Shown here in pieces: positions 1 through 64,000 of a stretch of DNA of 64,000 nucleotides. The notes under the pieces were generated by a model. It had not been told where the DNA came from. It saw only the letters and a list, made by a program, of their open reading frames with translations, and did no database searches. Numbering within the stretch: the stretch's first letter is position 1; each line of letters begins with the position of its first letter. A program made the position numbers and the translations under genes. Source of the stretch: Saitoella complicata NRRL Y-17804 (taxonomy: Eukaryota > Ascomycota > Saitoellomycetes > Saitoellales > Saitoellaceae); contig NW_017567001.1 in NCBI RefSeq assembly GCF_001661265.1, positions 1 to 64,000 of the forward strand, written 5' to 3'.

Positions 1-54
1 CCCTAACCCTAACCCTAACCCTAACCCTAACCCTAACCCTAACCCTAACCCTAA
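1..54. repeat. Telomere repeat tract, (CCCTAA)9
   Basis: Nine uninterrupted CCCTAA hexamers start at base 1 and stop at base 54. This is the C-rich strand of the TTAGGG telomere type common to filamentous fungi and many other eukaryotes, so the window begins at a chromosome end. The real array is probably longer, since assemblies usually trim telomeres. There is no degenerate transition zone: unique coding-like sequence begins at base 55. Confidence 0.97.
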
Positions 55-1059
55 CTCAAGGACTGGGAGACCTTGTGCGAAGCTTATGTTCTCTGTATTG
101 CACTTGAACTCCCTGCAGATGACATCGAGAAGATCAGGGTGTTCTTCAAGACTTTTGTGACCGAGTACGAGGAGCTCTACTACCAGAACAACTTCGATAG
201 ACTACATGTCTGCCCTTCGAGCCTGCATATGGTTCTTCACATTGCTGATTGCATCGAGTACTTGGGACCTTGCTGGGTATTCTGGGCATTTGCGATGGAG
301 AGGGTTTGTGGCATGGTTGTGCCTCAAGCCAAGTCGAAATCCGAGTTGAACACCAGTCTTGCCAACTCTGTGCTGTTGGGTGAGCAGCTGAAGCACTTCC
401 AGTACGTGCGACAGACCTCCCCCATGTTCTGCTCCTTTCTGTGGGACCCTGATGTCACTCGATCGTTTGCTATGGAGTGCGAGAATGGCTGGTTTGTTGC
501 TCCCGAGAGGATACTGCACTTGTCTCCACAAGCTCATCGAGATCTCATCCTCTACTTCCACTCTACCATCACTGGAACAGCCCGAACTCTACCAGCATCC
601 GTTGATACAGTACCTCGCAGAGTCTTCGGGTACAAACGCTTCAAGCTGTCAAATGGACGTGACATGCTCGGTTCTGCCTTCAGTCAGAGGAGATCAGATC
701 AGACTCCTGCCTCGAACATCATCCTATACATTCAGGAGACTGAAGGTGTTTACGAAGTCTTCTTTGGTGAGGTGCTGGCCTTTGCAAGACCTGAGTTCAA
801 TGGTGAGATACATCCTCTGGCTTACGTATGAGCATACGGGCCTGCCCACCGTCGAAGGAAGAAGTTCTATGTTGCTGATGCCAGACCTTCGGGGAAGCTG
901 TATGAATGGGTGCATGTTGGTGCCATTGAACGATTAGTGGGTAATCTGAGTATGAAGGCATTATCAAGTGAGGCTCGGCTTGGGAGGAAGCCGGTGTGGA
1001 TCATAGATAGGCAGACTTCTGCTTGGAACAGTACTACTAATCTGATTGCTGACATGTGA
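55..1059 (+). pseudogene. Decayed CACTA (Tnp2-type) DNA transposon ORF, cut by the telomere
   Basis: The reading frame is open from the first base after the telomere (55) to a TGA at 829-831, and continues in the same frame for 75 more codons to TGA 1057-1059. The N-terminal half contains a histidine/tryptophan block (LHMVLHIADCIEYLGPCW, then FAMERVCGM) that resembles the DUF4218-like module found downstream of Tnp2 transposases in fungal and plant CACTA elements. The catalytic transposase region is absent and would lie beyond the telomere junction. The inner stop sits where VR would suit the frame (GTA TGA), so a CGA-to-TGA change is likely. No terminal inverted repeat was found. Family assignment is from motif resemblance only. 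Confidence 0.55.
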
Positions 1060-2004
1060 GGCCAACAGATCACGAGAGGAGGGCGGAGGAGGTGCTGTAA
1101 GTCGCTTCTGGTTATTGTTCTGGTTTTCAGTTTCACCTTTTCAAAAACCTGGATAAAACCAGAACTTTGTCATGGAGATTCCATGAGCCTAACAGCTGCT
1201 CATTGAAATTCCAGAAGCGTTCTAACCGTAGGGCACTTTGCGTAGCATTTCATGAACTCTGATGAATAATGTAGTGGATTTTGCATGATACTTCTGTCTG
1301 CTTGCTTCGTCTATATCAATATATCCCGCGGAATGTCGAGTATCTTGTCCGGCTATTTCAAGGATTATGTCTGTTACTTGTCAGAAATTGCAGCGCGAGG
1401 ATCCCCAGGATTTTGGTAATCCACATGACTTTCGTATAGAAATATACCTGGAAAGACAATCCCCAACTATGTAAGGCTCGTGAATTTGCGTCATTTTGAC
1501 ATTTGATGTTGTGTTTACTCCGACTCTTTTCTGGCAATAATCCTCAATTTTACCTGGGATTGCGATTCGTCTTGCCCTGCAGCACTAACGCTCATGTAAA
1601 CTACCTGATTCTGTACTGGGTAGCATGCACGTTACATGACACCATGGTCAGCATGTAATCAGCATGTAAATTTACGTGACATGTAAACTATGGGAAGATG
1701 ATGCAAGATGTTTACAACAACAGATTACATCACAGACAGCGTTGTATAATTTACAGACTGATCATAGAATACCATCAAGTGTACCACGTCCATCGCCATC
1801 ATAGACACAGAAATCCCTTATGGACCCAGCGCTCGTACCCTGTTCGTGATGATTAACCCACCCAAAAGTCATAGATCATGGGCTAAACCCGAATTCTCTT
1901 AGGCAAGTGCGTCATCCACGTCAAAACTGCAGCTTCGTCTGGGATTACACATAAACTACATACTACATTCTAGCTTACTACCCTGGGAAAAATTCTAGAC
2001 TAAA

Positions 2005-2042
2005 GCGTGGATTACGATACTTGACATTACCATGGATTAAGC
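2005..2042 (+). repeat. Subtelomeric dispersed repeat, copy A
   Basis: A segment of about 38 bp with two GGATTA motifs separated by a TTGACATTA block. Its core at 2021-2039 matches 3562-3580 with one mismatch in 19 bases, and the flanking GGATTA motif is also shared, so the similarity extends beyond the core. Confidence 0.6.
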
Positions 2043-3452
2043 CAATTCAAAATATCACGGATTACAATCCCAATAAAATCAGATCACTGTTCAAGAAAAG
2101 TCAGAGCGCGATACCTGAGAAAATAGCGTAAATGACACCTATATGTCTTGAAGATGAAGCCGTGCTGTACACACTGTCTGCACATGGAACGCAGATGGGC
2201 CTTCTGCTACATATGAACACAATCAACATTACTTAGGGAATGTCCACGACTTGCTTATCGAATTGAGTTCAGGAATTCCCATGAGCGAAAGTCTCACCTT
2301 CCATAACATGTTATTTCCACGATCTGCATATGAAGTTTCGGGAACTGAATCCCACAAGCGCTAAGGTCGTAGGGATAGATGATGTCATAAATGCTGTCAT
2401 ATTGTGTCATGTACATGTCATGTGTGTGTAACGGTTTCATAGGGTAAATTTTCCGAAAATCCCTAGGTCCGAACTTGCCCTGCGGACCTGGCGCTCATGG
2501 TATTGGATTCTGTAATTTCCATACTAGGAGTTTGGGAATATCCACGTTATCGAACGTGAGACTTTTTGCTCATGGAAAATCTGGAATTGAATTCCAGAAG
2601 CGCATCGTATAAATTCCACGAGCGCATGGAAGGGTCCCAGCCAGGTAAACTTGTGATATATATGTTTATCAAGAGCATTTGTTGCTGTAGTAGGGATAGG
2701 TATTTCAGTCTGGCTGTCTGGCGGTTCTATGTGTATCAATACTGAGGGTCTATCGGACGACTTTGGGAGTTGTACGTTGATGCCAGATTTGTAGGGTTGC
2801 ACCATAGAGGTGATCATGATGTACAGGGGCTGTATAAAGGACACAAAGCCTTCCGGACCGCGTACGGATTTAGCTGTCGACATACATTCGTGAATGTTGA
2901 TTGTGCGGAGCGTCACCTCTTCATACGCATACAGCGCCTTCAAGCGAACGTGTGCCGGATGAGCACGCCAAGGAGAGCCAGATGATCGAACACACTCATG
3001 TCAGTCCCCCTTCCTCGTAGATGTCGCCGGAGCTCTTGGCTTAGATTGAGTGCTGCTGAAGAATGCCCGTGGCGCTGCGGGGTATTCTCAAACGACATAC
3101 AGGAAGTGAGTGAGTTGTCGAGCAGATCTGGCATGGGATCCGGTATTACCTTAAAGCTTGGTCTGATACTGGAAGCATGTACGTTCGATCCAGTTGCGCT
3201 TCTTGTACAGTTCTTATTGGTGCCTCTGTGTGGGTAAAGTAACAATTCTTCTTCGTGTAGTTGACATTTTGCAGATGCATATGTCCCACGATTGCAGCAG
3301 TGTGGCGGTACGCGGCTGGTGCGATTTCGTGCGCCTGCACCGCGACCGTACTGGTTACCAGTAAGCCGCCGGCTCCTGGAATTTCCATGAGCGCGTGCGC
3401 CCTATGATGCGAGTTGTCCAGGATTAAACCCACTCAGTCCTAAAGAAATGTG

Positions 3453-3477
3453 TAATCCATGTCAAAACCATGGATTA
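3453..3477. repeat. Perfect 9-bp inverted repeat (hairpin)
   Basis: TAATCCATG at 3453-3461 is followed by a 7-nt spacer and its exact reverse complement CATGGATTA at 3469-3477. A weaker version (TAATCC...GGATTA, 6-bp arms) is present around 4060-4085. The arms are the same motif that recurs singly across the subtelomere. Confidence 0.75.
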
Positions 3478-3545
3478 GACAAGGAGCACATGTGGATTAT
3501 GGAAGTTAGTGTGGTTTACAATCCACCCTAAAAACAACGATGGAA

Positions 3546-3585
3546 ACATGGATTATAGTCCTTGACATTATCATGGATTACGGCC
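3546..3585 (+). repeat. Subtelomeric dispersed repeat, copy B
   Basis: Partner of the repeat at 2005-2042: the same order of CATGGATTA, TTGACATTA and CATGGATTA. The two copies are about 1.5 kb apart in direct orientation, and both lie next to further inverted copies of the TAATCCATG motif. Confidence 0.6.
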
Positions 3586-4697
3586 TGGAAAGAAATTCCG
3601 CAGTTTATGGCATTATACAGAGACATGACTAGCATACACGACATCATATTTACGTCACAGCTTTCCTATTTGGTTTAGTGTGTGGTATGCGTGGCTATAC
3701 AGGAATGCGAACATATAAACCAGAGCCCACCAACCACTTGAAAAATTTCCGAAAATCTTCTAAGTCACTACAAACAAAATCAAAGTCAGGTATGATAGAT
3801 GATACTTCTCTTCAAGTGAGCTTATGCTCACATGTTGAGTTATAGACCTATAAAACCACTACCATGGCCGTCAGGATACTGATAATACACTTCATTTTCT
3901 CGCATGTTTGCCCCCATAGTGTTGCGCATTTGCCCCCAATTTATAGCAACTTTCCTGATTTTTCAAGAATCTTACATGATAGAATCATGTATTAAACCCA
4001 AAAAACCATGGATTATGCCTGATTATATCAAGCAATGGGTGCGCAAAAGCCTGAGAAAATCAGGTATAATCCATGGTAAAAATCAAGGATTAATCCCACT
4101 TTTTGTCCACGATTAGTTTGACATAGGAATATGCTTCTGGAATTCGTTGTGGAATTCATGTCTGGTATATCATGCTTCTGATATTCGACCAGATCAAAGA
4201 CGAAAATAATTCCAGAAAAAAGTCTTGGAAAATCCATGAGCTTACCCACTGCTCATGGAAATTCCATGAGCGATAGGACCGTAGGGTGTCATTGGACCCC
4301 ACATTTTTCGGGATTTTGCCTCAAGCGTTCTTTAACTATTTCTGGAAAACGAAACCCCGGAATATGGATCGCTGGCTAAATTCAAAGGTTTCATGTTGGC
4401 GGTATCTAGGTAGTATTGTAGGTGCATATATTCGCCAGCAGAGCTTGCCTGTGTGTCGTTGCAAGTAGCTTATATACAGGTATAACGCAAGTATACATGT
4501 AACTGCAGACATTGCTCATTGGAAAGCTCCGCGAGCTTAAGTACTCATGGTTTATACAGTCCTGGCGATAAATGAGCACGAAGAGTGATATATTTATGCG
4601 ATCCCCGATACAATATAGTTGATGATAAAACGTGCATACTGGCTATTCATTATTCCACCGCTTGAAAACGTACATATTCAACCAATGCATCCACAAC

Positions 4698-6595
4698 CTA
4701 GATGAGACCATAATCCTCCTTAATCAAGTCTGCAGCCTTTTCGGCCAGCATATATACGGCACCCTGAATGTGCTGGTCGGGTATCACAGGGAAAATAGAA
4801 GCGTCTACGATTCTTAAGGCCTGGACACCGTATACACGCAACCTACTGTCAACAACTCCGCCCTGCTCCTCTGGCAGCATCCGAGCTGTACCGCTGGCAT
4901 GCCACACAGGAATCACGGTTGACTTGATATAGGTCAAGAGTGTCTCATCGTCGGTGATGCTTGCGCCGGGTACGACTTCACCGTTATTCGGACCGAGGGT
5001 GTATTGCGAAATGGCAGCTTGACCCAGTATTTCCCTGAGATTCTTGAATGCGTGAAGTGCGATCTGCTGGTCGACTTCGGTGGACAAGTAGTTAAGATTG
5101 ATAACAGGGGCGTCTTGAATGCTGTCGCTCTGTAGGGTGACGCTGCCTCTGGAAGTCGGTGCAAGCAGTGCGGCAGTCAGAGACATGAAGCTTTCGTTCC
5201 TGTAGGGCGGGTACAGAGAGAAAGACGTTGGTAATTGCGATGGATAGTATACACTTTCCCACAAGTATTCGAGATGCGCCTGCTGAGTACGATTCTGCGA
5301 CTCGTAGATTTCCTGCGCACCTAGAGCTTGCAGTTCGGCTTCGGATAATTGCTGGAATCCGTAATTGGGTCCCACGGTGGATGTCAAAGGTCCAGAATGG
5401 TTGGTCGCGTACTCTTTCGCCGCAGCCTGAAGGAGGTCGATACGGTTGTAAAGCTGTGATTCTGAAACATCTACTTCTGTGCGGGCGATTAAACTGAAGT
5501 AACAGTGATCCTGTAAGTTGCGACCGATATTTTCATTGACGAGATATGTCTGTAAGCCGAAATCGTCGAGTGTTTCCTGTGGTCCAAGACCGGAAAGAAG
5601 CAAAAGTTGGGGTGTTTGGAACACGCCAGCGCTGAGAACAGTTTCTTTTCTTGCAGTGACGTTAACGGTCATGCCAGTGAGCGAATCCATAAAGACAACT
5701 CCAGTTGCTGCCACAGTGCCATGGAATTGTTGCTCGAGCAAAATCTGCTGGACCTGAGCGAGGGGTTTGACGGTCAAGTTGGTACGGTTTCTCACGGGCT
5801 TGTAATAGCCGTCGTACGAAGAAACTCGACGGTGCAGCGCATCCATGACCATGGGCGCTTCTTTTGTACCAAGAGCGTCTCCAGACATAATGTCGTCGAC
5901 GATGGAGACATTGATAGCTTGAAGTGCTTCGATGAAGCCGGTAGCAGCCGAGGAGACGTAACTGGGGTATGAGAGAGAGATTGGTCCGTCGGTGGAATAG
6001 GCAGTCTCGTTGAACGTTTGGAATGGCGCGACGTCGACCGGAATGAAGGAGGTGCTCTTCCGAAAGTAAGGAAACACAGATTTCCAATCCCAACCTACAT
6101 TGCCCAGGGATGCCCAGAGATTGTAGATAGTGGCAGACCCCCTGCCGTACAGGAGGCCATTGAGGAGAGTACTCCCCCCAACTCCTCTGCCACGGTGATA
6201 GACGATGGTGCGGTTCCCAAGGGATTCCTGCGGTGGCGTAGCGAAGGCCCAGTCCAATTGAGTTCCGAGAACCAGCTGACTTGCCCCCGGTGTAGAGTAC
6301 GCACCCACAACGTCCTCAGGAAACTGACCCGCTTCGAGGACTAGAATAGTATGACTCTCAATCTCGCTCAACCGGACGGCGAGAGCTAGGCCAGCAGCTC
6401 CGCCTGATAGCATTTAGCATACGTTCTTCTCTCAGTTTGAAATTGCTTACCGCCAACGATTACGAAATCATACGCAGCCGCAACACTCAAGCTCGTGCAT
6501 TCGGCGTACGGAAAGCAGAGACACACGCAAAGAAGAAAGCATCCGTGAAGATAGCGAGAGATAGCCACAGGTAGGCGAGTGTGCAGCGAGGGCAT
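4698..6595 (-). CDS. Secreted GMC-family FAD oxidoreductase (AA3-like)
   Basis: FAD-dependent oxidation of an alcohol, sugar or related substrate outside the cell; the exact substrate cannot be read from sequence. Start is the ATG at 6595, followed by a hydrophobic leader (LHGCFLLCVCLCFPYAEC) that looks like a signal peptide. A 47-nt intron (6404-6450) interrupts the dinucleotide fold; splicing gives YDFVIVGGGAAGLALAVRL, the ADP-binding GxGxxG motif. The GMC signature HRGRGVGGSTLLNG and the C-terminal catalytic block VWHASGTARM plus HIQGAVYMLAEKAADLI are present. The product is 616 aa, normal for the family, and appears complete. It is the first intact gene from the telomere. Aryl-alcohol oxidase, glucose dehydrogenase or choline dehydrogenase-like activities are all possible. 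Confidence 0.92.
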
Positions 6596-8471
6596 ATTTG
6601 GAAGTTGCGAGTTCAACAGAGGCTCGAAGGCAACTGCAAAAAGATAATCACGGAGTACGCAGCTGGGTAGCCATTAGTAGGGCCATAGACGGCATTTATA
6701 TGAGACCGATGCTGATCAGAAATGTATACGTTCGGCCTCAGATAAAGAGATCGGTCGTTTTGGGTATGGGAGGATTGGCAATGAGATATGTGACAGCCGC
6801 ACACGTTTGCGGCCCGATGCCCCAGTTATAGGTCAACCAACGCGTGCAGCAGCATCGGAGATAGAAATGACCCTATTCGGAGTTATGGCCGAAGATGGTC
6901 GTCGTTGTCTAGCTATAAGGGAAGACCACCGCTGTTGCAACGGGTGCATTCATCGTCTACTCTGTTCTATCCCTATCAATTGCGATGGCTAGTTATGCTG
7001 CTAGCGGGAAAGGAGGGTGAGAGTTCAGGAGTCACGTTCGATGGAAGACGGGAGATTGGAGGAGACAGTTACCGTACAACTACAAGCGTCAACAACAACC
7101 TTGAATCTTTACCAGAGTAGAATCTTTGCTGTCACTTCACGTCGACATCCGCGTCATCTCTGGCTAGCGGCGGCAATTGGCATCCGCGACCGGCACGGAG
7201 TACGACAGCCGGCAAGCAGCAGCAGCTCGACTCGACACATCAATTGCAACACCTAACATATGGACTCACCGTTCTTTACGTGTAACAGAAACAATTGGCC
7301 GAAGTGTATGCAGTGTGCCTGCTGGAAATGGGGAGACGGGACTGCTTGGAAAGAAGCTGGGGATGATTGGGAGGAGGAAGGTGGACTGTTGAGGTCGAAA
7401 CGATACGATCGGACCGTATCCGTGAGCCGCCGGAACCGCAAGGTGAGGTATTACGACAATGCAACTTGCTCATGGGATGATGCCGTCGTATGGTTCCCAT
7501 CCATAAGTTACGAAAACGCATACAGAATACGGAATCGAGACGCATGGCTTCGGTGAAGTGCGGCTGTGTCGCGGTTCTGCCAAGTACGGGTTATCAGATC
7601 AAAGCCAATTGTCTTGGCAAGCCGCGGTCAGCCGCAATACGGTACTCAGTATATACATGCAGTTAACGTTGCTGCGGCCGTATACCAAGCTTCGGCACGC
7701 GAACACGTGAACGTCGACTGCAAATACAGTGACTGAGCTTTAAAATAAGAATCGGAGGGTTACATGACACTGTCTCAAGACTACGTGCCGAGTATACCAA
7801 GGCTACCAAGGCTACCAAGCATAGCAAGCATTGGCGATGACAACGACACGTCGACGACGGCCCTATAGCGAGACGGTCCTCCATTGGCAACGGCAAGTAA
7901 CATGGCCGTGACACATCGAGCTCGGCGAATCGGTATTTGGCATCGGGCCGAGGGATGCGTGGAGTTGCATGTGGCCAACGGCGGCGCGCAGTAGCCGATC
8001 CCTCGCTTATGAATCGTGCGTGACGCTGCAGTCGAAGTTGACTGACCGTGAAGAAGACCGCGTAGGAGAGAGCGCAAAAGACGAGGAAACACCTCAGAGT
8101 CGATGAAGATGACGTTTGTGATCGTACTCGTACTCGTCTCCGTATGACTCCGTAGTCAGCGCTCGTAACACAGTGAGTGGCAAGCACCACATGGTCCCTA
8201 AATTAGTAATAGATCGGTGCGCGGTTCTCGGGCCGATGTGTGCAGCCGATTGAAGCTTCTGCTTCTGGCGCAAGTCTTGCTGAAAAATACATCCACCCGG
8301 TCCGACTCACAAAAAAGGGGAATGGGTCCGAACCCGATTACCCTATAACAATCACTCTTTCTTCCTCTACACCATCGAGTGCTGTGCACCTAGCCATAAC
8401 AACTTTACACCCTTCTGAATACCCGCATATACGACCGCATTCACATCATAGCATACAACCCCTATCAATCA
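6596..8471. other. Gene-free interval
   Basis: Almost 1.9 kb in which I see no supportable gene. Open frames here are short and lack family features. A three-fold CTACCAAGG-like direct repeat lies near 7795-7820. The last 120 bases before 8472 are pyrimidine-rich (8355-8470), as expected for a fungal promoter or leader of the next gene. Confidence 0.6.
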
Positions 8472-9662
8472 ATGTCAGCCATTCCCGCCGGTCAGGACTA
8501 TATTCTCGCCGTTCCAGCACCAGTTGGAAAGCTTCATCAGGCGCGTCGTCGCCTTCTTCTCCAAGTTCAGCGCCTTGAATGCTCCTCTGGACGTCCAAGG
8601 GCTGTGCCTCTCCTCAACCTCAACGTTCGCCAACGCTCCGGTTCTGACGTCAACGCCGCCGAGGTCGTCTCCACCGATACCAACAAACGTGTTGCTTCTC
8701 TTCGTCTCTCCAAAACAGCAAACAAGCGTTGCAGCATTGCTTCTGAAGCCTTGGCTGACAATGGTGGCTGCGTGGAAATGACGCACGGTACCGACAACTG
8801 GATCTGGGACGCGTCGCCTCTGCTGTCAAACACCGACAAATCATTCAAGGGGTGGGAGTTTCGAGTCACCCTCCCTGGCCTTCACGGCGCCGACAACACT
8901 GCGGTCGTTCGCTGGACACTCGTCAAGAAGGCTCGCCAAGAGCGTCAGCGCATGATGACCGAGTCCGGTGCTTCATCACCCCGCCCCGACACCCCGGCCC
9001 GCTGCAACTCTTACCCTCCAGTACGCCCGAGCTTCCAGTCAATGCGTCGTCATTCGTCGGCCGCCACACAGGGCGCTCCTCCGGCCAAATCTGCATACAA
9101 CTGGAAATTCACCATCGTTCGTCTGCCCGGATCTGCTCACAAGGTTTCTTCGTCCAACATTGCTCAAGCTTACCTCGGTCCTCAAGCCTTACGTGTCTTG
9201 GGCCACCCAGCTACGAACATCACGCAGCTGATGGGCGATGAGGTAAAACCTATCATGAGTCAGAGACGTTTCCCACCAGGGCGTGTTGTCGAGTTGATCC
9301 TCTCAACTGCTCTATGGGTTGCGATGAAGGAGGGCTATGTGAATGCTACCGTACCACCAGCTCTCCCGCAGTGCGACCCGTGCGCCGAGCAGCAGGCGCA
9401 ACAGTCGTCTATGCCTCGCTCATCCTCGTCACCACTCTCGCCAACTGGACCGCTTCCTGTACCCAGGTCGCCAAGATCGCTCTCGGGTGAGACTCTGCAT
9501 GACTCTCATCACTCTGCCATCACCCCGCAGGCCACAGTAGTCAAGGTTGCTCCTCCAATGAAAACTGGACATGGCAAAAAGATGCAGCGCATCTTGACTG
9601 TCCTCACGCTTGGAATGATGCACACAAAGAAAAGGCAGATGGCTGGCGCAGCTGTCGCTTGA
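8472..9662 (+). CDS. Hypothetical protein, 396 aa
   Basis: Uninterrupted frame from ATG 8472, preceded by a CT-rich leader, to TGA at 9660-9662. The N-terminal block DYILAVPAPVGKLHQARRRL resembles a conserved N-terminus I associate with uncharacterised filamentous-fungal proteins. The middle holds tryptophan-containing segments (WIWDASPLL, KGWEFRVTLPG, YNWKFTIVRLPG) separated by a Ser/Pro-rich linker, and the C-terminus is Ser/Pro-rich and basic. There is no signal peptide, membrane segment or catalytic motif. The repeated W-aromatic strands suggest a beta-rich fold, but this is inference. Function unknown. Confidence 0.75.
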   Translation: MSAIPAGQDYILAVPAPVGKLHQARRRLLLQVQRLECSSGRPRAVPLLNLNVRQRSGSDVNAAEVVSTDTNKRVASLRLSKTANKRCSIASEALADNGGCVEMTHGTDNWIWDASPLLSNTDKSFKGWEFRVTLPGLHGADNTAVVRWTLVKKARQERQRMMTESGASSPRPDTPARCNSYPPVRPSFQSMRRHSSAATQGAPPAKSAYNWKFTIVRLPGSAHKVSSSNIAQAYLGPQALRVLGHPATNITQLMGDEVKPIMSQRRFPPGRVVELILSTALWVAMKEGYVNATVPPALPQCDPCAEQQAQQSSMPRSSSSPLSPTGPLPVPRSPRSLSGETLHDSHHSAITPQATVVKVAPPMKTGHGKKMQRILTVLTLGMMHTKKRQMAGAAVA

Positions 9663-10062
9663 TTGAAAAGGAAAGAAAAAAAAAAAGAGATGGAATTGGA
9701 TGGAACTTTTGGGTCGGCGTATTATCATTATCGGGTCTTCATGCATTTTCTATTGGATTGAATGGGTATGGCTACGGAGTTTTTGTATTGTGTTTCTTTT
9801 TCATCACCGCTGGTCAAGGTCAGGGTCAAAAGCATTCTTATCGCATTGCGTTTTCTGAGGTTAGGGTACGACACTCCTCTCTGCTAAATGAGATTCTCTT
9901 ATCAACTTGAATATTCCTTTCCTTGTCGAGATCAACACGGATCGTCAACAGTAAAAAGTTAGCTAAACATATATGGTATCCAAATCAGCTGGGCAGTCGC
10001 CGACACAATATGCAAAATCCCCAGTAAATCCCAATATCAAATCACACCGACCTCATTACCAC
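9663..10062. other. Convergent 3' intergenic region
   Basis: Four hundred bases between two convergent genes. A purine tract with an A11-type run starts at about 9670 and lies just after the stop of the upstream gene. Nothing else is recognisable. Confidence 0.5.
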
Positions 10063-11675
10063 TTACATCTCATAGGTAAGGCACTCGACGCACTCTAGGA
10101 ACCTCCAAATCTGGACGTGAGTTAGCTTACCCGCCCATTCCTTTTCGACTTCCAAAGTTCCCCGGTCGCCTGCCCAGGATAAGACGTTGTTACGCTGCCG
10201 CCGAGACATAACTCCCTCAGCATCAAGTTTGCTCAACACCCCCAACCAGAGGGCATGGCTCAGCTTTCCTGGGAGCTTATTAGCAAGCAATATGGCCCGC
10301 CCAGCACGCAACAACTCCAAGCTCGCAATCCACAAAGCACTGACAGCAGGTCCTTGATCTCTGATAGCTGATCCTTGAATTTTAGAGCGAAGACGTTCCA
10401 AATCAACAGGACCTCCACCTGTAGAACGCTGACTTGTGAAACTCTCCTTGCGTTTGTTCATGCTCAAAGCGGAGGCGGAAGACTCGCTCGTGCGGCGACT
10501 CAAAGGCGAACCTGGGCTGTTCGTTCCTCCCGGGTAGCAGGTCATCATGCCGCCGTTCGATCGAAACCTCTCCGCTGCCTCGAGTAGCTTCCACCCGGTG
10601 TGCGAGATACCACGGTTTGGAGAGTAGAGGACACCGTAACACTCTGCATCTGCTTCTTCCTCATTGGCAAAGTCCAGACCTTGACTTTCAATCGTCGGCA
10701 TCAGGTGACTCGGCTTGAGGGGAGGGAGGTGCGGGATAACTTGGTCCGGCACCGGATGAGCTGGGAGGACGTAAGAGAGGTGAAGCGCACCAACGTCGGT
10801 AACTTCGTTGTCTGATAAGAGAATGTACGGGATGGATCGCATACCATGAAGCAGACCCATAGACGGTTGTCGCATGATTGACCCCGAAAGCTTACGTGTA
10901 TAAGTCAAGCTTGACCTCGAGGGCGTGGAATGCGCCGAAAAGGATGTGTTGGGCGACGAAGCTCGACGGTCCCCTGAAATTTCAGGTTCTTCCTCTTCGC
11001 TTATTTCTTCATCATCAAGACTTCCGTCATCATCGCTCAAGTCTGCATGAATGCTCGTGCGAGGTAGGATGACAGCAGGTTCGGCCGCGTAAACCCTGCA
11101 AAAGACTTCAAAACCTTTATCACCCAGTTCGTTGCTTGAAAGGTCGAGCTTGTGAAGCATGGACTGATCACGGAATGCATTAAGGAAGATCTCGAAACAG
11201 GTGATTGAGATGGTCCCCTCCATCGTAATCTTATTCCGTTGAAGCTCCAGTACCTTGAGCGTCTGACTGGAGGAGCGGATGACTGTGAGGCCAGTTGGCG
11301 TCTGTTCAAACAAATACTGGATTGATTCTTACCATCAACCAAGTGGACTAAGCCAGCAGCTGTAATGTCGTTCTCTCCCAAATATAGCTCTTCCAATTGA
11401 GCTGCTCCCTTCTCAATGGCCTCAACCAGACCTTCGCACACGAACTGGAGTCCTTCGTCACCAAGGTGCATCTTGCTCAGGTTGAGCTCAAGATCTGTAG
11501 TGTGCAATCAGCCGTGGGTCTACAATAAAATGATGACGAATGACTCACGAGGATCCCGGATAGGGGTCCTGGAATTGGCCTTCTTCAACAGGTCCTTCTT
11601 AACGACCTGGCCCAGTTTGGCACCTGAAATCTTTCGAGCGGTATCTGACAAACGGTCAATTGCCTCCTCGTACAT
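10063..11675 (-). CDS. Leucine-rich-repeat protein with disordered insert
   Basis: Three exons: 11675-11549, 11494-11333 and 11282-10063 (introns 54 and 50 nt). Splicing gives an unbroken 502-aa product, and an in-frame TAG precedes the ATG at 11675. The N-terminal third carries ribonuclease-inhibitor-type LRRs (LELNLSKMHLGDEGLQFVCE, LEELYLGENDITAAGLVHLV, LKVLELQRNKITMEGT, LHKLDLSSNELGDKGFEVF), then an acidic insert (DDDGSLDDEEISEEEEPE), a Ser-rich stretch, another LRR-like unit (PYILLSDNEVTDVGALHLSY) and a helical C-terminus. Such proteins are usually binding scaffolds; Ran-GAP is another LRR family, but the sequence lacks enough regular repeats to claim that. Role unknown. Confidence 0.85.
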
Positions 11676-11862
11676 TTCCTAGAGCATTTACGCACAATTG
11701 AGCTTCATCTATAGATGGGATGGTTGTCGTCTTGGAGGTCGTCCGCGTCCGTCCCCCCCCCAGAAGTAAGGTTCGAGCTAGAGGTAGCAATCGCGGACCA
11801 GGGTGCTGTATCGATTGCGCGCGATAACAACCAGGAAGACAACCACCAGGACAATTGCAATG

Positions 11863-12558
11863 GCAAGAAGGCCAGCAACGGTCAATCGAAGGCCTTCTTC
11901 TACGACTACCTTCACTATTCTGAATGATTCAAGTACTATTTTTGCTGCTGATCCTGTGCTGACCGACGATGACGACGAGAAAAGCGCGAAGGATGGGGGT
12001 AATGTACAGTTCCGGAAGACGGCAAGCGTCGGGGACGATGATGCCGATACTATAACGGTTCTATCGAACCAGTTCAGTCAAGCTGGATACCTTTCCGTGG
12101 CTGATCAGAGCGATTACACCTCACCCCATGTGCCTTCTTACCCTTCTTTTGATCCACGGCCGGATGGTGCGCATTTATCCCGGTATATGAATTCAACTGA
12201 CCATGTTGTGACAGGTTCTGAGCAAGAACTCCCTACTTCAGTCACGATCAATACTGGGACACGCCGTGTAAACGTGCCTCTGGTCTTCAGGCCTCCTCGA
12301 TCACAGCAAATCGCGTACGGCGGCATGCACAACCACCCATTTTACCGCAGAACTATGCAACCTGGTGTTCACCCACCGATCGAACAATGCGTCATGACGT
12401 CGAACGGAAACGGTGAAGGTACGCCGAAGCGGAGTTTCCTGGATAACTTTCTGCATTTGTATGTGACCTCGTTTCGTTTATGACCAGAGCTGACTTCTCG
12501 TAGCTTCCGTGTATGCTGTTGTTACGAAGTCGTGGAACCAAACCAGCACATGTATTGA
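11863..12558 (+). CDS. Hypothetical small protein with spliced Cys-rich tail
   Basis: The frame is open from about 11788; the first ATG in frame is 11863. A typical 45-nt intron (12459-12503) changes the end from a plain run-off to a tail reading FRVCCCYEVVEPNQHMY, stopping at 12558, for 216 aa. The body is low in hydrophobics with an acidic patch (VLTDDDDEKSAKDGG). The 5' end is uncertain: an upstream ATG at 11715 followed by a GTAAGG donor could supply another first exon. The opposite strand carries a hydrophobic run at 11790-11900, so orientation is not fully settled. No family recognised. Confidence 0.45.
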
Positions 12559-12695
12559 TGAACTTGGCATGACTCCTGAAGCTGGTTTCTTCTCATCGCA
12601 GTATGTATTTTCTATGCTCCGAGCAATCAAGTTCTCCTGTCGTCTGCTCTCGCGCTTGCCTTAACCCCATCAATAATTCAGAACCCCAAACCATG

Positions 12696-14328
12696 CTAGA
12701 AAAACGTACAATCAACGTCAACGCCAAAGTCATACACCACAATGCCCGCCACACTCGAACTACTCATGATTCGTCTTGAATCGAACTGCAAACGGAAGAT
12801 CTTCGCCTGATGATGATTACCCAACTGCAACGCCGAGCCTTCTCTGGTACTATCAAGATCCCAGATGCGGATTGTCTCATCGTAACTTCCACTCACGATC
12901 CTCCGCATTGCCGATGACAGCTGGATGGTACGGACCAAACTGTCGTGACCGCGAAAGGCGCGGAGCTCACTACCGTTCAGGTCAAACATCTTGATGCTCT
13001 TATCCGATGATCCAGATACGATGTATTGGCCATCAAACTCGATGCATGCAATTCCGCGCGAGTGGGCAAAGATATCGCGGATGACCTCTCCTGTCTCAAG
13101 GTTCCAGACCTTGATAACACGATCACCGGAACCGGATACGATAATGTTGTCCTTGAACTGAACGGCATTAACCGCCGCACTGTGCCCTTGGAGCACCCGA
13201 ATGCACTCGTAGTTCTCACTCCGCCTGTCCCACACGCGAATCGTGCAGTCCTTTGAACACGACACAATGTACTTGTCGTCAAAATGTAAGTTGAGGACAG
13301 ATTCCTGGTGTCCTCGCAGAGTCGCCTTTTGGGCGCCAGTGAACATGTCCCAAATGACGATGGTACTGTCTGACGAACCGCTGATGATGATGCCCTCCTT
13401 CGCGTCGAACTGCAGACACAGCACCGATCCCTCATGACCAACGAGCTTGCTGTGGTATCGCAATGTCTTCATATCCCAGATGATGATCCTCCTATCGCGA
13501 CTTCCAGTAACAATCCAATCCTGGTCGAATTGCACGGTATATATGCCCTCCATGTGTCGCTCCTCCTCCGGTCCATCCAACCCGAACTCAAACATCCTGC
13601 ACTTTCCAATCTTCCAATTACGATCCAGTTCTTCGTGTAGCTGGTATAAGTATTTGTAGTCGAGTCGAATGTCACTGGTTGTCATCCTTGCTCGCTGAGC
13701 TGGAGACATATCTGCCCGAGCACAGTACTTTAAAATTCCACCCTCGTCTGCGGTAACGTGCGGATATCGAGCATTTACCTCCTCCTCAAAATGCCGTGCA
13801 TCTTCCACTGTCGTTGGTGTTGCCGGCCCGCCAGTCTTCAGGTCAACTCCTTTCTGCAGCATGTGCTTGGCTTGGAATAACTCTTGCGCAAGCTTCTCCC
13901 ATTCTGCAACAGTCGTGTCATTAACAGTCCATCCTTTGCGATGGTAAAGCAGCTTCCACAAAAGAGGTTCCATGGCAATGCGACGCCATGATTTTGATAC
14001 CAGGCCGCATGATAATAGGGTACGAGCATCGAGAAAGGAGAAGATTATGACGCAGAGTTCTTGAGGGAGGTGCTACGCACATGTCAGCATTGAATGCGCC
14101 GAAAATGCGAGAACAACTCACCGATGAAAAGTCCTTGTGTAAATATGGATATAATCTATCCTGTACGTTGGTAATCTTACCCAATGGCAAACTCAGCAGC
14201 AGCCTAAATGCGAACTCCTCTCGCTCCTCCTCTGGCAGGTTGAACGGCCATATGTTCCGCTCAATCTCGTCGTGCACGGGTATATGGTTGGCTGAATACT
14301 CCCCGAGGGGAATGCCATGATCTGACAT
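12696..14328 (-). CDS. F-box / WD40 protein (SCF substrate receptor)
   Basis: Probable substrate-recognition subunit of an SCF ubiquitin ligase: the F-box binds Skp1 and the propeller binds phosphorylated targets. Exon 1 is 14328-14122; a 49-nt intron (14073-14121) ends with GTAG; exon 2 is 14072-12696. The product is 527 aa. The F-box starts near residue 70 (LPQELCVIIFSFLD, then LLSCGLVSKSWRRIA), and seven WD repeats fill the C-terminal 280 residues with clear GH...WD spacing (for example IVSGSSDKSIKMFDLNG). Overall layout matches the beta-TrCP/Fbxw1 and fission yeast Pof11 type rather than Met30, but orthology is not proven. The frame is open a little upstream of ATG 14328, so a further 5' exon is possible. 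Confidence 0.9.
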
Positions 14329-14682
14329 CCCAATCGTTCTCCTGTATGATTCTTGGTGTTTTCTTCGATATGCCGTGCGTCATCAGCCGTTGTGGCGGGT
14401 GGGTGTATCTGCCTGGGCAATGCGCCGCAAGGAAGGGGTCAAGAGCGGTGATATGGAAGGGAGGTGAAGTGAACATCGAGGGATGACGGCCATTTACATT
14501 GTGCTATCGTGACAGAAACGGGAACACTCGGCTCTCGTCTTCTCAGCTCCGGTGTGGCGCGGGGCCCCCGGCTGACCTCTGGGTACACCTGTGCATCCAT
14601 GTTGGGGTAACCTTAATTGAACGACCGTAATAAAATATCGGGCACCCACCCAATTGCTGGAGGCTCATAGACTCGTTCAACA
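14329..14682. other. Divergent intergenic region
   Basis: The promoter interval between the F-box gene and the acyltransferase gene. An open frame reaching 14476 on the minus strand could hold an extra 5' exon of the F-box gene. No further element recognised. Confidence 0.4.
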
Positions 14683-16845
14683 ATGGGGGAATACAAGTGG
14701 AATTCGCCGAGAGCTATCTTCATCTACGATACTGTCCTATGGTGTCTGTCAGTCCTCGTTGACCTCTTCTTCCGTCAAGTGCAAACACGCGGTTCCTTCA
14801 AAGTCCCTCGACGTGGTCCGATCATCTTCGTCGCAGCGCCTCATGCCAATCAATTCGTCGACCCACTCCTTCTCATGCGACAAGTTCGTCTGGAAGCATC
14901 GCGTAGAGTCAACTTCTTGGTCGCGGCCAAGTCGATGCAGCGCAAGTTCATCGGAGCCGTGTCTAGGGCGGTAGGAGGAATTCCGGTCGGGCGTGCTCAA
15001 GATCTCGCGAAGCCTGCTACTGGAACAATTCGCATGCCCAACCTGTCGCAGCCGAACATGTTTGAAGGTATTGGTACCAAGTTCACTGAGGAGTTGAAGC
15101 CAGGATACACGTTTTTCCTGCCCCAAGACGGTGGTTCGGCTGAAGTGGTCTCGATTGAGTCGGATACGGAATGTACGTTGAAGCGTGATTTCAAGGATGA
15201 GAAGGGATTACAGCTGTTGGCGAAGAAGGAGGGCACGAAGTACAAGGTCGCACCAAAGGTGGATCAGACAGAGGTGTATAATGCGGTGTTTGACAGACTG
15301 AACGAGGGTGGATGTGTTGGAATCTTTCCAGAGGGAGGAAGTCACGATAGGTCAGACTTGTTGCCGTTGAAAGCTGGTGTCGCGATCATGGCCCTTGGCG
15401 CCATTGCGAAGAACCCTGGTTGTGATGTCAAGATCATTCCTTGTGGTATGAACTACTTCCACGCGCACAAGTTCCGCTCCAGGGCTGTGATTGAATTTGG
15501 TTCGCCATTGAGTGTTGACCCTGAGCTCGTCGAGATGTACAAGACCGGAGACAAGCGTGAAGCTGTCAAGAAGCTCCTGGATCAGATCTACAATGCTCTG
15601 CAGGCCGTCACTGTTCTGAGTCCCGACTATGATACGCTCATGGTCGTTCAAGCTGCTCGCCGTCTTTACAAGCCGTCGCACAAGAAGCTTCCTCTCGCCA
15701 AGGTCGTCGACCTCAACCGTCGCTTCATTGCCGGCTACACTCACTTCAAGGATGATCCCCGTGTTCAGCATCTTCGCAAGGGTGTTCTCGATTACAACCG
15801 TCAGCTTTCTCTTCTCGGTATCCGTGATCATCAAGTCCAAAACGCTCGGTATCATTTTCTCGTCGTCCTGTGCATGATGATCTACCGCATTATCAAGCTC
15901 ATCGTCCTTACTGTTGGTGCTTTGCCAGGCTTCGTTCTCTTCGCTCCCGTCTTCATCGCCACCAAGGTCATCTCCAAGAAGAAGGCCAAGGAGGCATTGG
16001 AGGCTTCGACTGTCAAGATTCAGGGTCGCGATGTTTTGGCTACTTGGAAGTTGTTGGTATCGTTGGGACTTGCACCCATCCTCTACACGTGGTACTCTTT
16101 CTTGGCAACCTACATCACCTACAAGTATGACCTTCTACCAGCCTTCCTCAGCAGGTTCATCTGGCTGGTTCCTGTCATCTCGATGTTCGTCTTGCCTAAC
16201 GTTTCTTACGCTTCGCTTCGATTCGGTGAAAGTGGTATGGACATCTTCAAGTCTCTTCGCCCTCTTTTCCTTTTACTGCTCCCAGGATCAGCGAATACGG
16301 TCAATCGTCTTCGTGAACGTCGTGAGGCGCTTGCATTTGAGTTGACCGAGCTGATCAACACGCTCGGTCCCGAGATTTTCCCCGACTTCAACGCCAACAG
16401 GATTGTATCCACTCCTGACCTTGACTACCGTTCTAGCGAATTCCGTGCTCGTTCCCGTTCGAGGTCAAGGAGCAGGTCTGGTGATGAATCCCCCTCCTCC
16501 ACACCAGGCAGCCCAGTCACCCGTAACGCCTCTTTCGCCAACCTTGGCGATGTACCGCTCTTCCCTACCATTCCTCGTCCTCGCTCAAGATCAAGGGGGC
16601 TTTCTGGAGGTCTCGGCAAAATGAGCCAGATCATCACGACCAGCGACGACAAGGGTATCGGAGAGCAGAACGGAGAAACCATCGCAGACATCGCCAAGAA
16701 AATTCGCGGAGCATTCTCCGAAAGAAGAAGGAAGAGTAGACGAGCCAACTCATTCATTGAAGAGGCTGAAAGCCGTGGCTCTGAATGGAGCGGGGTCACG
16801 AGTGGAGCCGAAACTCCGGCTGATGAGGCGAAAAAGACCATCTGA
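14683..16845 (+). CDS. Glycerol-3-phosphate/DHAP O-acyltransferase (GPT2/SCT1 type)
   Basis: First acylation of glycerolipid synthesis, at the ER membrane: acyl-CoA plus glycerol-3-phosphate (or DHAP) to lysophosphatidate. Single 720-aa frame from ATG 14683. Motif I is PHANQFVDP near residues 53-61, a GGIPVGR block follows at about 98, and the phosphate/acyl motif is GIFPEGGSHDRSDLLPLKAG near 210-230. Three hydrophobic regions (about 395-430, 450-475 and 485-515) anchor the C-terminal half, and a Ser/Arg-rich cytosolic tail (residues 590-720) matches the regulated, phosphorylated tails of yeast Gpt2 and Sct1. Codons are moderately biased. Assignment to Gpt2 or Sct1 individually is not possible. 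Confidence 0.93.
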   Translation: MGEYKWNSPRAIFIYDTVLWCLSVLVDLFFRQVQTRGSFKVPRRGPIIFVAAPHANQFVDPLLLMRQVRLEASRRVNFLVAAKSMQRKFIGAVSRAVGGIPVGRAQDLAKPATGTIRMPNLSQPNMFEGIGTKFTEELKPGYTFFLPQDGGSAEVVSIESDTECTLKRDFKDEKGLQLLAKKEGTKYKVAPKVDQTEVYNAVFDRLNEGGCVGIFPEGGSHDRSDLLPLKAGVAIMALGAIAKNPGCDVKIIPCGMNYFHAHKFRSRAVIEFGSPLSVDPELVEMYKTGDKREAVKKLLDQIYNALQAVTVLSPDYDTLMVVQAARRLYKPSHKKLPLAKVVDLNRRFIAGYTHFKDDPRVQHLRKGVLDYNRQLSLLGIRDHQVQNARYHFLVVLCMMIYRIIKLIVLTVGALPGFVLFAPVFIATKVISKKKAKEALEASTVKIQGRDVLATWKLLVSLGLAPILYTWYSFLATYITYKYDLLPAFLSRFIWLVPVISMFVLPNVSYASLRFGESGMDIFKSLRPLFLLLLPGSANTVNRLRERREALAFELTELINTLGPEIFPDFNANRIVSTPDLDYRSSEFRARSRSRSRSRSGDESPSSTPGSPVTRNASFANLGDVPLFPTIPRPRSRSRGLSGGLGKMSQIITTSDDKGIGEQNGETIADIAKKIRGAFSERRRKSRRANSFIEEAESRGSEWSGVTSGAETPADEAKKTI

Positions 16846-16996
16846 GTGGACAACAGAGGGCTTCCCATCGATACGATAGGTATGCCAACAGCTTTCACTT
16901 TAGCTCGAATAGCTACCAACATAATGTAATAACTGAAACTGAATCATTCTTCCCTGTCTCCCCACGACATACGTATGAACCCGAGCACGGCTGCGG

Positions 16997-17008
16997 CTTA
17001 TCGATAAG
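16997..17008. promoter_or_regulatory. Palindromic double GATA site
   Basis: CTTATCGATAAG is a perfect 12-bp palindrome made of two back-to-back GATAAG sites. It lies about 100 bp before the ATG of the DUF1992 gene. GATA zinc-finger regulators (nitrogen, iron or light in fungi) bind GATA cores; occupancy here is inference. Confidence 0.4.
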
Positions 17009-17107
17009 ACACTTGCCACCGTAGGAAGTTCAAGAACTCCGGACTCGCTGGCCAAAAGCTGTGATCCAACAAACCGTCAATTCGTTGTCGTTACACTTCA
17101 TTACAAC

Positions 17108-18640
17108 ATGAAGAGAACTTGTCTTTCACGGATCGCTCACGCAACTGCTGTTGGCCCGGCGTTGAGGAGACCGTACGCTTTGCGCCCTCGGACGTTCGCC
17201 ACCACCCAGTTACGGCCGAAAGAGAAGGATGAAGAGGAGCCAAGTGCTCTCCAAAGGCGATTCGAAGCTTTAGCAGAGACAGCTGCGCCTACGAAACTTG
17301 ATCCAATGGCTGGTCCTGCAGCATATCAGCCTGTCGACTCTCCGGACTCCTCGAAGCCTGCGGATGAGCTCGAGTCGGGCTTGACAAAAGAGGATCTTGC
17401 GCGCTTAGAGCAACTGGTACTCGATGCAAGCTTCAAAAATGAACACGCCGGTGCTTTTGCGCAGGTCACTATTCCCTCATCGGCGGATAAGCTTACCCGA
17501 CAAATCGCTGCCGACAGGCCATGGACCGGGGAGGAGTCCCAAGCGGATGCAGTACTCCGAATGCTGACCGATTCTCATAAACCATTACGAATGCGGGGGG
17601 TTGCTCCAAAGATTCAGGACCCTACGTTTGTTGGTGGGAGAGTTGGGTCTGAGCCGTTGCAGCCTCCTACGGGCATGTCGAAAAGGAAGACAGGTCATAG
17701 GTTGCTGGCGGCAAAAGAAGGCGTACTCGAGTACACCCTTGACAAGGAAACGGGTACGGACGCCAGGAAGAAAAAGCGGGGCCCTGGACATTCTTCGTTG
17801 GCAGAGAAGTTGTCGCCTGGCTTTGAGGGAGGAGCCGCTGCTTCTATTGGGGGTTTACGAACTTTGGCAGATTCCAGGATTGAGGCTGCCATCGCCCGTG
17901 GTGAGTTTGCAAAACTACCTGGACGTGGAAAACCGGCTGTTCATGACAACCTTGCCAGCTCGCCCTTCATCGACAATACCGAGTACTTTTTGAACCGCAT
18001 TATCCAACGGCAGGGTGCTCTGCCGCCGTGGATTGAAGCGCAAGTCGAGTTAGAGGAAAGGATTGAACAATTCAGGGCTGGATTGAGAGATGAGTGGCAG
18101 AGACGAGTCGTTAGGCAGATTGCATTCCATGGTAAGAGCGTGGACGAGCAGGTGGCAAGAGCCGAAGCGTATGCCGAGTCAGAGCGCCTGTTGGAAGACA
18201 TTGAACACAAGATAGACCAAGGGGCTATCGACCCTAGGGCTGACAAGGTGTATCGCGATCCGGAGTGGCTGAAGCAGGAGCACAGGTATCATACGCTGAG
18301 TTTGCAGGAGATCAACAGCAAGACTCGCTCCTATAACGCACAGGCCCCGTACTCTGCGCGTCGCGGATACCTGGCGCTGGAGAAGGAGTTGTTGGCATGT
18401 TACCGTGACGTTGCACCCACGATTGGTCCCGAGCTCAGGGAGAGGGCCAAGCATGGCTGGGTTTCGGCTGAAGAAAGACAAGAGAGGAAGGTGAAGGAGA
18501 CCCTGGGTGAAGGTGGATTGAAAGATCTCTTCGGTGGCGAAATTATTCATGTCGAGAAAAATGACGTCTACGGGCTACGTGAATGGTGGGGGGATATGAA
18601 GAAGTCTTGGTTTTCCAAGAAGACAGAGCAGTCGAGCTGA
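17108..18640 (+). CDS. Mitochondrial DUF1992 (DNAJC28-like) protein
   Basis: Single 510-aa frame. The N-terminus is Arg/Ala-rich and lacks acids for about 30 residues (MKRTCLSRIAHATAVGPALR, then RRPYALRPRTFATTQ), a typical mitochondrial targeting sequence. The DUF1992 domain begins around residue 255 with ADSRIEAAIARGEFAKLPGR and GKPAV, then FLNRIIQRQGALPPWIEAQ, a block shared with animal DNAJC28 and bacterial homologues. No J domain is visible, as in other fungal members. The C-terminal half is helical and charged. Biochemical role is not established for the family. Complete, with no introns. Confidence 0.88.
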   Translation: MKRTCLSRIAHATAVGPALRRPYALRPRTFATTQLRPKEKDEEEPSALQRRFEALAETAAPTKLDPMAGPAAYQPVDSPDSSKPADELESGLTKEDLARLEQLVLDASFKNEHAGAFAQVTIPSSADKLTRQIAADRPWTGEESQADAVLRMLTDSHKPLRMRGVAPKIQDPTFVGGRVGSEPLQPPTGMSKRKTGHRLLAAKEGVLEYTLDKETGTDARKKKRGPGHSSLAEKLSPGFEGGAAASIGGLRTLADSRIEAAIARGEFAKLPGRGKPAVHDNLASSPFIDNTEYFLNRIIQRQGALPPWIEAQVELEERIEQFRAGLRDEWQRRVVRQIAFHGKSVDEQVARAEAYAESERLLEDIEHKIDQGAIDPRADKVYRDPEWLKQEHRYHTLSLQEINSKTRSYNAQAPYSARRGYLALEKELLACYRDVAPTIGPELRERAKHGWVSAEERQERKVKETLGEGGLKDLFGGEIIHVEKNDVYGLREWWGDMKKSWFSKKTEQSS

Positions 18641-18835
18641 GGACAATGTTCCATGGCCTGCGAATTTGTGCATCAACACAGCCGGTGCATTCCTTCGTAT
18701 TTACTTTTCATACCACATAGTCATATATAGAATGGTATCATGGTACTCAAATGTATTCTCTCATTCTTGCACGTGAGGGGGTCGGCGTGACGGTCCCAAC
18801 CCAACAAGAACGCCGCCACGGCTACAACCTCGACC

Positions 18836-18863
18836 TCCACCACCAGCACCACCAGCACCACCA
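18836..18863. repeat. CACCAG/CACCAC microsatellite
   Basis: A short run of CCACCAG-type units about 30 bp before the ATG at 18889, within the presumed 5' UTR of the next gene. Confidence 0.6.
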
Positions 18864-18888
18864 CATCACTAACCCATAGCGAAACGAC

Positions 18889-19434
18889 ATGACCCTATCA
18901 AAAGAAGCACGTAAGAAATATGAACAGAAAACTGACCGTAAAGAGTACAAGAACGAGTGGAAAAAGCAGATGCGGGAAAAGAAGCGGGTAACGGGGGCAA
19001 TATCGACAACGAAGGAGAGGCTACAGAGTAAGGATCGGAGTAGAAGGTATCGGGAGAATAAGAAGAAGAAGATGGCGGCTGCTGCGGCGTTGCTTGACTG
19101 TGAGTTGGCTCTCAGGTGTTGTTCGGGAGAGTAGCTGACGATACCGCCAGTGTTCGCACCTTCACCGGAAGGCAGTCAAGAACCGGAAGATAGATCAAAT
19201 CCGGACGACGATGCAGCTGAAGCCACCGCGGAAACTGAAAAAAGCACTGTCGACGACGACGAAAAGGAATCCGCGGACAAATCTTCAGAAGTTTCCACCA
19301 CGTTTCATCTTGATCCGGCTTTGTTAAACCTACCACCACCGACGACAAACATTTTGATTGAGCCAAGCGAGTTTGTTGAATTGTCACCGCCAGAAATGCC
19401 GCAACATAGCGATATGGAGCCGATTCTGGCATAG
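18889..19434 (+). CDS. Small charged protein: basic N-half, acidic C-half
   Basis: Two exons, 18889-19099 and 19151-19434, with a 51-nt GTGAGT...CCAG intron; the join reads LLDLFAPSPEG in one frame and gives 164 aa. The first 65 residues are extremely rich in Lys/Arg with regular spacing (KKYEQKTDRKEYKNEWKKQM, KDRSRRYRENKKKKM), predicted helical. The rest is acidic (SNPDDDAAEATAETEKS) and ends with a Pro/Leu-rich segment. No zinc or enzyme motif. The polarity suggests a nuclear or nucleic-acid-binding protein with an acidic tail, but that is inference. I do not recognise a family. Confidence 0.65.
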
Positions 19435-19855
19435 GTGTCGTGTTCGATGGACTTTTTTGGACGATACCAGTTTTGGGAGCTTCTGCAGGCCGAGGTTGCA
19501 TTATCTGCGGATCTACGCTGTAGAATGACTACTATGTTTTTTTGGAGGGATTTACTGCTTTTTGGCGTTTACGGGGCGTAGCTATATTTTACATCAAGGA
19601 GGGAGTACTCTGGCCGTTTTCTCAAGAGCTGAGACAGGTTGCGAGAAGTAGATAACAAACTATACAACAATCAAATTTCTACACAGTACGTATTGTGTTG
19701 TTTTCTACAAAGATCTGGCACACTCAATGAATGAGGCAACTACAACGAACAACACACAGCTGAAAGCCAAAGCAAACTCCTATTCACCTCATAACCTAAC
19801 GTACAAAGCTAAAGTCCATCTAGCTACCTCATCTTACAATGATAGAAATGCATGC
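19435..19855. other. Convergent 3' intergenic region
   Basis: The ends of the small charged-protein gene and of the thiolase gene face each other. AT-rich, with no recognisable gene or element. Confidence 0.5.
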
Positions 19856-21208
19856 TTACTCGGCAACCCAGACACTGGCCATACCCATCCCGGTACCGAT
19901 ACACATACTCGTAACACCGACCTTCTTCCCGGTCCGCTTCAACTCCGTCAACAAAGTAGAGATCTGCCTAGCTCCCGTGGCACCAAGTGGGTGTCCGAAA
20001 GCGATGGCTCCACCCTTGGGGTTAACCTTCTCGAGCGGCAAGCCCAAGACCTGGCAAGAGTAAAGTGCCTGCGACGCGAAGGCCTCGTTAATCTCGTAGA
20101 TGTCAACCTGGTCTTTGGTGATGCCAGCTTTCTCAAGAGCGATTGGGATAGCGTAAGCCGGTCCGATACCCATGACACGGGGAGGAACACCAGCAACGGA
20201 GGCGGAAACGAACTTGCCGATGACCTGCAATCCGTTGGCCTGAGCGAAGGAGCGGCGGCACAACAGGACGGCGGCAGCACCGTCGGAGATCTGAGAGGCG
20301 TTACCGGCGTGGGTGGTTCCGGTCTTGCTAAACGCGGGCCTGATCTTGGCGAGGGATTCGGCAGTCACGCCAGGACGGACACCATCATCGCGGTCGACCG
20401 TGACCTCCTTTTCCTCATCTGTCTTCGGGTCAGTGAACTTGACCTTGAGAGGCACAATCTCCTCGTTGAAGAGTCCTTGTTGCTGAGCCTTGGCGGCCTT
20501 CGCGTATGAAGAGGCGGCAAACTCGTCTTGAGCTTGGCGAGAAATGTTGAATTCTTTCGCAACATTTTCAGAGGTGATACCCTGTAAGAGAAGATATTAG
20601 TGTTGGCCATACCAAACAACGAATCATCCTTACCATCGGAATCAGACAATCCTTCGCCTCTGAGTGTCCCTTCAACAAGTCACTGAACTCGGATACCGCA
20701 CCGGGTCCGTAGTTGTTCGACATGCTCTCGACACCAGCACCAATACCACAGTCAATCATTCCGGCCTTGATTTCATGCGCAATCTGAACGCATGCTTGCA
20801 AACCGGAGGAGCATTGGCGGTTCACTGCGTTGACAGAGGTGGAGGAAGGGAACCCAGCGACCAATGCGGCAGCACGGAACTCGGTCGCACCGCCACCGGG
20901 AGGGAGAACGGAACCGACTGCGATGTCCTGAACGAGGGAAGGGTTGATACCGGACTTGGTGATGGTGGCCTGTGACAATGCGTTAATTCATTACCCTCGA
21001 AAGCATTGATGACGGGAACTACCTTGAGGACACCAGCAAGGATATCGGAAGCTTGGGTATCCTTGAAGCCACCCTTTCCGCCCTTGGTCAACGCAGAACG
21101 AAGAGCGGCGACGACAACAACATCGTCTGCGTTCTTGCTGTCGATACTGGACGACAAACCGGTGATGTGAGAGGCGACCTGTGCAACGCGGTTGACTGCT
21201 GATGCCAT
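19856..21208 (-). CDS. POT1: Peroxisomal 3-ketoacyl-CoA thiolase
   Basis: Last step of peroxisomal beta-oxidation: 3-ketoacyl-CoA plus CoA to acetyl-CoA and a shortened acyl-CoA. Exons 21208-21023, 20969-20634 and 20581-19856 (introns 53 and 52 nt) give 415 aa. The acyl-accepting Cys lies in VNRQCSSGLQA, the catalytic His in AFGHPLGATGARQ, and the second Cys in SMCIGTGMGMA. Residues 7-15 (RVAQVASHI) fit the N-terminal PTS2 import signal of yeast Pot1, with Ile instead of the usual Leu/Ala at the last position. There is no mitochondrial-type leader. A TATAAA lies about 70 bp upstream on the minus strand (21283-21278). It is divergent from the GID4 gene. Confidence 0.94.
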
Positions 21209-21609
21209 TGCCTGGGGATGTATGCTGTATGCTGTTTGTTGTTGTTGTTGTTGTTGAGAAGAGGACTTCAGGAGGTGTTTATAAGGGCGATGTGCGGGGT
21301 TTTAGCGTCGGTCGGCGTTCGGAGTCTCCCGTTTCGCATGTGACACCCGCATGTGAAGGGAATCAACCTTCGTGGACTTTAAGGGGGGCGGGTACGACAG
21401 TGGCACCAACTCATACGCTCTGCTATAGCACACAGCCAGGAAGATGCGAACTCCCGTGCATTAGGTGGGCCGCCCTCACACAATCGATTGCGCGTCACGC
21501 TGCATCCTTGCATCATCGCGCATCCTCCCATTTGATAAGCAATCCAGAGTTCCTCGAGCATTTTCGACGAGCCTCCCGTCACCCACGATCCTCCTGTCCT
21601 CTAAACAAG
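21209..21609. promoter_or_regulatory. Shared divergent promoter of thiolase and GID4
   Basis: Four hundred bases between opposed start codons. On the thiolase side are a (GTT)6 run at 21238-21255, read as CAA repeats in the thiolase leader, and a minus-strand TATAAA at 21278-21283. No gene is seen in the interval. Confidence 0.5.
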
Positions 21610-22681
21610 ATGCCAGTCCTTCGTGAAGGTATCCCCAACAGCGACGGCATTTACCCTGCACTGCCTCTTCCACTCACTCCGTCCGGCACGAAGTTCGAAC
21701 CGACGAGTTACGTCGATGTTCCGCCCGTTCCTGTTCAAGAACTCTCTCATCTCTCTTTGCACCTGCCTGAGCATTTGACGCCAGCTGGGGCCGACTACGA
21801 CTGTGATATGGGGGGTATCGGAATCGTGAGGGGGGAGGGTGAGAAGAGGAGGAAGATAGAGAGACAGGATGAGGTTGAAGACGAAGGTATTGCGAGCAGT
21901 CCACTCAACAGTGGAGACAGTCTCTTTGGAACTGCTCGTTTGAAGAGGTACGTACTTCAGTCATCTGTGGGGGTTCGGCACTGACGAATGACATACAGTC
22001 GACGACTCGGTGCCCTCCGCTCCGGAACCACATTCATCGGCACTCAAAAGGCGCTTGGACGAGAACCTTACAGTATCAAGGTCACTATTCATGACGTGGA
22101 CTTGCTGGTGGACGACAAAATCAGCGGATACTTGGAGTGTAGCGGATTGTTGCCTGAACCAGTGACTACCTTTTTTGATGGTGCGATAACCCCCGATTCC
22201 GTAACTCCTGTGAATGTATGCTAACGAGCATTACACAGGCGATATCATCGGTCCTAAGCATACGTTCCGCACACTCACGGCCGGAAAACCACCCACGGAA
22301 TACGTGGACCTCGCACACTGGTCAAAGTTCCCCGCGTTTCGCTCTCGCCTCATTTCACCACAAGCGCACCTTCTATCCAATTTACCCCTTTCCACTGAGG
22401 TTGTTGCCAGAGACAGATACGCGCCTCTTTACAACACTCACGAAGCCCACGACCCGTACACATCCGACTACATCTTCATGCGCTGGAAGGAGAAGTTCTT
22501 GGTGCCGGATTATAAGGAGACAATCAGTGGTGCTTCCTTCTGCGGGTGGTACTATGTCTGCTTCAGGAGGAGTACGGGGCATATTACGGGTTTCTATTAT
22601 CATGCCAACAGTGAGTTGTATCAGGAGTTGGAGTTGTGCATGGAGGAAGAGACGGGCTTTGGGGAGTTTGAGTGGAGGTGA
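21610..22681 (+). CDS. GID4: GID ubiquitin ligase substrate receptor (Gid4/Vid24)
   Basis: Substrate receptor of the GID/CTLH E3 ligase, which in yeast binds Pro/N-degrons of gluconeogenic enzymes when glucose returns. Exons 21610-21947, 21999-22180 and 22239-22681 (introns 51 and 58 nt) give 320 aa. After a disordered N-terminus, the Vid24 barrel contains LRSGTTFIGTQKALGREPYS, KISGYLECSGLLPEPVTTFF, the conserved YIFMRWKEKFLVPD, ETISGASFCGWYYVCF and ITGFYYHANSELYQELEL. All hallmark blocks are present in order. Sharing a promoter region with a beta-oxidation thiolase suggests carbon-source control of both, but this is inference. Confidence 0.92.
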
Positions 22682-22876
22682 TCGTGATCGACGTGATCGA
22701 CTGAAGGAGTACTGCTGGAAATGAGTGAGTGGACGAGTAGAGTGTACGATATATTCGTTAGAGACTGTCTACATTGAGGTGACGACGAGTAATGTTAGAA
22801 CGGCGTTGTCGATTGCAAAACGAATTGAATATGACCTGTCCGCTTCAAGCTTCATGGCGCAGCAGCTGTGATGCAA

Positions 22877-22884
22877 TGACGTCA
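22877..22884. promoter_or_regulatory. CRE palindrome TGACGTCA
   Basis: A perfect 8-bp cAMP-response element lies about 47 bp upstream of a TATATAAA box and 114 bp upstream of the HSP12-like ATG. Fungal ATF/CREB bZIP factors (fission yeast Atf1) bind this site and control stress genes of the hsp9/HSP12 type. Occupancy is inferred. Confidence 0.55.
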
Positions 22885-22930
22885 AGCCGCACGGCCACAC
22901 CGAACCCTGGTCACACGCGGGCACGCCTTC

Positions 22931-22938
22931 TATATAAA
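22931..22938 (+). promoter_or_regulatory. TATA box of the HSP12-like gene
   Basis: TATATAAA 60 bp before the start codon. A strong TATA is typical of inducible stress genes. Confidence 0.6.
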
Positions 22939-22997
22939 CACCCAGATCTGCCCTTCCATTTCGCCCATCAACCAGTTCTACTACTACAATAACAAAC

Positions 22998-23367
22998 ATG
23001 TCTGACACCGGCCGCAAATCCTTCACCGACCAGCTTGGCGACGCTGCTAAGCCCGACTCTGAGAAGTCCTACCTCGAGCAGGCTGGCGACTCCGTCTCCG
23101 GCGCCTACGACCGCGTCGCTGCTGCCGTCGTCCCTAACGAGCAAAAGTCCACCACCCAGAAGATCGGTGACTCAGTCCGCCCAGAGTCCGACTCTGAGAA
23201 GCAGGGAAAGAGCATGCTCGACTCTGCCAAAGATGTGAGTAGTGCCGTCCTCGGCGGGGAGGCGAAAGGACAAGGGTGTGTCACCCTCCTGACGTCTCCT
23301 TCGTTGTGAATCGAATAGAATTGATTGCTGACAGACGTTGATGTAGACTCTTGGGTTGAACCAGTAA
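22998..23367 (+). CDS. Small heat-shock / stress protein, HSP9/HSP12 family
   Basis: Small hydrophilic, natively disordered stress protein that folds on membranes; induced by heat, osmotic or stationary-phase stress in yeasts. Exon 1 (22998-23234) encodes MSDTGRKSFTDQLGDAAKPD, then SYLEQAGDSVSGAYDRVAAA, and ends with SMLDSAKD; exon 2 (23347-23367) adds TLGLNQ, matching the family's C-terminal motif. The product is 85 aa. The intron is 112 nt, longer than its neighbours' introns, and contains a second in-frame acceptor at 23334 that would end the protein as DTLM. A CRE and a TATA box precede the gene. Confidence 0.93.
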
Positions 23368-23693
23368 ACTGTCTTTTTTCGTTTTGGATCAATAAGGATG
23401 GATACTTTCTACTCTACTCTTGGATGTACGATATATGCCATTGAGGCGTGATGGACAAGGATACCGAATAATATACCCTTTTATGTTAATGCATTCAAAC
23501 AAGGTATTCTGCTGCCTACTCCCTATGGTTCACTTGTAGAACACCAAGATACGCATTGCGAGGGTTACCGACAAGTATATCCAAGCGAGCAGCGCGGTAC
23601 AGTACAGCAATGAAGCGAAGGGATTACTTGAACGACTGAACATCAGCAGCCGTACCGCAGGCATATGTATTGCACACGCTCTGCCGCGGAGAC
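23368..23693. other. Intergenic region
   Basis: Downstream of the HSP12-like gene. The minus strand holds a hydrophobic frame ending at 23530 (LLYCTALLAWIYLSVTLAM) that might be a last exon of the possible membrane protein at 23694-24047. Otherwise nothing is recognised. Confidence 0.4.
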
Positions 23694-24047
23694 CTAATGA
23701 AATGTGTTGAAAAATAAAACCGATTTCATGGCAAACAGTGTCTTTAGAGGCACCGGGGCAGCCGAGTGTACCTCCGGCAGCCCATCCGACCACCCGTCCC
23801 GCAGAACGACACCCCGACGGCTTAATAGCAAAGCCGCGTACCCAAAGACGATGCAAACAACGGCCATCACGTCCACAAATAAGCTGTAAAATCCGCCGAT
23901 TCGCCACTCTCCGCTGCTGACGAAACATACTTGGACTTGCTGGCGCCTGTGACCTGGCTCGCGCGACGCTAACCAAATTTGCGTGCGCTTGAAAAACTGC
24001 TGGGCGGGACTTCCTCTCGTCTTGATCATACCAGGCGTATCCTCCAT
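23694..24047 (-). CDS. Possible small membrane protein, exon structure uncertain
   Basis: ATG at 24047 opens 117 codons beginning MEDTPGMIKTRGSPAQQFF and including a hydrophobic stretch GGFYSLFVDVMAVVCIVFGY. The N-terminal 40 residues have gene-like composition, and the start is placed divergently 37 bp from the eEF2 ATG. A plausible 47-nt intron (donor GTATGT, acceptor TTTTACAG) overlaps the hydrophobic segment, and another hydrophobic frame (LLYCTALLAWIYLSVTLAM) ends at 23530, so the true gene may be spliced differently and run further. No family recognised. The competing view is that this is merely the eEF2 promoter. Confidence 0.35.
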   Translation of the reverse strand: MEDTPGMIKTRGSPAQQFFKRTQIWLASREPGHRRQQVQVCFVSSGEWRIGGFYSLFVDVMAVVCIVFGYAALLLSRRGVVLRDGWSDGLPEVHSAAPVPLKTLFAMKSVLFFNTFH

Positions 24048-24084
24048 CTTTCTTTACTCCAAGGAATAGAACAGAAGAGTCAAG

Positions 24085-26677
24085 ATGGTGCGTTTATTGA
24101 TCAATTGCAGTCGTTTGGATCCGCTCTGTATGCTAACTCCCGTCTCTCTAGGTGAACTTCACGATTGACCAGATCCGTGTCCTTATGGACAAGGTTACGA
24201 ACGTCCGTAACATGTCCGTCATTGCTCACGTCGATCACGGAAAGTCCACCTTGACCGACTCCCTTATCCAGAAGGCCGGTATTATCTCCGCTGCCCGTGC
24301 TGGTGATGCTCGTTTCATGGACACCCGTGCCGATGAGCAGGAGCGTGGTATTACTATCAAGTCTACCGCTATCTCCCTTTACGCTGAGCTTACCGAGGAG
24401 GACTGCAAGGATGTCAACCAGAAGACCGACGGTCAAGAGTTCTTGATCAACTTGATCGACTCTCCCGGTCACGTTGACTTCGCCTCCGAGGTCACTGCTG
24501 CTCTCCGTGTTACCGACGGTGCTTTGGTCGTTGTCGACTGTGTTGAGGGTGTCTGTGTCCAGACCGAGACTGTCTTGCGTATGGCTTTGGGTGAGCGTAT
24601 TAAGCCCGTTGTCATCATCAACAAGGTCGACCGTGCTCTTCTCGAGCTCCAGATCAACAAGGAGGACCTTTACCAGTCCTTCTCCCGTACCGTCGAGTCC
24701 GTCAACGTCATCATCTCCACCTACTTCGACAAGGCCCTCGGCGACATGCAGGTCTACCCCGAGAAGGGTACCGTTGCCTTCGGTTCCGGTCTCCACGGAT
24801 GGGCTTTCACCGTCCGTCAGTTCGCCGTCAAGTACGCCAAGAAGTTCGGTGTTGACCGTTCCAAGATGCTTGACCGTCTCTGGGGTGACAACTATTTCAA
24901 CCCCAAGACCAAGAAGTGGACCAAGACCGCTACTGGTGCCGACGGAGCCCAGCTCGAGCGTGCCTTCAACATGTTCGTTTTGGACCCTATCTTCCGCATC
25001 TTCTCTGCTGTCATGAACTTCAAGACGGACGAGATCCCCAAGCTTTTGGAGAAGCTCGAGATTACCTTGAAGTCCGACGAGAAGGAGCTCGAGGGTAAGG
25101 CCCTCTTGAAGGTCGTCATGCGCAAGTTCTTGCCCGCTGCCGATGCCCTTCTCGAGATGATCGTCATCCACCTTCCTTCCCCCGTTACCGCTCAGGCGTA
25201 CCGTGCTGAGACTCTTTACGAGGGTCCCATGGACGATGAGTGCGCTATCGCCATCCGTGACTGTGACCCCAAGGGTCCCCTCATGTTGTACGTCTCCAAG
25301 ATGGTTCCCACCTCCGACAAGGGACGTTTCTTCGCTTTCGGTCGTGTCTTCGCCGGTACCATCAAGTCCGGTTTGAAGGTCCGTATCCAGGGTCCTAACT
25401 ACGTTCCCGGATCCAAGTCCGACTTGTTCGTCAAGTCCGTTCAGCGTGTTGTCCTCATGATGGGTTCCAAGATTGAGCCCCTCGAGGACTGTCCCGCCGG
25501 TAACATCGTCGGTTTGGTTGGTATTGACCAGTTCTTGTTGAAGTCTGGTACCCTTACCACCTCCGAGACCGCCCACAACTTGAAGGTTATGAAGTTCTCC
25601 GTTTCCCCCGTCGTCCAGGTCGCCGTCGAGGTCAAGAACGCCAACGACTTGCCCAAGCTTGTTGAGGGTCTTAAGCGTCTCTCCAAGTCCGACCCCTGTG
25701 TCCTTACCTTCATCTCTGAGTCTGGTGAGCACATTGTTGCCGGTGCTGGTGAGTTGCACTTGGAGATTTGTTTGAAGGATCTCGAGGAGGACCACGCTGG
25801 TGTTCCCCTCAGGAAGTCTCCTCCCGTCGTCGCCTACCGTGAGACCGTCACCGGTGACTCCTCCATGACTGCTTTGTCCAAGTCCCCCAACAAGCACAAC
25901 CGTATCTTCATGACTGCTCACGCTTTGGGTGAGGAGGTCTCCGTCGACATTGAGGCTGGTAAGATCAGCCCCAAGGACGACTTCAAGGCTCGTGCCCGTA
26001 TCCTCGCTGATGAGCACGGCTGGGACGTCACTGACGCCCGTAAGATCTGGTGTTTCGGTCCCGACACCGCCGGACCTAACCTTATGGTTGACCAGACCAA
26101 GGCCGTTGCTTACCTCAACGAAATCAAGGACTCCTGTGTTGCCGCCTTCCAGTGGGCCACCAAGGAGGGACCCCTTGCTGAGGAGAACATGCGTGGATGC
26201 CGTTTCAACATCCTCGATGTCGTTCTTCACGCCGATGCCATCCACCGTGGTGGAGGTCAGATCATCCCCACTTGTCGTCGTGTCATCTACGCCTCTTCTC
26301 TCCTCGCCGAGCCTGGACTCATGGAGCCCGTCTTCTTGGTCGAGATCACCTGTCCCGAAAACGCCATGGGTGGTATCTACGGTGTCCTTACCCGTCGTCG
26401 TGGTCACGTCTTCGCCGAGGAGCAGCGTCCCGGTACCCCTCTTTTCAACATCAAGGCCTACTTGCCCGTCAACGAGTCCTTCGGTTTCACCGCTGACCTC
26501 CGTGCCGCTACTGGTGGTCAGGCTTTCCCCCAGTCTGTCTTCGACCACTGGCAGTTGTACCCCGGATCTCCTCTCGACAACACTTCCTCCTGTGGTAAGA
26601 TCGTCACCGACATGCGTGTCCGCAAGGGTCTCAAGGCTGAGGTTCCCGGACTTGACAACTACTACGACAAGCTCTAA
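24085..26677 (+). CDS. EFT2: Translation elongation factor 2
   Basis: GTPase that drives ribosomal translocation. Exon 1 is only the ATG (24085-24087); a 64-nt intron with a TGCTAAC branch site leads to exon 2 (24152-26677), giving [10 protein letters not shown]... and 842 aa, the same length as yeast eEF2. G1 is [10 protein letters not shown]2 RGITIKST, G3 DSPGHVDF and G4 NKVD. The Thr of the switch-I phosphosite ([13 protein letters not shown]) and the diphthamide loop [12 protein letters not shown] are intact. Codon use is extremely biased toward C-ending and CGT/GGT codons, which also leaves the antisense strand open for 862 codons. High expression is expected. Confidence 0.98.
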
Positions 26678-27023
26678 GCGACTTCTCACTTCTTTCGGGT
26701 TTTTGGAGTTGTTTTTTAACTTGGTTATGGTAATGTTTCGTGTTCAATAGGGATGGAAGGCCCATGTATAGTACTCTTTCGCATTTAAAAAAAGCGTCAA
26801 CAGAATTCTTGGTCCATCTTCTCGTAGTATTCATAATCCTGCAAATGCATTTTGTCGCCTTAACGAAGGGTAGGAATTGACTTCTCTCTCCAGCGTACGT
26901 CGTAAAACGCGCAGGGTGCGGCGGGCGAGGCATGCGATGTCACCGCGCACCGACACCAACACCAACTGAACACCGAGGGTCGCGACGGCACTTGTACTCG
27001 GCGGCCTTGATCCAGCAATTGCG
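26678..27023. other. Intergenic region
   Basis: The eEF2 3' UTR and the promoter of the next gene. No element recognised. Confidence 0.45.
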
Positions 27024-28908
27024 ATGGGCAAAAAGAAGTCGAGAAATGGACAGGCAAAGAAGGTCGACCAGACTGTCAATGATACACCAGACCGCGAGGA
27101 ATCCGTAACACCGGAAGACGCGGGATCAGGAGATTCACCCGCCGAAACACCGACAGCAGAGGACAAGGAAGTGGAAGCAGAGCAGGGTACGCCATTAGCT
27201 GGGGCGATAGCTGAAGCGCCAGGTGCTTTTCCAAGTGAGGAGCACGAAGAACCTGCGGAAGCGGATGAAGTTGCGGATGTGGAGATCACTGGTGAGGAGG
27301 ACAACCACAAGGAAAATATCGATGATCAGTCCGTTTCGAACGACGCCCCTTTCCCGAACGAACAAGAGAGCGACAATGCGGAAGCGAAGACATCGGCACC
27401 AACGTCAGTGTCCGAAGCAGAAGTAAACAAGGCGCCTGCAGAGGACGATCAACCCGAAGAACCATCAGCCGACAAACATGAAGCGAACCCCGAAACTGAT
27501 GACGATACAGAGGATCCGGAGACCAAAATCGCCACCGCGAAACCAAGTATGGATCTGAGAGTTGCTACGGAAATGGCCGAGGATGACACTCAAGCTAGAG
27601 ACGAGGGGGAAACCAGGTCGACTCGACCTTCGAATATCGCCATACCACCACCAATGATCCGTGAATCGTCACAGTCAACTATTAAGAAGATCAGCATCAA
27701 CCAGGACGACCTCTCACCACGCGCGCCTCTCTCGGCTGCAACAGGCGATATATCTCCTTCCGCAGATGTAGCCACGCCGACAGTCGAACATCCCTCGGAG
27801 CTCCCCTCGTTCGGCAAGCTTAGTATCTCTACAAGACACTCACCCACCTCGCCGCGATTCAACCGACGACCATCTATCGCCGATCGGAGACGGTCCTCGA
27901 GTATCTCTGCAGCATCAGCCGCATCCACAGCATCATCACGAGCTAGGTCCGAATCGTTGGCCTCGGTAAAGAGTGTGCTGAGTGAGGAGTTGGACGAGTT
28001 TGATGAGTTTGCGGAGGCAGGAGAAGGTGATGACGATTTCGGGGATTTCGAGGCTGGAGAAGCATTTGATACTTTTGTTGCTCCGGCGGAGCCTCAGGTG
28101 CCGTCTATCGTATGTCTTCCACCACGAAATGCCGAACCATCCACTAACGAGATGACATACAGTACATACCTAATCTGACCGATCAAGCGGATGCAAACGC
28201 GGTGCAAAAGGAGATAGCACCACTACTGGATCTCATATCACCACGACCTCCTACAGAAGTACCACCTCCACCTCCGCTTCCATCAGCACCTTCAAATGAT
28301 GCCCCGCTACTCCTGACTGAGAGAAGGTATGGCATCTATCACAATGACCTAGTTCTGAATGCTGACGATCTGCATACAGTCTATCCCTATGGAAGCAGTT
28401 AACTGCTCCACCTCCATTACAACCACCAGATTGGAAGCGGTCACGGATAAAGAGGTTGTTTTTGGTATCACTCGGTGTGCCAGTTGATTTGGACGAGATT
28501 CTACCCCAAGAGACGAAATTGAAGAAGCTCGTTTTGCCATCACTGAGGTCGAATGCCGTGGATGGCTCAAAGGATAGAACAGGTTCACAATCAGAGGGAA
28601 ATGGAGCTGCGAACTTTGATGTCCAGGCGGCAAGACAACTGGCGGCTACTTCAAGTGCTGCAGTGGAGAATATGTCAGAAGATGAACTTAGAGCACACGT
28701 GAAGCGATTGGAGGCTGTTGCACAGGAAGCGAACGAGGTCATCACGCAGTGGCTGGCAAAGAGGGAGGCGGTCATGAGCGACAAGGAGACGTTCGAAGCT
28801 GTCATCGAGAATCTCGTGGGGCACGCACAAAGGACGCGGAGGAACCGAGCGAGCATCTTGGGTGCATTCAGGAGCGGGACACCACCAACGAAGAAGAAGT
28901 CAAAGTAA
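27024..28908 (+). CDS. LAA2: AP-1/clathrin accessory protein, Laa2 (YBL010C)-like
   Basis: Three exons, 27024-28109, 28163-28326 and 28380-28908 (two 53-nt introns), give 592 aa. The first 280 residues are acidic and disordered. Then come FDEFAEAGEGDDDFGDFEAG and an acidic/Phe run of the kind that binds clathrin-adaptor ear domains. The C-terminal third holds the conserved part: LWKQLTAPPPLQPPDWKRSR, then RLFLVSLGVPVDLDEILP, and a helical region. This pattern matches the fungal YBL010C/Laa2 family, whose yeast member recruits Laa1 to AP-1 at the trans-Golgi. Assignment rests on my memory of the family and should be checked by profile search. Confidence 0.65.
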
Positions 28909-28976
28909 GACTATCTATCCCAAAATATCTATCACGTCCTCTGTCGTGCAACAAATGTCCAATGTCCTTACTCAAA

Positions 28977-29680
28977 CTAGAACTTGCCCTGCAACGCGCT
29001 TCTCCCCATCATCCTTGCAGTCTCGTAAACAGTAGTCCACAAGTTTCCCCAGTCAAGGGTGGAAGAGAACGTGTCGGCGAAACCGAAAGGCAACATAGCC
29101 GGAATCCAACCCTGAGCCAACTCCAACGCCCAGCATCCCTCAGGCATAGAGTACTGCGCGCGAGCACCACGGAGGTAGACGTTCTGCTCTCCAGCCTTGT
29201 ACGAACGCGCGTAAAGCTCTCCAGGAGAGAACGCGAGCTGCTCACCCTGGAGGATAGTAAAGTAGTCGTTGGCCATGTGGATACCGGAGTGACCCTCAGT
29301 CTCGAGAGGAGTTCCAAAGATGATAAGGTACTCGGAGATAGACGCGTGAAGAATGATCATGGCACCCTGAGATCGTTCGTTAGAATCAAAACAAATGAGA
29401 GCCTGGGAAGCAAACATACCATGGCACCACCGGCGTTGTTGAAGAACCACGGGCTGTAGTCAAGAGGCGCAACAAGCTCTCCATACTCCTCCCTCAAACC
29501 AGACACCAACGCCTCGAACAAAGCCTCGGTGTTGTTTCCATGCGCCGCAATAGCCTTCTGGGAGACCTCCTGAAGGACCTTGGGGTCGAACTTGTAGAGC
29601 GTCGGGAGGACGTTGACGTCGAACCAAGCCCAGATGAAGTAAAGGATGGGGAGGAAGAAGGCAAGACGGAGGAAACGCAT
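28977..29680 (-). CDS. ERG2: C-8 sterol isomerase
   Basis: Converts fecosterol to episterol by moving the C8-C9 double bond in ergosterol synthesis, in the ER; target of morpholine antifungals. Exon 1 (29680-29420) and exon 2 (29366-28977), separated by a 53-nt intron, give 216 aa (yeast 222). An N-terminal membrane helix (RLAFFLPILYFIWAWF) is followed by family blocks GNNTEALFEALVSGLREEYG, WFFNNAGGAM, MIILHASISEYLIIFGT, ETEGHSG and GWIPAMLPFGFADT. Splicing restores NNAGGAM-GAMIILHAS exactly. Complete. Confidence 0.97.
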
Positions 29681-29872
29681 TAGGGTGACTGTAACGACGA
29701 CTTTCGCTTCTCGCCGAATCCGAACCCGCGTTATGTTGACCTCGGCCAGTCACGTGTGGGGGTTACCCGATCGGGGGGTCGGACCAGGGAAGAATCCAGG
29801 TTACCGCAGCACTCCATAATATCGCCGCCGTACCGCACGTAAAGAAAATACCATATCAAGAACAAGACAATA

Positions 29873-30421
29873 ATGGTTTGTGGTTTGGACCATCGTTGTT
29901 AAGGACTGGTGCTAACATGACGTACAGGCTCACCGCCTTCTCGCACAAGTCGTCATCGTCGGCACCCAGGTCTTTGGCCGTGCCTTCGTTCAAGCATGGA
30001 AGCAGGCAGCGGCCAACTCAAGAGCAGCCGGTGCTGGTGCTGCTGCGGCGACAGGGACCGGAAATGCAGTTAAGGATGCGATTACCAGGCAAACTGGACT
30101 TACCGCCGACGAGGCTTTTCAGATCCTGAATGTGGAGAAGGGCAATTTCAATTTGGATGAGATCAAATCAAGACATGACAAACTGTTCGACATTAACGAT
30201 CCAAAGAAGGGTAGTGGATCTTTGTACTTGCAATCGAAGGTGGTGCGGGCGCTTGAGAGATTACAAATGGTATGTGCGGCGACGTTCTTTCCTTGTTACA
30301 GGGTACTGACATATATGTCCAGGAAATCGCACAGAAGGAGGCAGAAAACGCGGCGGAAGGAAAGCCAGCAGAAGATGCACAGGGTGGATCAGGTTCGGGG
30401 CCCTCTCAGCCGTCAGCATGA
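29873..30421 (+). CDS. PAM16: Mitochondrial import motor subunit Pam16/Tim16
   Basis: J-like regulator that pairs with Pam18 in the presequence translocase-associated motor at the inner mitochondrial membrane. Exon 1 is only ATG (29873-29875); exon 2 is 29928-30269 and exon 3 is 30323-30421 (introns 52 and 53 nt; first donor GTTTGT, branch site GCTAAC). The 147-aa product begins MAHRLLAQVVIVGTQVFGRA. The degenerate J domain (LTADEAFQILNVEKGNF to LYLQSKVVRALERL) has DINDPKKGSG where true J proteins have HPD, as expected for Pam16. Length matches yeast (149). Confidence 0.96.
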
Positions 30422-30881
30422 ACGGAGTGTTGAGGTGTATGTCGCGGGGTTATGTGGTCCGATATTGATGATGCTGTCGGACAACGGAGTAATACGGCAC
30501 AGGCGGTCAAAGAGACGGCCAAATAAGAGGACAGAGCATTCGAGGAGCATATTGGGTTTATCTTTGTTATTTTCTAGCGTTCGGTTTGGGCATGCGTTTC
30601 CATATCACTCCATTCTTCCGGGTGCACAACAGGGCTCCGGATACTTTCAAAAGCAGTGCAACGAGTACACAAATATAACATCTTCTTTCAGAGATCGTTC
30701 CACTCCTTCGTAATCGTCGCTACTTATGGGTGATAGGGTCTGGCAAGCCCTACTTCAGGCACCGGCATACGGCCAGCACGCGCGGGGCCACCACCGCTTG
30801 GGGGAAATTCGCGGCGGACGACTTGAACGAGATCCCTCGTGCATCACCGGTTCAGCCCTCCGCCCAGTAATTCTTGCCAAC
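30422..30881. other. Intergenic region before RPS24
   Basis: 460 bases holding the PAM16 3' end and the RPS24 promoter. No gene recognised. Confidence 0.45.
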
Positions 30882-31499
30882 ATGTCGGACGCCGTTACTA
30901 TCCGTACCAGGTATGTTCATTGAGGATATTCAGCGTCTCGCTGCTCTCTTTCCCCGCGATTTTTTGCCGTCTTTGAACGAGTGCTCACACGGTGGCAACA
31001 GGAAGTTCATCACCAACCGTCTCCTTGCCCGCAAGCAGATGGTCGTTGACATTCTCCACCCCAACCGCGCCAACATCTCCAAGGATGAGCTCCGCGAGAA
31101 GCTCTCCGGCATGTACAAGACCGACAAGGTATGATTTCTCATACGGATGCCCACGTTGGCACGATGCATCGAGTTCTCAGCTAAGACTCGTATAGGCCGT
31201 CGTTTCCGTTTTCGGTCTCCGCACCCAGTTCGGTGGAGGCAAGACCACCGGTTTCGCCCTTATCTACGATTCCGAGGAGGCCCTCAAGCGCTTCGAGCCC
31301 AAGTACCGCCAGGTCCGCGTCGGCGCTGCCGAGCCCCGTGGTGCCCACTCCCGCAAGCAGATCAAGGTTTGTTACTTTCCACTTCCAGTCTCTTGCACAG
31401 TTCTGACCCATGGGTATATAGGAGCGCAAGAACCGCTCCAAGAAGCTCCGCGGTATGGAGAAGGTCCGTGGACCCAAGCCCAAGAAGGGTCAGGAGTAA
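30882..31499 (+). CDS. RPS24: 40S ribosomal protein eS24
   Basis: Small-subunit ribosomal protein. Four exons: 30882-30910, 31002-31128, 31196-31366 and 31422-31499 (introns 91, 67 and 55 nt); the product is 134 aa. It reads [18 protein letters not shown], then [40 protein letters not shown] and a Lys-rich tail [11 protein letters not shown]. All eS24 blocks are present. It is the most intron-dense of the highly expressed genes here, with an early intron after 29 coding bases, as is usual for fungal ribosomal protein genes. Confidence 0.98.
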
Positions 31500-31868
31500 G
31501 CGGTTTCTTGAACTATGTTGGGGTTATCTGGCGTTTTCCTTGCCTTCTTGGATTCAAAATTGGGCGGCTCTGGGTCATTTCATAAGCAAGATCCATGCGG
31601 GAGCATCCTTCAGCATGCAGGCTAGGCTTTCGCTGGTTGACAGTTCAATAAAAAGCATGCACCAGACATTGTTCTATGAGGCTATCCACCGTGATCGCCA
31701 TTCTCGTTATTTCTATTTATGGACTCTTGTCTGTATACAGTTTGAAGCTTTCCTGTAAACCTCCGACCGGGCCCCATGCACCGCCCCTGGTTAGCCACTC
31801 GTAAATTCCCATATTGGCTTCCTCGACCAAAAGTTCACTCACTCAAAATATACCTGTTCCCTTTAAAA
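31500..31868. other. Intergenic region
   Basis: RPS24 3' UTR and RMT2 promoter. No further feature recognised. Confidence 0.45.
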
Positions 31869-32957
31869 ATGGAGATCATCGAAGAAGAATCTATGTCCCC
31901 TGACCAGCTCGCTGTTAACCAGCGTTTCCTCGAAGCCTGCCGTGCTTTGGACATCGAGCAGATCCAGAAACTCGTGAGAGACGAGGGCGCAGATGCGTGG
32001 TTCCAGGAGCCCGAGACCGGAAAGGGACCTCTGCACCTCGTAGTCGAGGGTGCCCACGTGGCCGAGGCCGAGGAGAAGGACGCGGCGGTCGAAAAGGCCG
32101 ATGAGTGCTTGAGTTGGCTCATGGGAAACGGAGCAGTATGGAACCAAATGGACCGCGAATATAGAACCCCGGCCTGCCGCGCCCGCGAATACGGCCTCGC
32201 AAAACTCTACGCCAACTGTATCGACGCTGGCGTCCGCGCCGAACTTCTACTGGCGCACTTGAACAGGAAGCAACAAACCAGCGCTGGCGCACGCAATGAG
32301 GCTTACCTGAACTCGAAACTCACTTGGACGGAGCCAACGGATGGTGCGAAGACCTTGTTGGATGATGAGAATAATGGTGTGATGATGTCTTGGGAGAAGG
32401 ATATTATGAAGAGGAGTGCGGAGGTTTTGGTGCCCACGCCTGGTGAGGGATCTGTTTTGAACATCGGTTTCGGACTTGGTATTGTCGACACATATCTTCA
32501 GGAGAGACGGCCGAAGAGACATGTTATCGTTGAGGCGCACCCGGATGTGATCGCAGAGATGAAGGCACAGGGATGGGACAAGAAGCCTGGTGTGGAGATT
32601 GTGGAGGGCAGATGGCAAGATGTCGCTGGCCAGCTCGCGGAGCAGGAGGTTTTCGACAGTGTCTACTACGACGCCTTCGGAGAGTACTACGAGGACCTTC
32701 GCGAATTCTTCGACGAGGCAGTCGGGTTGCTCTCACCAGACGGAATCTTGTCTTTCTTCCACGGTTTGGGAGCGGACAACCAGACGTTCTACGATGTCTA
32801 CACCAAGCTGGTCATGCTGGAGCTTTACGACTTTGGTCTGGATACCGAGTGGGAGGAGCTTTACATTGATATGCCTGATGAGGAGTGGGAGGGTACCAAG
32901 AGGAGGTACTGGGCTTTGGGTACGTACAGACTGCCCATCTGCAAGTTCTTGTCGTGA
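31869..32957 (+). CDS. RMT2: Protein arginine N5-methyltransferase Rmt2
   Basis: Fungal/plant delta-N (N5) arginine methyltransferase; in yeast it modifies ribosomal protein L12. Start is chosen at ATG 31869 (MEIIEEESMSPDQ); the frame is open upstream but not protein-like. The 362-aa product has an N-terminal ankyrin-like region (QRFLEACRALDIEQIQKLV, LHLVVEGAHV) and a methyltransferase domain: SAM-binding loop VLNIGFGLGIVDTYLQE, acidic strand end VIVEAHPDV, and YYDAFGEYYEDLREFFDE. The C-terminal YWALGTYRLPICKF is also typical. No introns. Confidence 0.95.
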   Translation: MEIIEEESMSPDQLAVNQRFLEACRALDIEQIQKLVRDEGADAWFQEPETGKGPLHLVVEGAHVAEAEEKDAAVEKADECLSWLMGNGAVWNQMDREYRTPACRAREYGLAKLYANCIDAGVRAELLLAHLNRKQQTSAGARNEAYLNSKLTWTEPTDGAKTLLDDENNGVMMSWEKDIMKRSAEVLVPTPGEGSVLNIGFGLGIVDTYLQERRPKRHVIVEAHPDVIAEMKAQGWDKKPGVEIVEGRWQDVAGQLAEQEVFDSVYYDAFGEYYEDLREFFDEAVGLLSPDGILSFFHGLGADNQTFYDVYTKLVMLELYDFGLDTEWEELYIDMPDEEWEGTKRRYWALGTYRLPICKFLS

Positions 32958-33131
32958 TGAGAGATCGGAGGTGCCTTGCAATGCTGGAACAGTGCAAGAC
33001 ACGAAGGGAAGTATATAACGAGTGGTTTAAAGGGTATGTATGTCTATCACTAGACAATAGTTTAGAAACAGCATCAAGTGTTTCTCACTCCATCTTCAAA
33101 TTCGTCCACCAACTTTCAAAAGATTCCGCAC

Positions 33132-33581
33132 TTACAAAGCTCCTCCTCGCAAAGCCAACACCAAGTGAAGCGTAGACTGTGTACACCCGTTAGGATTCAC
33201 CGCCAAGCGCCGCGCATTGAATCAACTTACCCCTCCTTCCAACTTGTAAAACTCAGCGGTATTCTCGTCGCTCATCTGCTTTCCACCAAAGATAAGACGC
33301 TGCTGTGCTGGTGGGATACCCTCTGTGTAAGACATGTAAGCATCGTATCGAGGTTGGTACCAATTGTCGCGTACCCTTCTCCTCAACGCGCTCCTTGATT
33401 CTGGAAACCTAGCAGACAAATCAGTAAAGTGGATCATCAGAACTGGGATAGACGCACCTTGTCAGAAGGCTCGATGTCGAGCTCAATCTGTTGGCACAGA
33501 CATATCAGTAAAGCAAGGGTGAATGCTGGGCAAACTCCTTTATACCTCCTTGCCAGTAAGAGTCTTGACCTTGATGAGCAT
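33132..33581 (-). CDS. RUB1: NEDD8/Rub1 ubiquitin-like modifier
   Basis: Ubiquitin-like protein conjugated to cullins to activate SCF ligases. Five exons (33581-33546, 33487-33458, 33408-33375, 33322-33231, 33176-33132) with introns of 58, 49, 52 and 54 nt encode only 77 aa: [54 protein letters not shown], then [10 protein letters not shown] plus the two-residue tail AL to be trimmed. Ala72 before LRGG is the NEDD8-specific residue (ubiquitin has Arg). Divergent from the WBP4-like gene, 141 bp between starts. Confidence 0.95.
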
Positions 33582-33722
33582 TGTATCCTATCCTATCCTT
33601 TCTGTTTGGTTGCGAATGCTTCGAGGGTATACGCTGCTCAGGCACTGTTACGTAGCCAAATCACGTGTGGACCCAAGTACTCCTCCAAACTCCTCGACGA
33701 CGACGACAACCAGAGGATCAGA

Positions 33723-34430
33723 ATGGCCGACTTTTGGAAATCGACGCCGAAATATTACTGCAAGTTCTGCGAGGCATATGTCACAGATACGAAGCTCGGG
33801 CGACAACAGCATGAGGCAACCGGGAAACATCAAGGGAATTTGAAGAGGAACTTGAGGGAACTGCATAAGAAGGCGGAGGAGAAGAAGCGGGAGGATAAGA
33901 TCGTCCAGCAAGAGTTGAAGCGAATCGAGAAGATCACTGGTGCACCGCAGAAGAAGGAGGACGAGGAGGACGATGCGAAGGGAGAGAAGGTTGGGTTTTA
34001 TGAGAGTTCGGCGACGACGAGCAAAGGCGCACAACCAATATCGACAGTCAAAAAGATCAAGGACGACACGCCAAAAACCCTCGACTCAGAAATTTTTAAG
34101 GCAACGACCGCCGTTGTAAATCCCAGCGCACCACCACCCTCATCGTACGTACCGGAGCGTCTACCACCAAAACCAGAATCGACAGATGTCAAGCCGGACT
34201 TGACTGACGAGTATGTCAAGGCTGAACTGGCATACGCACGGAAACGAGAAATCGATGAGGAAGAAGCAACAGGACAGAGCAAGGACCCAGAAGATCTACG
34301 AAAGTTCAAGGTGGAGGAGAAGACCTATCCGATCGAAGATCTACCAGGCGACGAAGGAAACGTCCCAGCACCAACATTCAAGAAGCGGAAAACAGGGGGC
34401 GCAGGACGCAACGTACGAAAAAAGGAATAG
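33723..34430 (+). CDS. WBP4/FBP21-like U1-type zinc finger spliceosomal protein
   Basis: Single 235-aa frame. The N-terminus is the matrin/U1C-type zinc finger that marks WBP4: MADFWKSTPKYYCKFCEAYV, with the second pair HEATGKH, about 20 residues apart. A long basic/acidic helix follows (ELHKKAEEKKREDKIVQQEL), then a disordered Pro-rich middle and a C-terminal block near FKKRKTGGAGRNVRKKE. Animal WBP4 has two WW domains; none is evident here, as in fission yeast-type homologues. Expected to act in the activated spliceosome; no direct evidence beyond the zinc finger. Confidence 0.85.
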   Translation: MADFWKSTPKYYCKFCEAYVTDTKLGRQQHEATGKHQGNLKRNLRELHKKAEEKKREDKIVQQELKRIEKITGAPQKKEDEEDDAKGEKVGFYESSATTSKGAQPISTVKKIKDDTPKTLDSEIFKATTAVVNPSAPPPSSYVPERLPPKPESTDVKPDLTDEYVKAELAYARKREIDEEEATGQSKDPEDLRKFKVEEKTYPIEDLPGDEGNVPAPTFKKRKTGGAGRNVRKKE

Positions 34431-34553
34431 TATTGTATCATGCATTTTCTTCACTGCTGCTCTAAACAATGTTTTATCTCTCACAATCCCACAAAAACGC
34501 CGGCTCGGAATCCCATAGCAAATAAGCAGACAAACTCTTCAATCTTTTAGCAT

Positions 34554-35336
34554 TTAATCCTTCTTGACCTCAGACAAACGACCGGACGCCAAGTCGTAGA
34601 CCCAAGCGTGGACATCCAAGCGACCCTCCTTGATAGCATCCTGAACCCACTCCAACTTGTGGACGTTCTCGACCTGTGCGAGGACGTTAAGGTCGACGAG
34701 CTTAGTCCACTTCTCCTTCTCGTCGGTGATCTTGTCGAGGGTCTCCTTGTTGGCGTCACGGACGGCGCGGATGTTGGCCAACCAAGCATCAATGCGACCC
34801 AACTTGGCATCGCCCAAAGCGGCCTGGACACCACCGCATCCGTAGTGACCACAGACAACCACGTGTTTGACCTTCAAGACAGCAACAGCGTACTGAACGA
34901 CGGACTCGACGGAGAGGTCACCGACGGGGACGACGTTGGCAATGTTACGGTGAGTGAAGACCTCTCCGGGAAGGAGGTCGAGAATGGTGGTCTCAGGGAC
35001 ACGAGAGTCGGAGCATCCGATCCACAAGACAGTGGGAGACTGACCGGCAGCATTACGAGCCAAGAGGTCAGGGTTGGACTCGGCGATGTTGGCAGCCCAG
35101 ATGGAGTTGCGGGCGAGGATCTCGGTGGGAGTGGAAGGGCAAGGAGCGGCAGGCATTGTAGTTTGCTTTTGCGGTGGAGTGATACCGAGGGCTCGGAGGA
35201 AAGATGTGTTGATGGAGCGGGTCTGTTGTCGGAGGTAGTATTGGTGTTGGGGCAACAACGGGTTATTATAGGTTTGTGGTTTCCTGATTGCGGCGGATCT
35301 GAGCATCTGCGTTGGGGTACTGCGCCACGCACTCAT
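34554..35336 (-). CDS. Beta-class carbonic anhydrase, probably mitochondrial
   Basis: Reversible CO2 hydration supplying bicarbonate for carboxylases. The core has zinc ligands in CSDSRVPE and HVVVCGHYGCGG, plus HRNIANVV typical of beta-class enzymes. Start is uncertain: ATG 35336 (MSAWRSTPTQMLRSAAIRK) gives 260 aa with an Arg-rich, acid-poor leader consistent with mitochondrial targeting. The frame is open to ATG 35573, and an internal Met (MPAAPCPSTPTEIL) at about residue 67 would give a cytosolic form. Both forms could be made from alternative starts (inference). The 3' end converges with the WBP4-like gene. Confidence 0.93.
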   Translation of the reverse strand: MSAWRSTPTQMLRSAAIRKPQTYNNPLLPQHQYYLRQQTRSINTSFLRALGITPPQKQTTMPAAPCPSTPTEILARNSIWAANIAESNPDLLARNAAGQSPTVLWIGCSDSRVPETTILDLLPGEVFTHRNIANVVPVGDLSVESVVQYAVAVLKVKHVVVCGHYGCGGVQAALGDAKLGRIDAWLANIRAVRDANKETLDKITDEKEKWTKLVDLNVLAQVENVHKLEWVQDAIKEGRLDVHAWVYDLASGRLSEVKKD

Positions 35337-35602
35337 ACCTGGTATGTGCAGAGAACGAGATAGAGTTGGATCTAGAAGAGGATTGACGGTGATCTGAGAC
35401 GGCCGCGGAGTGAATGCCTTGGTGGTTATGCTGGTGCAACGTCCGCTGGAGCCCTCACTGTAACGACCAAAACCGACAGACTGGTTGGGCTGCGATCGAC
35501 TTCCTCGTAGCCACGCCAAATTTAGAGCGGCGAAGTGCAGCCTCCCTCGATCTGCCCAACAGATAACAGACATGAATGAATCATTAATTCGATCTGCATT
35601 AA

Positions 35603-36365
35603 TCAGCTAATGATCTTCCTCGCCAATTCCATCAGACTGCTCGCCTTGACATCCGCTTCTCCAAACACTCCTTCACACCCCTCAAACTCCTCATAATCAA
35701 CATACCCAGTCTTCCACCCCGCCGCCTTCGCCGCACACAAATCCCACATATGCGCAGCCACAAACCACCGCTCCTCATCCGCCTTCAATGTCCCCTGCTC
35801 CTTCATCTTCTTCTCCGCATTTTGATAAACCCTCACATCAGCCTTCGCAACCTTAATCTCATCGCATGACAAGATTCGCTCATCCGCCAATTCAATCCCC
35901 GCCGCCTCAAAGTATGATTTCGTAGTCGCATGTCCGCCGTTGGTGACAGCGTAGCACTCCACACCCCTCCCCTGCAAATACTCCCAACACTCCTTCAAAC
36001 CCTCCCTCGCCTCCAAACTCTTAAACTGCTTGGCGATTGCCTCAATATCCTCCGTTGTAAACTCATCCTTCCTCAACCCAGCAATCCGCAAAGCGCGGGC
36101 TAATGTTCCTTTGAGGACTTCGGCGATGGGGACGTAGTGGCCGGCTTGTGAGACATAGGTAAAGTCACGTTGGGCGGCGTAGAACCAGGAGAAGAAGAAG
36201 AGGGAGGGATCGATGCTGTGTAATTTGAAGGTTGGGCCGAGGCGTTGGGCGATGGTGTTGATTACTGGGGTGAATTCGAAGCAGGTGCCGATCACGTCGA
36301 AGCAGGCCTAATCATTGTCAGACCACTGCCATGGGGCAATCAGTCCGTGAACTCACTGTAGGCAT
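35603..36365 (-). CDS. HAD-superfamily 2-haloacid dehalogenase-like hydrolase
   Basis: Exon 1 is nine bases (ATG CCT ACA, 36365-36357); a 49-nt intron (36308-36356) leads to exon 2 (36307-35603). The join reads MPTACFDVIGTCFEF, the classic HAD motif I with nucleophile Asp7; 237 aa. Motif II is YAVTNGGHATTKSYF, motif III Lys lies near SCDEIKVAKADVRVYQ, and the final acidic motif is FVAAHMWDLCAAKAAGWKTG. It matches the fungal haloacid dehalogenase type II group in order and length. True substrate unknown; many members are not dehalogenases. Confidence 0.88.
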
Positions 36366-36512
36366 ATTGGCAGGTCGATTGGGTATGATTGCTGATTAGG
36401 ACTCTCATTGGAAGCTTCTAAGTTACCCTCCAGGGTTCAGTGTTCACGTGCGGGGAATCCGACACTGACGTCACATTGGCAGCTACAAACTCAACTGCAT
36501 GTTTTAACACCA

Positions 36513-39500
36513 TCACAAATCACCAGATAGATATGCCTCCAACGCTTCCTGAATCAAATACCTCTTGTTCTTCAGACTCATCCCAAACTTCGCCTCCAAC
36601 TCTCTCCTTACCGTTTTCGTCGTCAAGCTCGAATACGACTCATCCCCCTGTGCCTCCGCAACACGAAGAATCTCCCCAATTTCACTGATGATCACGTCGT
36701 CGGACGGCATCTGCTGGAAAGTAATCCCGGGAGCACGAGCAACCGGAGCAGGCAACGCTGCAAGAATCGGCTCGCTCGAACGATCGGACTGGATGGAACG
36801 AAGATGACTCAGATGCTGACTCCCAGAAAACGTGGATCCCGCTTGCGACGGCGTGTATCTGTCGGAATCCTCTATGAGAGTAGCCATACGCGCCGTCCTT
36901 TCCAACTCCCGGAGTGCCTCCCTTTGAGCGGAATCTAGTCCATGGTCACTGAGGCTCGTAGATTGCTGCCTTGTGTCGTACCTGATAGGCTGGAAGCTCG
37001 ACCCAAAGGATGATGTTGAATTAGAGAGGACGGAGGGGTGCGCGCTCTGTCGCGGAAACGATACTGAGTTCCGTGGCAGATTATTCATGTTCCACATGAA
37101 CGGCAGCGGAGGGTCCTCTGGTCCGCTGCTGGAAGACATTGTAGGAGCGATGGTATGCGTCCGTTCCGAAATCGAGAAAGACCCGCTCTTGTCCGAGTTT
37201 CGCCCGGGCACAGCAGTGACGTTGACTTGGACAGCGGATCCCTTCTCCATTCTCGCTTCCGCCTCTTTGGCTTCCTTGGCAGCCTTGCTGTGCATCAGAA
37301 TTTCCACATACTCTTCCCAGGTTCTTCGGGGGATATCGTTGGGGTCAAAGGTACCTTCGTCGCTGATAACGATCTTCCTGCCCTTTTCACCCATAACGAC
37401 ACGAGTTGATCCCCACGAGAAGTCATCCATGTGCCAGAAGGAGTACAACGGAAGTAGTACTGAGTAGATTGGAATAGCCAAGATGAAAAGAATCATGAAA
37501 CCCGTCATCTCCCATTTGCGACGGAAGATGAAGACAAGCGCTTGTAGGCCGTACACCAAACCCAACAGAACAAGAGACAAGACGGGCACCGAACTGGTGT
37601 TTTGAATGATTCTGTAGATGAGGTAGGCCAAGTAGCCGACAGTAACGGGTTGTATGAGAGTAGCCGCCAGATCCATGAACACAATGAACCTCATAGAGAA
37701 ACAACAGAACCCACAGAGTTGCTTCAAACCAGTCAACTCGAGGAGGTTGTGAATCGTCGAATTAATCCATCTTCTTCTCTGCGAGATCAAGACACTCCAC
37801 TCTGACGGTGCCACTGTCTTCGCATACGCATCTCGAATGAATTTTGTCTTGAATGACGGGTGATGTTTCATGAGAAGAGTCGTCAAGTAACGGTCTTCAC
37901 CTAAGTGAAGAAGGTTCTTGAGGTGAAGCGTATCAACACGGTTGTTCGAGTAAGCGTCAATAATATCATTGCTGACGAACAACGGATCATTGTCCTCGTT
38001 GCGAATCCTGTACATGGAGAAACATCCAGGCAAGCAGGTAACCGAACCAAACAAAGATTCGAAGTTTTTGGCGAGGTTGTGAGAAAGGAAATATTCGTAA
38101 GGCTGAATCATCGTCGTGAAGGATTCCTGTTTGCCATCCAGTCAGCTACCCTATCGCGGTTAACAGGAGTCACGCAAACCTTGGGATTCTGCAAACTCGT
38201 TTCTCCACATGCACCGATCAGGCGAGTATCATGAATGAATGCGGACACCAACCTCGTGCAAGCATCAGGTGCGACGATGGTATCTGCGTCAATCATCAAA
38301 CAATACTCATACAAACTCGGGTGCACACCAATAACATCGTGAATTTGATGGTACATAGCAAGTTCAAGAGGCGTGAGTAAGTCCTTTTGATTCACTCGGT
38401 TCAGGAAGCGCATCAGAACCATCTGTGAATCACGTTTACCACGGTTACCAGCACGAATAACCTCACTGGGCTTGCCTGCCTTCACGATAACCAGGTAAGG
38501 TACAATATGTCCCGCAACTTCGTACAGACCAGCGTACACCTTACCCATATTGTGCTGCTTCTGCCCTTCACCAAGAGAGTCGAAAGACAAAGGCTCTGGG
38601 TCGAAGGAGGGGTCATGTCCAAGAATATCTAAGATAATGCGCGGAGTAGGTTTCGTATTGCCGGCGCCGACGACATTTCCATCGCAAACGATGAACATTA
38701 GTTTCCTCTTGTCTTCATACCTCATCTTGGCAAGCGAGTCGATGGACTTCCGCAGAGACTCTTCGTCTTCAGTATAGGCTGGCATCATCATGATGACAAA
38801 TTTGTCAAGCTTCTCAGGCTCTCGAGTCTTTCCAAATTGCAAAGCTGCGAAAAATTTGAAAGCAATGATCGACATCAAGGCAATAGAAATAATGAGGACC
38901 AGGTAATTCGCAAAGATACATCGTGCAGAATTACGGTTGTCCACTTTACCAATGAAGAAAAGGTTCCGCAAACAAACCCGCATTCTCAGCTGAAGATCTG
39001 CGTCAAGATTCAGTTCAGCGAGAGCCTTGGTAAGGTCAGCACCCGCTCGCTGCTGGAAGAGATTGACGACATCTTGATCCATGAAATTAGTGTCGACGCT
39101 CTCCGGGGTGGCTTCTTCGCCCGCGACGAGGATGTGTCTGCCGCCCTGAATATAAGACGACAGGTCGTATACATTGCCATCAATGATACCCCATGCTTGT
39201 TGGTTTTGCGCCTGCTTCCGGATATATTGCCTCGTGTAACCCATGTAACCTGTCCTGAACTGCTGTCGCAGCAAAGTCATAGAGTTCCAATACCAGTCAG
39301 GGCGCGAGTCATTTGTGAAGGATCGGAAGTCGTGGTAATGAGCATTATTATCAGTCGAGTTCACTCCAATGAAATCCAACGTGACAGATGGATCGACTGA
39401 GCCGGTCGTCCCTTGACATAATGCAGAGACCTGAACTGGAAACAGTTTCGTTGCATCAAGACCAGCGTATTTCAGGACCGCACTTGAGGGCACAATGCCA

Positions 39501-42498
39501 CTCGGGGGATGAACAGGTGCAAACTGGGTCAGGTCGAATACTTCACCGCGAATTGCAGCATAAGCTGCATCCGGATTATTGTCATTGCTATGACCGATCA
39601 ACTCTTGCGGACTGAATACATACTCCTTTGGACAAATAAGCTCACTCACGCCAACGATAAAAAAGACAGAAAAGGCCAAGAGCAACCAAATGAGCATGTT
39701 GATGGCGAGCTTTTCTCTCCACGCCATTCTCACATCTTTCCGCTTCATTCTTCCAACATGGCGGATCAGGAAGTCGGGGATCCACCAAGTCAGAAAGTAC
39801 ACGATGAATACCCATCGCTTACGCGCCCCAGTGACTTCGTGGGTTTCTGTAATTCGCTCCTCCTCCACAGCACGAACTGCAGCGTCTTTCTCCAGCATAC
39901 TCCTTGTCTCAAGATGCTGGAACAAGTTGCCGGTTGATCCATTGAAGTCCGAGGTAGTCAGATAACTCATTGGGCGCAACTCCATGTCATTAGAACCCCG
40001 CCTAGACGGAGCTGACAAAGGCGTCCCTGGCAAACTATTCTGATCATTGAGATCAGGGACGAGAGACGCCCCAATCCTCCTCGCATTTTCTTGTAAGCCT
40101 TGAACACCCTCTGCGACCTGGGCTCGTGCTCGTACATACGAGCTAGCCCAACTCGCTTCGCCAGAGTCTGGAGTAGACACGGGGATCTCCTCTCTGCGGA
40201 TATCTTGCCTATTATCTTCCCAAAATTGAGCAGTCGCAAGCGCCTCGTTCACCTTATTAGCCTCCAGGAGATACGCGAGAGCGGCATCACTCAGGAAGAC
40301 TTCACTCTGGCCCACGAAGATGTCTTTCTCGGGCCAATCAATCTGACGAGCAGCTGCAAGACAGGCATCTCGTTCGTTGGAAATATAACCTGGGTTATGG
40401 ATACCCATAGCATCCAGGTCGACGTAGTTGTCAAGAAATACTTTATGAGAGAAATGAATGGTGTAGTCGTTCTCCTTCACATGCTGTGCCAAATCACTGA
40501 GCCCAAAAGTTTGTACTTGAAGCAACATACAACCTGAGTCAAACTGGTTGGCAAGGCGCCTGTCATTCGGCTTCAGGCAAATGAGGAACCACGTCTGACT
40601 ACCGTCAATGCTCTCCTTCAAACTTCTCAACGCATTGGCGAACTGTCCCGCGACACCGGAGACTTTGTCCTTCTTCTTTTCCGCCAATGCGGCGGCAGTA
40701 GCCGTTCTTCTTGCCATACTCGGCTGTCTCATAGGCTTGGAAGGCAATTGCGCCTGAGTGATGGTCGTCTTACTTCTCGGGTGTACCTCCATCTTCACGG
40801 CTTCACTCTTGAATAACCTCGCGACGAAATCGTTGCTAGTAGGAGCCAGCTGAGAACCACCCTCAGCCATTACCTCTCCGCGGAAGATCGTCATCAAATC
40901 ACCGGAGATGACATCCGTGTTCGCTTCCAATAGGTTCGAGCAGTCATATGTGACTTCATCCCAATAGTGCTTGACCATGAATGCTAGGCGAGAGTCATAT
41001 CCGGCTTGCGAAGAGATCTTGATGTCATCAGAGGATGCAAACCTCTTTTCCATTGCGAGCATGAACTGACTGTTCGTTTTCCCCTTCGAGTGTTTGCCCG
41101 TGTACTCATCCAGCATGGCAAACACACCATCCGAAGGACGAAGGAAAGTGTCCAGCAAAGTCGTGTTATCGAGATATGCCGCAGTAGGGGCCTCAAGACC
41201 TTCAGCTTTGTAAAGTTCCGTATCCTTCTCGTAGTAATGCGAGAACATAAGTCGCTGAAAGGTTTCGTTGGCCATATTGACAAACAGGCCGTCCATAACT
41301 GTCTCTGAATCATTTTGCATTCCAGGGAAATCGATAACGGATATGGTGTTCTGTATATTACTTTCATCGACACATAACCTGGAATTCAACTTCTCTACAA
41401 TCCAGGACCAAAGCAGCGAGTAAAGTGTACGCGCCAGATCCTCTGTATGAGCTTGTGCAGCCCGGGCATCGAGCATAAGCGTAACTCGCTCGCGCTTCAC
41501 CATCGTCGTCTTGAATGCCAATGTCATCTCGAGCGTCTCCGGTACGACACCAAGAAAAGCACTTGCCGCAGCCAAAACGTTTGTATTCCGTACTTTGGCG
41601 TATTCTTGATCAGAGTTTGGCTCGACAAACTCTAGTTGTCCGAGGTGGAGGATAGCGGCCATGAGCTGTATGCACTGAGCGATGTCATCTTTGCTGATAC
41701 CGACTCGGCGCATTGCGGTCCTGAGATGTAGGAACCCTTCTTCATCATTGATGAGCCCTTGATGGCGTTGGTTTGGGTGACCAAGGTAACGATATCTAGC
41801 GTTCGGGTCCAACTCCAGGTGACTAAGGTCTTCCGGAGTCAGGCCTGAGAGGAGGTAGTAGAAGGCATGAAAGTTCCTCTCTGCAATGGGGACTTTCGGG
41901 ACACGAGATTTCTCCAGCTTATAATCCAGAAATTTTGCGCCGGTACACTCTGCTTTGGCGTTGTACTGCATTTCTAAGTACAATCCATACCGCGAGGCAT
42001 TCATTGAGTTGACGGTCTTTGCATGGCCAAAGGATTCAAGGATGAATTGAGCAGCGTCAATGCGGGTTATGAGGGATTGCGAGGAACATGTCTTGAACAA
42101 CAGGGAGGAAACGACGGTACGTCGGTTATGCGACTTTCCAGAGTTGGTCTCGCCGAGGAGAAGGATGGACTGCGGTGTTGATGAGATTTTCATGTAAGTC
42201 CATACCTGTAGTAGTCTGTTAGCATTATATCAGATGCCTGAAGACTGTCCCGCACCTTTTCAGCCCATTTGTTTACCGTAACCTCAGGTTCCGTGTCCGG
42301 TGTTTGTTTGCCTTGTTCCGGTTCGACATCTCCCACATCTTTCCAGGGATTGATGCTGAGAAGAGTAGATGTACCGACTGTCGCAGCGAACTTGTTTACA
42401 GAAGATCGCTGACGAAGCTGAGCTACGAGCGTTTCATCACTCACAACATCGAGAGTCGAAAGGTCCTGAGCGACTGGAGCTGAATAGTGAGCAGCCAT
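36513..42498 (-). CDS. Chitin synthase with N-terminal myosin motor (class V type)
   Basis: Plasma-membrane chitin synthase carried to growth sites by its own motor domain. Exons 42498-42256, 42205-38180 and 38126-36513 (introns 50 and 53 nt) give 1960 aa. The motor occupies about the first 780 residues with P-loop GETNSGKS at 99-106. Membrane segments and a cytochrome b5-like region ([19 protein letters not shown]) follow. The GT2 catalytic part has [46 protein letters not shown] and the signature QRRRW at about 1539-1543. A DEK_C domain closes the protein (about 1905-1960). An intact P-loop and full motor fit class V (CsmA-like) better than class VII. Complete, with no disabling change seen. 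Confidence 0.96.
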
Positions 42499-42973
42499 GA
42501 TGGGCTAAGCTCCTCCTTCGTAAACGAGCGGTGAGGATGGAGGATGGTCCAGCAAAAACAGCTGCTGATATAGGCGGGATGTGTGCGGGATGGAACCGGG
42601 ACCATGGGTGTTGAGCATCTCTTTAGAAGGGACAGGGGCCTCCTTGCACGCAACTCTCGCTCGGCCGACAGAGCTTATTTTGGGTTCTGCCGTGTTGATA
42701 TAAATAGAAGCACTTGCAGCTGGAGACCGCCGCGGGGTGAGGTACCCGTTGCACACCAAACTTATGGTGACCCTATGCTGTGAAAATAATACCCGATTTC
42801 TGATTCCATTGCTTGTAAACGAAAGTCTCTGCTCTCTGTACACAAGGCTGGGAGTGAAGCATGCTGGGAGGGGTCACGTGCGCTACACCTCGTACGCCGC
42901 CGCCGTACGCAACTTGCATCACATCGCATCGAGAAGGCATTCAAGCGTGACGGATCAGAACATTCCTTTCAAG
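42499..42973. promoter_or_regulatory. Divergent promoter, chitin synthase / RBM26-like gene
   Basis: 475 bases between opposed starts. The plus frame of the downstream gene is open through much of this interval, but its conceptual sequence is not protein-like and the conserved N-terminus starts at 42974. Confidence 0.4.
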
Positions 42974-45004
42974 ATGTTCGTTAACGAAGCTGAAGTTCAG
43001 CAACTCACGCTATGGCTCGCCAAGCAGCTCAAGACTCTTTCTGATGCGGACACGGAGCTTATGAGCGAGTACGTGATTACTGTCCTCACTGGCATTGACG
43101 ACAATGCGCCCGTAGAGGAGGCAAAGCAGACGTGTACTGCGCAGTTGGGTGATTTCCTGGGCGACAAAACGGAGCCATTTGTGGGCGAGCTCTTTGGAGT
43201 GCTCCAGAGCAAAGCATATAACGGCGGTAGTGCACCAGCAGCGGCACCCGCTTCTCGGGACCTATCCGCCACTGCTCCAGCCTTTGTGCCAGCAGCTGCT
43301 CAGGCCGATGTCCCGATGACCGCTGCACCTCCAACTGGCCCTGCTGCTGGGTCCCGTAAGCGCTCATTCGGCGCAACAGACTCCACCGCCAATAATTTCA
43401 CTGGTACAAGAAACTTCAAAGCACCCCGTCAGGGTGGCCCAGGTGTTTCTGCAGGGATGATGGCGCCATTGCCTATGCCCGATCTCATGTCTGGTATGCC
43501 CAATATGCCAGGTATGTGGCCACCCAACCCTGAGGCACTAGCACAGGCCATGCAGATGATGCAGAATGGTGGATTTCCAGGCATGCCGCCTTTCCCAGGT
43601 ATGGGAGGTCCTCAGGGAGGCAGAAAGAGGGGTATATGTCATGATTATCAGAGAAAGGGTTACTGTATGCGCGGTGATACCTGCCCCTACGATCATGGCA
43701 TGGATGCCATCTCATTGGGCAAGCAAGATGAGGAATATGATCCTTCAGCAAACTTGGTGTTCGCGGGTGCTGCCCGAGGCGGACGCGGTGGTGCTCGCGG
43801 TGGTGCTCGCGGCGGACGTGGAGGTTCAATGCCTGGAAGGACAGAGTTCCGTCGCGGAGAACAGGAGGACAAGACCATTACTACCCTGGTCGTTGACAAC
43901 GTTCCCGAGGATAAGCATGATGTCGACTCAATCAAGGAGTACTTTTCCCAGTTTGGTACAGTCGAGGAAGTCAACCTTGAAGGTCGGAAGCGTGCTTCTA
44001 TCAAGTTCCCGGACTGGGATACTGCTAAGAAGGCTTGGTCGGATCCCGCGCCCATCTTCCACAACCGCTTTGTCAAGGTGTACTGGAAAAAGAGCGAAAA
44101 CGAGTCTACAGATGGACGGCCACCTAAGCCGGAGGAACCGCCCATCGACATGGAGGAGGTCAAGAGGAAGGCTGCAGAGGCTCAGAGACTCTTCGAAGAG
44201 CGCAAAGCCAAGAAAGCGGAGATGGAACAGAGAAGGCTCGAACTCGAGAAGCAAAAGGAAGCTTTCCTCACCAAGCAGTCCGCTGAACAGAAAGCACTCA
44301 TGGAAAGAATCAAGGCTGCCGGAGCTACCGCTGGTGCCGCGACTGCGGAAGGAACGGCGGCGGAGGTGGACGAGGATGAGATGGCAATTGAGACTGAGCA
44401 GAAGCCGGAGGGCCAGAGCGAAGCTTTGAAGGCGCAACTAGCGGCTTTGCAGGCCGAGGCCGAGGCATTGGGTGTTTCAGTAGAAGATGCGCCCGAGGGT
44501 TCATACCGCGGCCGAGGGCGTGGTCGTGGACGGGGCGGTTCGTACCGCGGAGGCTTCGACCCATCCTTCCGTGGTCGAGGCCGTGGACGTGGGAGGGGTG
44601 GGTTCGTCGGTGGAGGCTCCATGAAGCTCGATAACCGCACCAAGAAGGTAGCCATTGGCAATCTCGCTGGAGATAAGGAGGAAGCTTTGAGGGAGTACCT
44701 TTTTACTGTTGGTGAATATGAGAATGTCGAGAGGGATAGCACCGGAAAGCAAGTTGTCACCTTCAAGGACCGCCGCACTGCCGAGAAATTCATGGCAGTA
44801 GCAAGCAAGGAGATTCCCAATGTCGGCAGCGTGGAGCTGACCTGGGTCAACCCACCTCCGAGACCTGCCAATAGCATGCCCAGTGCGTTTTCCACCACGC
44901 CCAGCGCCGTGCAGACTTTGCCGTCAGAGGAGTTCCCTGGCATGGATGCAAGAATGGATGGAGATGAAAGGATGTACTATGATGAGGATGAGCAAATGGC
45001 GTAA
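42974..45004 (+). CDS. RBM26/27-type RNA-binding protein (Rmn1-like)
   Basis: Nuclear RNA-binding protein; the fission yeast counterpart Rmn1 belongs to the MTREC/Red1 complex, which steers unwanted transcripts to the exosome. Single frame of 676 aa from ATG 42974. An N-terminal PWI-like helical domain (VQQLTLWLAKQLKTLSDADT) is followed by a CCCH zinc finger (ICHDYQRKGYCMRGDTCPYD), RGG repeats, RRM1 (TTLVVDNVPEDKHDVDSIKE to KRASIKFPDWDTAKKAW), a charged coiled coil, a second RG-rich run (RGRGRGRGRGG) and RRM2 (TKKVAIGNLAGDKEEALREY). Domain order equals RBM26/27. The Rmn1 link is by domain architecture. Confidence 0.88.
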   Translation: MFVNEAEVQQLTLWLAKQLKTLSDADTELMSEYVITVLTGIDDNAPVEEAKQTCTAQLGDFLGDKTEPFVGELFGVLQSKAYNGGSAPAAAPASRDLSATAPAFVPAAAQADVPMTAAPPTGPAAGSRKRSFGATDSTANNFTGTRNFKAPRQGGPGVSAGMMAPLPMPDLMSGMPNMPGMWPPNPEALAQAMQMMQNGGFPGMPPFPGMGGPQGGRKRGICHDYQRKGYCMRGDTCPYDHGMDAISLGKQDEEYDPSANLVFAGAARGGRGGARGGARGGRGGSMPGRTEFRRGEQEDKTITTLVVDNVPEDKHDVDSIKEYFSQFGTVEEVNLEGRKRASIKFPDWDTAKKAWSDPAPIFHNRFVKVYWKKSENESTDGRPPKPEEPPIDMEEVKRKAAEAQRLFEERKAKKAEMEQRRLELEKQKEAFLTKQSAEQKALMERIKAAGATAGAATAEGTAAEVDEDEMAIETEQKPEGQSEALKAQLAALQAEAEALGVSVEDAPEGSYRGRGRGRGRGGSYRGGFDPSFRGRGRGRGRGGFVGGGSMKLDNRTKKVAIGNLAGDKEEALREYLFTVGEYENVERDSTGKQVVTFKDRRTAEKFMAVASKEIPNVGSVELTWVNPPPRPANSMPSAFSTTPSAVQTLPSEEFPGMDARMDGDERMYYDEDEQMA

Positions 45005-45341
45005 ATCTGAACATGCCTGGCTAAACATGTGTGAGTTAATGATTGAACAGTTATAGTTTATGGACTTGATTATGGTATGATATATTGAAAGGAGTTCTCT
45101 TGGGTGCCGTACATGTTGTGCCTTTGCCCCATGCTTCGCTGCCTCGCCCGTGCCTTCAGTGACGTCTATCTGGATGAGCAGGTTACCGAGGTCAGCTGAG
45201 TAAAGGGGCCTGTTCGGCACATCCTCGGCAATATATTATTCTCCGTTAAACAGGCTGGTACATTTCGATATAGAATCTCGATTCTTCCAAATAGGTAAAC
45301 TCATATGACAAAAACTCCACAACAAAAGCCAATTCCCAATA
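45005..45341. other. Convergent 3' intergenic region
   Basis: Between the RBM26-like and SEC5 stop codons. Nothing recognised. Confidence 0.45.
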
Positions 45342-48262
45342 TCACGCTGCTTCAACCGGTCCCAAATTATTTAAGTTTCCCTGCTGCCTATGCCTACTAG
45401 CCTCCCTAGGCCGTTCATCTCTGCGTTCAGCGTCTCCCTTTGACTTTGCCCGATCACCCTTACTCTTCCTGAAACAAGCAAACTGAGTCGCCGTTGCTTT
45501 CCTAGCGTGTTGCAATAGGTGCTTGACATGTCCAAGCTCAGCTTGTAGGTCCTCGGCGGAGACATCGGATGAAGTGTACCCGTCTTCGATGGCTCTGTAG
45601 ACCATGCTGAGCTTCTCACCCGCAGTGGAATCAACAAACTGACTCAGTGTCTGGTGGAAAAATTCCACTTCAAGAGTTGCCTGAAGCATGCCACCCACAC
45701 CAAATCGGTCAATCCCGCGGATAGCGTCCAGAAGGTCTTGTGCCAAGGAGTTGGTAAGCGCAGTAATGATGCGTCCAAGCAAACTCGGTGTCAACGTCCA
45801 GACCTGGGAATGAACCAAAACGAGCGTAACGAGGGCGTCATATACATAGCTGTGTACTTCGACCGGCCGTGGCAAAGTTGCCCAAGGAATACCCGAATTG
45901 AGCACACCACCTCTGATAATCTCCGATACAACACGGGCCTTCCCACTGATATACCGCTTAAACAGCCTGTCATCTGCTTGTTCGAGGACATTGATAAGCG
46001 TCCTAAGATCCTCTGTCATACCCAAAGAGAATGCCAACTCGAACTGGTTGATGAGCTTCGGGATGACACTCTCCTGCATCTCCGCCAGATTGCTGACCGT
46101 AAGCAAAATGCGGGTGTCTGTATCACTTGCGTCCACCTCCCTGATCTCCTCAGCAGTCACTGCAGAAATGCGCTTCTTTGTCGTGGGTGTCGGCACAGCA
46201 TTCAATGACAGCGCTAAACTGCAGATATCCTGCTGTACAGTATACAACCCGCTCAAGAATGTCGACCGCACCGCGCCGATCATCTTCGCGGTAGGCATAA
46301 CCTGCGGTACCTTCTGAACAGCACTTCCCGAAGTCGTATTGGCCACATTCAAGATCTTCTCAGCATTCGCAATGATAGCTCTCGTGTACGACTGAATTGC
46401 GCGGGGGAATCCTGTATTGTCATGATTCTCCGTCGCACGAGTCCAGTTCTCCAGACGGACAAGGTGCTTGGTATCTTGTTGCCAAGCCTTACACACCGCG
46501 TCATTAAAGTGCTGCATCGCCGTTCCCAAAACAGTTCGTAACGCATCAGTCACTGTAGATGAAAGCCCAAGAGAATGAATTTCACCGACAGCTTGTGCGA
46601 TCTCCCTAAGCGTAGACGACAAATATCTCGACGTACTAACAGCATTCGCATGAGCCGGCACGAACGCAAGAACCTTTCCTCCATTCACTGCAGGTAGAGC
46701 CGGAACAGGCGGAACACCACCAACCGGTGTCGACGGCTCCATATCATCAGCCATCAAAGCCACAGGCGGACTCGAAATAAACTCCCCCATAAGTCGACAA
46801 ATCAACAACACAAGACCTTCCACCATGCCCCGTAACTGTGCCACCTGCATCTGATCCAGCGACAGGTGCTTCTTGGAGATACCGTTCGGACCCGTCGGCA
46901 TTGACTTCTGCGCCTTTCCATCGACGAAACTCTGGACGGTACGCCAGAACTCAATCAAGAGATGCGCACCGAGTTCACTCATCATATCATCCACGAAATC
47001 GCCGAGAGCCTCCCACATCTCGATGATTTCCTCAGAATCACACTGGAACGCAAACTCCTGCTTTGGATGGAAAGGAACGCGGAGGTAGGACACGAGTTGC
47101 TTTACTGATGGTGCCGGTTTCGCTGCGAGTTTGCGGCGGAGGGTTTCGAATTGGATACGGTCTTGTTCGAAGGTGGCGGTGATCATGTTGCGAAGGCGGT
47201 TGTGTCGTACTTGGAGGTATTGCCAGATAGGATTGTCGTCAATGCCAATTTCGAGAAGGTATCTGCACGTCATGAGGTCAACTTTGAGCAATTGATGCAA
47301 TGCCAAACCTCGACGTACCCTATTGCCTTCATTTGCTGTTCGTCCGTCTTCCCCTCACCGCTCAACCCATCCCAAAGATCCTTCTTCCAGTTATCCACAA
47401 TCCGTTGCGCCTCATTCCATACCTTCTCAAAGATCCTCCGTTGACTAACCATCAAAGCCGTCCCTTGCTGGTTCGGATCCGAAGCCTTGTATTCCTTGAA
47501 CAAATTCTCACCCTTGCGATACTCGCGAATCAACCCCTCGTGATCCTTTCTCCTTTGACAATCCAGCAGTGTCGATGGAAGGTTGAAATATGATTTGTAC
47601 CGATCTAGGACTCCTAGTGTTGAACGGAGCGTATTTGCCTTTTCCCTGTTCTCCATAATTGGCGTGAAGATCTGTTGTGCCTTTGCGTTCGCATCCAACG
47701 TCGCACTCTTCAGTGCACCGATACCGTAGTCGTTCTCCCTATTCAGGGTTGCAGATTTCATGTCCTGGTACACGTCGTCGATCGTTGATTTAGCTGTCAC
47801 GAAGCGGTCAAAGTTTTGACCAACGAGCTCTTTCACATCGTCCCGCCGTTGCTCGATAGAGTGTTGTAGCCAGTCCTGACCAGTCCGGAGTTCTGAGTAT
47901 GATGCATTGGCGTGAATATCTCGCAGAAACGTCCGAGGCTGGAAAGTTTTCGATGTAATCATATACTGCGCCCGAACCTTAGGATCCGTATCGATTTGGA
48001 TACCCTTCCTCCGCAGCACATTCGACACCGAATCCACCATCCCTAGCGGATCACTATCATCTTGCGACAGCTCATCGATCTCCGTTGCCGGATCCTCCTC
48101 CTGCTGCAACACCTCATACCGCGAAGCTCGCCGTGCACCATAAGCAGAGTTGCTCGACGCAGGCTTTGGTCTTGAGGTGTCCTTCCAGTGGTGAGGTTCT
48201 AGGGAGTCGAGGTTGTATTTGCGTAAGATGGCAGCATTCTCTGAACCTGGATCGTAGTTCAT
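45342..48262 (-). CDS. SEC5: Exocyst complex subunit Sec5
   Basis: Part of the octameric exocyst that tethers secretory vesicles at sites of growth. Exon 1 (48262-47319) and exon 2 (47262-45342) with a 56-nt intron give 954 aa. The N-terminus MNYDPGSENAAILRKYNLDS and the block FLRDIHANASYSELRTGQDW with LVGQNFDRFVTAKSTIDDVY are the conserved Sec5 coiled region. The rest is the helical-rod architecture of exocyst subunits, ending in a basic tail. Length is near that of other fungal Sec5 proteins. Head-to-head with IDH2. Functionally it pairs naturally with the neighbouring motor chitin synthase, whose delivery depends on exocytosis. Confidence 0.92.
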
Positions 48263-48571
48263 CTAAATAATCGACTCATTTACTCGACTCTCACTGTGCC
48301 GTCACGTCACGTATTTACGTCGCCGCATACCCCAGGGACTGACCACCACCCCAACCGGCCACTGTATGGATCTGTCTATTGAGCGTTCTACTTCTTTTCG
48401 AAGAGCTTCTAGACGAGTATTGCCTCCAGTCTCTCCCAGCAGAAGGCCTTCCACTCGTCCGACGCTTGTGCCGGCACCCCCGGCGACTTCCCGTGGCTTG
48501 ACGAGGTTTTGAAGCGATTGACGTCCGAAACTGCAACACCCATATATCCTCCCAAAACATCCTCCTCGAAA
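48263..48571. promoter_or_regulatory. Divergent promoter, SEC5 / IDH2
   Basis: 309 bases between opposed starts. No specific element recognised. Confidence 0.4.
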
Positions 48572-49836
48572 ATGTTCTCCGCAGGCCGATCCGCATTCCG
48601 CGCCCGTTCCGTTGTCCCGGTACGTCCGATCCCTCCTCCCTCGTCGTGGAGCTCTTCCTCTCCGAGAGATCCTTCGCTTTTTTGTTTGATCTCTCCAATT
48701 GCCGACCCCACGATGCGATCTGATATCCGATCATTGCTAACGTCTGATGTTGGCAGGCTGTCGCCCGCCGCTACAACCAGGTTTCCACCGCCGGTGCCAC
48801 TGGTGCCTTCTCCGGTAAGAAGAACGGCAACGGCAACTTCACCGTCTCGTTGATCGAGGGTGACGGTATCGGTCCGGAGATCTCGGAGTCTGTTAAGGAT
48901 ATCTTCAAGGCTGCTCACGTCCCTATCGAGTGGGAGCCCGTCGATGTCGGACCTATCCTCGTTGACGGCAAGTCCGCCATCCCCGAGGACGCCGTCCGCT
49001 CCATCAAGAAGAACACTATCGCCCTTAAGGGTCCCCTCGCTACCCCCATCGGTAAGGGTCACGTTTCGCTGAACTTGACTCTCCGTCGTACCTTCAACCT
49101 CTTCGCCAACTTGCGTCCATGCAAGTCTGTCGCTGGATTCAAGACTGCCTACGACAACGTCGACATCGTCCTTATCAGAGAAAACACCGAGGGAGAGTAC
49201 TCCGGTATCGAGCACGTCGTCGTTCCCGGTGTCGTTCAGTCCATCAAGCTCATCACCAAGGATGCTTCCGAGCGTGTCATCCGCTTCGCTTTCAACCACG
49301 CCCGTGAGTGCGGCCGCAAGCGCGTTACCGTCGTCCACAAGGCTTCCATCATGAAGATGTCCGATGGTCTCTTCTTGAACCTCGCCAACGAGATCGGCAA
49401 GGAGTACCCCGACATCGCCCTCGACGCCGAGCTTCTCGACAACGCCTGTTTGAAGATTGTCACCGACCCCCTCCCCTACAACGACCGCGTCATGGTCATG
49501 CCCAACTTGTACGGTGACATTCTCTCCGACATGTGCGCCGGTTTGATCGGTGGTCTCGGTTTGACTCCTTCTGGTAACATCGGTCGTGACGCCTCCATCT
49601 TCGAGGCCGTCCACGGTTCCGCTCCCGACATCGCCGGTAAGGGTCTCGCTAACCCCACTGCCCTCCTCCTCTCTTCCCTCATGATGCTCCGTCACATGTC
49701 CCTCAACGACGAGGCTCACAGAATCGAGCGCGCTGCTTTCGATGTTCTTGCTGAGGGCAAGTCCATCACTGGTGACTTGGGTGGCAAGGCTTCTACCAGG
49801 GAGTACACTGAGGCTATCATCTCCCGCTTGAGGTAA
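48572..49836 (+). CDS. IDH2: NAD-dependent isocitrate dehydrogenase, catalytic subunit
   Basis: Mitochondrial TCA-cycle enzyme subunit: isocitrate plus NAD+ to 2-oxoglutarate. Exon 1 (48572-48619) encodes the Arg-rich import leader [16 protein letters not shown]; a 137-nt intron leads to exon 2 (48757-49836); 375 aa total. Blocks [59 protein letters not shown] and [20 protein letters not shown] are present. The wording [23 protein letters not shown] and [17 protein letters not shown] follows the Idh2 catalytic subunit rather than the regulatory Idh1. Very strong codon bias; the antisense strand is open for over 500 codons as a consequence. Confidence 0.95.
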
Positions 49837-50015
49837 ATGGTTGGTTGGTGATATATGGGGGATGTAATGTTGACTGGATGATTGGTGCAAAGCTGAGCTG
49901 GAATACCATTCATAAAATATCTTAGTAGAAGAGTTGAACTCGAAGAAAAAGATTGAAAACAATACGCTATTAAAAACCGTTCATGCCAAAGAAACGTCCC
50001 GTTTCAATGCCCAGT

Positions 50016-51050
50016 CTAAGCCAATAATCCCACCATGAATGCACCACCCAACCATAATCCTACAGACATCAATGCAGAGTTCGACCCAACCTTCACAGCT
50101 CCCGAACTCGAACCCGAAGCACTAGCAGAGAGCGACGCCGTCTCACTCGCACTGGACTCAACACTGCTGGTAGCCGTAGGACTCGGATAAGCAGTCAGCG
50201 GATTCGGATCCGTTCTATTACCATCAACATCACAAACTTCACCCGTACACGTCTCGTTCATCTGAGCCAGCGAATTCGTAGTGTTAAAGTACAGCTTGAT
50301 ATACTTGATCTGCATCACGACATCAGAAGTCGGAGGACCAGAGGACCAGACACCACCGTCGGACCACATGTTGAGGATCACGTTCGATGGCTCTTCGGGA
50401 GCGTGGTACCAGTTTGTCTGGGCGTGAGTGTAGTTGGCGTAGTAATCCGTCTGGTTGGGGTACCAGTCAAGTCTGTGCTCGATGTACTCGGTCCACTTGA
50501 GGCCATTGACCAAGGTGTCCTCGTAGGAAGATCCGTCAACGGTGTCTCCGTCAATGACATCAGGTTGGTTGGAGTAGTGAATGGTGGTCTGATTGTCAGC
50601 TGTCAAGATCTCGATATCAGACTCATTGGTGTCATTATAGTAAGTGAAGTACCCAGCAACCGCGCCCTGCCCACCCGTAACACGGAACATTGCACGGAAC
50701 GAACCACGGAAGATATCACTGCGGTTCGTCACAGTCTCAGAAGTATAGACAAAGTCATCGCTCGAATTGTATGCCGAACACTGCATCCACAACATATCAT
50801 CCTGGAGCCAGACGTTGCTCTCTGTATTTTGCATCTGGTACGGGTGATTGGAAGAATTGGTATTCCATGTCTGGATATCCCAGTCGCTCGTAAAGTTGGA
50901 AGAGGAAAGCGACGTGATGTTGGCAAAATCGGTGACGATTGCGTACTGCCAAATGTCACCGGAAGAGGTGCGGTAACCGCATTCGCAAACTCCTTGCACG
51001 AGAGAGGGCAGGAGGAGCGCAGAAGCCATGCTCAACAAAGAACTGAGCAT
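50016..51050 (-). CDS. GPI-anchored GH16-type cell-wall glycosidase
   Basis: Probable secreted glucan-acting hydrolase or transglycosylase. ATG 51050 gives 344 aa starting with a signal peptide (MLSSLLSMASALLLPSLVQG); the open frame continues upstream but would bury it. The GH16 catalytic ExDxE motif is NESDIEILT, preceded by AGYFTYYNDT and followed by YIEHRLDWYPNQTDYYANY. There are many N-glycosylation sequons. The C-terminus is Ser-rich and ends with a hydrophobic segment (SVGLWLGGAFMVGLLA), the pattern of a GPI-anchor signal. It is not clearly a Crh-type chitin-glucan transglycosylase; substrate unassigned. Confidence 0.9.
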   Translation of the reverse strand: MLSSLLSMASALLLPSLVQGVCECGYRTSSGDIWQYAIVTDFANITSLSSSNFTSDWDIQTWNTNSSNHPYQMQNTESNVWLQDDMLWMQCSAYNSSDDFVYTSETVTNRSDIFRGSFRAMFRVTGGQGAVAGYFTYYNDTNESDIEILTADNQTTIHYSNQPDVIDGDTVDGSSYEDTLVNGLKWTEYIEHRLDWYPNQTDYYANYTHAQTNWYHAPEEPSNVILNMWSDGGVWSSGPPTSDVVMQIKYIKLYFNTTNSLAQMNETCTGEVCDVDGNRTDPNPLTAYPSPTATSSVESSASETASLSASASGSSSGAVKVGSNSALMSVGLWLGGAFMVGLLA

Positions 51051-51421
51051 ATTTGTGATAGGTATCGAGGGATCAGAAGGGAGGGTTGTATGCGCGTCGT
51101 TGAAGAGAGCGAAGATCAGGAGGCCGGCAAGCGAAGAGGGTGATGACGATTTCTGCACGATATGCGATTGCAACGCAAATTATTCCCGGGTCCGGTGTGC
51201 TCTGTGCACAAGCTCTATAGAGTGTAGGTCATCTTGGCACATCCTGCGCTGGTGGCGAGTTCGAGTCTCACCTATCCGAGCCCGCCTATGTTTTAGAGTT
51301 GCCGCTACGAGCGATTGACACATTCCACGGGAAGGATCTTATAAGAGTGCACGGTCCGCTTCTCATAAGAAAGTCACCCGCAGTGAATCATAATTAAACC
51401 TCCCGTATATATCACAGACAT
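51051..51421. other. Intergenic region with tRNA-like B-box
   Basis: The GH16 promoter side and the DMC1 3' end. A B-box/T-loop-like sequence GAGTTCGAGTCTC lies at 51257-51269, but I cannot fold a complete tRNA around it. Confidence 0.35.
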
Positions 51422-53015
51422 CTATGAAGTCAAATCCGAAATACCTCCCTCCGTAATCTGATAACTCGCCTCCTTCTCTGCCATGTCCGGACTGTCCAGA
51501 AGCTTAGCGACACGCTCCTCACCCCTTCCTTTGCGAAGGAAGATACGCGTAGCGGACCTGTAGGTTTCATGTCAATTATCGCTCTTCCAACACGTTAAAG
51601 AACCTACGCGTGCGCGAGAATGTGTCCACCAACAGGCTTCTTATCAGCAGCTGCAAACATCATCGAGGCACCGGGATCAGCTTGGACCTGTAGTTAACAT
51701 CGTCAGAAGTTGAGTGTGAACTTGAGCTCAGCTAAATACCTGATTGGTCAAGAAGACGGCAACATTGAACTGCTCGGACAAACGGGCAAGACGAGCGAGC
51801 ATGATGTTGAGCTTCTGCTGACGTTCAGAGAGTTCACCACGACCAGAGTACTACCATGTAATCAGCAAATCGTCAACACAAAAGACAAAATCACACACAT
51901 CAACACGAAACAGTGCCATAATGGAATCGACTACCAACAACTTGTAGACGCCCTTCTCTTCGGCACATGATTGTTCAACCTTCTGAATCAACTCGTACTG
52001 ATGTCTGTAAGATGTCGTCAGCAAACTGATAAGCACCAGGTCGAAGGATCTTACTCAGAGTTATAAGCCCGAGCAACGATAATATTCTCTAAAGCTTGCT
52101 CGGGATCGACACCAAATCTCTCCGCAATAGCCCTGATACGATCAGGACGGAAGGTACCTGTGCGACGCGTTAAGCAGTGCTAGTAACATGACCACTATAC
52201 CCTCACCTTCAGTATCAATATAAGCAGCCTTTCCCTCTGCACCCCCCATCTCCCTGGGCAACTGCGCAACAACACACATCGTGTGAGCCATCTGGGTCTT
52301 ACCACCTATGTACGCCTGTTAATTATCACAAGGAAAACAGAGGCACACAAACCACAAGCAAACGTACATCTAAACTCTCCATACGCCTCCGTGAGAGACA
52401 TGGAGCAGATACCGCCACCAAGGATTACATCGAGGGCCTTCGACCCGGTGGAGACATGAATGACGCGTTTGCGTTGGTGGGAGACTTCCATGGCGGTGTT
52501 GAAACTGGCGGGCTATCAACGAAATTTAGCATCGCCGTAATGAAAGTAAGACGCTGTGATATGTACACAAAGCTTGGTAGCAGCTTCCTTCAATTTATCA
52601 ACCTTCGCCTCACTAAACCCCTTGATCTTGAGCAAGTTACGACCTATGGTGAGGACGGATGAGCATATATCCCGGATGAATGCTAGGGTGCCGCATACGC
52701 GTCCACATTTGAACAGCCTGGAAGTAATTAGCCAGATACTATAAGAAAGAAAGCGGCAAACAACTTACCGTCACAGTACAGATTCCAGCGGCCCGAAGTT
52801 TCTGAATATCGGCTTGACCAATTCCTGTTCGCAACGTGAGCACGATGCCGCATATAGTTGGGTAAAAAGGGGTAAATACCATGGTTCTGGAGTTCATCGA
52901 TGTCGTAGAAGAGCTGTAAAACGAGTCAGAACAGGAACCCACCCTCAGGTCTTCGTGGTACCTCTTCTTCCTCTTCAGCGGAGATATCATCTTGGAATTC
53001 TTCGGCAGGGGACAT
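51422..53015 (-). CDS. DMC1: Meiotic recombinase Dmc1
   Basis: RecA-family strand-exchange protein specific to meiosis. Twelve exons: 53015-52962, 52913-52880, 52824-52769, 52717-52699, 52643-52567, 52512-52368, 52305-52207, 52157-52055, 52004-51899, 51850-51740, 51687-51608 and 51557-51422; introns 48-62 nt. Joined, they give 339 aa with no frame conflict. Visible blocks: [39 protein letters not shown]-like [19 protein letters not shown], Walker [22 protein letters not shown], Walker [28 protein letters not shown] and [19 protein letters not shown]. Cys before GKTQ and PREMGG are Dmc1-like; Rad51 normally has Thr there. Exon 4 is only 19 nt. Implies a sexual cycle in this lineage. Confidence 0.93.
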
Positions 53016-53311
53016 TGCTGTTGTAGACGCGAAAGTGATGGAGCTTCAAACGCTTGTACAAAGAAGTAAAGAAGAGCTTTGCTTGAGCGAACTGTGAAGC
53101 GAAGACTGTTGGTTGTAGTAGGCCGCTTGGGGTAACGGAGAGGATTTGATGTGTTCAGGAGTCGAGGTATAGGCGAGGCCCGACCGTGGGAGTGTCGCTC
53201 AGGGGACATTCAAAGAAAATGATAAAATCCTGTTATCAAAATGCTAAACAAAAAATGCGCCGGTATACTATCGAAAAACGAAAAGAAAAATGCCGAAGTG
53301 AATGTGTAGTT

Positions 53312-56300
53312 TTAGTCAGTCCTCTGCCTCTTGCCACCTCCACCTTCGCTGTGGATACCCCTCTTCCTCTGCTTCTCAAAGTACTGCTTCGTCTCCTTCT
53401 TTTCCCTTGCAACCTTCTTCACCAAACCCTCCTCGACCTTCTTCCTGTAGACCCCCCTGCGCTCCTCCTGCTTCTCCTTCCTCTTGCGGGTTTTGTCCGC
53501 GTTGAGGGTGTGCACCTTCTGCATCAAGTCCCTAGCCTTACGTTCAGCAGAGTCGGTGACGATGACGGCACGCTTCTGCATATACGTCGGCTTCTTCTGC
53601 GCGTTCATGATACGAGGCTTAGATGCGTATGGCAAAGCAGCCTGCAAAGCACGAGGGACCTTAAGAGGGTTGAACTTGCGAGTCTTCCGCTCGACAGGAC
53701 GGTACTGGGAGTTGGCAGGAAGTGGGGTAGCGACGGCCATTTCCCTTCTCACTGCACCAGTCAACCTCATACCCTCCCACGCAGTCTTGTCCTGCAACAA
53801 GAGGGAAGTGACAGGGTTGTAGAACTTGCGAGGCTTGACAGGGTACCATGCTCTCAAGAAGACAATATCCTTCATCAAGATCTTATCCTCGAAAGTAGCA
53901 CGGAATTGACCCTCAGGCTTACCAAGTGCCTTCTTGATCTGACCACGGATACCAGAAACAGTGCGGATGTTCGCACCCTCAAACTTGGCGACCTCAAGAG
54001 CAGAGTTGAACATGTTCTTGATGAACGCAGTGTTCTTGTAGACCTTGGTAGGCTCACCAGTCAACTTCAACTTCTTAACAATCTCAGTACTCTGATCCAA
54101 ATCCAAGACGACACCCGTCGCCGCGATACGGAAGGCACCGGTCGCGAGCTTATTCGCAACAGTCTGAACCGCACAGAAGCCCGTATTAGGAGCAGTCATC
54201 GGCCCATAGAAAGTAGCGAAACAATGCATATGCTCAGGCGTATACTTGAGCATACGATTTCTCGTCCGTGAATCGGAGATGGAGTAAATGGGGATAGACT
54301 GGAAACGTCTCCAACCAAGAGAGAACACCAACGGGTCATTCGTCTTCAAAATCTTTCTGTGCCATCTATGCTTCTTGATACGCACCTGCAAGAAACCGAA
54401 CTTCTCCTCGGTAGTCAAGAGACCACCCACAACGACGGGGTACTTGGGGTCAAAGTGCTGAACAAACTCCGCAGGGACATTGTGGAAGAGGAGACGAACG
54501 TACTGACCAGCACGGTAACCCTCAATCTTGGCACGCGAGACAGGGTCAAGATCACCAAGCGCAGCATTGTTAATCTCAAGCTGCTTAGCAATCTTGGCCT
54601 TCTGCTCCTCATGCCAGTCGTAGTCCTCCTTGCTTTCCTTGTCACCACGGTCTTCCTCCTCGAACCTCAAGCGAAGCTCTTCCTTCTTCCGTGCATTAGC
54701 TGCACGTTCAGCATCGAGATCCATCTCCTCAGTCTTCTCTTCTCCCTCTTCAACCTTGTCGTCACCCAAAGATGACTCCTTGCCTTCACCAGTAAAGACC
54801 TCACCAGTCTCCATATCCTCGAAATCACCATATACCTCATCAGCATCCTCATCCTCGACCGCCGTAGTCTCACCATCAGTCTCAGCACCGTCCTTCTTCT
54901 GGTCAGCCAAGCTGCCAGTGATGAATCTATTCCGGATACTTTCAAGAGTCTGCTCATCATCCCACTCATCGAGATCATCCAAGTTCACGTCCGCCTTAGT
55001 CCTGTCAACCCACTCTTCCTCCTTCTTAGACTTCTCGTCCTTACCGACAGGCTTGAAGAAGTCCTCCTCCTCATCCGCCTGCTCGATATCCTCCTCTTCG
55101 ATATCTTCCTCGTTCAAGAGGCCCTTCGACTTTCGCCACTCGCGGATAACGACGTCGGAAGTGAGAGCATCATCACCGTAAATCAACCTATTCAGATCGA
55201 CACGACGCTTAGCATGGAACATCTTCTCAGCGTTCTCGCGCATATTAGACTTCCACCGCAGCGCACCATGAATATCCTCGTCATCAGAGTAATCACCCAT
55301 ATCAGAATCAGACTCAGCGAACGCAACGTCCTCCTCTTCCTGATCCTCATCGTCCTGACCAATCCGCGCCTCACCATCAACATCCTCATCAAAGTCATCC
55401 TCCTCCTCGTCCTCTCCATCATCGAGACCCTCGAGCTCGTCATCGTCATCAGCAGCAGTAGCAGCAGCACCATTCGCAAACGCTGTCGGCACACGACGAC
55501 CCTTACGACCCGTATCCGCCGGCCCATCATCCTTAACCTCCTTCAACGCATCACCTCCACTAAACAACCTCAACCCCTGCTCCCCAGCCTCTCCCAACTT
55601 ATTCTTCATGTCCTGCAAATTCATGATCATCCGCTCCCCAAACCCATCATACTCTCCCTCACTCTCGTCGCTCTCATCCACCGCAGCACCATCATCCTTG
55701 AGTGCCAACTTCTCCTTTCGGGTAAAGTTGCCGGGAACATTGATGTAGACTGCGTCCTTATCGAACATGACACCGTTGACGTCGGACATGGGCGCGTAGA
55801 TGAGCTTGGCTTTCTCAGACAGTGACCTTCGCTTCTTTGCTGCGCCGGGTGCTGGGCAGGGATCGTCGAGAATGGAGACTTCGGCACACGTGAGATCAGC
55901 GACACCGGGAATGTGCACACGGGCACCGGAAGCCGGGAGATTGGTTCCACGAAGGTAGCCGTAAAGGGTGATGGTGCGGTCGCATCCTGGGTTCTCGTGA
56001 ACCTGCTCGGGCGGAGTGAGGTCCTCCAAACGATCCGCAAGGAGGTAAGGATGCTGATTTCTCCATTGTAATGGTCGGAACTTCATAACGGAAATGAATC
56101 GTGCCAAGTTAAGAACTTCTCGATCGGGGTACCGTCCGTTGATAACACCAGAAAGGTAGAACAACTTCGCTCCATTGTAGATTTCAGTCCAGAAACGCTG
56201 CTTTAAGCGCTTCTTCTGGGCTCTGAGAGTGGCGGGCTTCTTGAACAAGTCCAAGTGGGTAAGGATACCCATGATCTTGGGCATACCGTGTGGCGCAAGG

Positions 56301-56791
56301 ATATTGAGAAACTCCATCGTCTCCATTTCGAAACCAAAGTTACCGTCGATGAGGAGGAGGATAAGGTCGGCGACCTTGGCGATGTCGATCATGGAGTTGA
56401 TGTCGTTGGCGCATTCAATGAAGGTCAATCTTCTGGTTTTTCCGGAGACAACAGTAACGGGACCCTTGATGTCGGACAAAGAGTGTTTCGAGAATCGCTT
56501 GACGAGCGACTTGATCAATGTAGTCTTTCCAGTACCAGGCGGGCCAACAACAGCAACAATGACCGGCGGCGCCTCATCCGGTGTTCTGTCAACCATAGGA
56601 ACATGCAACTTCTTCTGCCCAACATCCGCAGATCTCCTCGCCTGCCTCTCCGCACGACGAGCGCTGTTCGGCGCATAGGCCTTCACATTCTGACCTGTTG
56701 ATCCCAACTTCTTGTTTGCGGCATTCTTGCGATCCGCCTTGGGACCGGCCTGCTTCTGCCTGAATTGTCTGTGCTTCTGATCATCTGACAT
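53312..56791 (-). CDS. BMS1: Ribosome biogenesis GTPase Bms1
   Basis: Essential GTPase of the 90S pre-ribosome needed for 40S maturation; binds Rcl1 and U3. Start at ATG 56791 ([18 protein letters not shown]); the frame is open further upstream, but that part is not conserved-looking. Product 1159 aa. P-loop GPPGTGKT is at 83-90, and the G domain continues through [20 protein letters not shown] and [12 protein letters not shown] long acidic middle (about 420-720) is typical. The C-terminal AARP2CN/RIBIOP_C region holds [25 protein letters not shown] and [19 protein letters not shown], ending in a basic tail. No introns. Confidence 0.96.
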
Positions 56792-57138
56792 TCTCCCTGA
56801 GCTCAGTCTGTACGACTGTTCGAAGCTGCACTGTTTGCCTAGATTTTCTGTATCGAGAACCTGCAGTACAATTACTGGAGGCGACCGAAATTTCGAGCAC
56901 GTGAGACCGATAAGAATGAATGACCTCGGTAGCACTGTTCGTATTGGGAGGAGCTGTCGATCAGTATAACAAGGATATTCGAGATAGTTGCAAGGGATCT
57001 GACGCCTCCTACAGTCTAATCCCATCTACCGATGTCCGGGGCTGCGATGCGAATGCAGGCCCGGTCTAAGAAAAAGCTGAGATACGAACCTCGAGGAGAA
57101 CAGAGTAAAGAGAAGGAAGAGCAGCAAAATCAGCAGCA
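56792..57138. promoter_or_regulatory. Divergent promoter, BMS1 / RPA43
   Basis: 347 bases separate the two opposed starts. Both genes belong to the ribosome-production regulon, so co-regulation is plausible, but no RRPE or PAC-like motif was firmly identified. Confidence 0.4.
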
Positions 57139-57922
57139 ATGGCCGACATAGCAACAGACTCGAAGCGCAGAAGATCAGTAGACGGAGAAGAAAAGAGGAG
57201 GAAGAAGCACAAGAAGTCCCATACCTCAACCGGTGACGACATGCCCGTCTCTCTCGCCGAGGCCTCCGCTGCCGCCGGTATCGAAGACGTCAAGGCCACT
57301 ATCAACACCGATCTCGTCGGCTCTCCATACCACTTTGTCACCCTCGAAGTCCACGTCTCCCTCCCGCCCCTCTACACCGCAAACCCAACCCTCGGCGTCC
57401 GCGACCACTTCGACTCCATGATCATGTCCTACGTCCCAGCAGCCCGTGGTGTCATCCTCGCCCACTCCAACCTCCAATTCCTCGACCGCTCCGCAAAAGT
57501 CATGTACGACTCCCCCTTCGCCTGCGTCTGGGCGCGTGCGCGATTCCTCGTGTGGAAGCCTGAACGGGGAGGAAAGTTGGAGGGGTATGTGAATTTGCAG
57601 AGTCCGGATCACATTGGATTGTTGGTGCATGGGATTTTCAATGCGGCGATCTCGAGGAAGAAGATTCCGAAGAATTGGAGTTTCAATGAGGATTTTGAGA
57701 CGGGTGAGGGACAGTGGACTGATGCGGATGGTAATGTCGTGGACGGAAAGATTGCGTTTACTGTGATGAGGTACAAACGCATTTCTCCAACGGTTTTGAA
57801 CTCTTGGCTAACATGCTATATACAGTTTGAACAGCTCCAGCGAGATCATCTCTGTCGAGGGCTCATTATTGCCCGAGGACGCACAACCCACCCAGAAGAA
57901 GGAGAAGAAGAGCAAGCACTAA
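57139..57922 (+). CDS. RPA43: RNA polymerase I subunit Rpa43
   Basis: Stalk subunit of Pol I that contacts Rrn3 for rDNA transcription. Exon 1 (57139-57770) and exon 2 (57826-57922) with a 55-nt intron give 242 aa. After a Lys/Arg-rich start (RKKHKKSHTS), the Rpb7-like N-terminal region reads HVSLPPLYTANPTLGVRDHF and YVPAARGVILAHSNLQFLD. The OB-type domain includes FLVWKPERGGKLEGYVNLQS, then HIGLLVHGIFNAAISRKKIP, the Rpa43 hallmark. The C-terminus is basic (KKEKKSKH). Confidence 0.94.
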
Positions 57923-58368
57923 GCAACGGGCAGTCAGGACACTGCGGTGTACAGACAAAAAAGTCTATGGGAAACACACAAAAGGCGTTCTTGGGTTCAT
58001 TTCTTTACGATCGGGTTTCATTTCTTGCAAAAGCACATTCAAGATGATAATACATATCATTTCAAACCAACAGCCAAAAAGCCTAAAGCTATATCGTCAA
58101 ACATTCCTCAAATCGAGGGGTGGAATCTCCGATGCAACAATGCCGTGTATATGCTCGAAGCTCTTCCCAAGGAGCGTGGTATGATCAAAAACCCCAATAT
58201 CGATAACCCAGAAAAATAAAGAAAGAAGGAGATAACTACGCAGTCTATAAGCCGTATTTTCCCTTGTGCCCGTGCCCAATTAAGTAAAGATATAAACCAG
58301 ACAAGGACCGGCCTGTCGCACATTCAACACATATTCTTCACATACTCTTCGTTTGTTCACTCTCATAC
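57923..58368. other. Convergent 3' intergenic region
   Basis: Between the RPA43 and Zn2Cys6 gene stops. No gene recognised. Confidence 0.45.
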
Positions 58369-60014
58369 CTAAGCCTCCACCTCATTCTTGACGTCGATGG
58401 AGGCAGGCTTCTCGTCATTCTCTGCAGCGGGTGCTTGCACCTCCAATCCTCCCTTCGTGACGTCAACGAGCCCTGCGCCGATTGCGGGAGAAGGCGTCAT
58501 GTCTTTCAGAAATTTGAACATGCTCTTCTCCGTGTTTGGCGTGAACAAACTCAAACCATCCGCAGAAGTAGGGATGAGCCCGCTCTTGTGCATGTGCAAA
58601 GAAGCGGTACTCGTAGCAGCGGTGGTAGGGTTCGAATACATAGTCGGAATCGTCGACAAAGAGGAAAGCGTCGACAATCCCGGCCTAGGCTTCCCCTCCA
58701 GCCCAGTCGGTGTCGCGGTAGCAGGAGACGCCACAAACGTCTGCACAGGCGAAGAAGACCCACCCAGCGGACTCTCACTCATGCTCGGGCTAGGTGTGTC
58801 GGTATTCTGCGTAGACGGCACGATCGGAGCCGGGTGCGGCATTTGCTGCTGCGAGTAATTCTGCTGCATGCCGGTAGACGTAGGCATAGCGAAGTCATCC
58901 TGGAGGATACCGGTGTACCCAGGCGTAGCGAACATCTGCTGCTGAGACTGATCAAGATGCGGCTGCGTCGGAGGCACAGGCATCGTGTAACTGCGCAAAG
59001 GCACTCCGTTGAAGTTGTAGGGATGGCTGCCGTGATGCGAGACGGTGTTGGACATCATTCCAACATTCGGCATAGAAAGCCTCTTCATCGCCTGGTACCT
59101 AGCCTGCTGTGCTTGAATCGTAGCAATATTGTCCATACCCGCTTGCGTCATCGGCCAGCCGGCGACGCTTCCTCCCGAACTCGACGAGCTGTTTGTCGTC
59201 AAACTCGGTCTATGAGCATTAACTCCAGCCCCCCTCAAAGTTCCGCCCATGTCGTACTGTGCGCCCATGTATACGTGGTGCTGCGTGGGCGAGTTTGGCT
59301 GTGAGCACGCGGGTGAAGACTGGTTGGAAGGTGGTCGGTTGATGAATTCGCAGACGTGGTTTGCTTTGGCGCAGTGATTGCACTTGTTCTCGAGGTGGCC
59401 TACCGCACCACTGCAACGGATCTTTCTGCGACGGCATCTTTGACACTGTGGCAACACGCAACATATCAGCGCACATCCCACACACCTCACTCGGAAGGCC
59501 TCAAAAAACTTACAGCAACATCAATCCTGTGTCTCGGGGGCTCAACATCCTTTGGTGGAGTAGGTTTGCCACGTCCTGCCCATCCGGGGCTCATACCCGT
59601 CCCGGGCATAGCATTCATCCCACCCATCCCCATCCGATCACGCTCATCCAACATACTCGAATAACTCCCAACTCCAGTCTGCGCCAACAACGCGCCCACC
59701 GTCCCTGCCTGCGGTACTCGCTGCGCATAGCCAAAGCTCGCGAGTCGTGCCTGGAGATGTTGCTGTTGCTTCATCTGTGCCGCGAAACTCTCGCGAAGAG
59801 CTTGGTGTTGTGCGTATGCCGCGTTCCCATGGACGTTGACATTGGGCTGTGGTACGTTTATGTTGTAAGCCGGGTTGTATGCTGGTGCGTGTATGGGTGC
59901 GCCTGAGCCGTCGAAGCCGGATGTGGATGGGACGGTCTCTGCATGGTACAGTTGTTGTTGCTGTGATTGCTGCTGACTGTCTGAATACTGCTGATACTGG
60001 TCTGCCGATGACAT
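58369..60014 (-). CDS. Zn2Cys6 transcription factor, Gln-rich
   Basis: DNA-binding regulator. Exon 1 (60014-59514) encodes a Gln-rich N-terminus (DSQQQSQQQQLYH) and ends PPRHRIDVA. A 68-nt intron (59446-59513) is removed, and exon 2 (59445-58369) starts exactly at the first zinc Cys: CQRCRRRKIRCSG, then CNHCAKANHVCEF, the six cysteines of the fungal binuclear cluster. The cluster sits at residues 168-200 of 525. The rest is Pro/Ser/Thr/Gln-rich and disordered, with no fungal-specific middle homology domain visible. If the intron is retained, translation stops within nine codons, giving a protein without the DNA-binding domain. Confidence 0.9.
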
Positions 60015-61146
60015 GTTCTGCTGGTGGTGGAATGTATGCTGTTGACAGTAGCAAGGGAAGCAGTGATTCGGCAGGATGGACCCCTTTACGTAGGCTGCTT
60101 GCTGGCTGGCTTATGTGTGTGGTGACTTACTTTACCACATTGAGCCGGCCTAGGCATAGGGCGATGTAAGACCAGCTGGAGACGTCTGCTTGCTGCGAAG
60201 AGGGAAAAGTACAAATCGCCGGTCTCACAAGCCGCCACGCGAACCCGATTACACTGCGCCTATCGGACCAGACGGAGCAGATGCCAACGCAGCAGCGTGA
60301 ACAGCAGAACCCAGTCATCTCTACAAGTTTTTCCAGTCGAAAAAAGCAACCGTTTTCCTTCCGGTCTAGACCGAGCTGAGCTGCCACGGCCGCGTGCAAT
60401 TTCCACCCATGCAGTCACGATGTCCCTAGCCGGTGCCGGTGCCGGGTGATAAGGTTCGCCTGCGTAAGAGGTTCGCCTGTCACGCATGCGCCTGCAGCTG
60501 TCGACGGGTAGAGCGGGAGCTGGACTGCTGATGCACGCAAAGGAAGGGGCGCGCGCTTACGTAAGGGAGGCGAGGCAGTGCTTGGTGTACGCTCGGAAGG
60601 TGAGGACGGAGCTCGAGGAGGAAGATGTAGAGAGATGCGCGACTCTCGGGAGTATAGAGCCCCCGGGCTTATATTGATCGACATCGGCGTAGCGTGCCGT
60701 GTTCCCGAGAAGCAACGAAGGTCGAGCTTGGCTGGATTTATCCGTTCACTTTACAAAAACACTATCGATCGAGAAGTGGATATATGTCTTTACGTAGACA
60801 CGAATATCGTCGTCCTTACGTCTGTGGCTCTCGTATTCAGCTCAAAGGCGGTGAAAAAGGAAACCGTTACCTGCCCATACTCAGACCTCCCAGAGGTTCT
60901 GGAGCGCTTACTCATGCTGAGCTCAGCTACACGAAGACTTGCGGCCGCGCGCGTGAACTCGATGAAATCCCAACAAGCTTGCAATTGACACTCGCTCAGC
61001 TGCGGACCCTTGGAAATCGAGCCACATGTGCTCGCGCGCAGCTCTTTGTATGAAGGCAGTGATGTCATCGCATAACCGGTGCTTCTTAGTAATCCTCTTC
61101 TAACCACCAAACAGAGCTGCAGGAGTTGAGCCCGTGAGTAACATGA
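60015..61146. other. Gene-free interval
   Basis: More than 1.1 kb upstream of the Zn2Cys6 gene, bounded on the right by the stop of the hydrolase fragment. Open frames are short and overlapping. It probably holds a long promoter and leader of the regulator gene. Confidence 0.5.
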
Positions 61147-61533
61147 TCATGATTGATCTACAAGCGTCAAAGACGACGACCCTCCCATAGCCTTGATAAC
61201 AAACTCCGCCGTCTCTCTTACCATCTCCGGTGTAACCTCATGTCCAACCCCCTCGTACACCTTAATATACTTCTCAATCTCCGGGTCCCTCCTTACCTTC
61301 CCAACAAACTCATCCGAACAATCCCACGGTACGAGTTGATCCGCGCCGCCACTGAGTACACATACGCTCTTCCCATGTAATCTCTCCAAGCCATCTTTCA
61401 TCGCTGCCGGGTCGAGTTCCTTCAGAGTCTCGAGGAGAGATTTAGGGATATGCGGGGCGGAGAAAGGAAGGTTGGACGTCCCGGTACGGTGTCTCATCAA
61501 CTTCTCATAATCCGGGCACCCAATAATCACATT
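61147..61533 (-). pseudogene. Alpha/beta hydrolase, 3' half (separated by inversion)
   Basis: The last 128 codons of a fungal alpha/beta-hydrolase (esterase/peptidase-like). Recognisable sequence starts abruptly at NVIIGCPDYEKLM (61533) and runs through LSGGADQLVPWDCSDEFVG, with the likely catalytic Asp, and VYEGVGHEVTPEMVRETAEF, with the catalytic His, to TGA/TAG-bounded 61147. The nucleophile-serine half is not upstream on this strand; it lies on the plus strand at 62142-62685. Upstream of 61533 the minus strand reads into the 5' part of a RING-type ligase gene in another frame. Broken unless the assembly is wrong here. Confidence 0.8.
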
Positions 61534-62014
61534 TAGGCGGTTGGGTTGTTGGTGCGCGATGCTTGGCTGCAGTACCCTTCGGCCCTGAATGCTCACCCTT
61601 CAAGGCGGCAGAGTAATCCATCCAGTCCACGGATACTGGCCCCAGCCTCTGATCGATTTGTGGAGTTTGCTTCTCGTTGTCGTTATCCGCTTGTAAAGTA
61701 GCCTTCGTCGGCGTCGCTGGCGTGGGAGGAACTCCTTTCGATTCCTCCTTTGGCTTCACAGAGAGCTTCGGCGGTCTCGCGGCTTTCTTCCCAGCGAAAT
61801 AACTTGCTCTCCTACCTCTCAAAAGCCCAAGCCCAATGCCGCAACTGTGATGCGACGGTAACTTCTCGAAGATATCCTTGGGTATATGCGACTCCTGTGT
61901 CGCCGTTGTTTGCCGGATGATCTCCGGATGAATGCTTTGTAGTTGTTCGAGAACTTTGGGAGAGGAGGTAAATGCTGATACGGGGTATAACTCGAATGTC
62001 AGGTGAAAGGGCAT
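61505..62014 (-). pseudogene. BRAP2-type RING/UBP ubiquitin ligase, 5' half (inverted)
   Basis: ATG 62014 opens MPFHLTFELYPVSAFTSSPK, followed by HSCGIGLGLLRGRRASYFAG, a Lys/Pro-rich linker and LGPVSVDWMDYSAALKGEH. These look like the N-terminus of a BRCA1-associated-protein-2-like ligase. About residue 160 the sequence crosses the presumed junction near 61,536 and ends after roughly ten unrelated codons at 61505. The matching BRAP2 domain, RING and UBP finger lie on the opposite strand from about 62,690 onward. The start is 127 bp from, and divergent to, the hydrolase start at 62142, so the two genes shared a promoter. Confidence 0.75.
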
Positions 62015-62690
62015 TGCCCTCCTTCAAAGGATGGTGGAGTGTTTTGGTGGTCGTGTACGCGTGGGTGCGTTCGCGGTCGCGGGTTCCTGATTCCGCGAGA
62101 TCCCCGCTCCAGTGCCCGTGAACTCACCACCATCGACTACAATGACCTCACGAGCTGAATTCACTATTGCCGGACTGACCACCCACGTCTATGGCCTCGA
62201 GAACCTCTCCAGCACTCCCCGCGAACTGAGCGTGCTATTCTTCCTCCACGGACGCCTTGGATACGCCCTTGAACCCCGTTACGAAGCGCCCGTTCATGCG
62301 ATCCTCAAGGCTCATGCGGACGCGAAGAAGGAAGGCCGGGTACAAAAGGATCTAGTGATCGTCACCTTCGACCAAAGGAACCACGGCCACAGAAAGGTAT
62401 GCTGTTTGTATTGAGGCATATGTACGTGTACTCTTTACTGACGAACGAACAGATCCACGACCTCCCAAATCTGACCTGGACAGAAGGTAACGCCCTCCAT
62501 GCTCAAGACATGTTCTCCGCCCAATACGGCACCGCAACCGATGTCTCCCTCCTCATCCGCTTTCTCCCTTCCTATCTGTTTCCGAACGATGAGAGGAGGG
62601 TTGCGGAGTGGATGTGTGCCGGGATCTCATTGGGTGGGCATGCAACGTGGATTGTGTTGGAGCACGAGAAGAGAGTGAAGACGGGGATGG
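61536..62690. other. Inverted segment that splits two genes (about 1.15 kb)
   Basis: The 5' halves of a hydrolase gene (plus) and a BRAP2-like gene (minus), with their common promoter, lie here in the orientation opposite to both 3' halves. Flipping this segment in place would put hydrolase 5' (ending VLEHEKRVKTG) next to hydrolase 3' (NVIIGCPDYEKL) on the minus strand, and BRAP2 5' next to BRAP2 3' on the plus strand. Both junctions give the expected order. Boundaries are estimated to within about 10 bp. I saw no inverted repeat at the two ends. Confidence 0.75.
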
Positions 62691-62728
62691 ACAATTTATC
62701 CCCATCAACGATGCTGGAAGGGGCCTAG
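62142..62728 (+). pseudogene. Alpha/beta hydrolase, 5' half (inverted)
   Basis: Exon 1 (62142-62396) and exon 2 from 62453, with a 56-nt intron, encode MTSRAEFTIAGLTTHVYGLE, the oxyanion-side strand LSVLFFLHGRLGYALEPRY, IVTFDQRNHGHRK and the nucleophile elbow AGISLGGHATWIVLEHE. Homology ends after RVKTG near 62,685; the frame then runs 15 unrelated codons to TAG 62728, inside sequence that belongs (in another frame) to the BRAP2-like gene. The serine nucleophile is thus on this strand, while the Asp and His are on the minus strand at 61147-61533. Confidence 0.8.
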
Positions 62729-64000
62729 AATCCGGCACGGCTGAGCTTGGCATCGGAATTGTTCATCTATACCGCAGTGAAGATGATGAACCTCCTGTCC
62801 CTGAAGCCCTCTCCGCAGGTCAAAATATGACGGAAGAAGACAAGGTTGTAGCGATCCTCGCCGTGCCGAGTTATATGACAGCGTCCGATTTCCTAGGATT
62901 TTTGACTCCGGAGGCTCGAGATGGTGTCTCGCATTTCCGAATGATTCGCACGGCGGCACCGAATCGATATATGGTCCTCATGAAATTCCGAGAAACAGAG
63001 GCCGCGAAAGCTTTTCAAGCAGCTTACAATGGCCGACCCTTCAACTCCATGGAACCCGAAACCGCACACGCCGTCTTCATCAAATCAATCACCTTCCAAT
63101 CCTCAACATCCCCGCCACCCTCTTTCTCCTACCTCCTTGACGATCCCTTCACGCCCGAATCATCACCCCCGGGTACCGGAACCGGAACCGTCATCCCAAC
63201 CCCACCACACTCGAAACCACCACCGCCGCCTACCCCTGCCCTTCGAGAACTTCCCACGTGTCCAGTATGTTTAGAGCGTATGGACGCATCTGTGACAGGC
63301 CTCCTCACAATTCTCTGCCAACACACCTTCCACTGTCAATGTCTGAGCAAATGGGGTGACAGCACGTGTCCCGTATGCCGGTACTCCCAAAAGAAAGACG
63401 TCGCAACCCAGTCCTCCGAGGCATCCCGCTGCGGCTCCTGCGGCGCCGTCTCAAATCTCTGGATCTGCCTGATTTGTGGGAATATCGGATGTGGGCGATA
63501 TGACGAAGCACATGCCTACAGTCACTACGTCGAGACGAATCATCTATACGCGCTGGAACTTGAAACACAGCGAGTATGGGATTACGTGAATGATTCCTAT
63601 GTCCACCGTCTCATCCAAAACAAGGCGGACGGGAAATTGGTCGAGCTACCATCTGCCTCCTCAACGGGTCCGGGTATGTACGCGCCTGCACCACAACCCG
63701 GTGATTATGTCCCGAGGGATAAATTGGATGCGGTGGGGTTAGAGTATACGTATCTTCTCCAAAGCCAATTGGATTCACAGCGGCAGTATTATGAGGATAA
63801 ACTACTTACGGCGGTGGATAAAGCCTCGAAAGCTACGGCGGATGCGGAGAAAATTAAGACAAAGCTGGACGAGACGACGACGGCGTTGTCTGTGCTTCAA
63901 GTTGAGCATGCGACGCTGACGAGAGAAATATTACCCAAGTTGGAGAGCGAGAAGACTAAGGCTGAAGCAAAAGCGGGGAAGCTGACGGATATGGTGCGGA
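62690..64000 (+). pseudogene. BRAP2-type RING/UBP ubiquitin ligase, 3' part, runs off the window
   Basis: Open frame from about 62,690 (reading INDAGRGLESGTAELGIGIV) to the window end with no stop. The BRAP2 RRM-like domain includes VVAILAVPSYMTASDFLGFL and RYMVLMKFRETEAAKAFQ. RING-H2: CPVCLERMDASVTG, CQHTFHCQCLSKW, CPVCRY (about 63,260-63,380). UBP zinc finger: RCGSCGAVSNLWICLICGNI, GCGRYDEAHAYSHYVETNH (63,430-63,540). A coiled coil starts near 63,750. No ATG precedes the first conserved block; the first in-frame ATG is 62827, inside the domain. The missing N-terminus is on the minus strand at 61536-62014. A shorter protein from 62827 could still be made. Confidence 0.8.

Follow-up and report, generated by a model that had tools for sequence, protein, structure and literature searches.

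At the left end of the 465,998-bp contig C10 (NW_017567001.1) of Saitoella complicata NRRL Y-17804, we analyzed a window of 64,000 nucleotides (contig positions 1 to 64,000). Listing of its open reading frames and reading of the DNA revealed two back-to-back genes, a BRAP2/Etp1-type RING/UBP ligase and an alpha/beta hydrolase, which lie in four open pieces. Telomere repeats stand at both ends of the contig (CCCTAA repeats at window positions 1–54 and TTAGGG repeats at the far end, position 465998), so C10 looks like a complete chromosome of 466 kb. The whole assembly that we searched comprised 14,122,262 bases in 34 contigs, and the S. complicata genome has been described as 14.1 Mb (PMC4447899). 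Both described Saitoella species are believed to be saprophytic, according to the available excerpt of a published account (PMC7912804).

The 3′ part of the hydrolase, with its stop codon and the conserved Asp and His, was located on the minus strand at 61147–61531, as assigned from alignments and from residues 191–299 of the relative P0121. It was followed on the same strand by the 5′ part of the ligase (61532–62014, matching residues 1–163 of the relative P0001), which begins with an ATG at 62014. Reading of the DNA placed a 127-bp intergenic region, presumed to hold both promoters, at 62015–62141 between two divergent start codons. On the plus strand, exon 1 of the hydrolase (62142–62396, assigned from the P0121 match and relatives) was separated by a 56-bp GT..AG intron of phase 0 (62397–62452) from exon 2, which carries the nucleophile motif GISLGG and runs to a break (62453–62688, from the P0121 match and the alignment of relatives); the two exons joined in the alignment. 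The 3′ part of the ligase occupied the plus strand from 62689 to the window end at 64000 and on to contig position 64245, as supported by the Pfam domains, the P0001 match, and the open reading frame. Its first in-frame ATG, found with the breakpoint script, was at 62827–62829, where the BRAP2 domain match starts. A preliminary description of this DNA had reported four such pieces on opposite strands, and they were present within a few bases of the positions that it gave, with two corrections: the 5′ half of the hydrolase contains the intron, and the ligase passes the window end.

The 3′ part of the ligase matched PF07576 (BRAP2, 1.4e-30), PF13639 (RING, 3.8e-8), and PF02148 (zf-UBP, 6e-24) in order. 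The other three pieces had no Pfam match above the curated cut-off and were therefore identified via relatives. A search for relatives of the ligase gave 4,586 proteins at E values up to 1e-3, and the best 120 were used. The top match was P0001, an unsplit protein of 678 aa from S. coloradoensis. When P0001 was compared with the whole genome, residues 159–678 matched C10:62683–64242 on the plus strand with 95% identity, and residues 1–163 matched C10:61523–62014 on the minus strand with 82% identity (E 1.6e-79), both with no internal stops. Elsewhere in the genome, P0001 had three weaker matches only (on C25, C28, and C14), covering at most 99 of the 678 residues with 29–36% identity. Among the best 120 of the 4,586 ligase relatives, the 5′ piece had a significant match in one, that of S. 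coloradoensis, and the Neolecta protein P0008 gave faint alignment support at the ligase start and the join region. The 5′ end of the ligase is weakly conserved, and the join of the two ligase pieces depends mainly on S. coloradoensis.

For the hydrolase, the search for relatives gave 581 proteins, of which the best 120 were used, and a further search gave 54; 154 proteins were compared in all. The top match among the best 120 of 581 was the Neolecta protein P0121 of 313 aa, and the gene is intact in Neolecta and other fungi. P0121 matched the plus strand at 62145–62417 (residues 35–120) and 62444–62701 (residues 111–196) and the minus strand at 61198–61533 (residues 191–299), with E values of 3.3e-13 to 1.6e-33 for the three matches. 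The match in exon 1 extends into the intron, where it contains one TGA. The 5′ half of the hydrolase matched all 154 proteins, and both halves matched 153 of them; in each of these 153, the 5′ piece preceded the 3′ piece, the two being separated by a median of 2 residues (range 1–46). None of the 274 proteins (120 ligase and 154 hydrolase relatives) was matched by either of the pairs that are fused in the assembly. The comparison with related species proposed in the preliminary description thus found no split gene, as the hydrolase order was kept in 153 of 153 proteins and the S. coloradoensis ligase was whole.

Residues S172, D255, and H285 of P0121 are invariant in 15 hydrolase relatives, and the pieces in the window carry all three, which are presumably the catalytic residues. 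The 3′ piece of the hydrolase alone scored 16.4 bits in Pfam against a cut-off of 27, and NCBIfam gave only matches far under its cut-offs. Sequence searches with the 3′ piece or with P0121 found no solved structure. Among the best 120 of 581 matches from the protein database (about 160–511 aa) and the 54 more (about 101–322 aa), no hydrolase came from Saitoella, although a close relative should head such a ranking and the S. coloradoensis ligase is present in the database. The gene may be lost, it may be modeled otherwise or at another length, or the S. complicata proteins may not be included; the missing entry decides nothing.

To locate the breakpoints, a script reversed the segment for 24 × 24 = 576 pairs of breakpoints, checked whether both genes were open, and then scored the pairs that opened both against P0001 and P0121. 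Both genes were open in 183 of the 576 pairs, so open frames by themselves count for little. The top-scoring pair was 61532/62688, giving a segment of 1,157 bp (61532–62688, each end ± a few bp) with no base gained or lost; the restored ligase is 679 aa long and the restored hydrolase 291 aa. The eleven pairs ranked next were at most 5 bp away at each end and 11–23 points under the top score of 3,996.5. A single reversal of this segment brought back the arrangement of the relatives with both genes in frame, and the GxSxG serine, Asp, and His of the hydrolase stood in order once its pieces were combined. The proposal in the preliminary description that one inversion of about 61,536–62,690 explains all four pieces and that its reversal restores the Ser-Asp-His order was borne out, with ends a few bases off. 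It is almost certain that the assembly differs from the relatives by a single base-neutral inversion of about 1,157 bp, and the inverted state is derived because the relatives are unsplit.

At the best-fit junctions, there was 0 bp of microhomology, and among 25 of the 32 inverted-match pairs, no inverted repeat beyond chance was found at the ends. Within 60 bp of both breakpoints, no inverted match exceeded 8 bp, and the one of that length did not line up with the ends; of 1,000 random pairs of places, 19.5% had an equal or better one. The window contained no N bases, and both junctions were gap-free and unique. In the assembly, the locus and each of the two genes were found once only, and the locus in a single orientation.

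Since the start of each gene lies in the segment, along with the divergent region between them, both genes stop early as assembled. The ligase frame crosses the break and reaches a stop at 61505–61507, giving 169 aa, and the hydrolase frame ends at 62728, giving 176 aa. Neither half of the hydrolase should be active, because the serine motif is on the 5′ piece and the Asp and His are on the 3′ piece. For the ligase, a shortened protein is conceivable because the ATG at 62827 opens the BRAP2 domain match. According to the available portion of one report, deletion strains of ETP1 are in use in baker's yeast and show sensitivity to ethanol and arsenite (PMC9041338); since such strains are in use, baker's yeast can bear the loss of this family.

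Across the pieces, 2,904 coding bases contained no stop. If all pieces decayed neutrally, such an outcome would have a probability below 5% beyond d = 0.028 when stops only are counted, and the bound falls to d = 0.013 or 0.0085 when indels at 5% or 10% of substitutions are included. Without the 3′ part of the ligase, which might still work, the bounds under the same three models were d = 0.065, 0.029, and 0.019. Thus, the open state of the pieces implies that the genes, if broken, broke recently (neutral change below about 1–6%). Compared with S. coloradoensis, the 5′ piece of the ligase had an amino-acid distance of 0.18 and its 3′ piece one of 0.048.

As a control, Pfam was run on 30 open reading frames in or beside the window. 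They comprised 29 of the window's 32 non-overlapping frames (ATG to stop, at least 150 aa) and one frame beside it. Matches at E 1e-8 or better were obtained for 15 of the 30, and in this sample, which covers about 0.5% of the genome, no other domain was found on both strands. A half-length isocitrate dehydrogenase match proved to be one long open frame on a single strand, and two further matches covered part of their profiles (an acyltransferase at positions 76–131 of 132 and a myosin head from position 80). Within the window, a myosin-motor chitin synthase (36513–42193) and the exocyst subunit Sec5 (45342–48262) were each found on the minus strand in two adjacent frames of the same strand, presumably with an intron between them, a short one in Sec5. 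The S. coloradoensis ligase gene is on a contig of 469,789 bases, and C10 is of similar size.

The arrangement most likely arose either by recent mutation or through an error of assembly, and the change is of an ordinary kind. We modestly favor a real recent mutation of the sequenced strain (probability roughly 0.58), since both junctions are gap-free, unique, and exact to the base; this figure and the weights given to an assembly error and to the small remainder are judgements. The unsplit relatives, the restoration of both genes by one base-neutral reversal, and the lack of a second copy, of N bases, and of an inverted repeat that could mislead an assembler all modestly support a real event, as do the lack of any other domain on both strands in the small Pfam control and the viability of ETP1 deletion strains. 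Under such an event, each gene would have suffered one double-strand break, the two lying about 1.2 kb apart, and end joining without homology would have put the segment back the wrong way round. The promoters would have traveled with the segment, so that each would now drive a truncated protein, one of 169 aa without a ligase domain and the other of 176 aa that lacks the Asp and His of the hydrolase. The hydrolase would then be a null allele, and the ligase would be null or would at best start at the ATG at 62827 and yield a shortened protein. Conservative joins that lack both microhomology and an indel at either end are not the most frequent product of end joining, which weighs against a real event. 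It also counts against it that the open pieces fit an assembly error too and that the ligase join depends mainly on one relative.

In the case of an assembly error, the segment would be misoriented and both genes would be intact in the living strain. This is a real possibility, although short of an even chance. Every piece is open and free of decay, as expected of a misplaced segment, and a gap-like run of 422 N is present on the same contig (C10:83328–83749), the sole one in the 22 loci examined (210,400 bases, some of them overlapping). However, misplacement of a contig usually shows in gaps, overlaps, or missing sequence, whereas the junctions here are free of N bases and of inverted repeats beyond chance, and not a single base is duplicated or missing.

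The preliminary description had named a recent event, a reversible switch, or an assembly error as the cause; the first and the last are still candidates, but the switch found no support. A switch would require that the segment flip repeatedly without flanking inverted repeats, or that both orientations coexist in the population, with the two genes turned on and off together. Such behavior is very improbable here. One flip would indeed hit both genes, as both starts lie in the segment together with the stretch between them, and none of the pieces is damaged. Yet the inverted matches at the ends were at chance level (8 bp; 19.5% of random pairs), the relatives examined carry both genes unsplit, and the assembly contains one place in one orientation, although an assembly may show only one. 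With neither microhomology nor an inverted repeat beyond chance and with one orientation found, a programmed switch is without support. It is equally improbable that the inversion is older and that its pieces, chiefly the 3′ part of the ligase, were kept as separate working genes: that part retains the BRAP2, RING, and UBP domains, has an ATG at the domain start, and shares 95% identity with its counterpart in the sister species, but the nucleophile of the hydrolase is on one piece and its conserved Asp and His are on the other, and the open frames of the other pieces, if neutral while the ligase 3′ part works, bound the age at d of about 0.02–0.065. An old inversion with a working hydrolase was also considered and is unlikely, because no single piece carries all of the conserved residues.

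If the favored recent mutation is real, it represents a clean, young, homology-free inversion that broke two divergent genes by turning the region between them together with both starts, and the absence of decay bounds its age. If the arrangement is an artefact, it warns that the apparent breakage of both genes in S. complicata would stem merely from the assembly.

The locus was not reported in the titles and abstract openings of a limited sample of papers on small inversions or micro-inversions and on S. complicata with inversion. Small local inversions in yeast genomes were reportedly described by Seoighe et al. in 2000. The ligase has the same domain set as the BRAP2/Etp1 RING/UBP family, and its 3′ part is 95% identical to the S. 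coloradoensis member, but in this assembly the gene is divided between the strands. According to the available excerpt of a study on Drosophila melanogaster and D. pseudoobscura, inversions of kilobase scale or smaller were likewise found via relatives, and the main doubt, that of an assembly artefact, was met with PCR and reads (PMC1779558). In that excerpt, the Drosophila cases lie in introns or near genes, whereas here both ends are in the coding sequence of two genes and the inversion is known from the assembly alone. In Saccharomyces genomes, small local inversions are said, in the accessible part of the source, to encompass a few genes (PMC4915352), whereas the Saitoella inversion breaks two.
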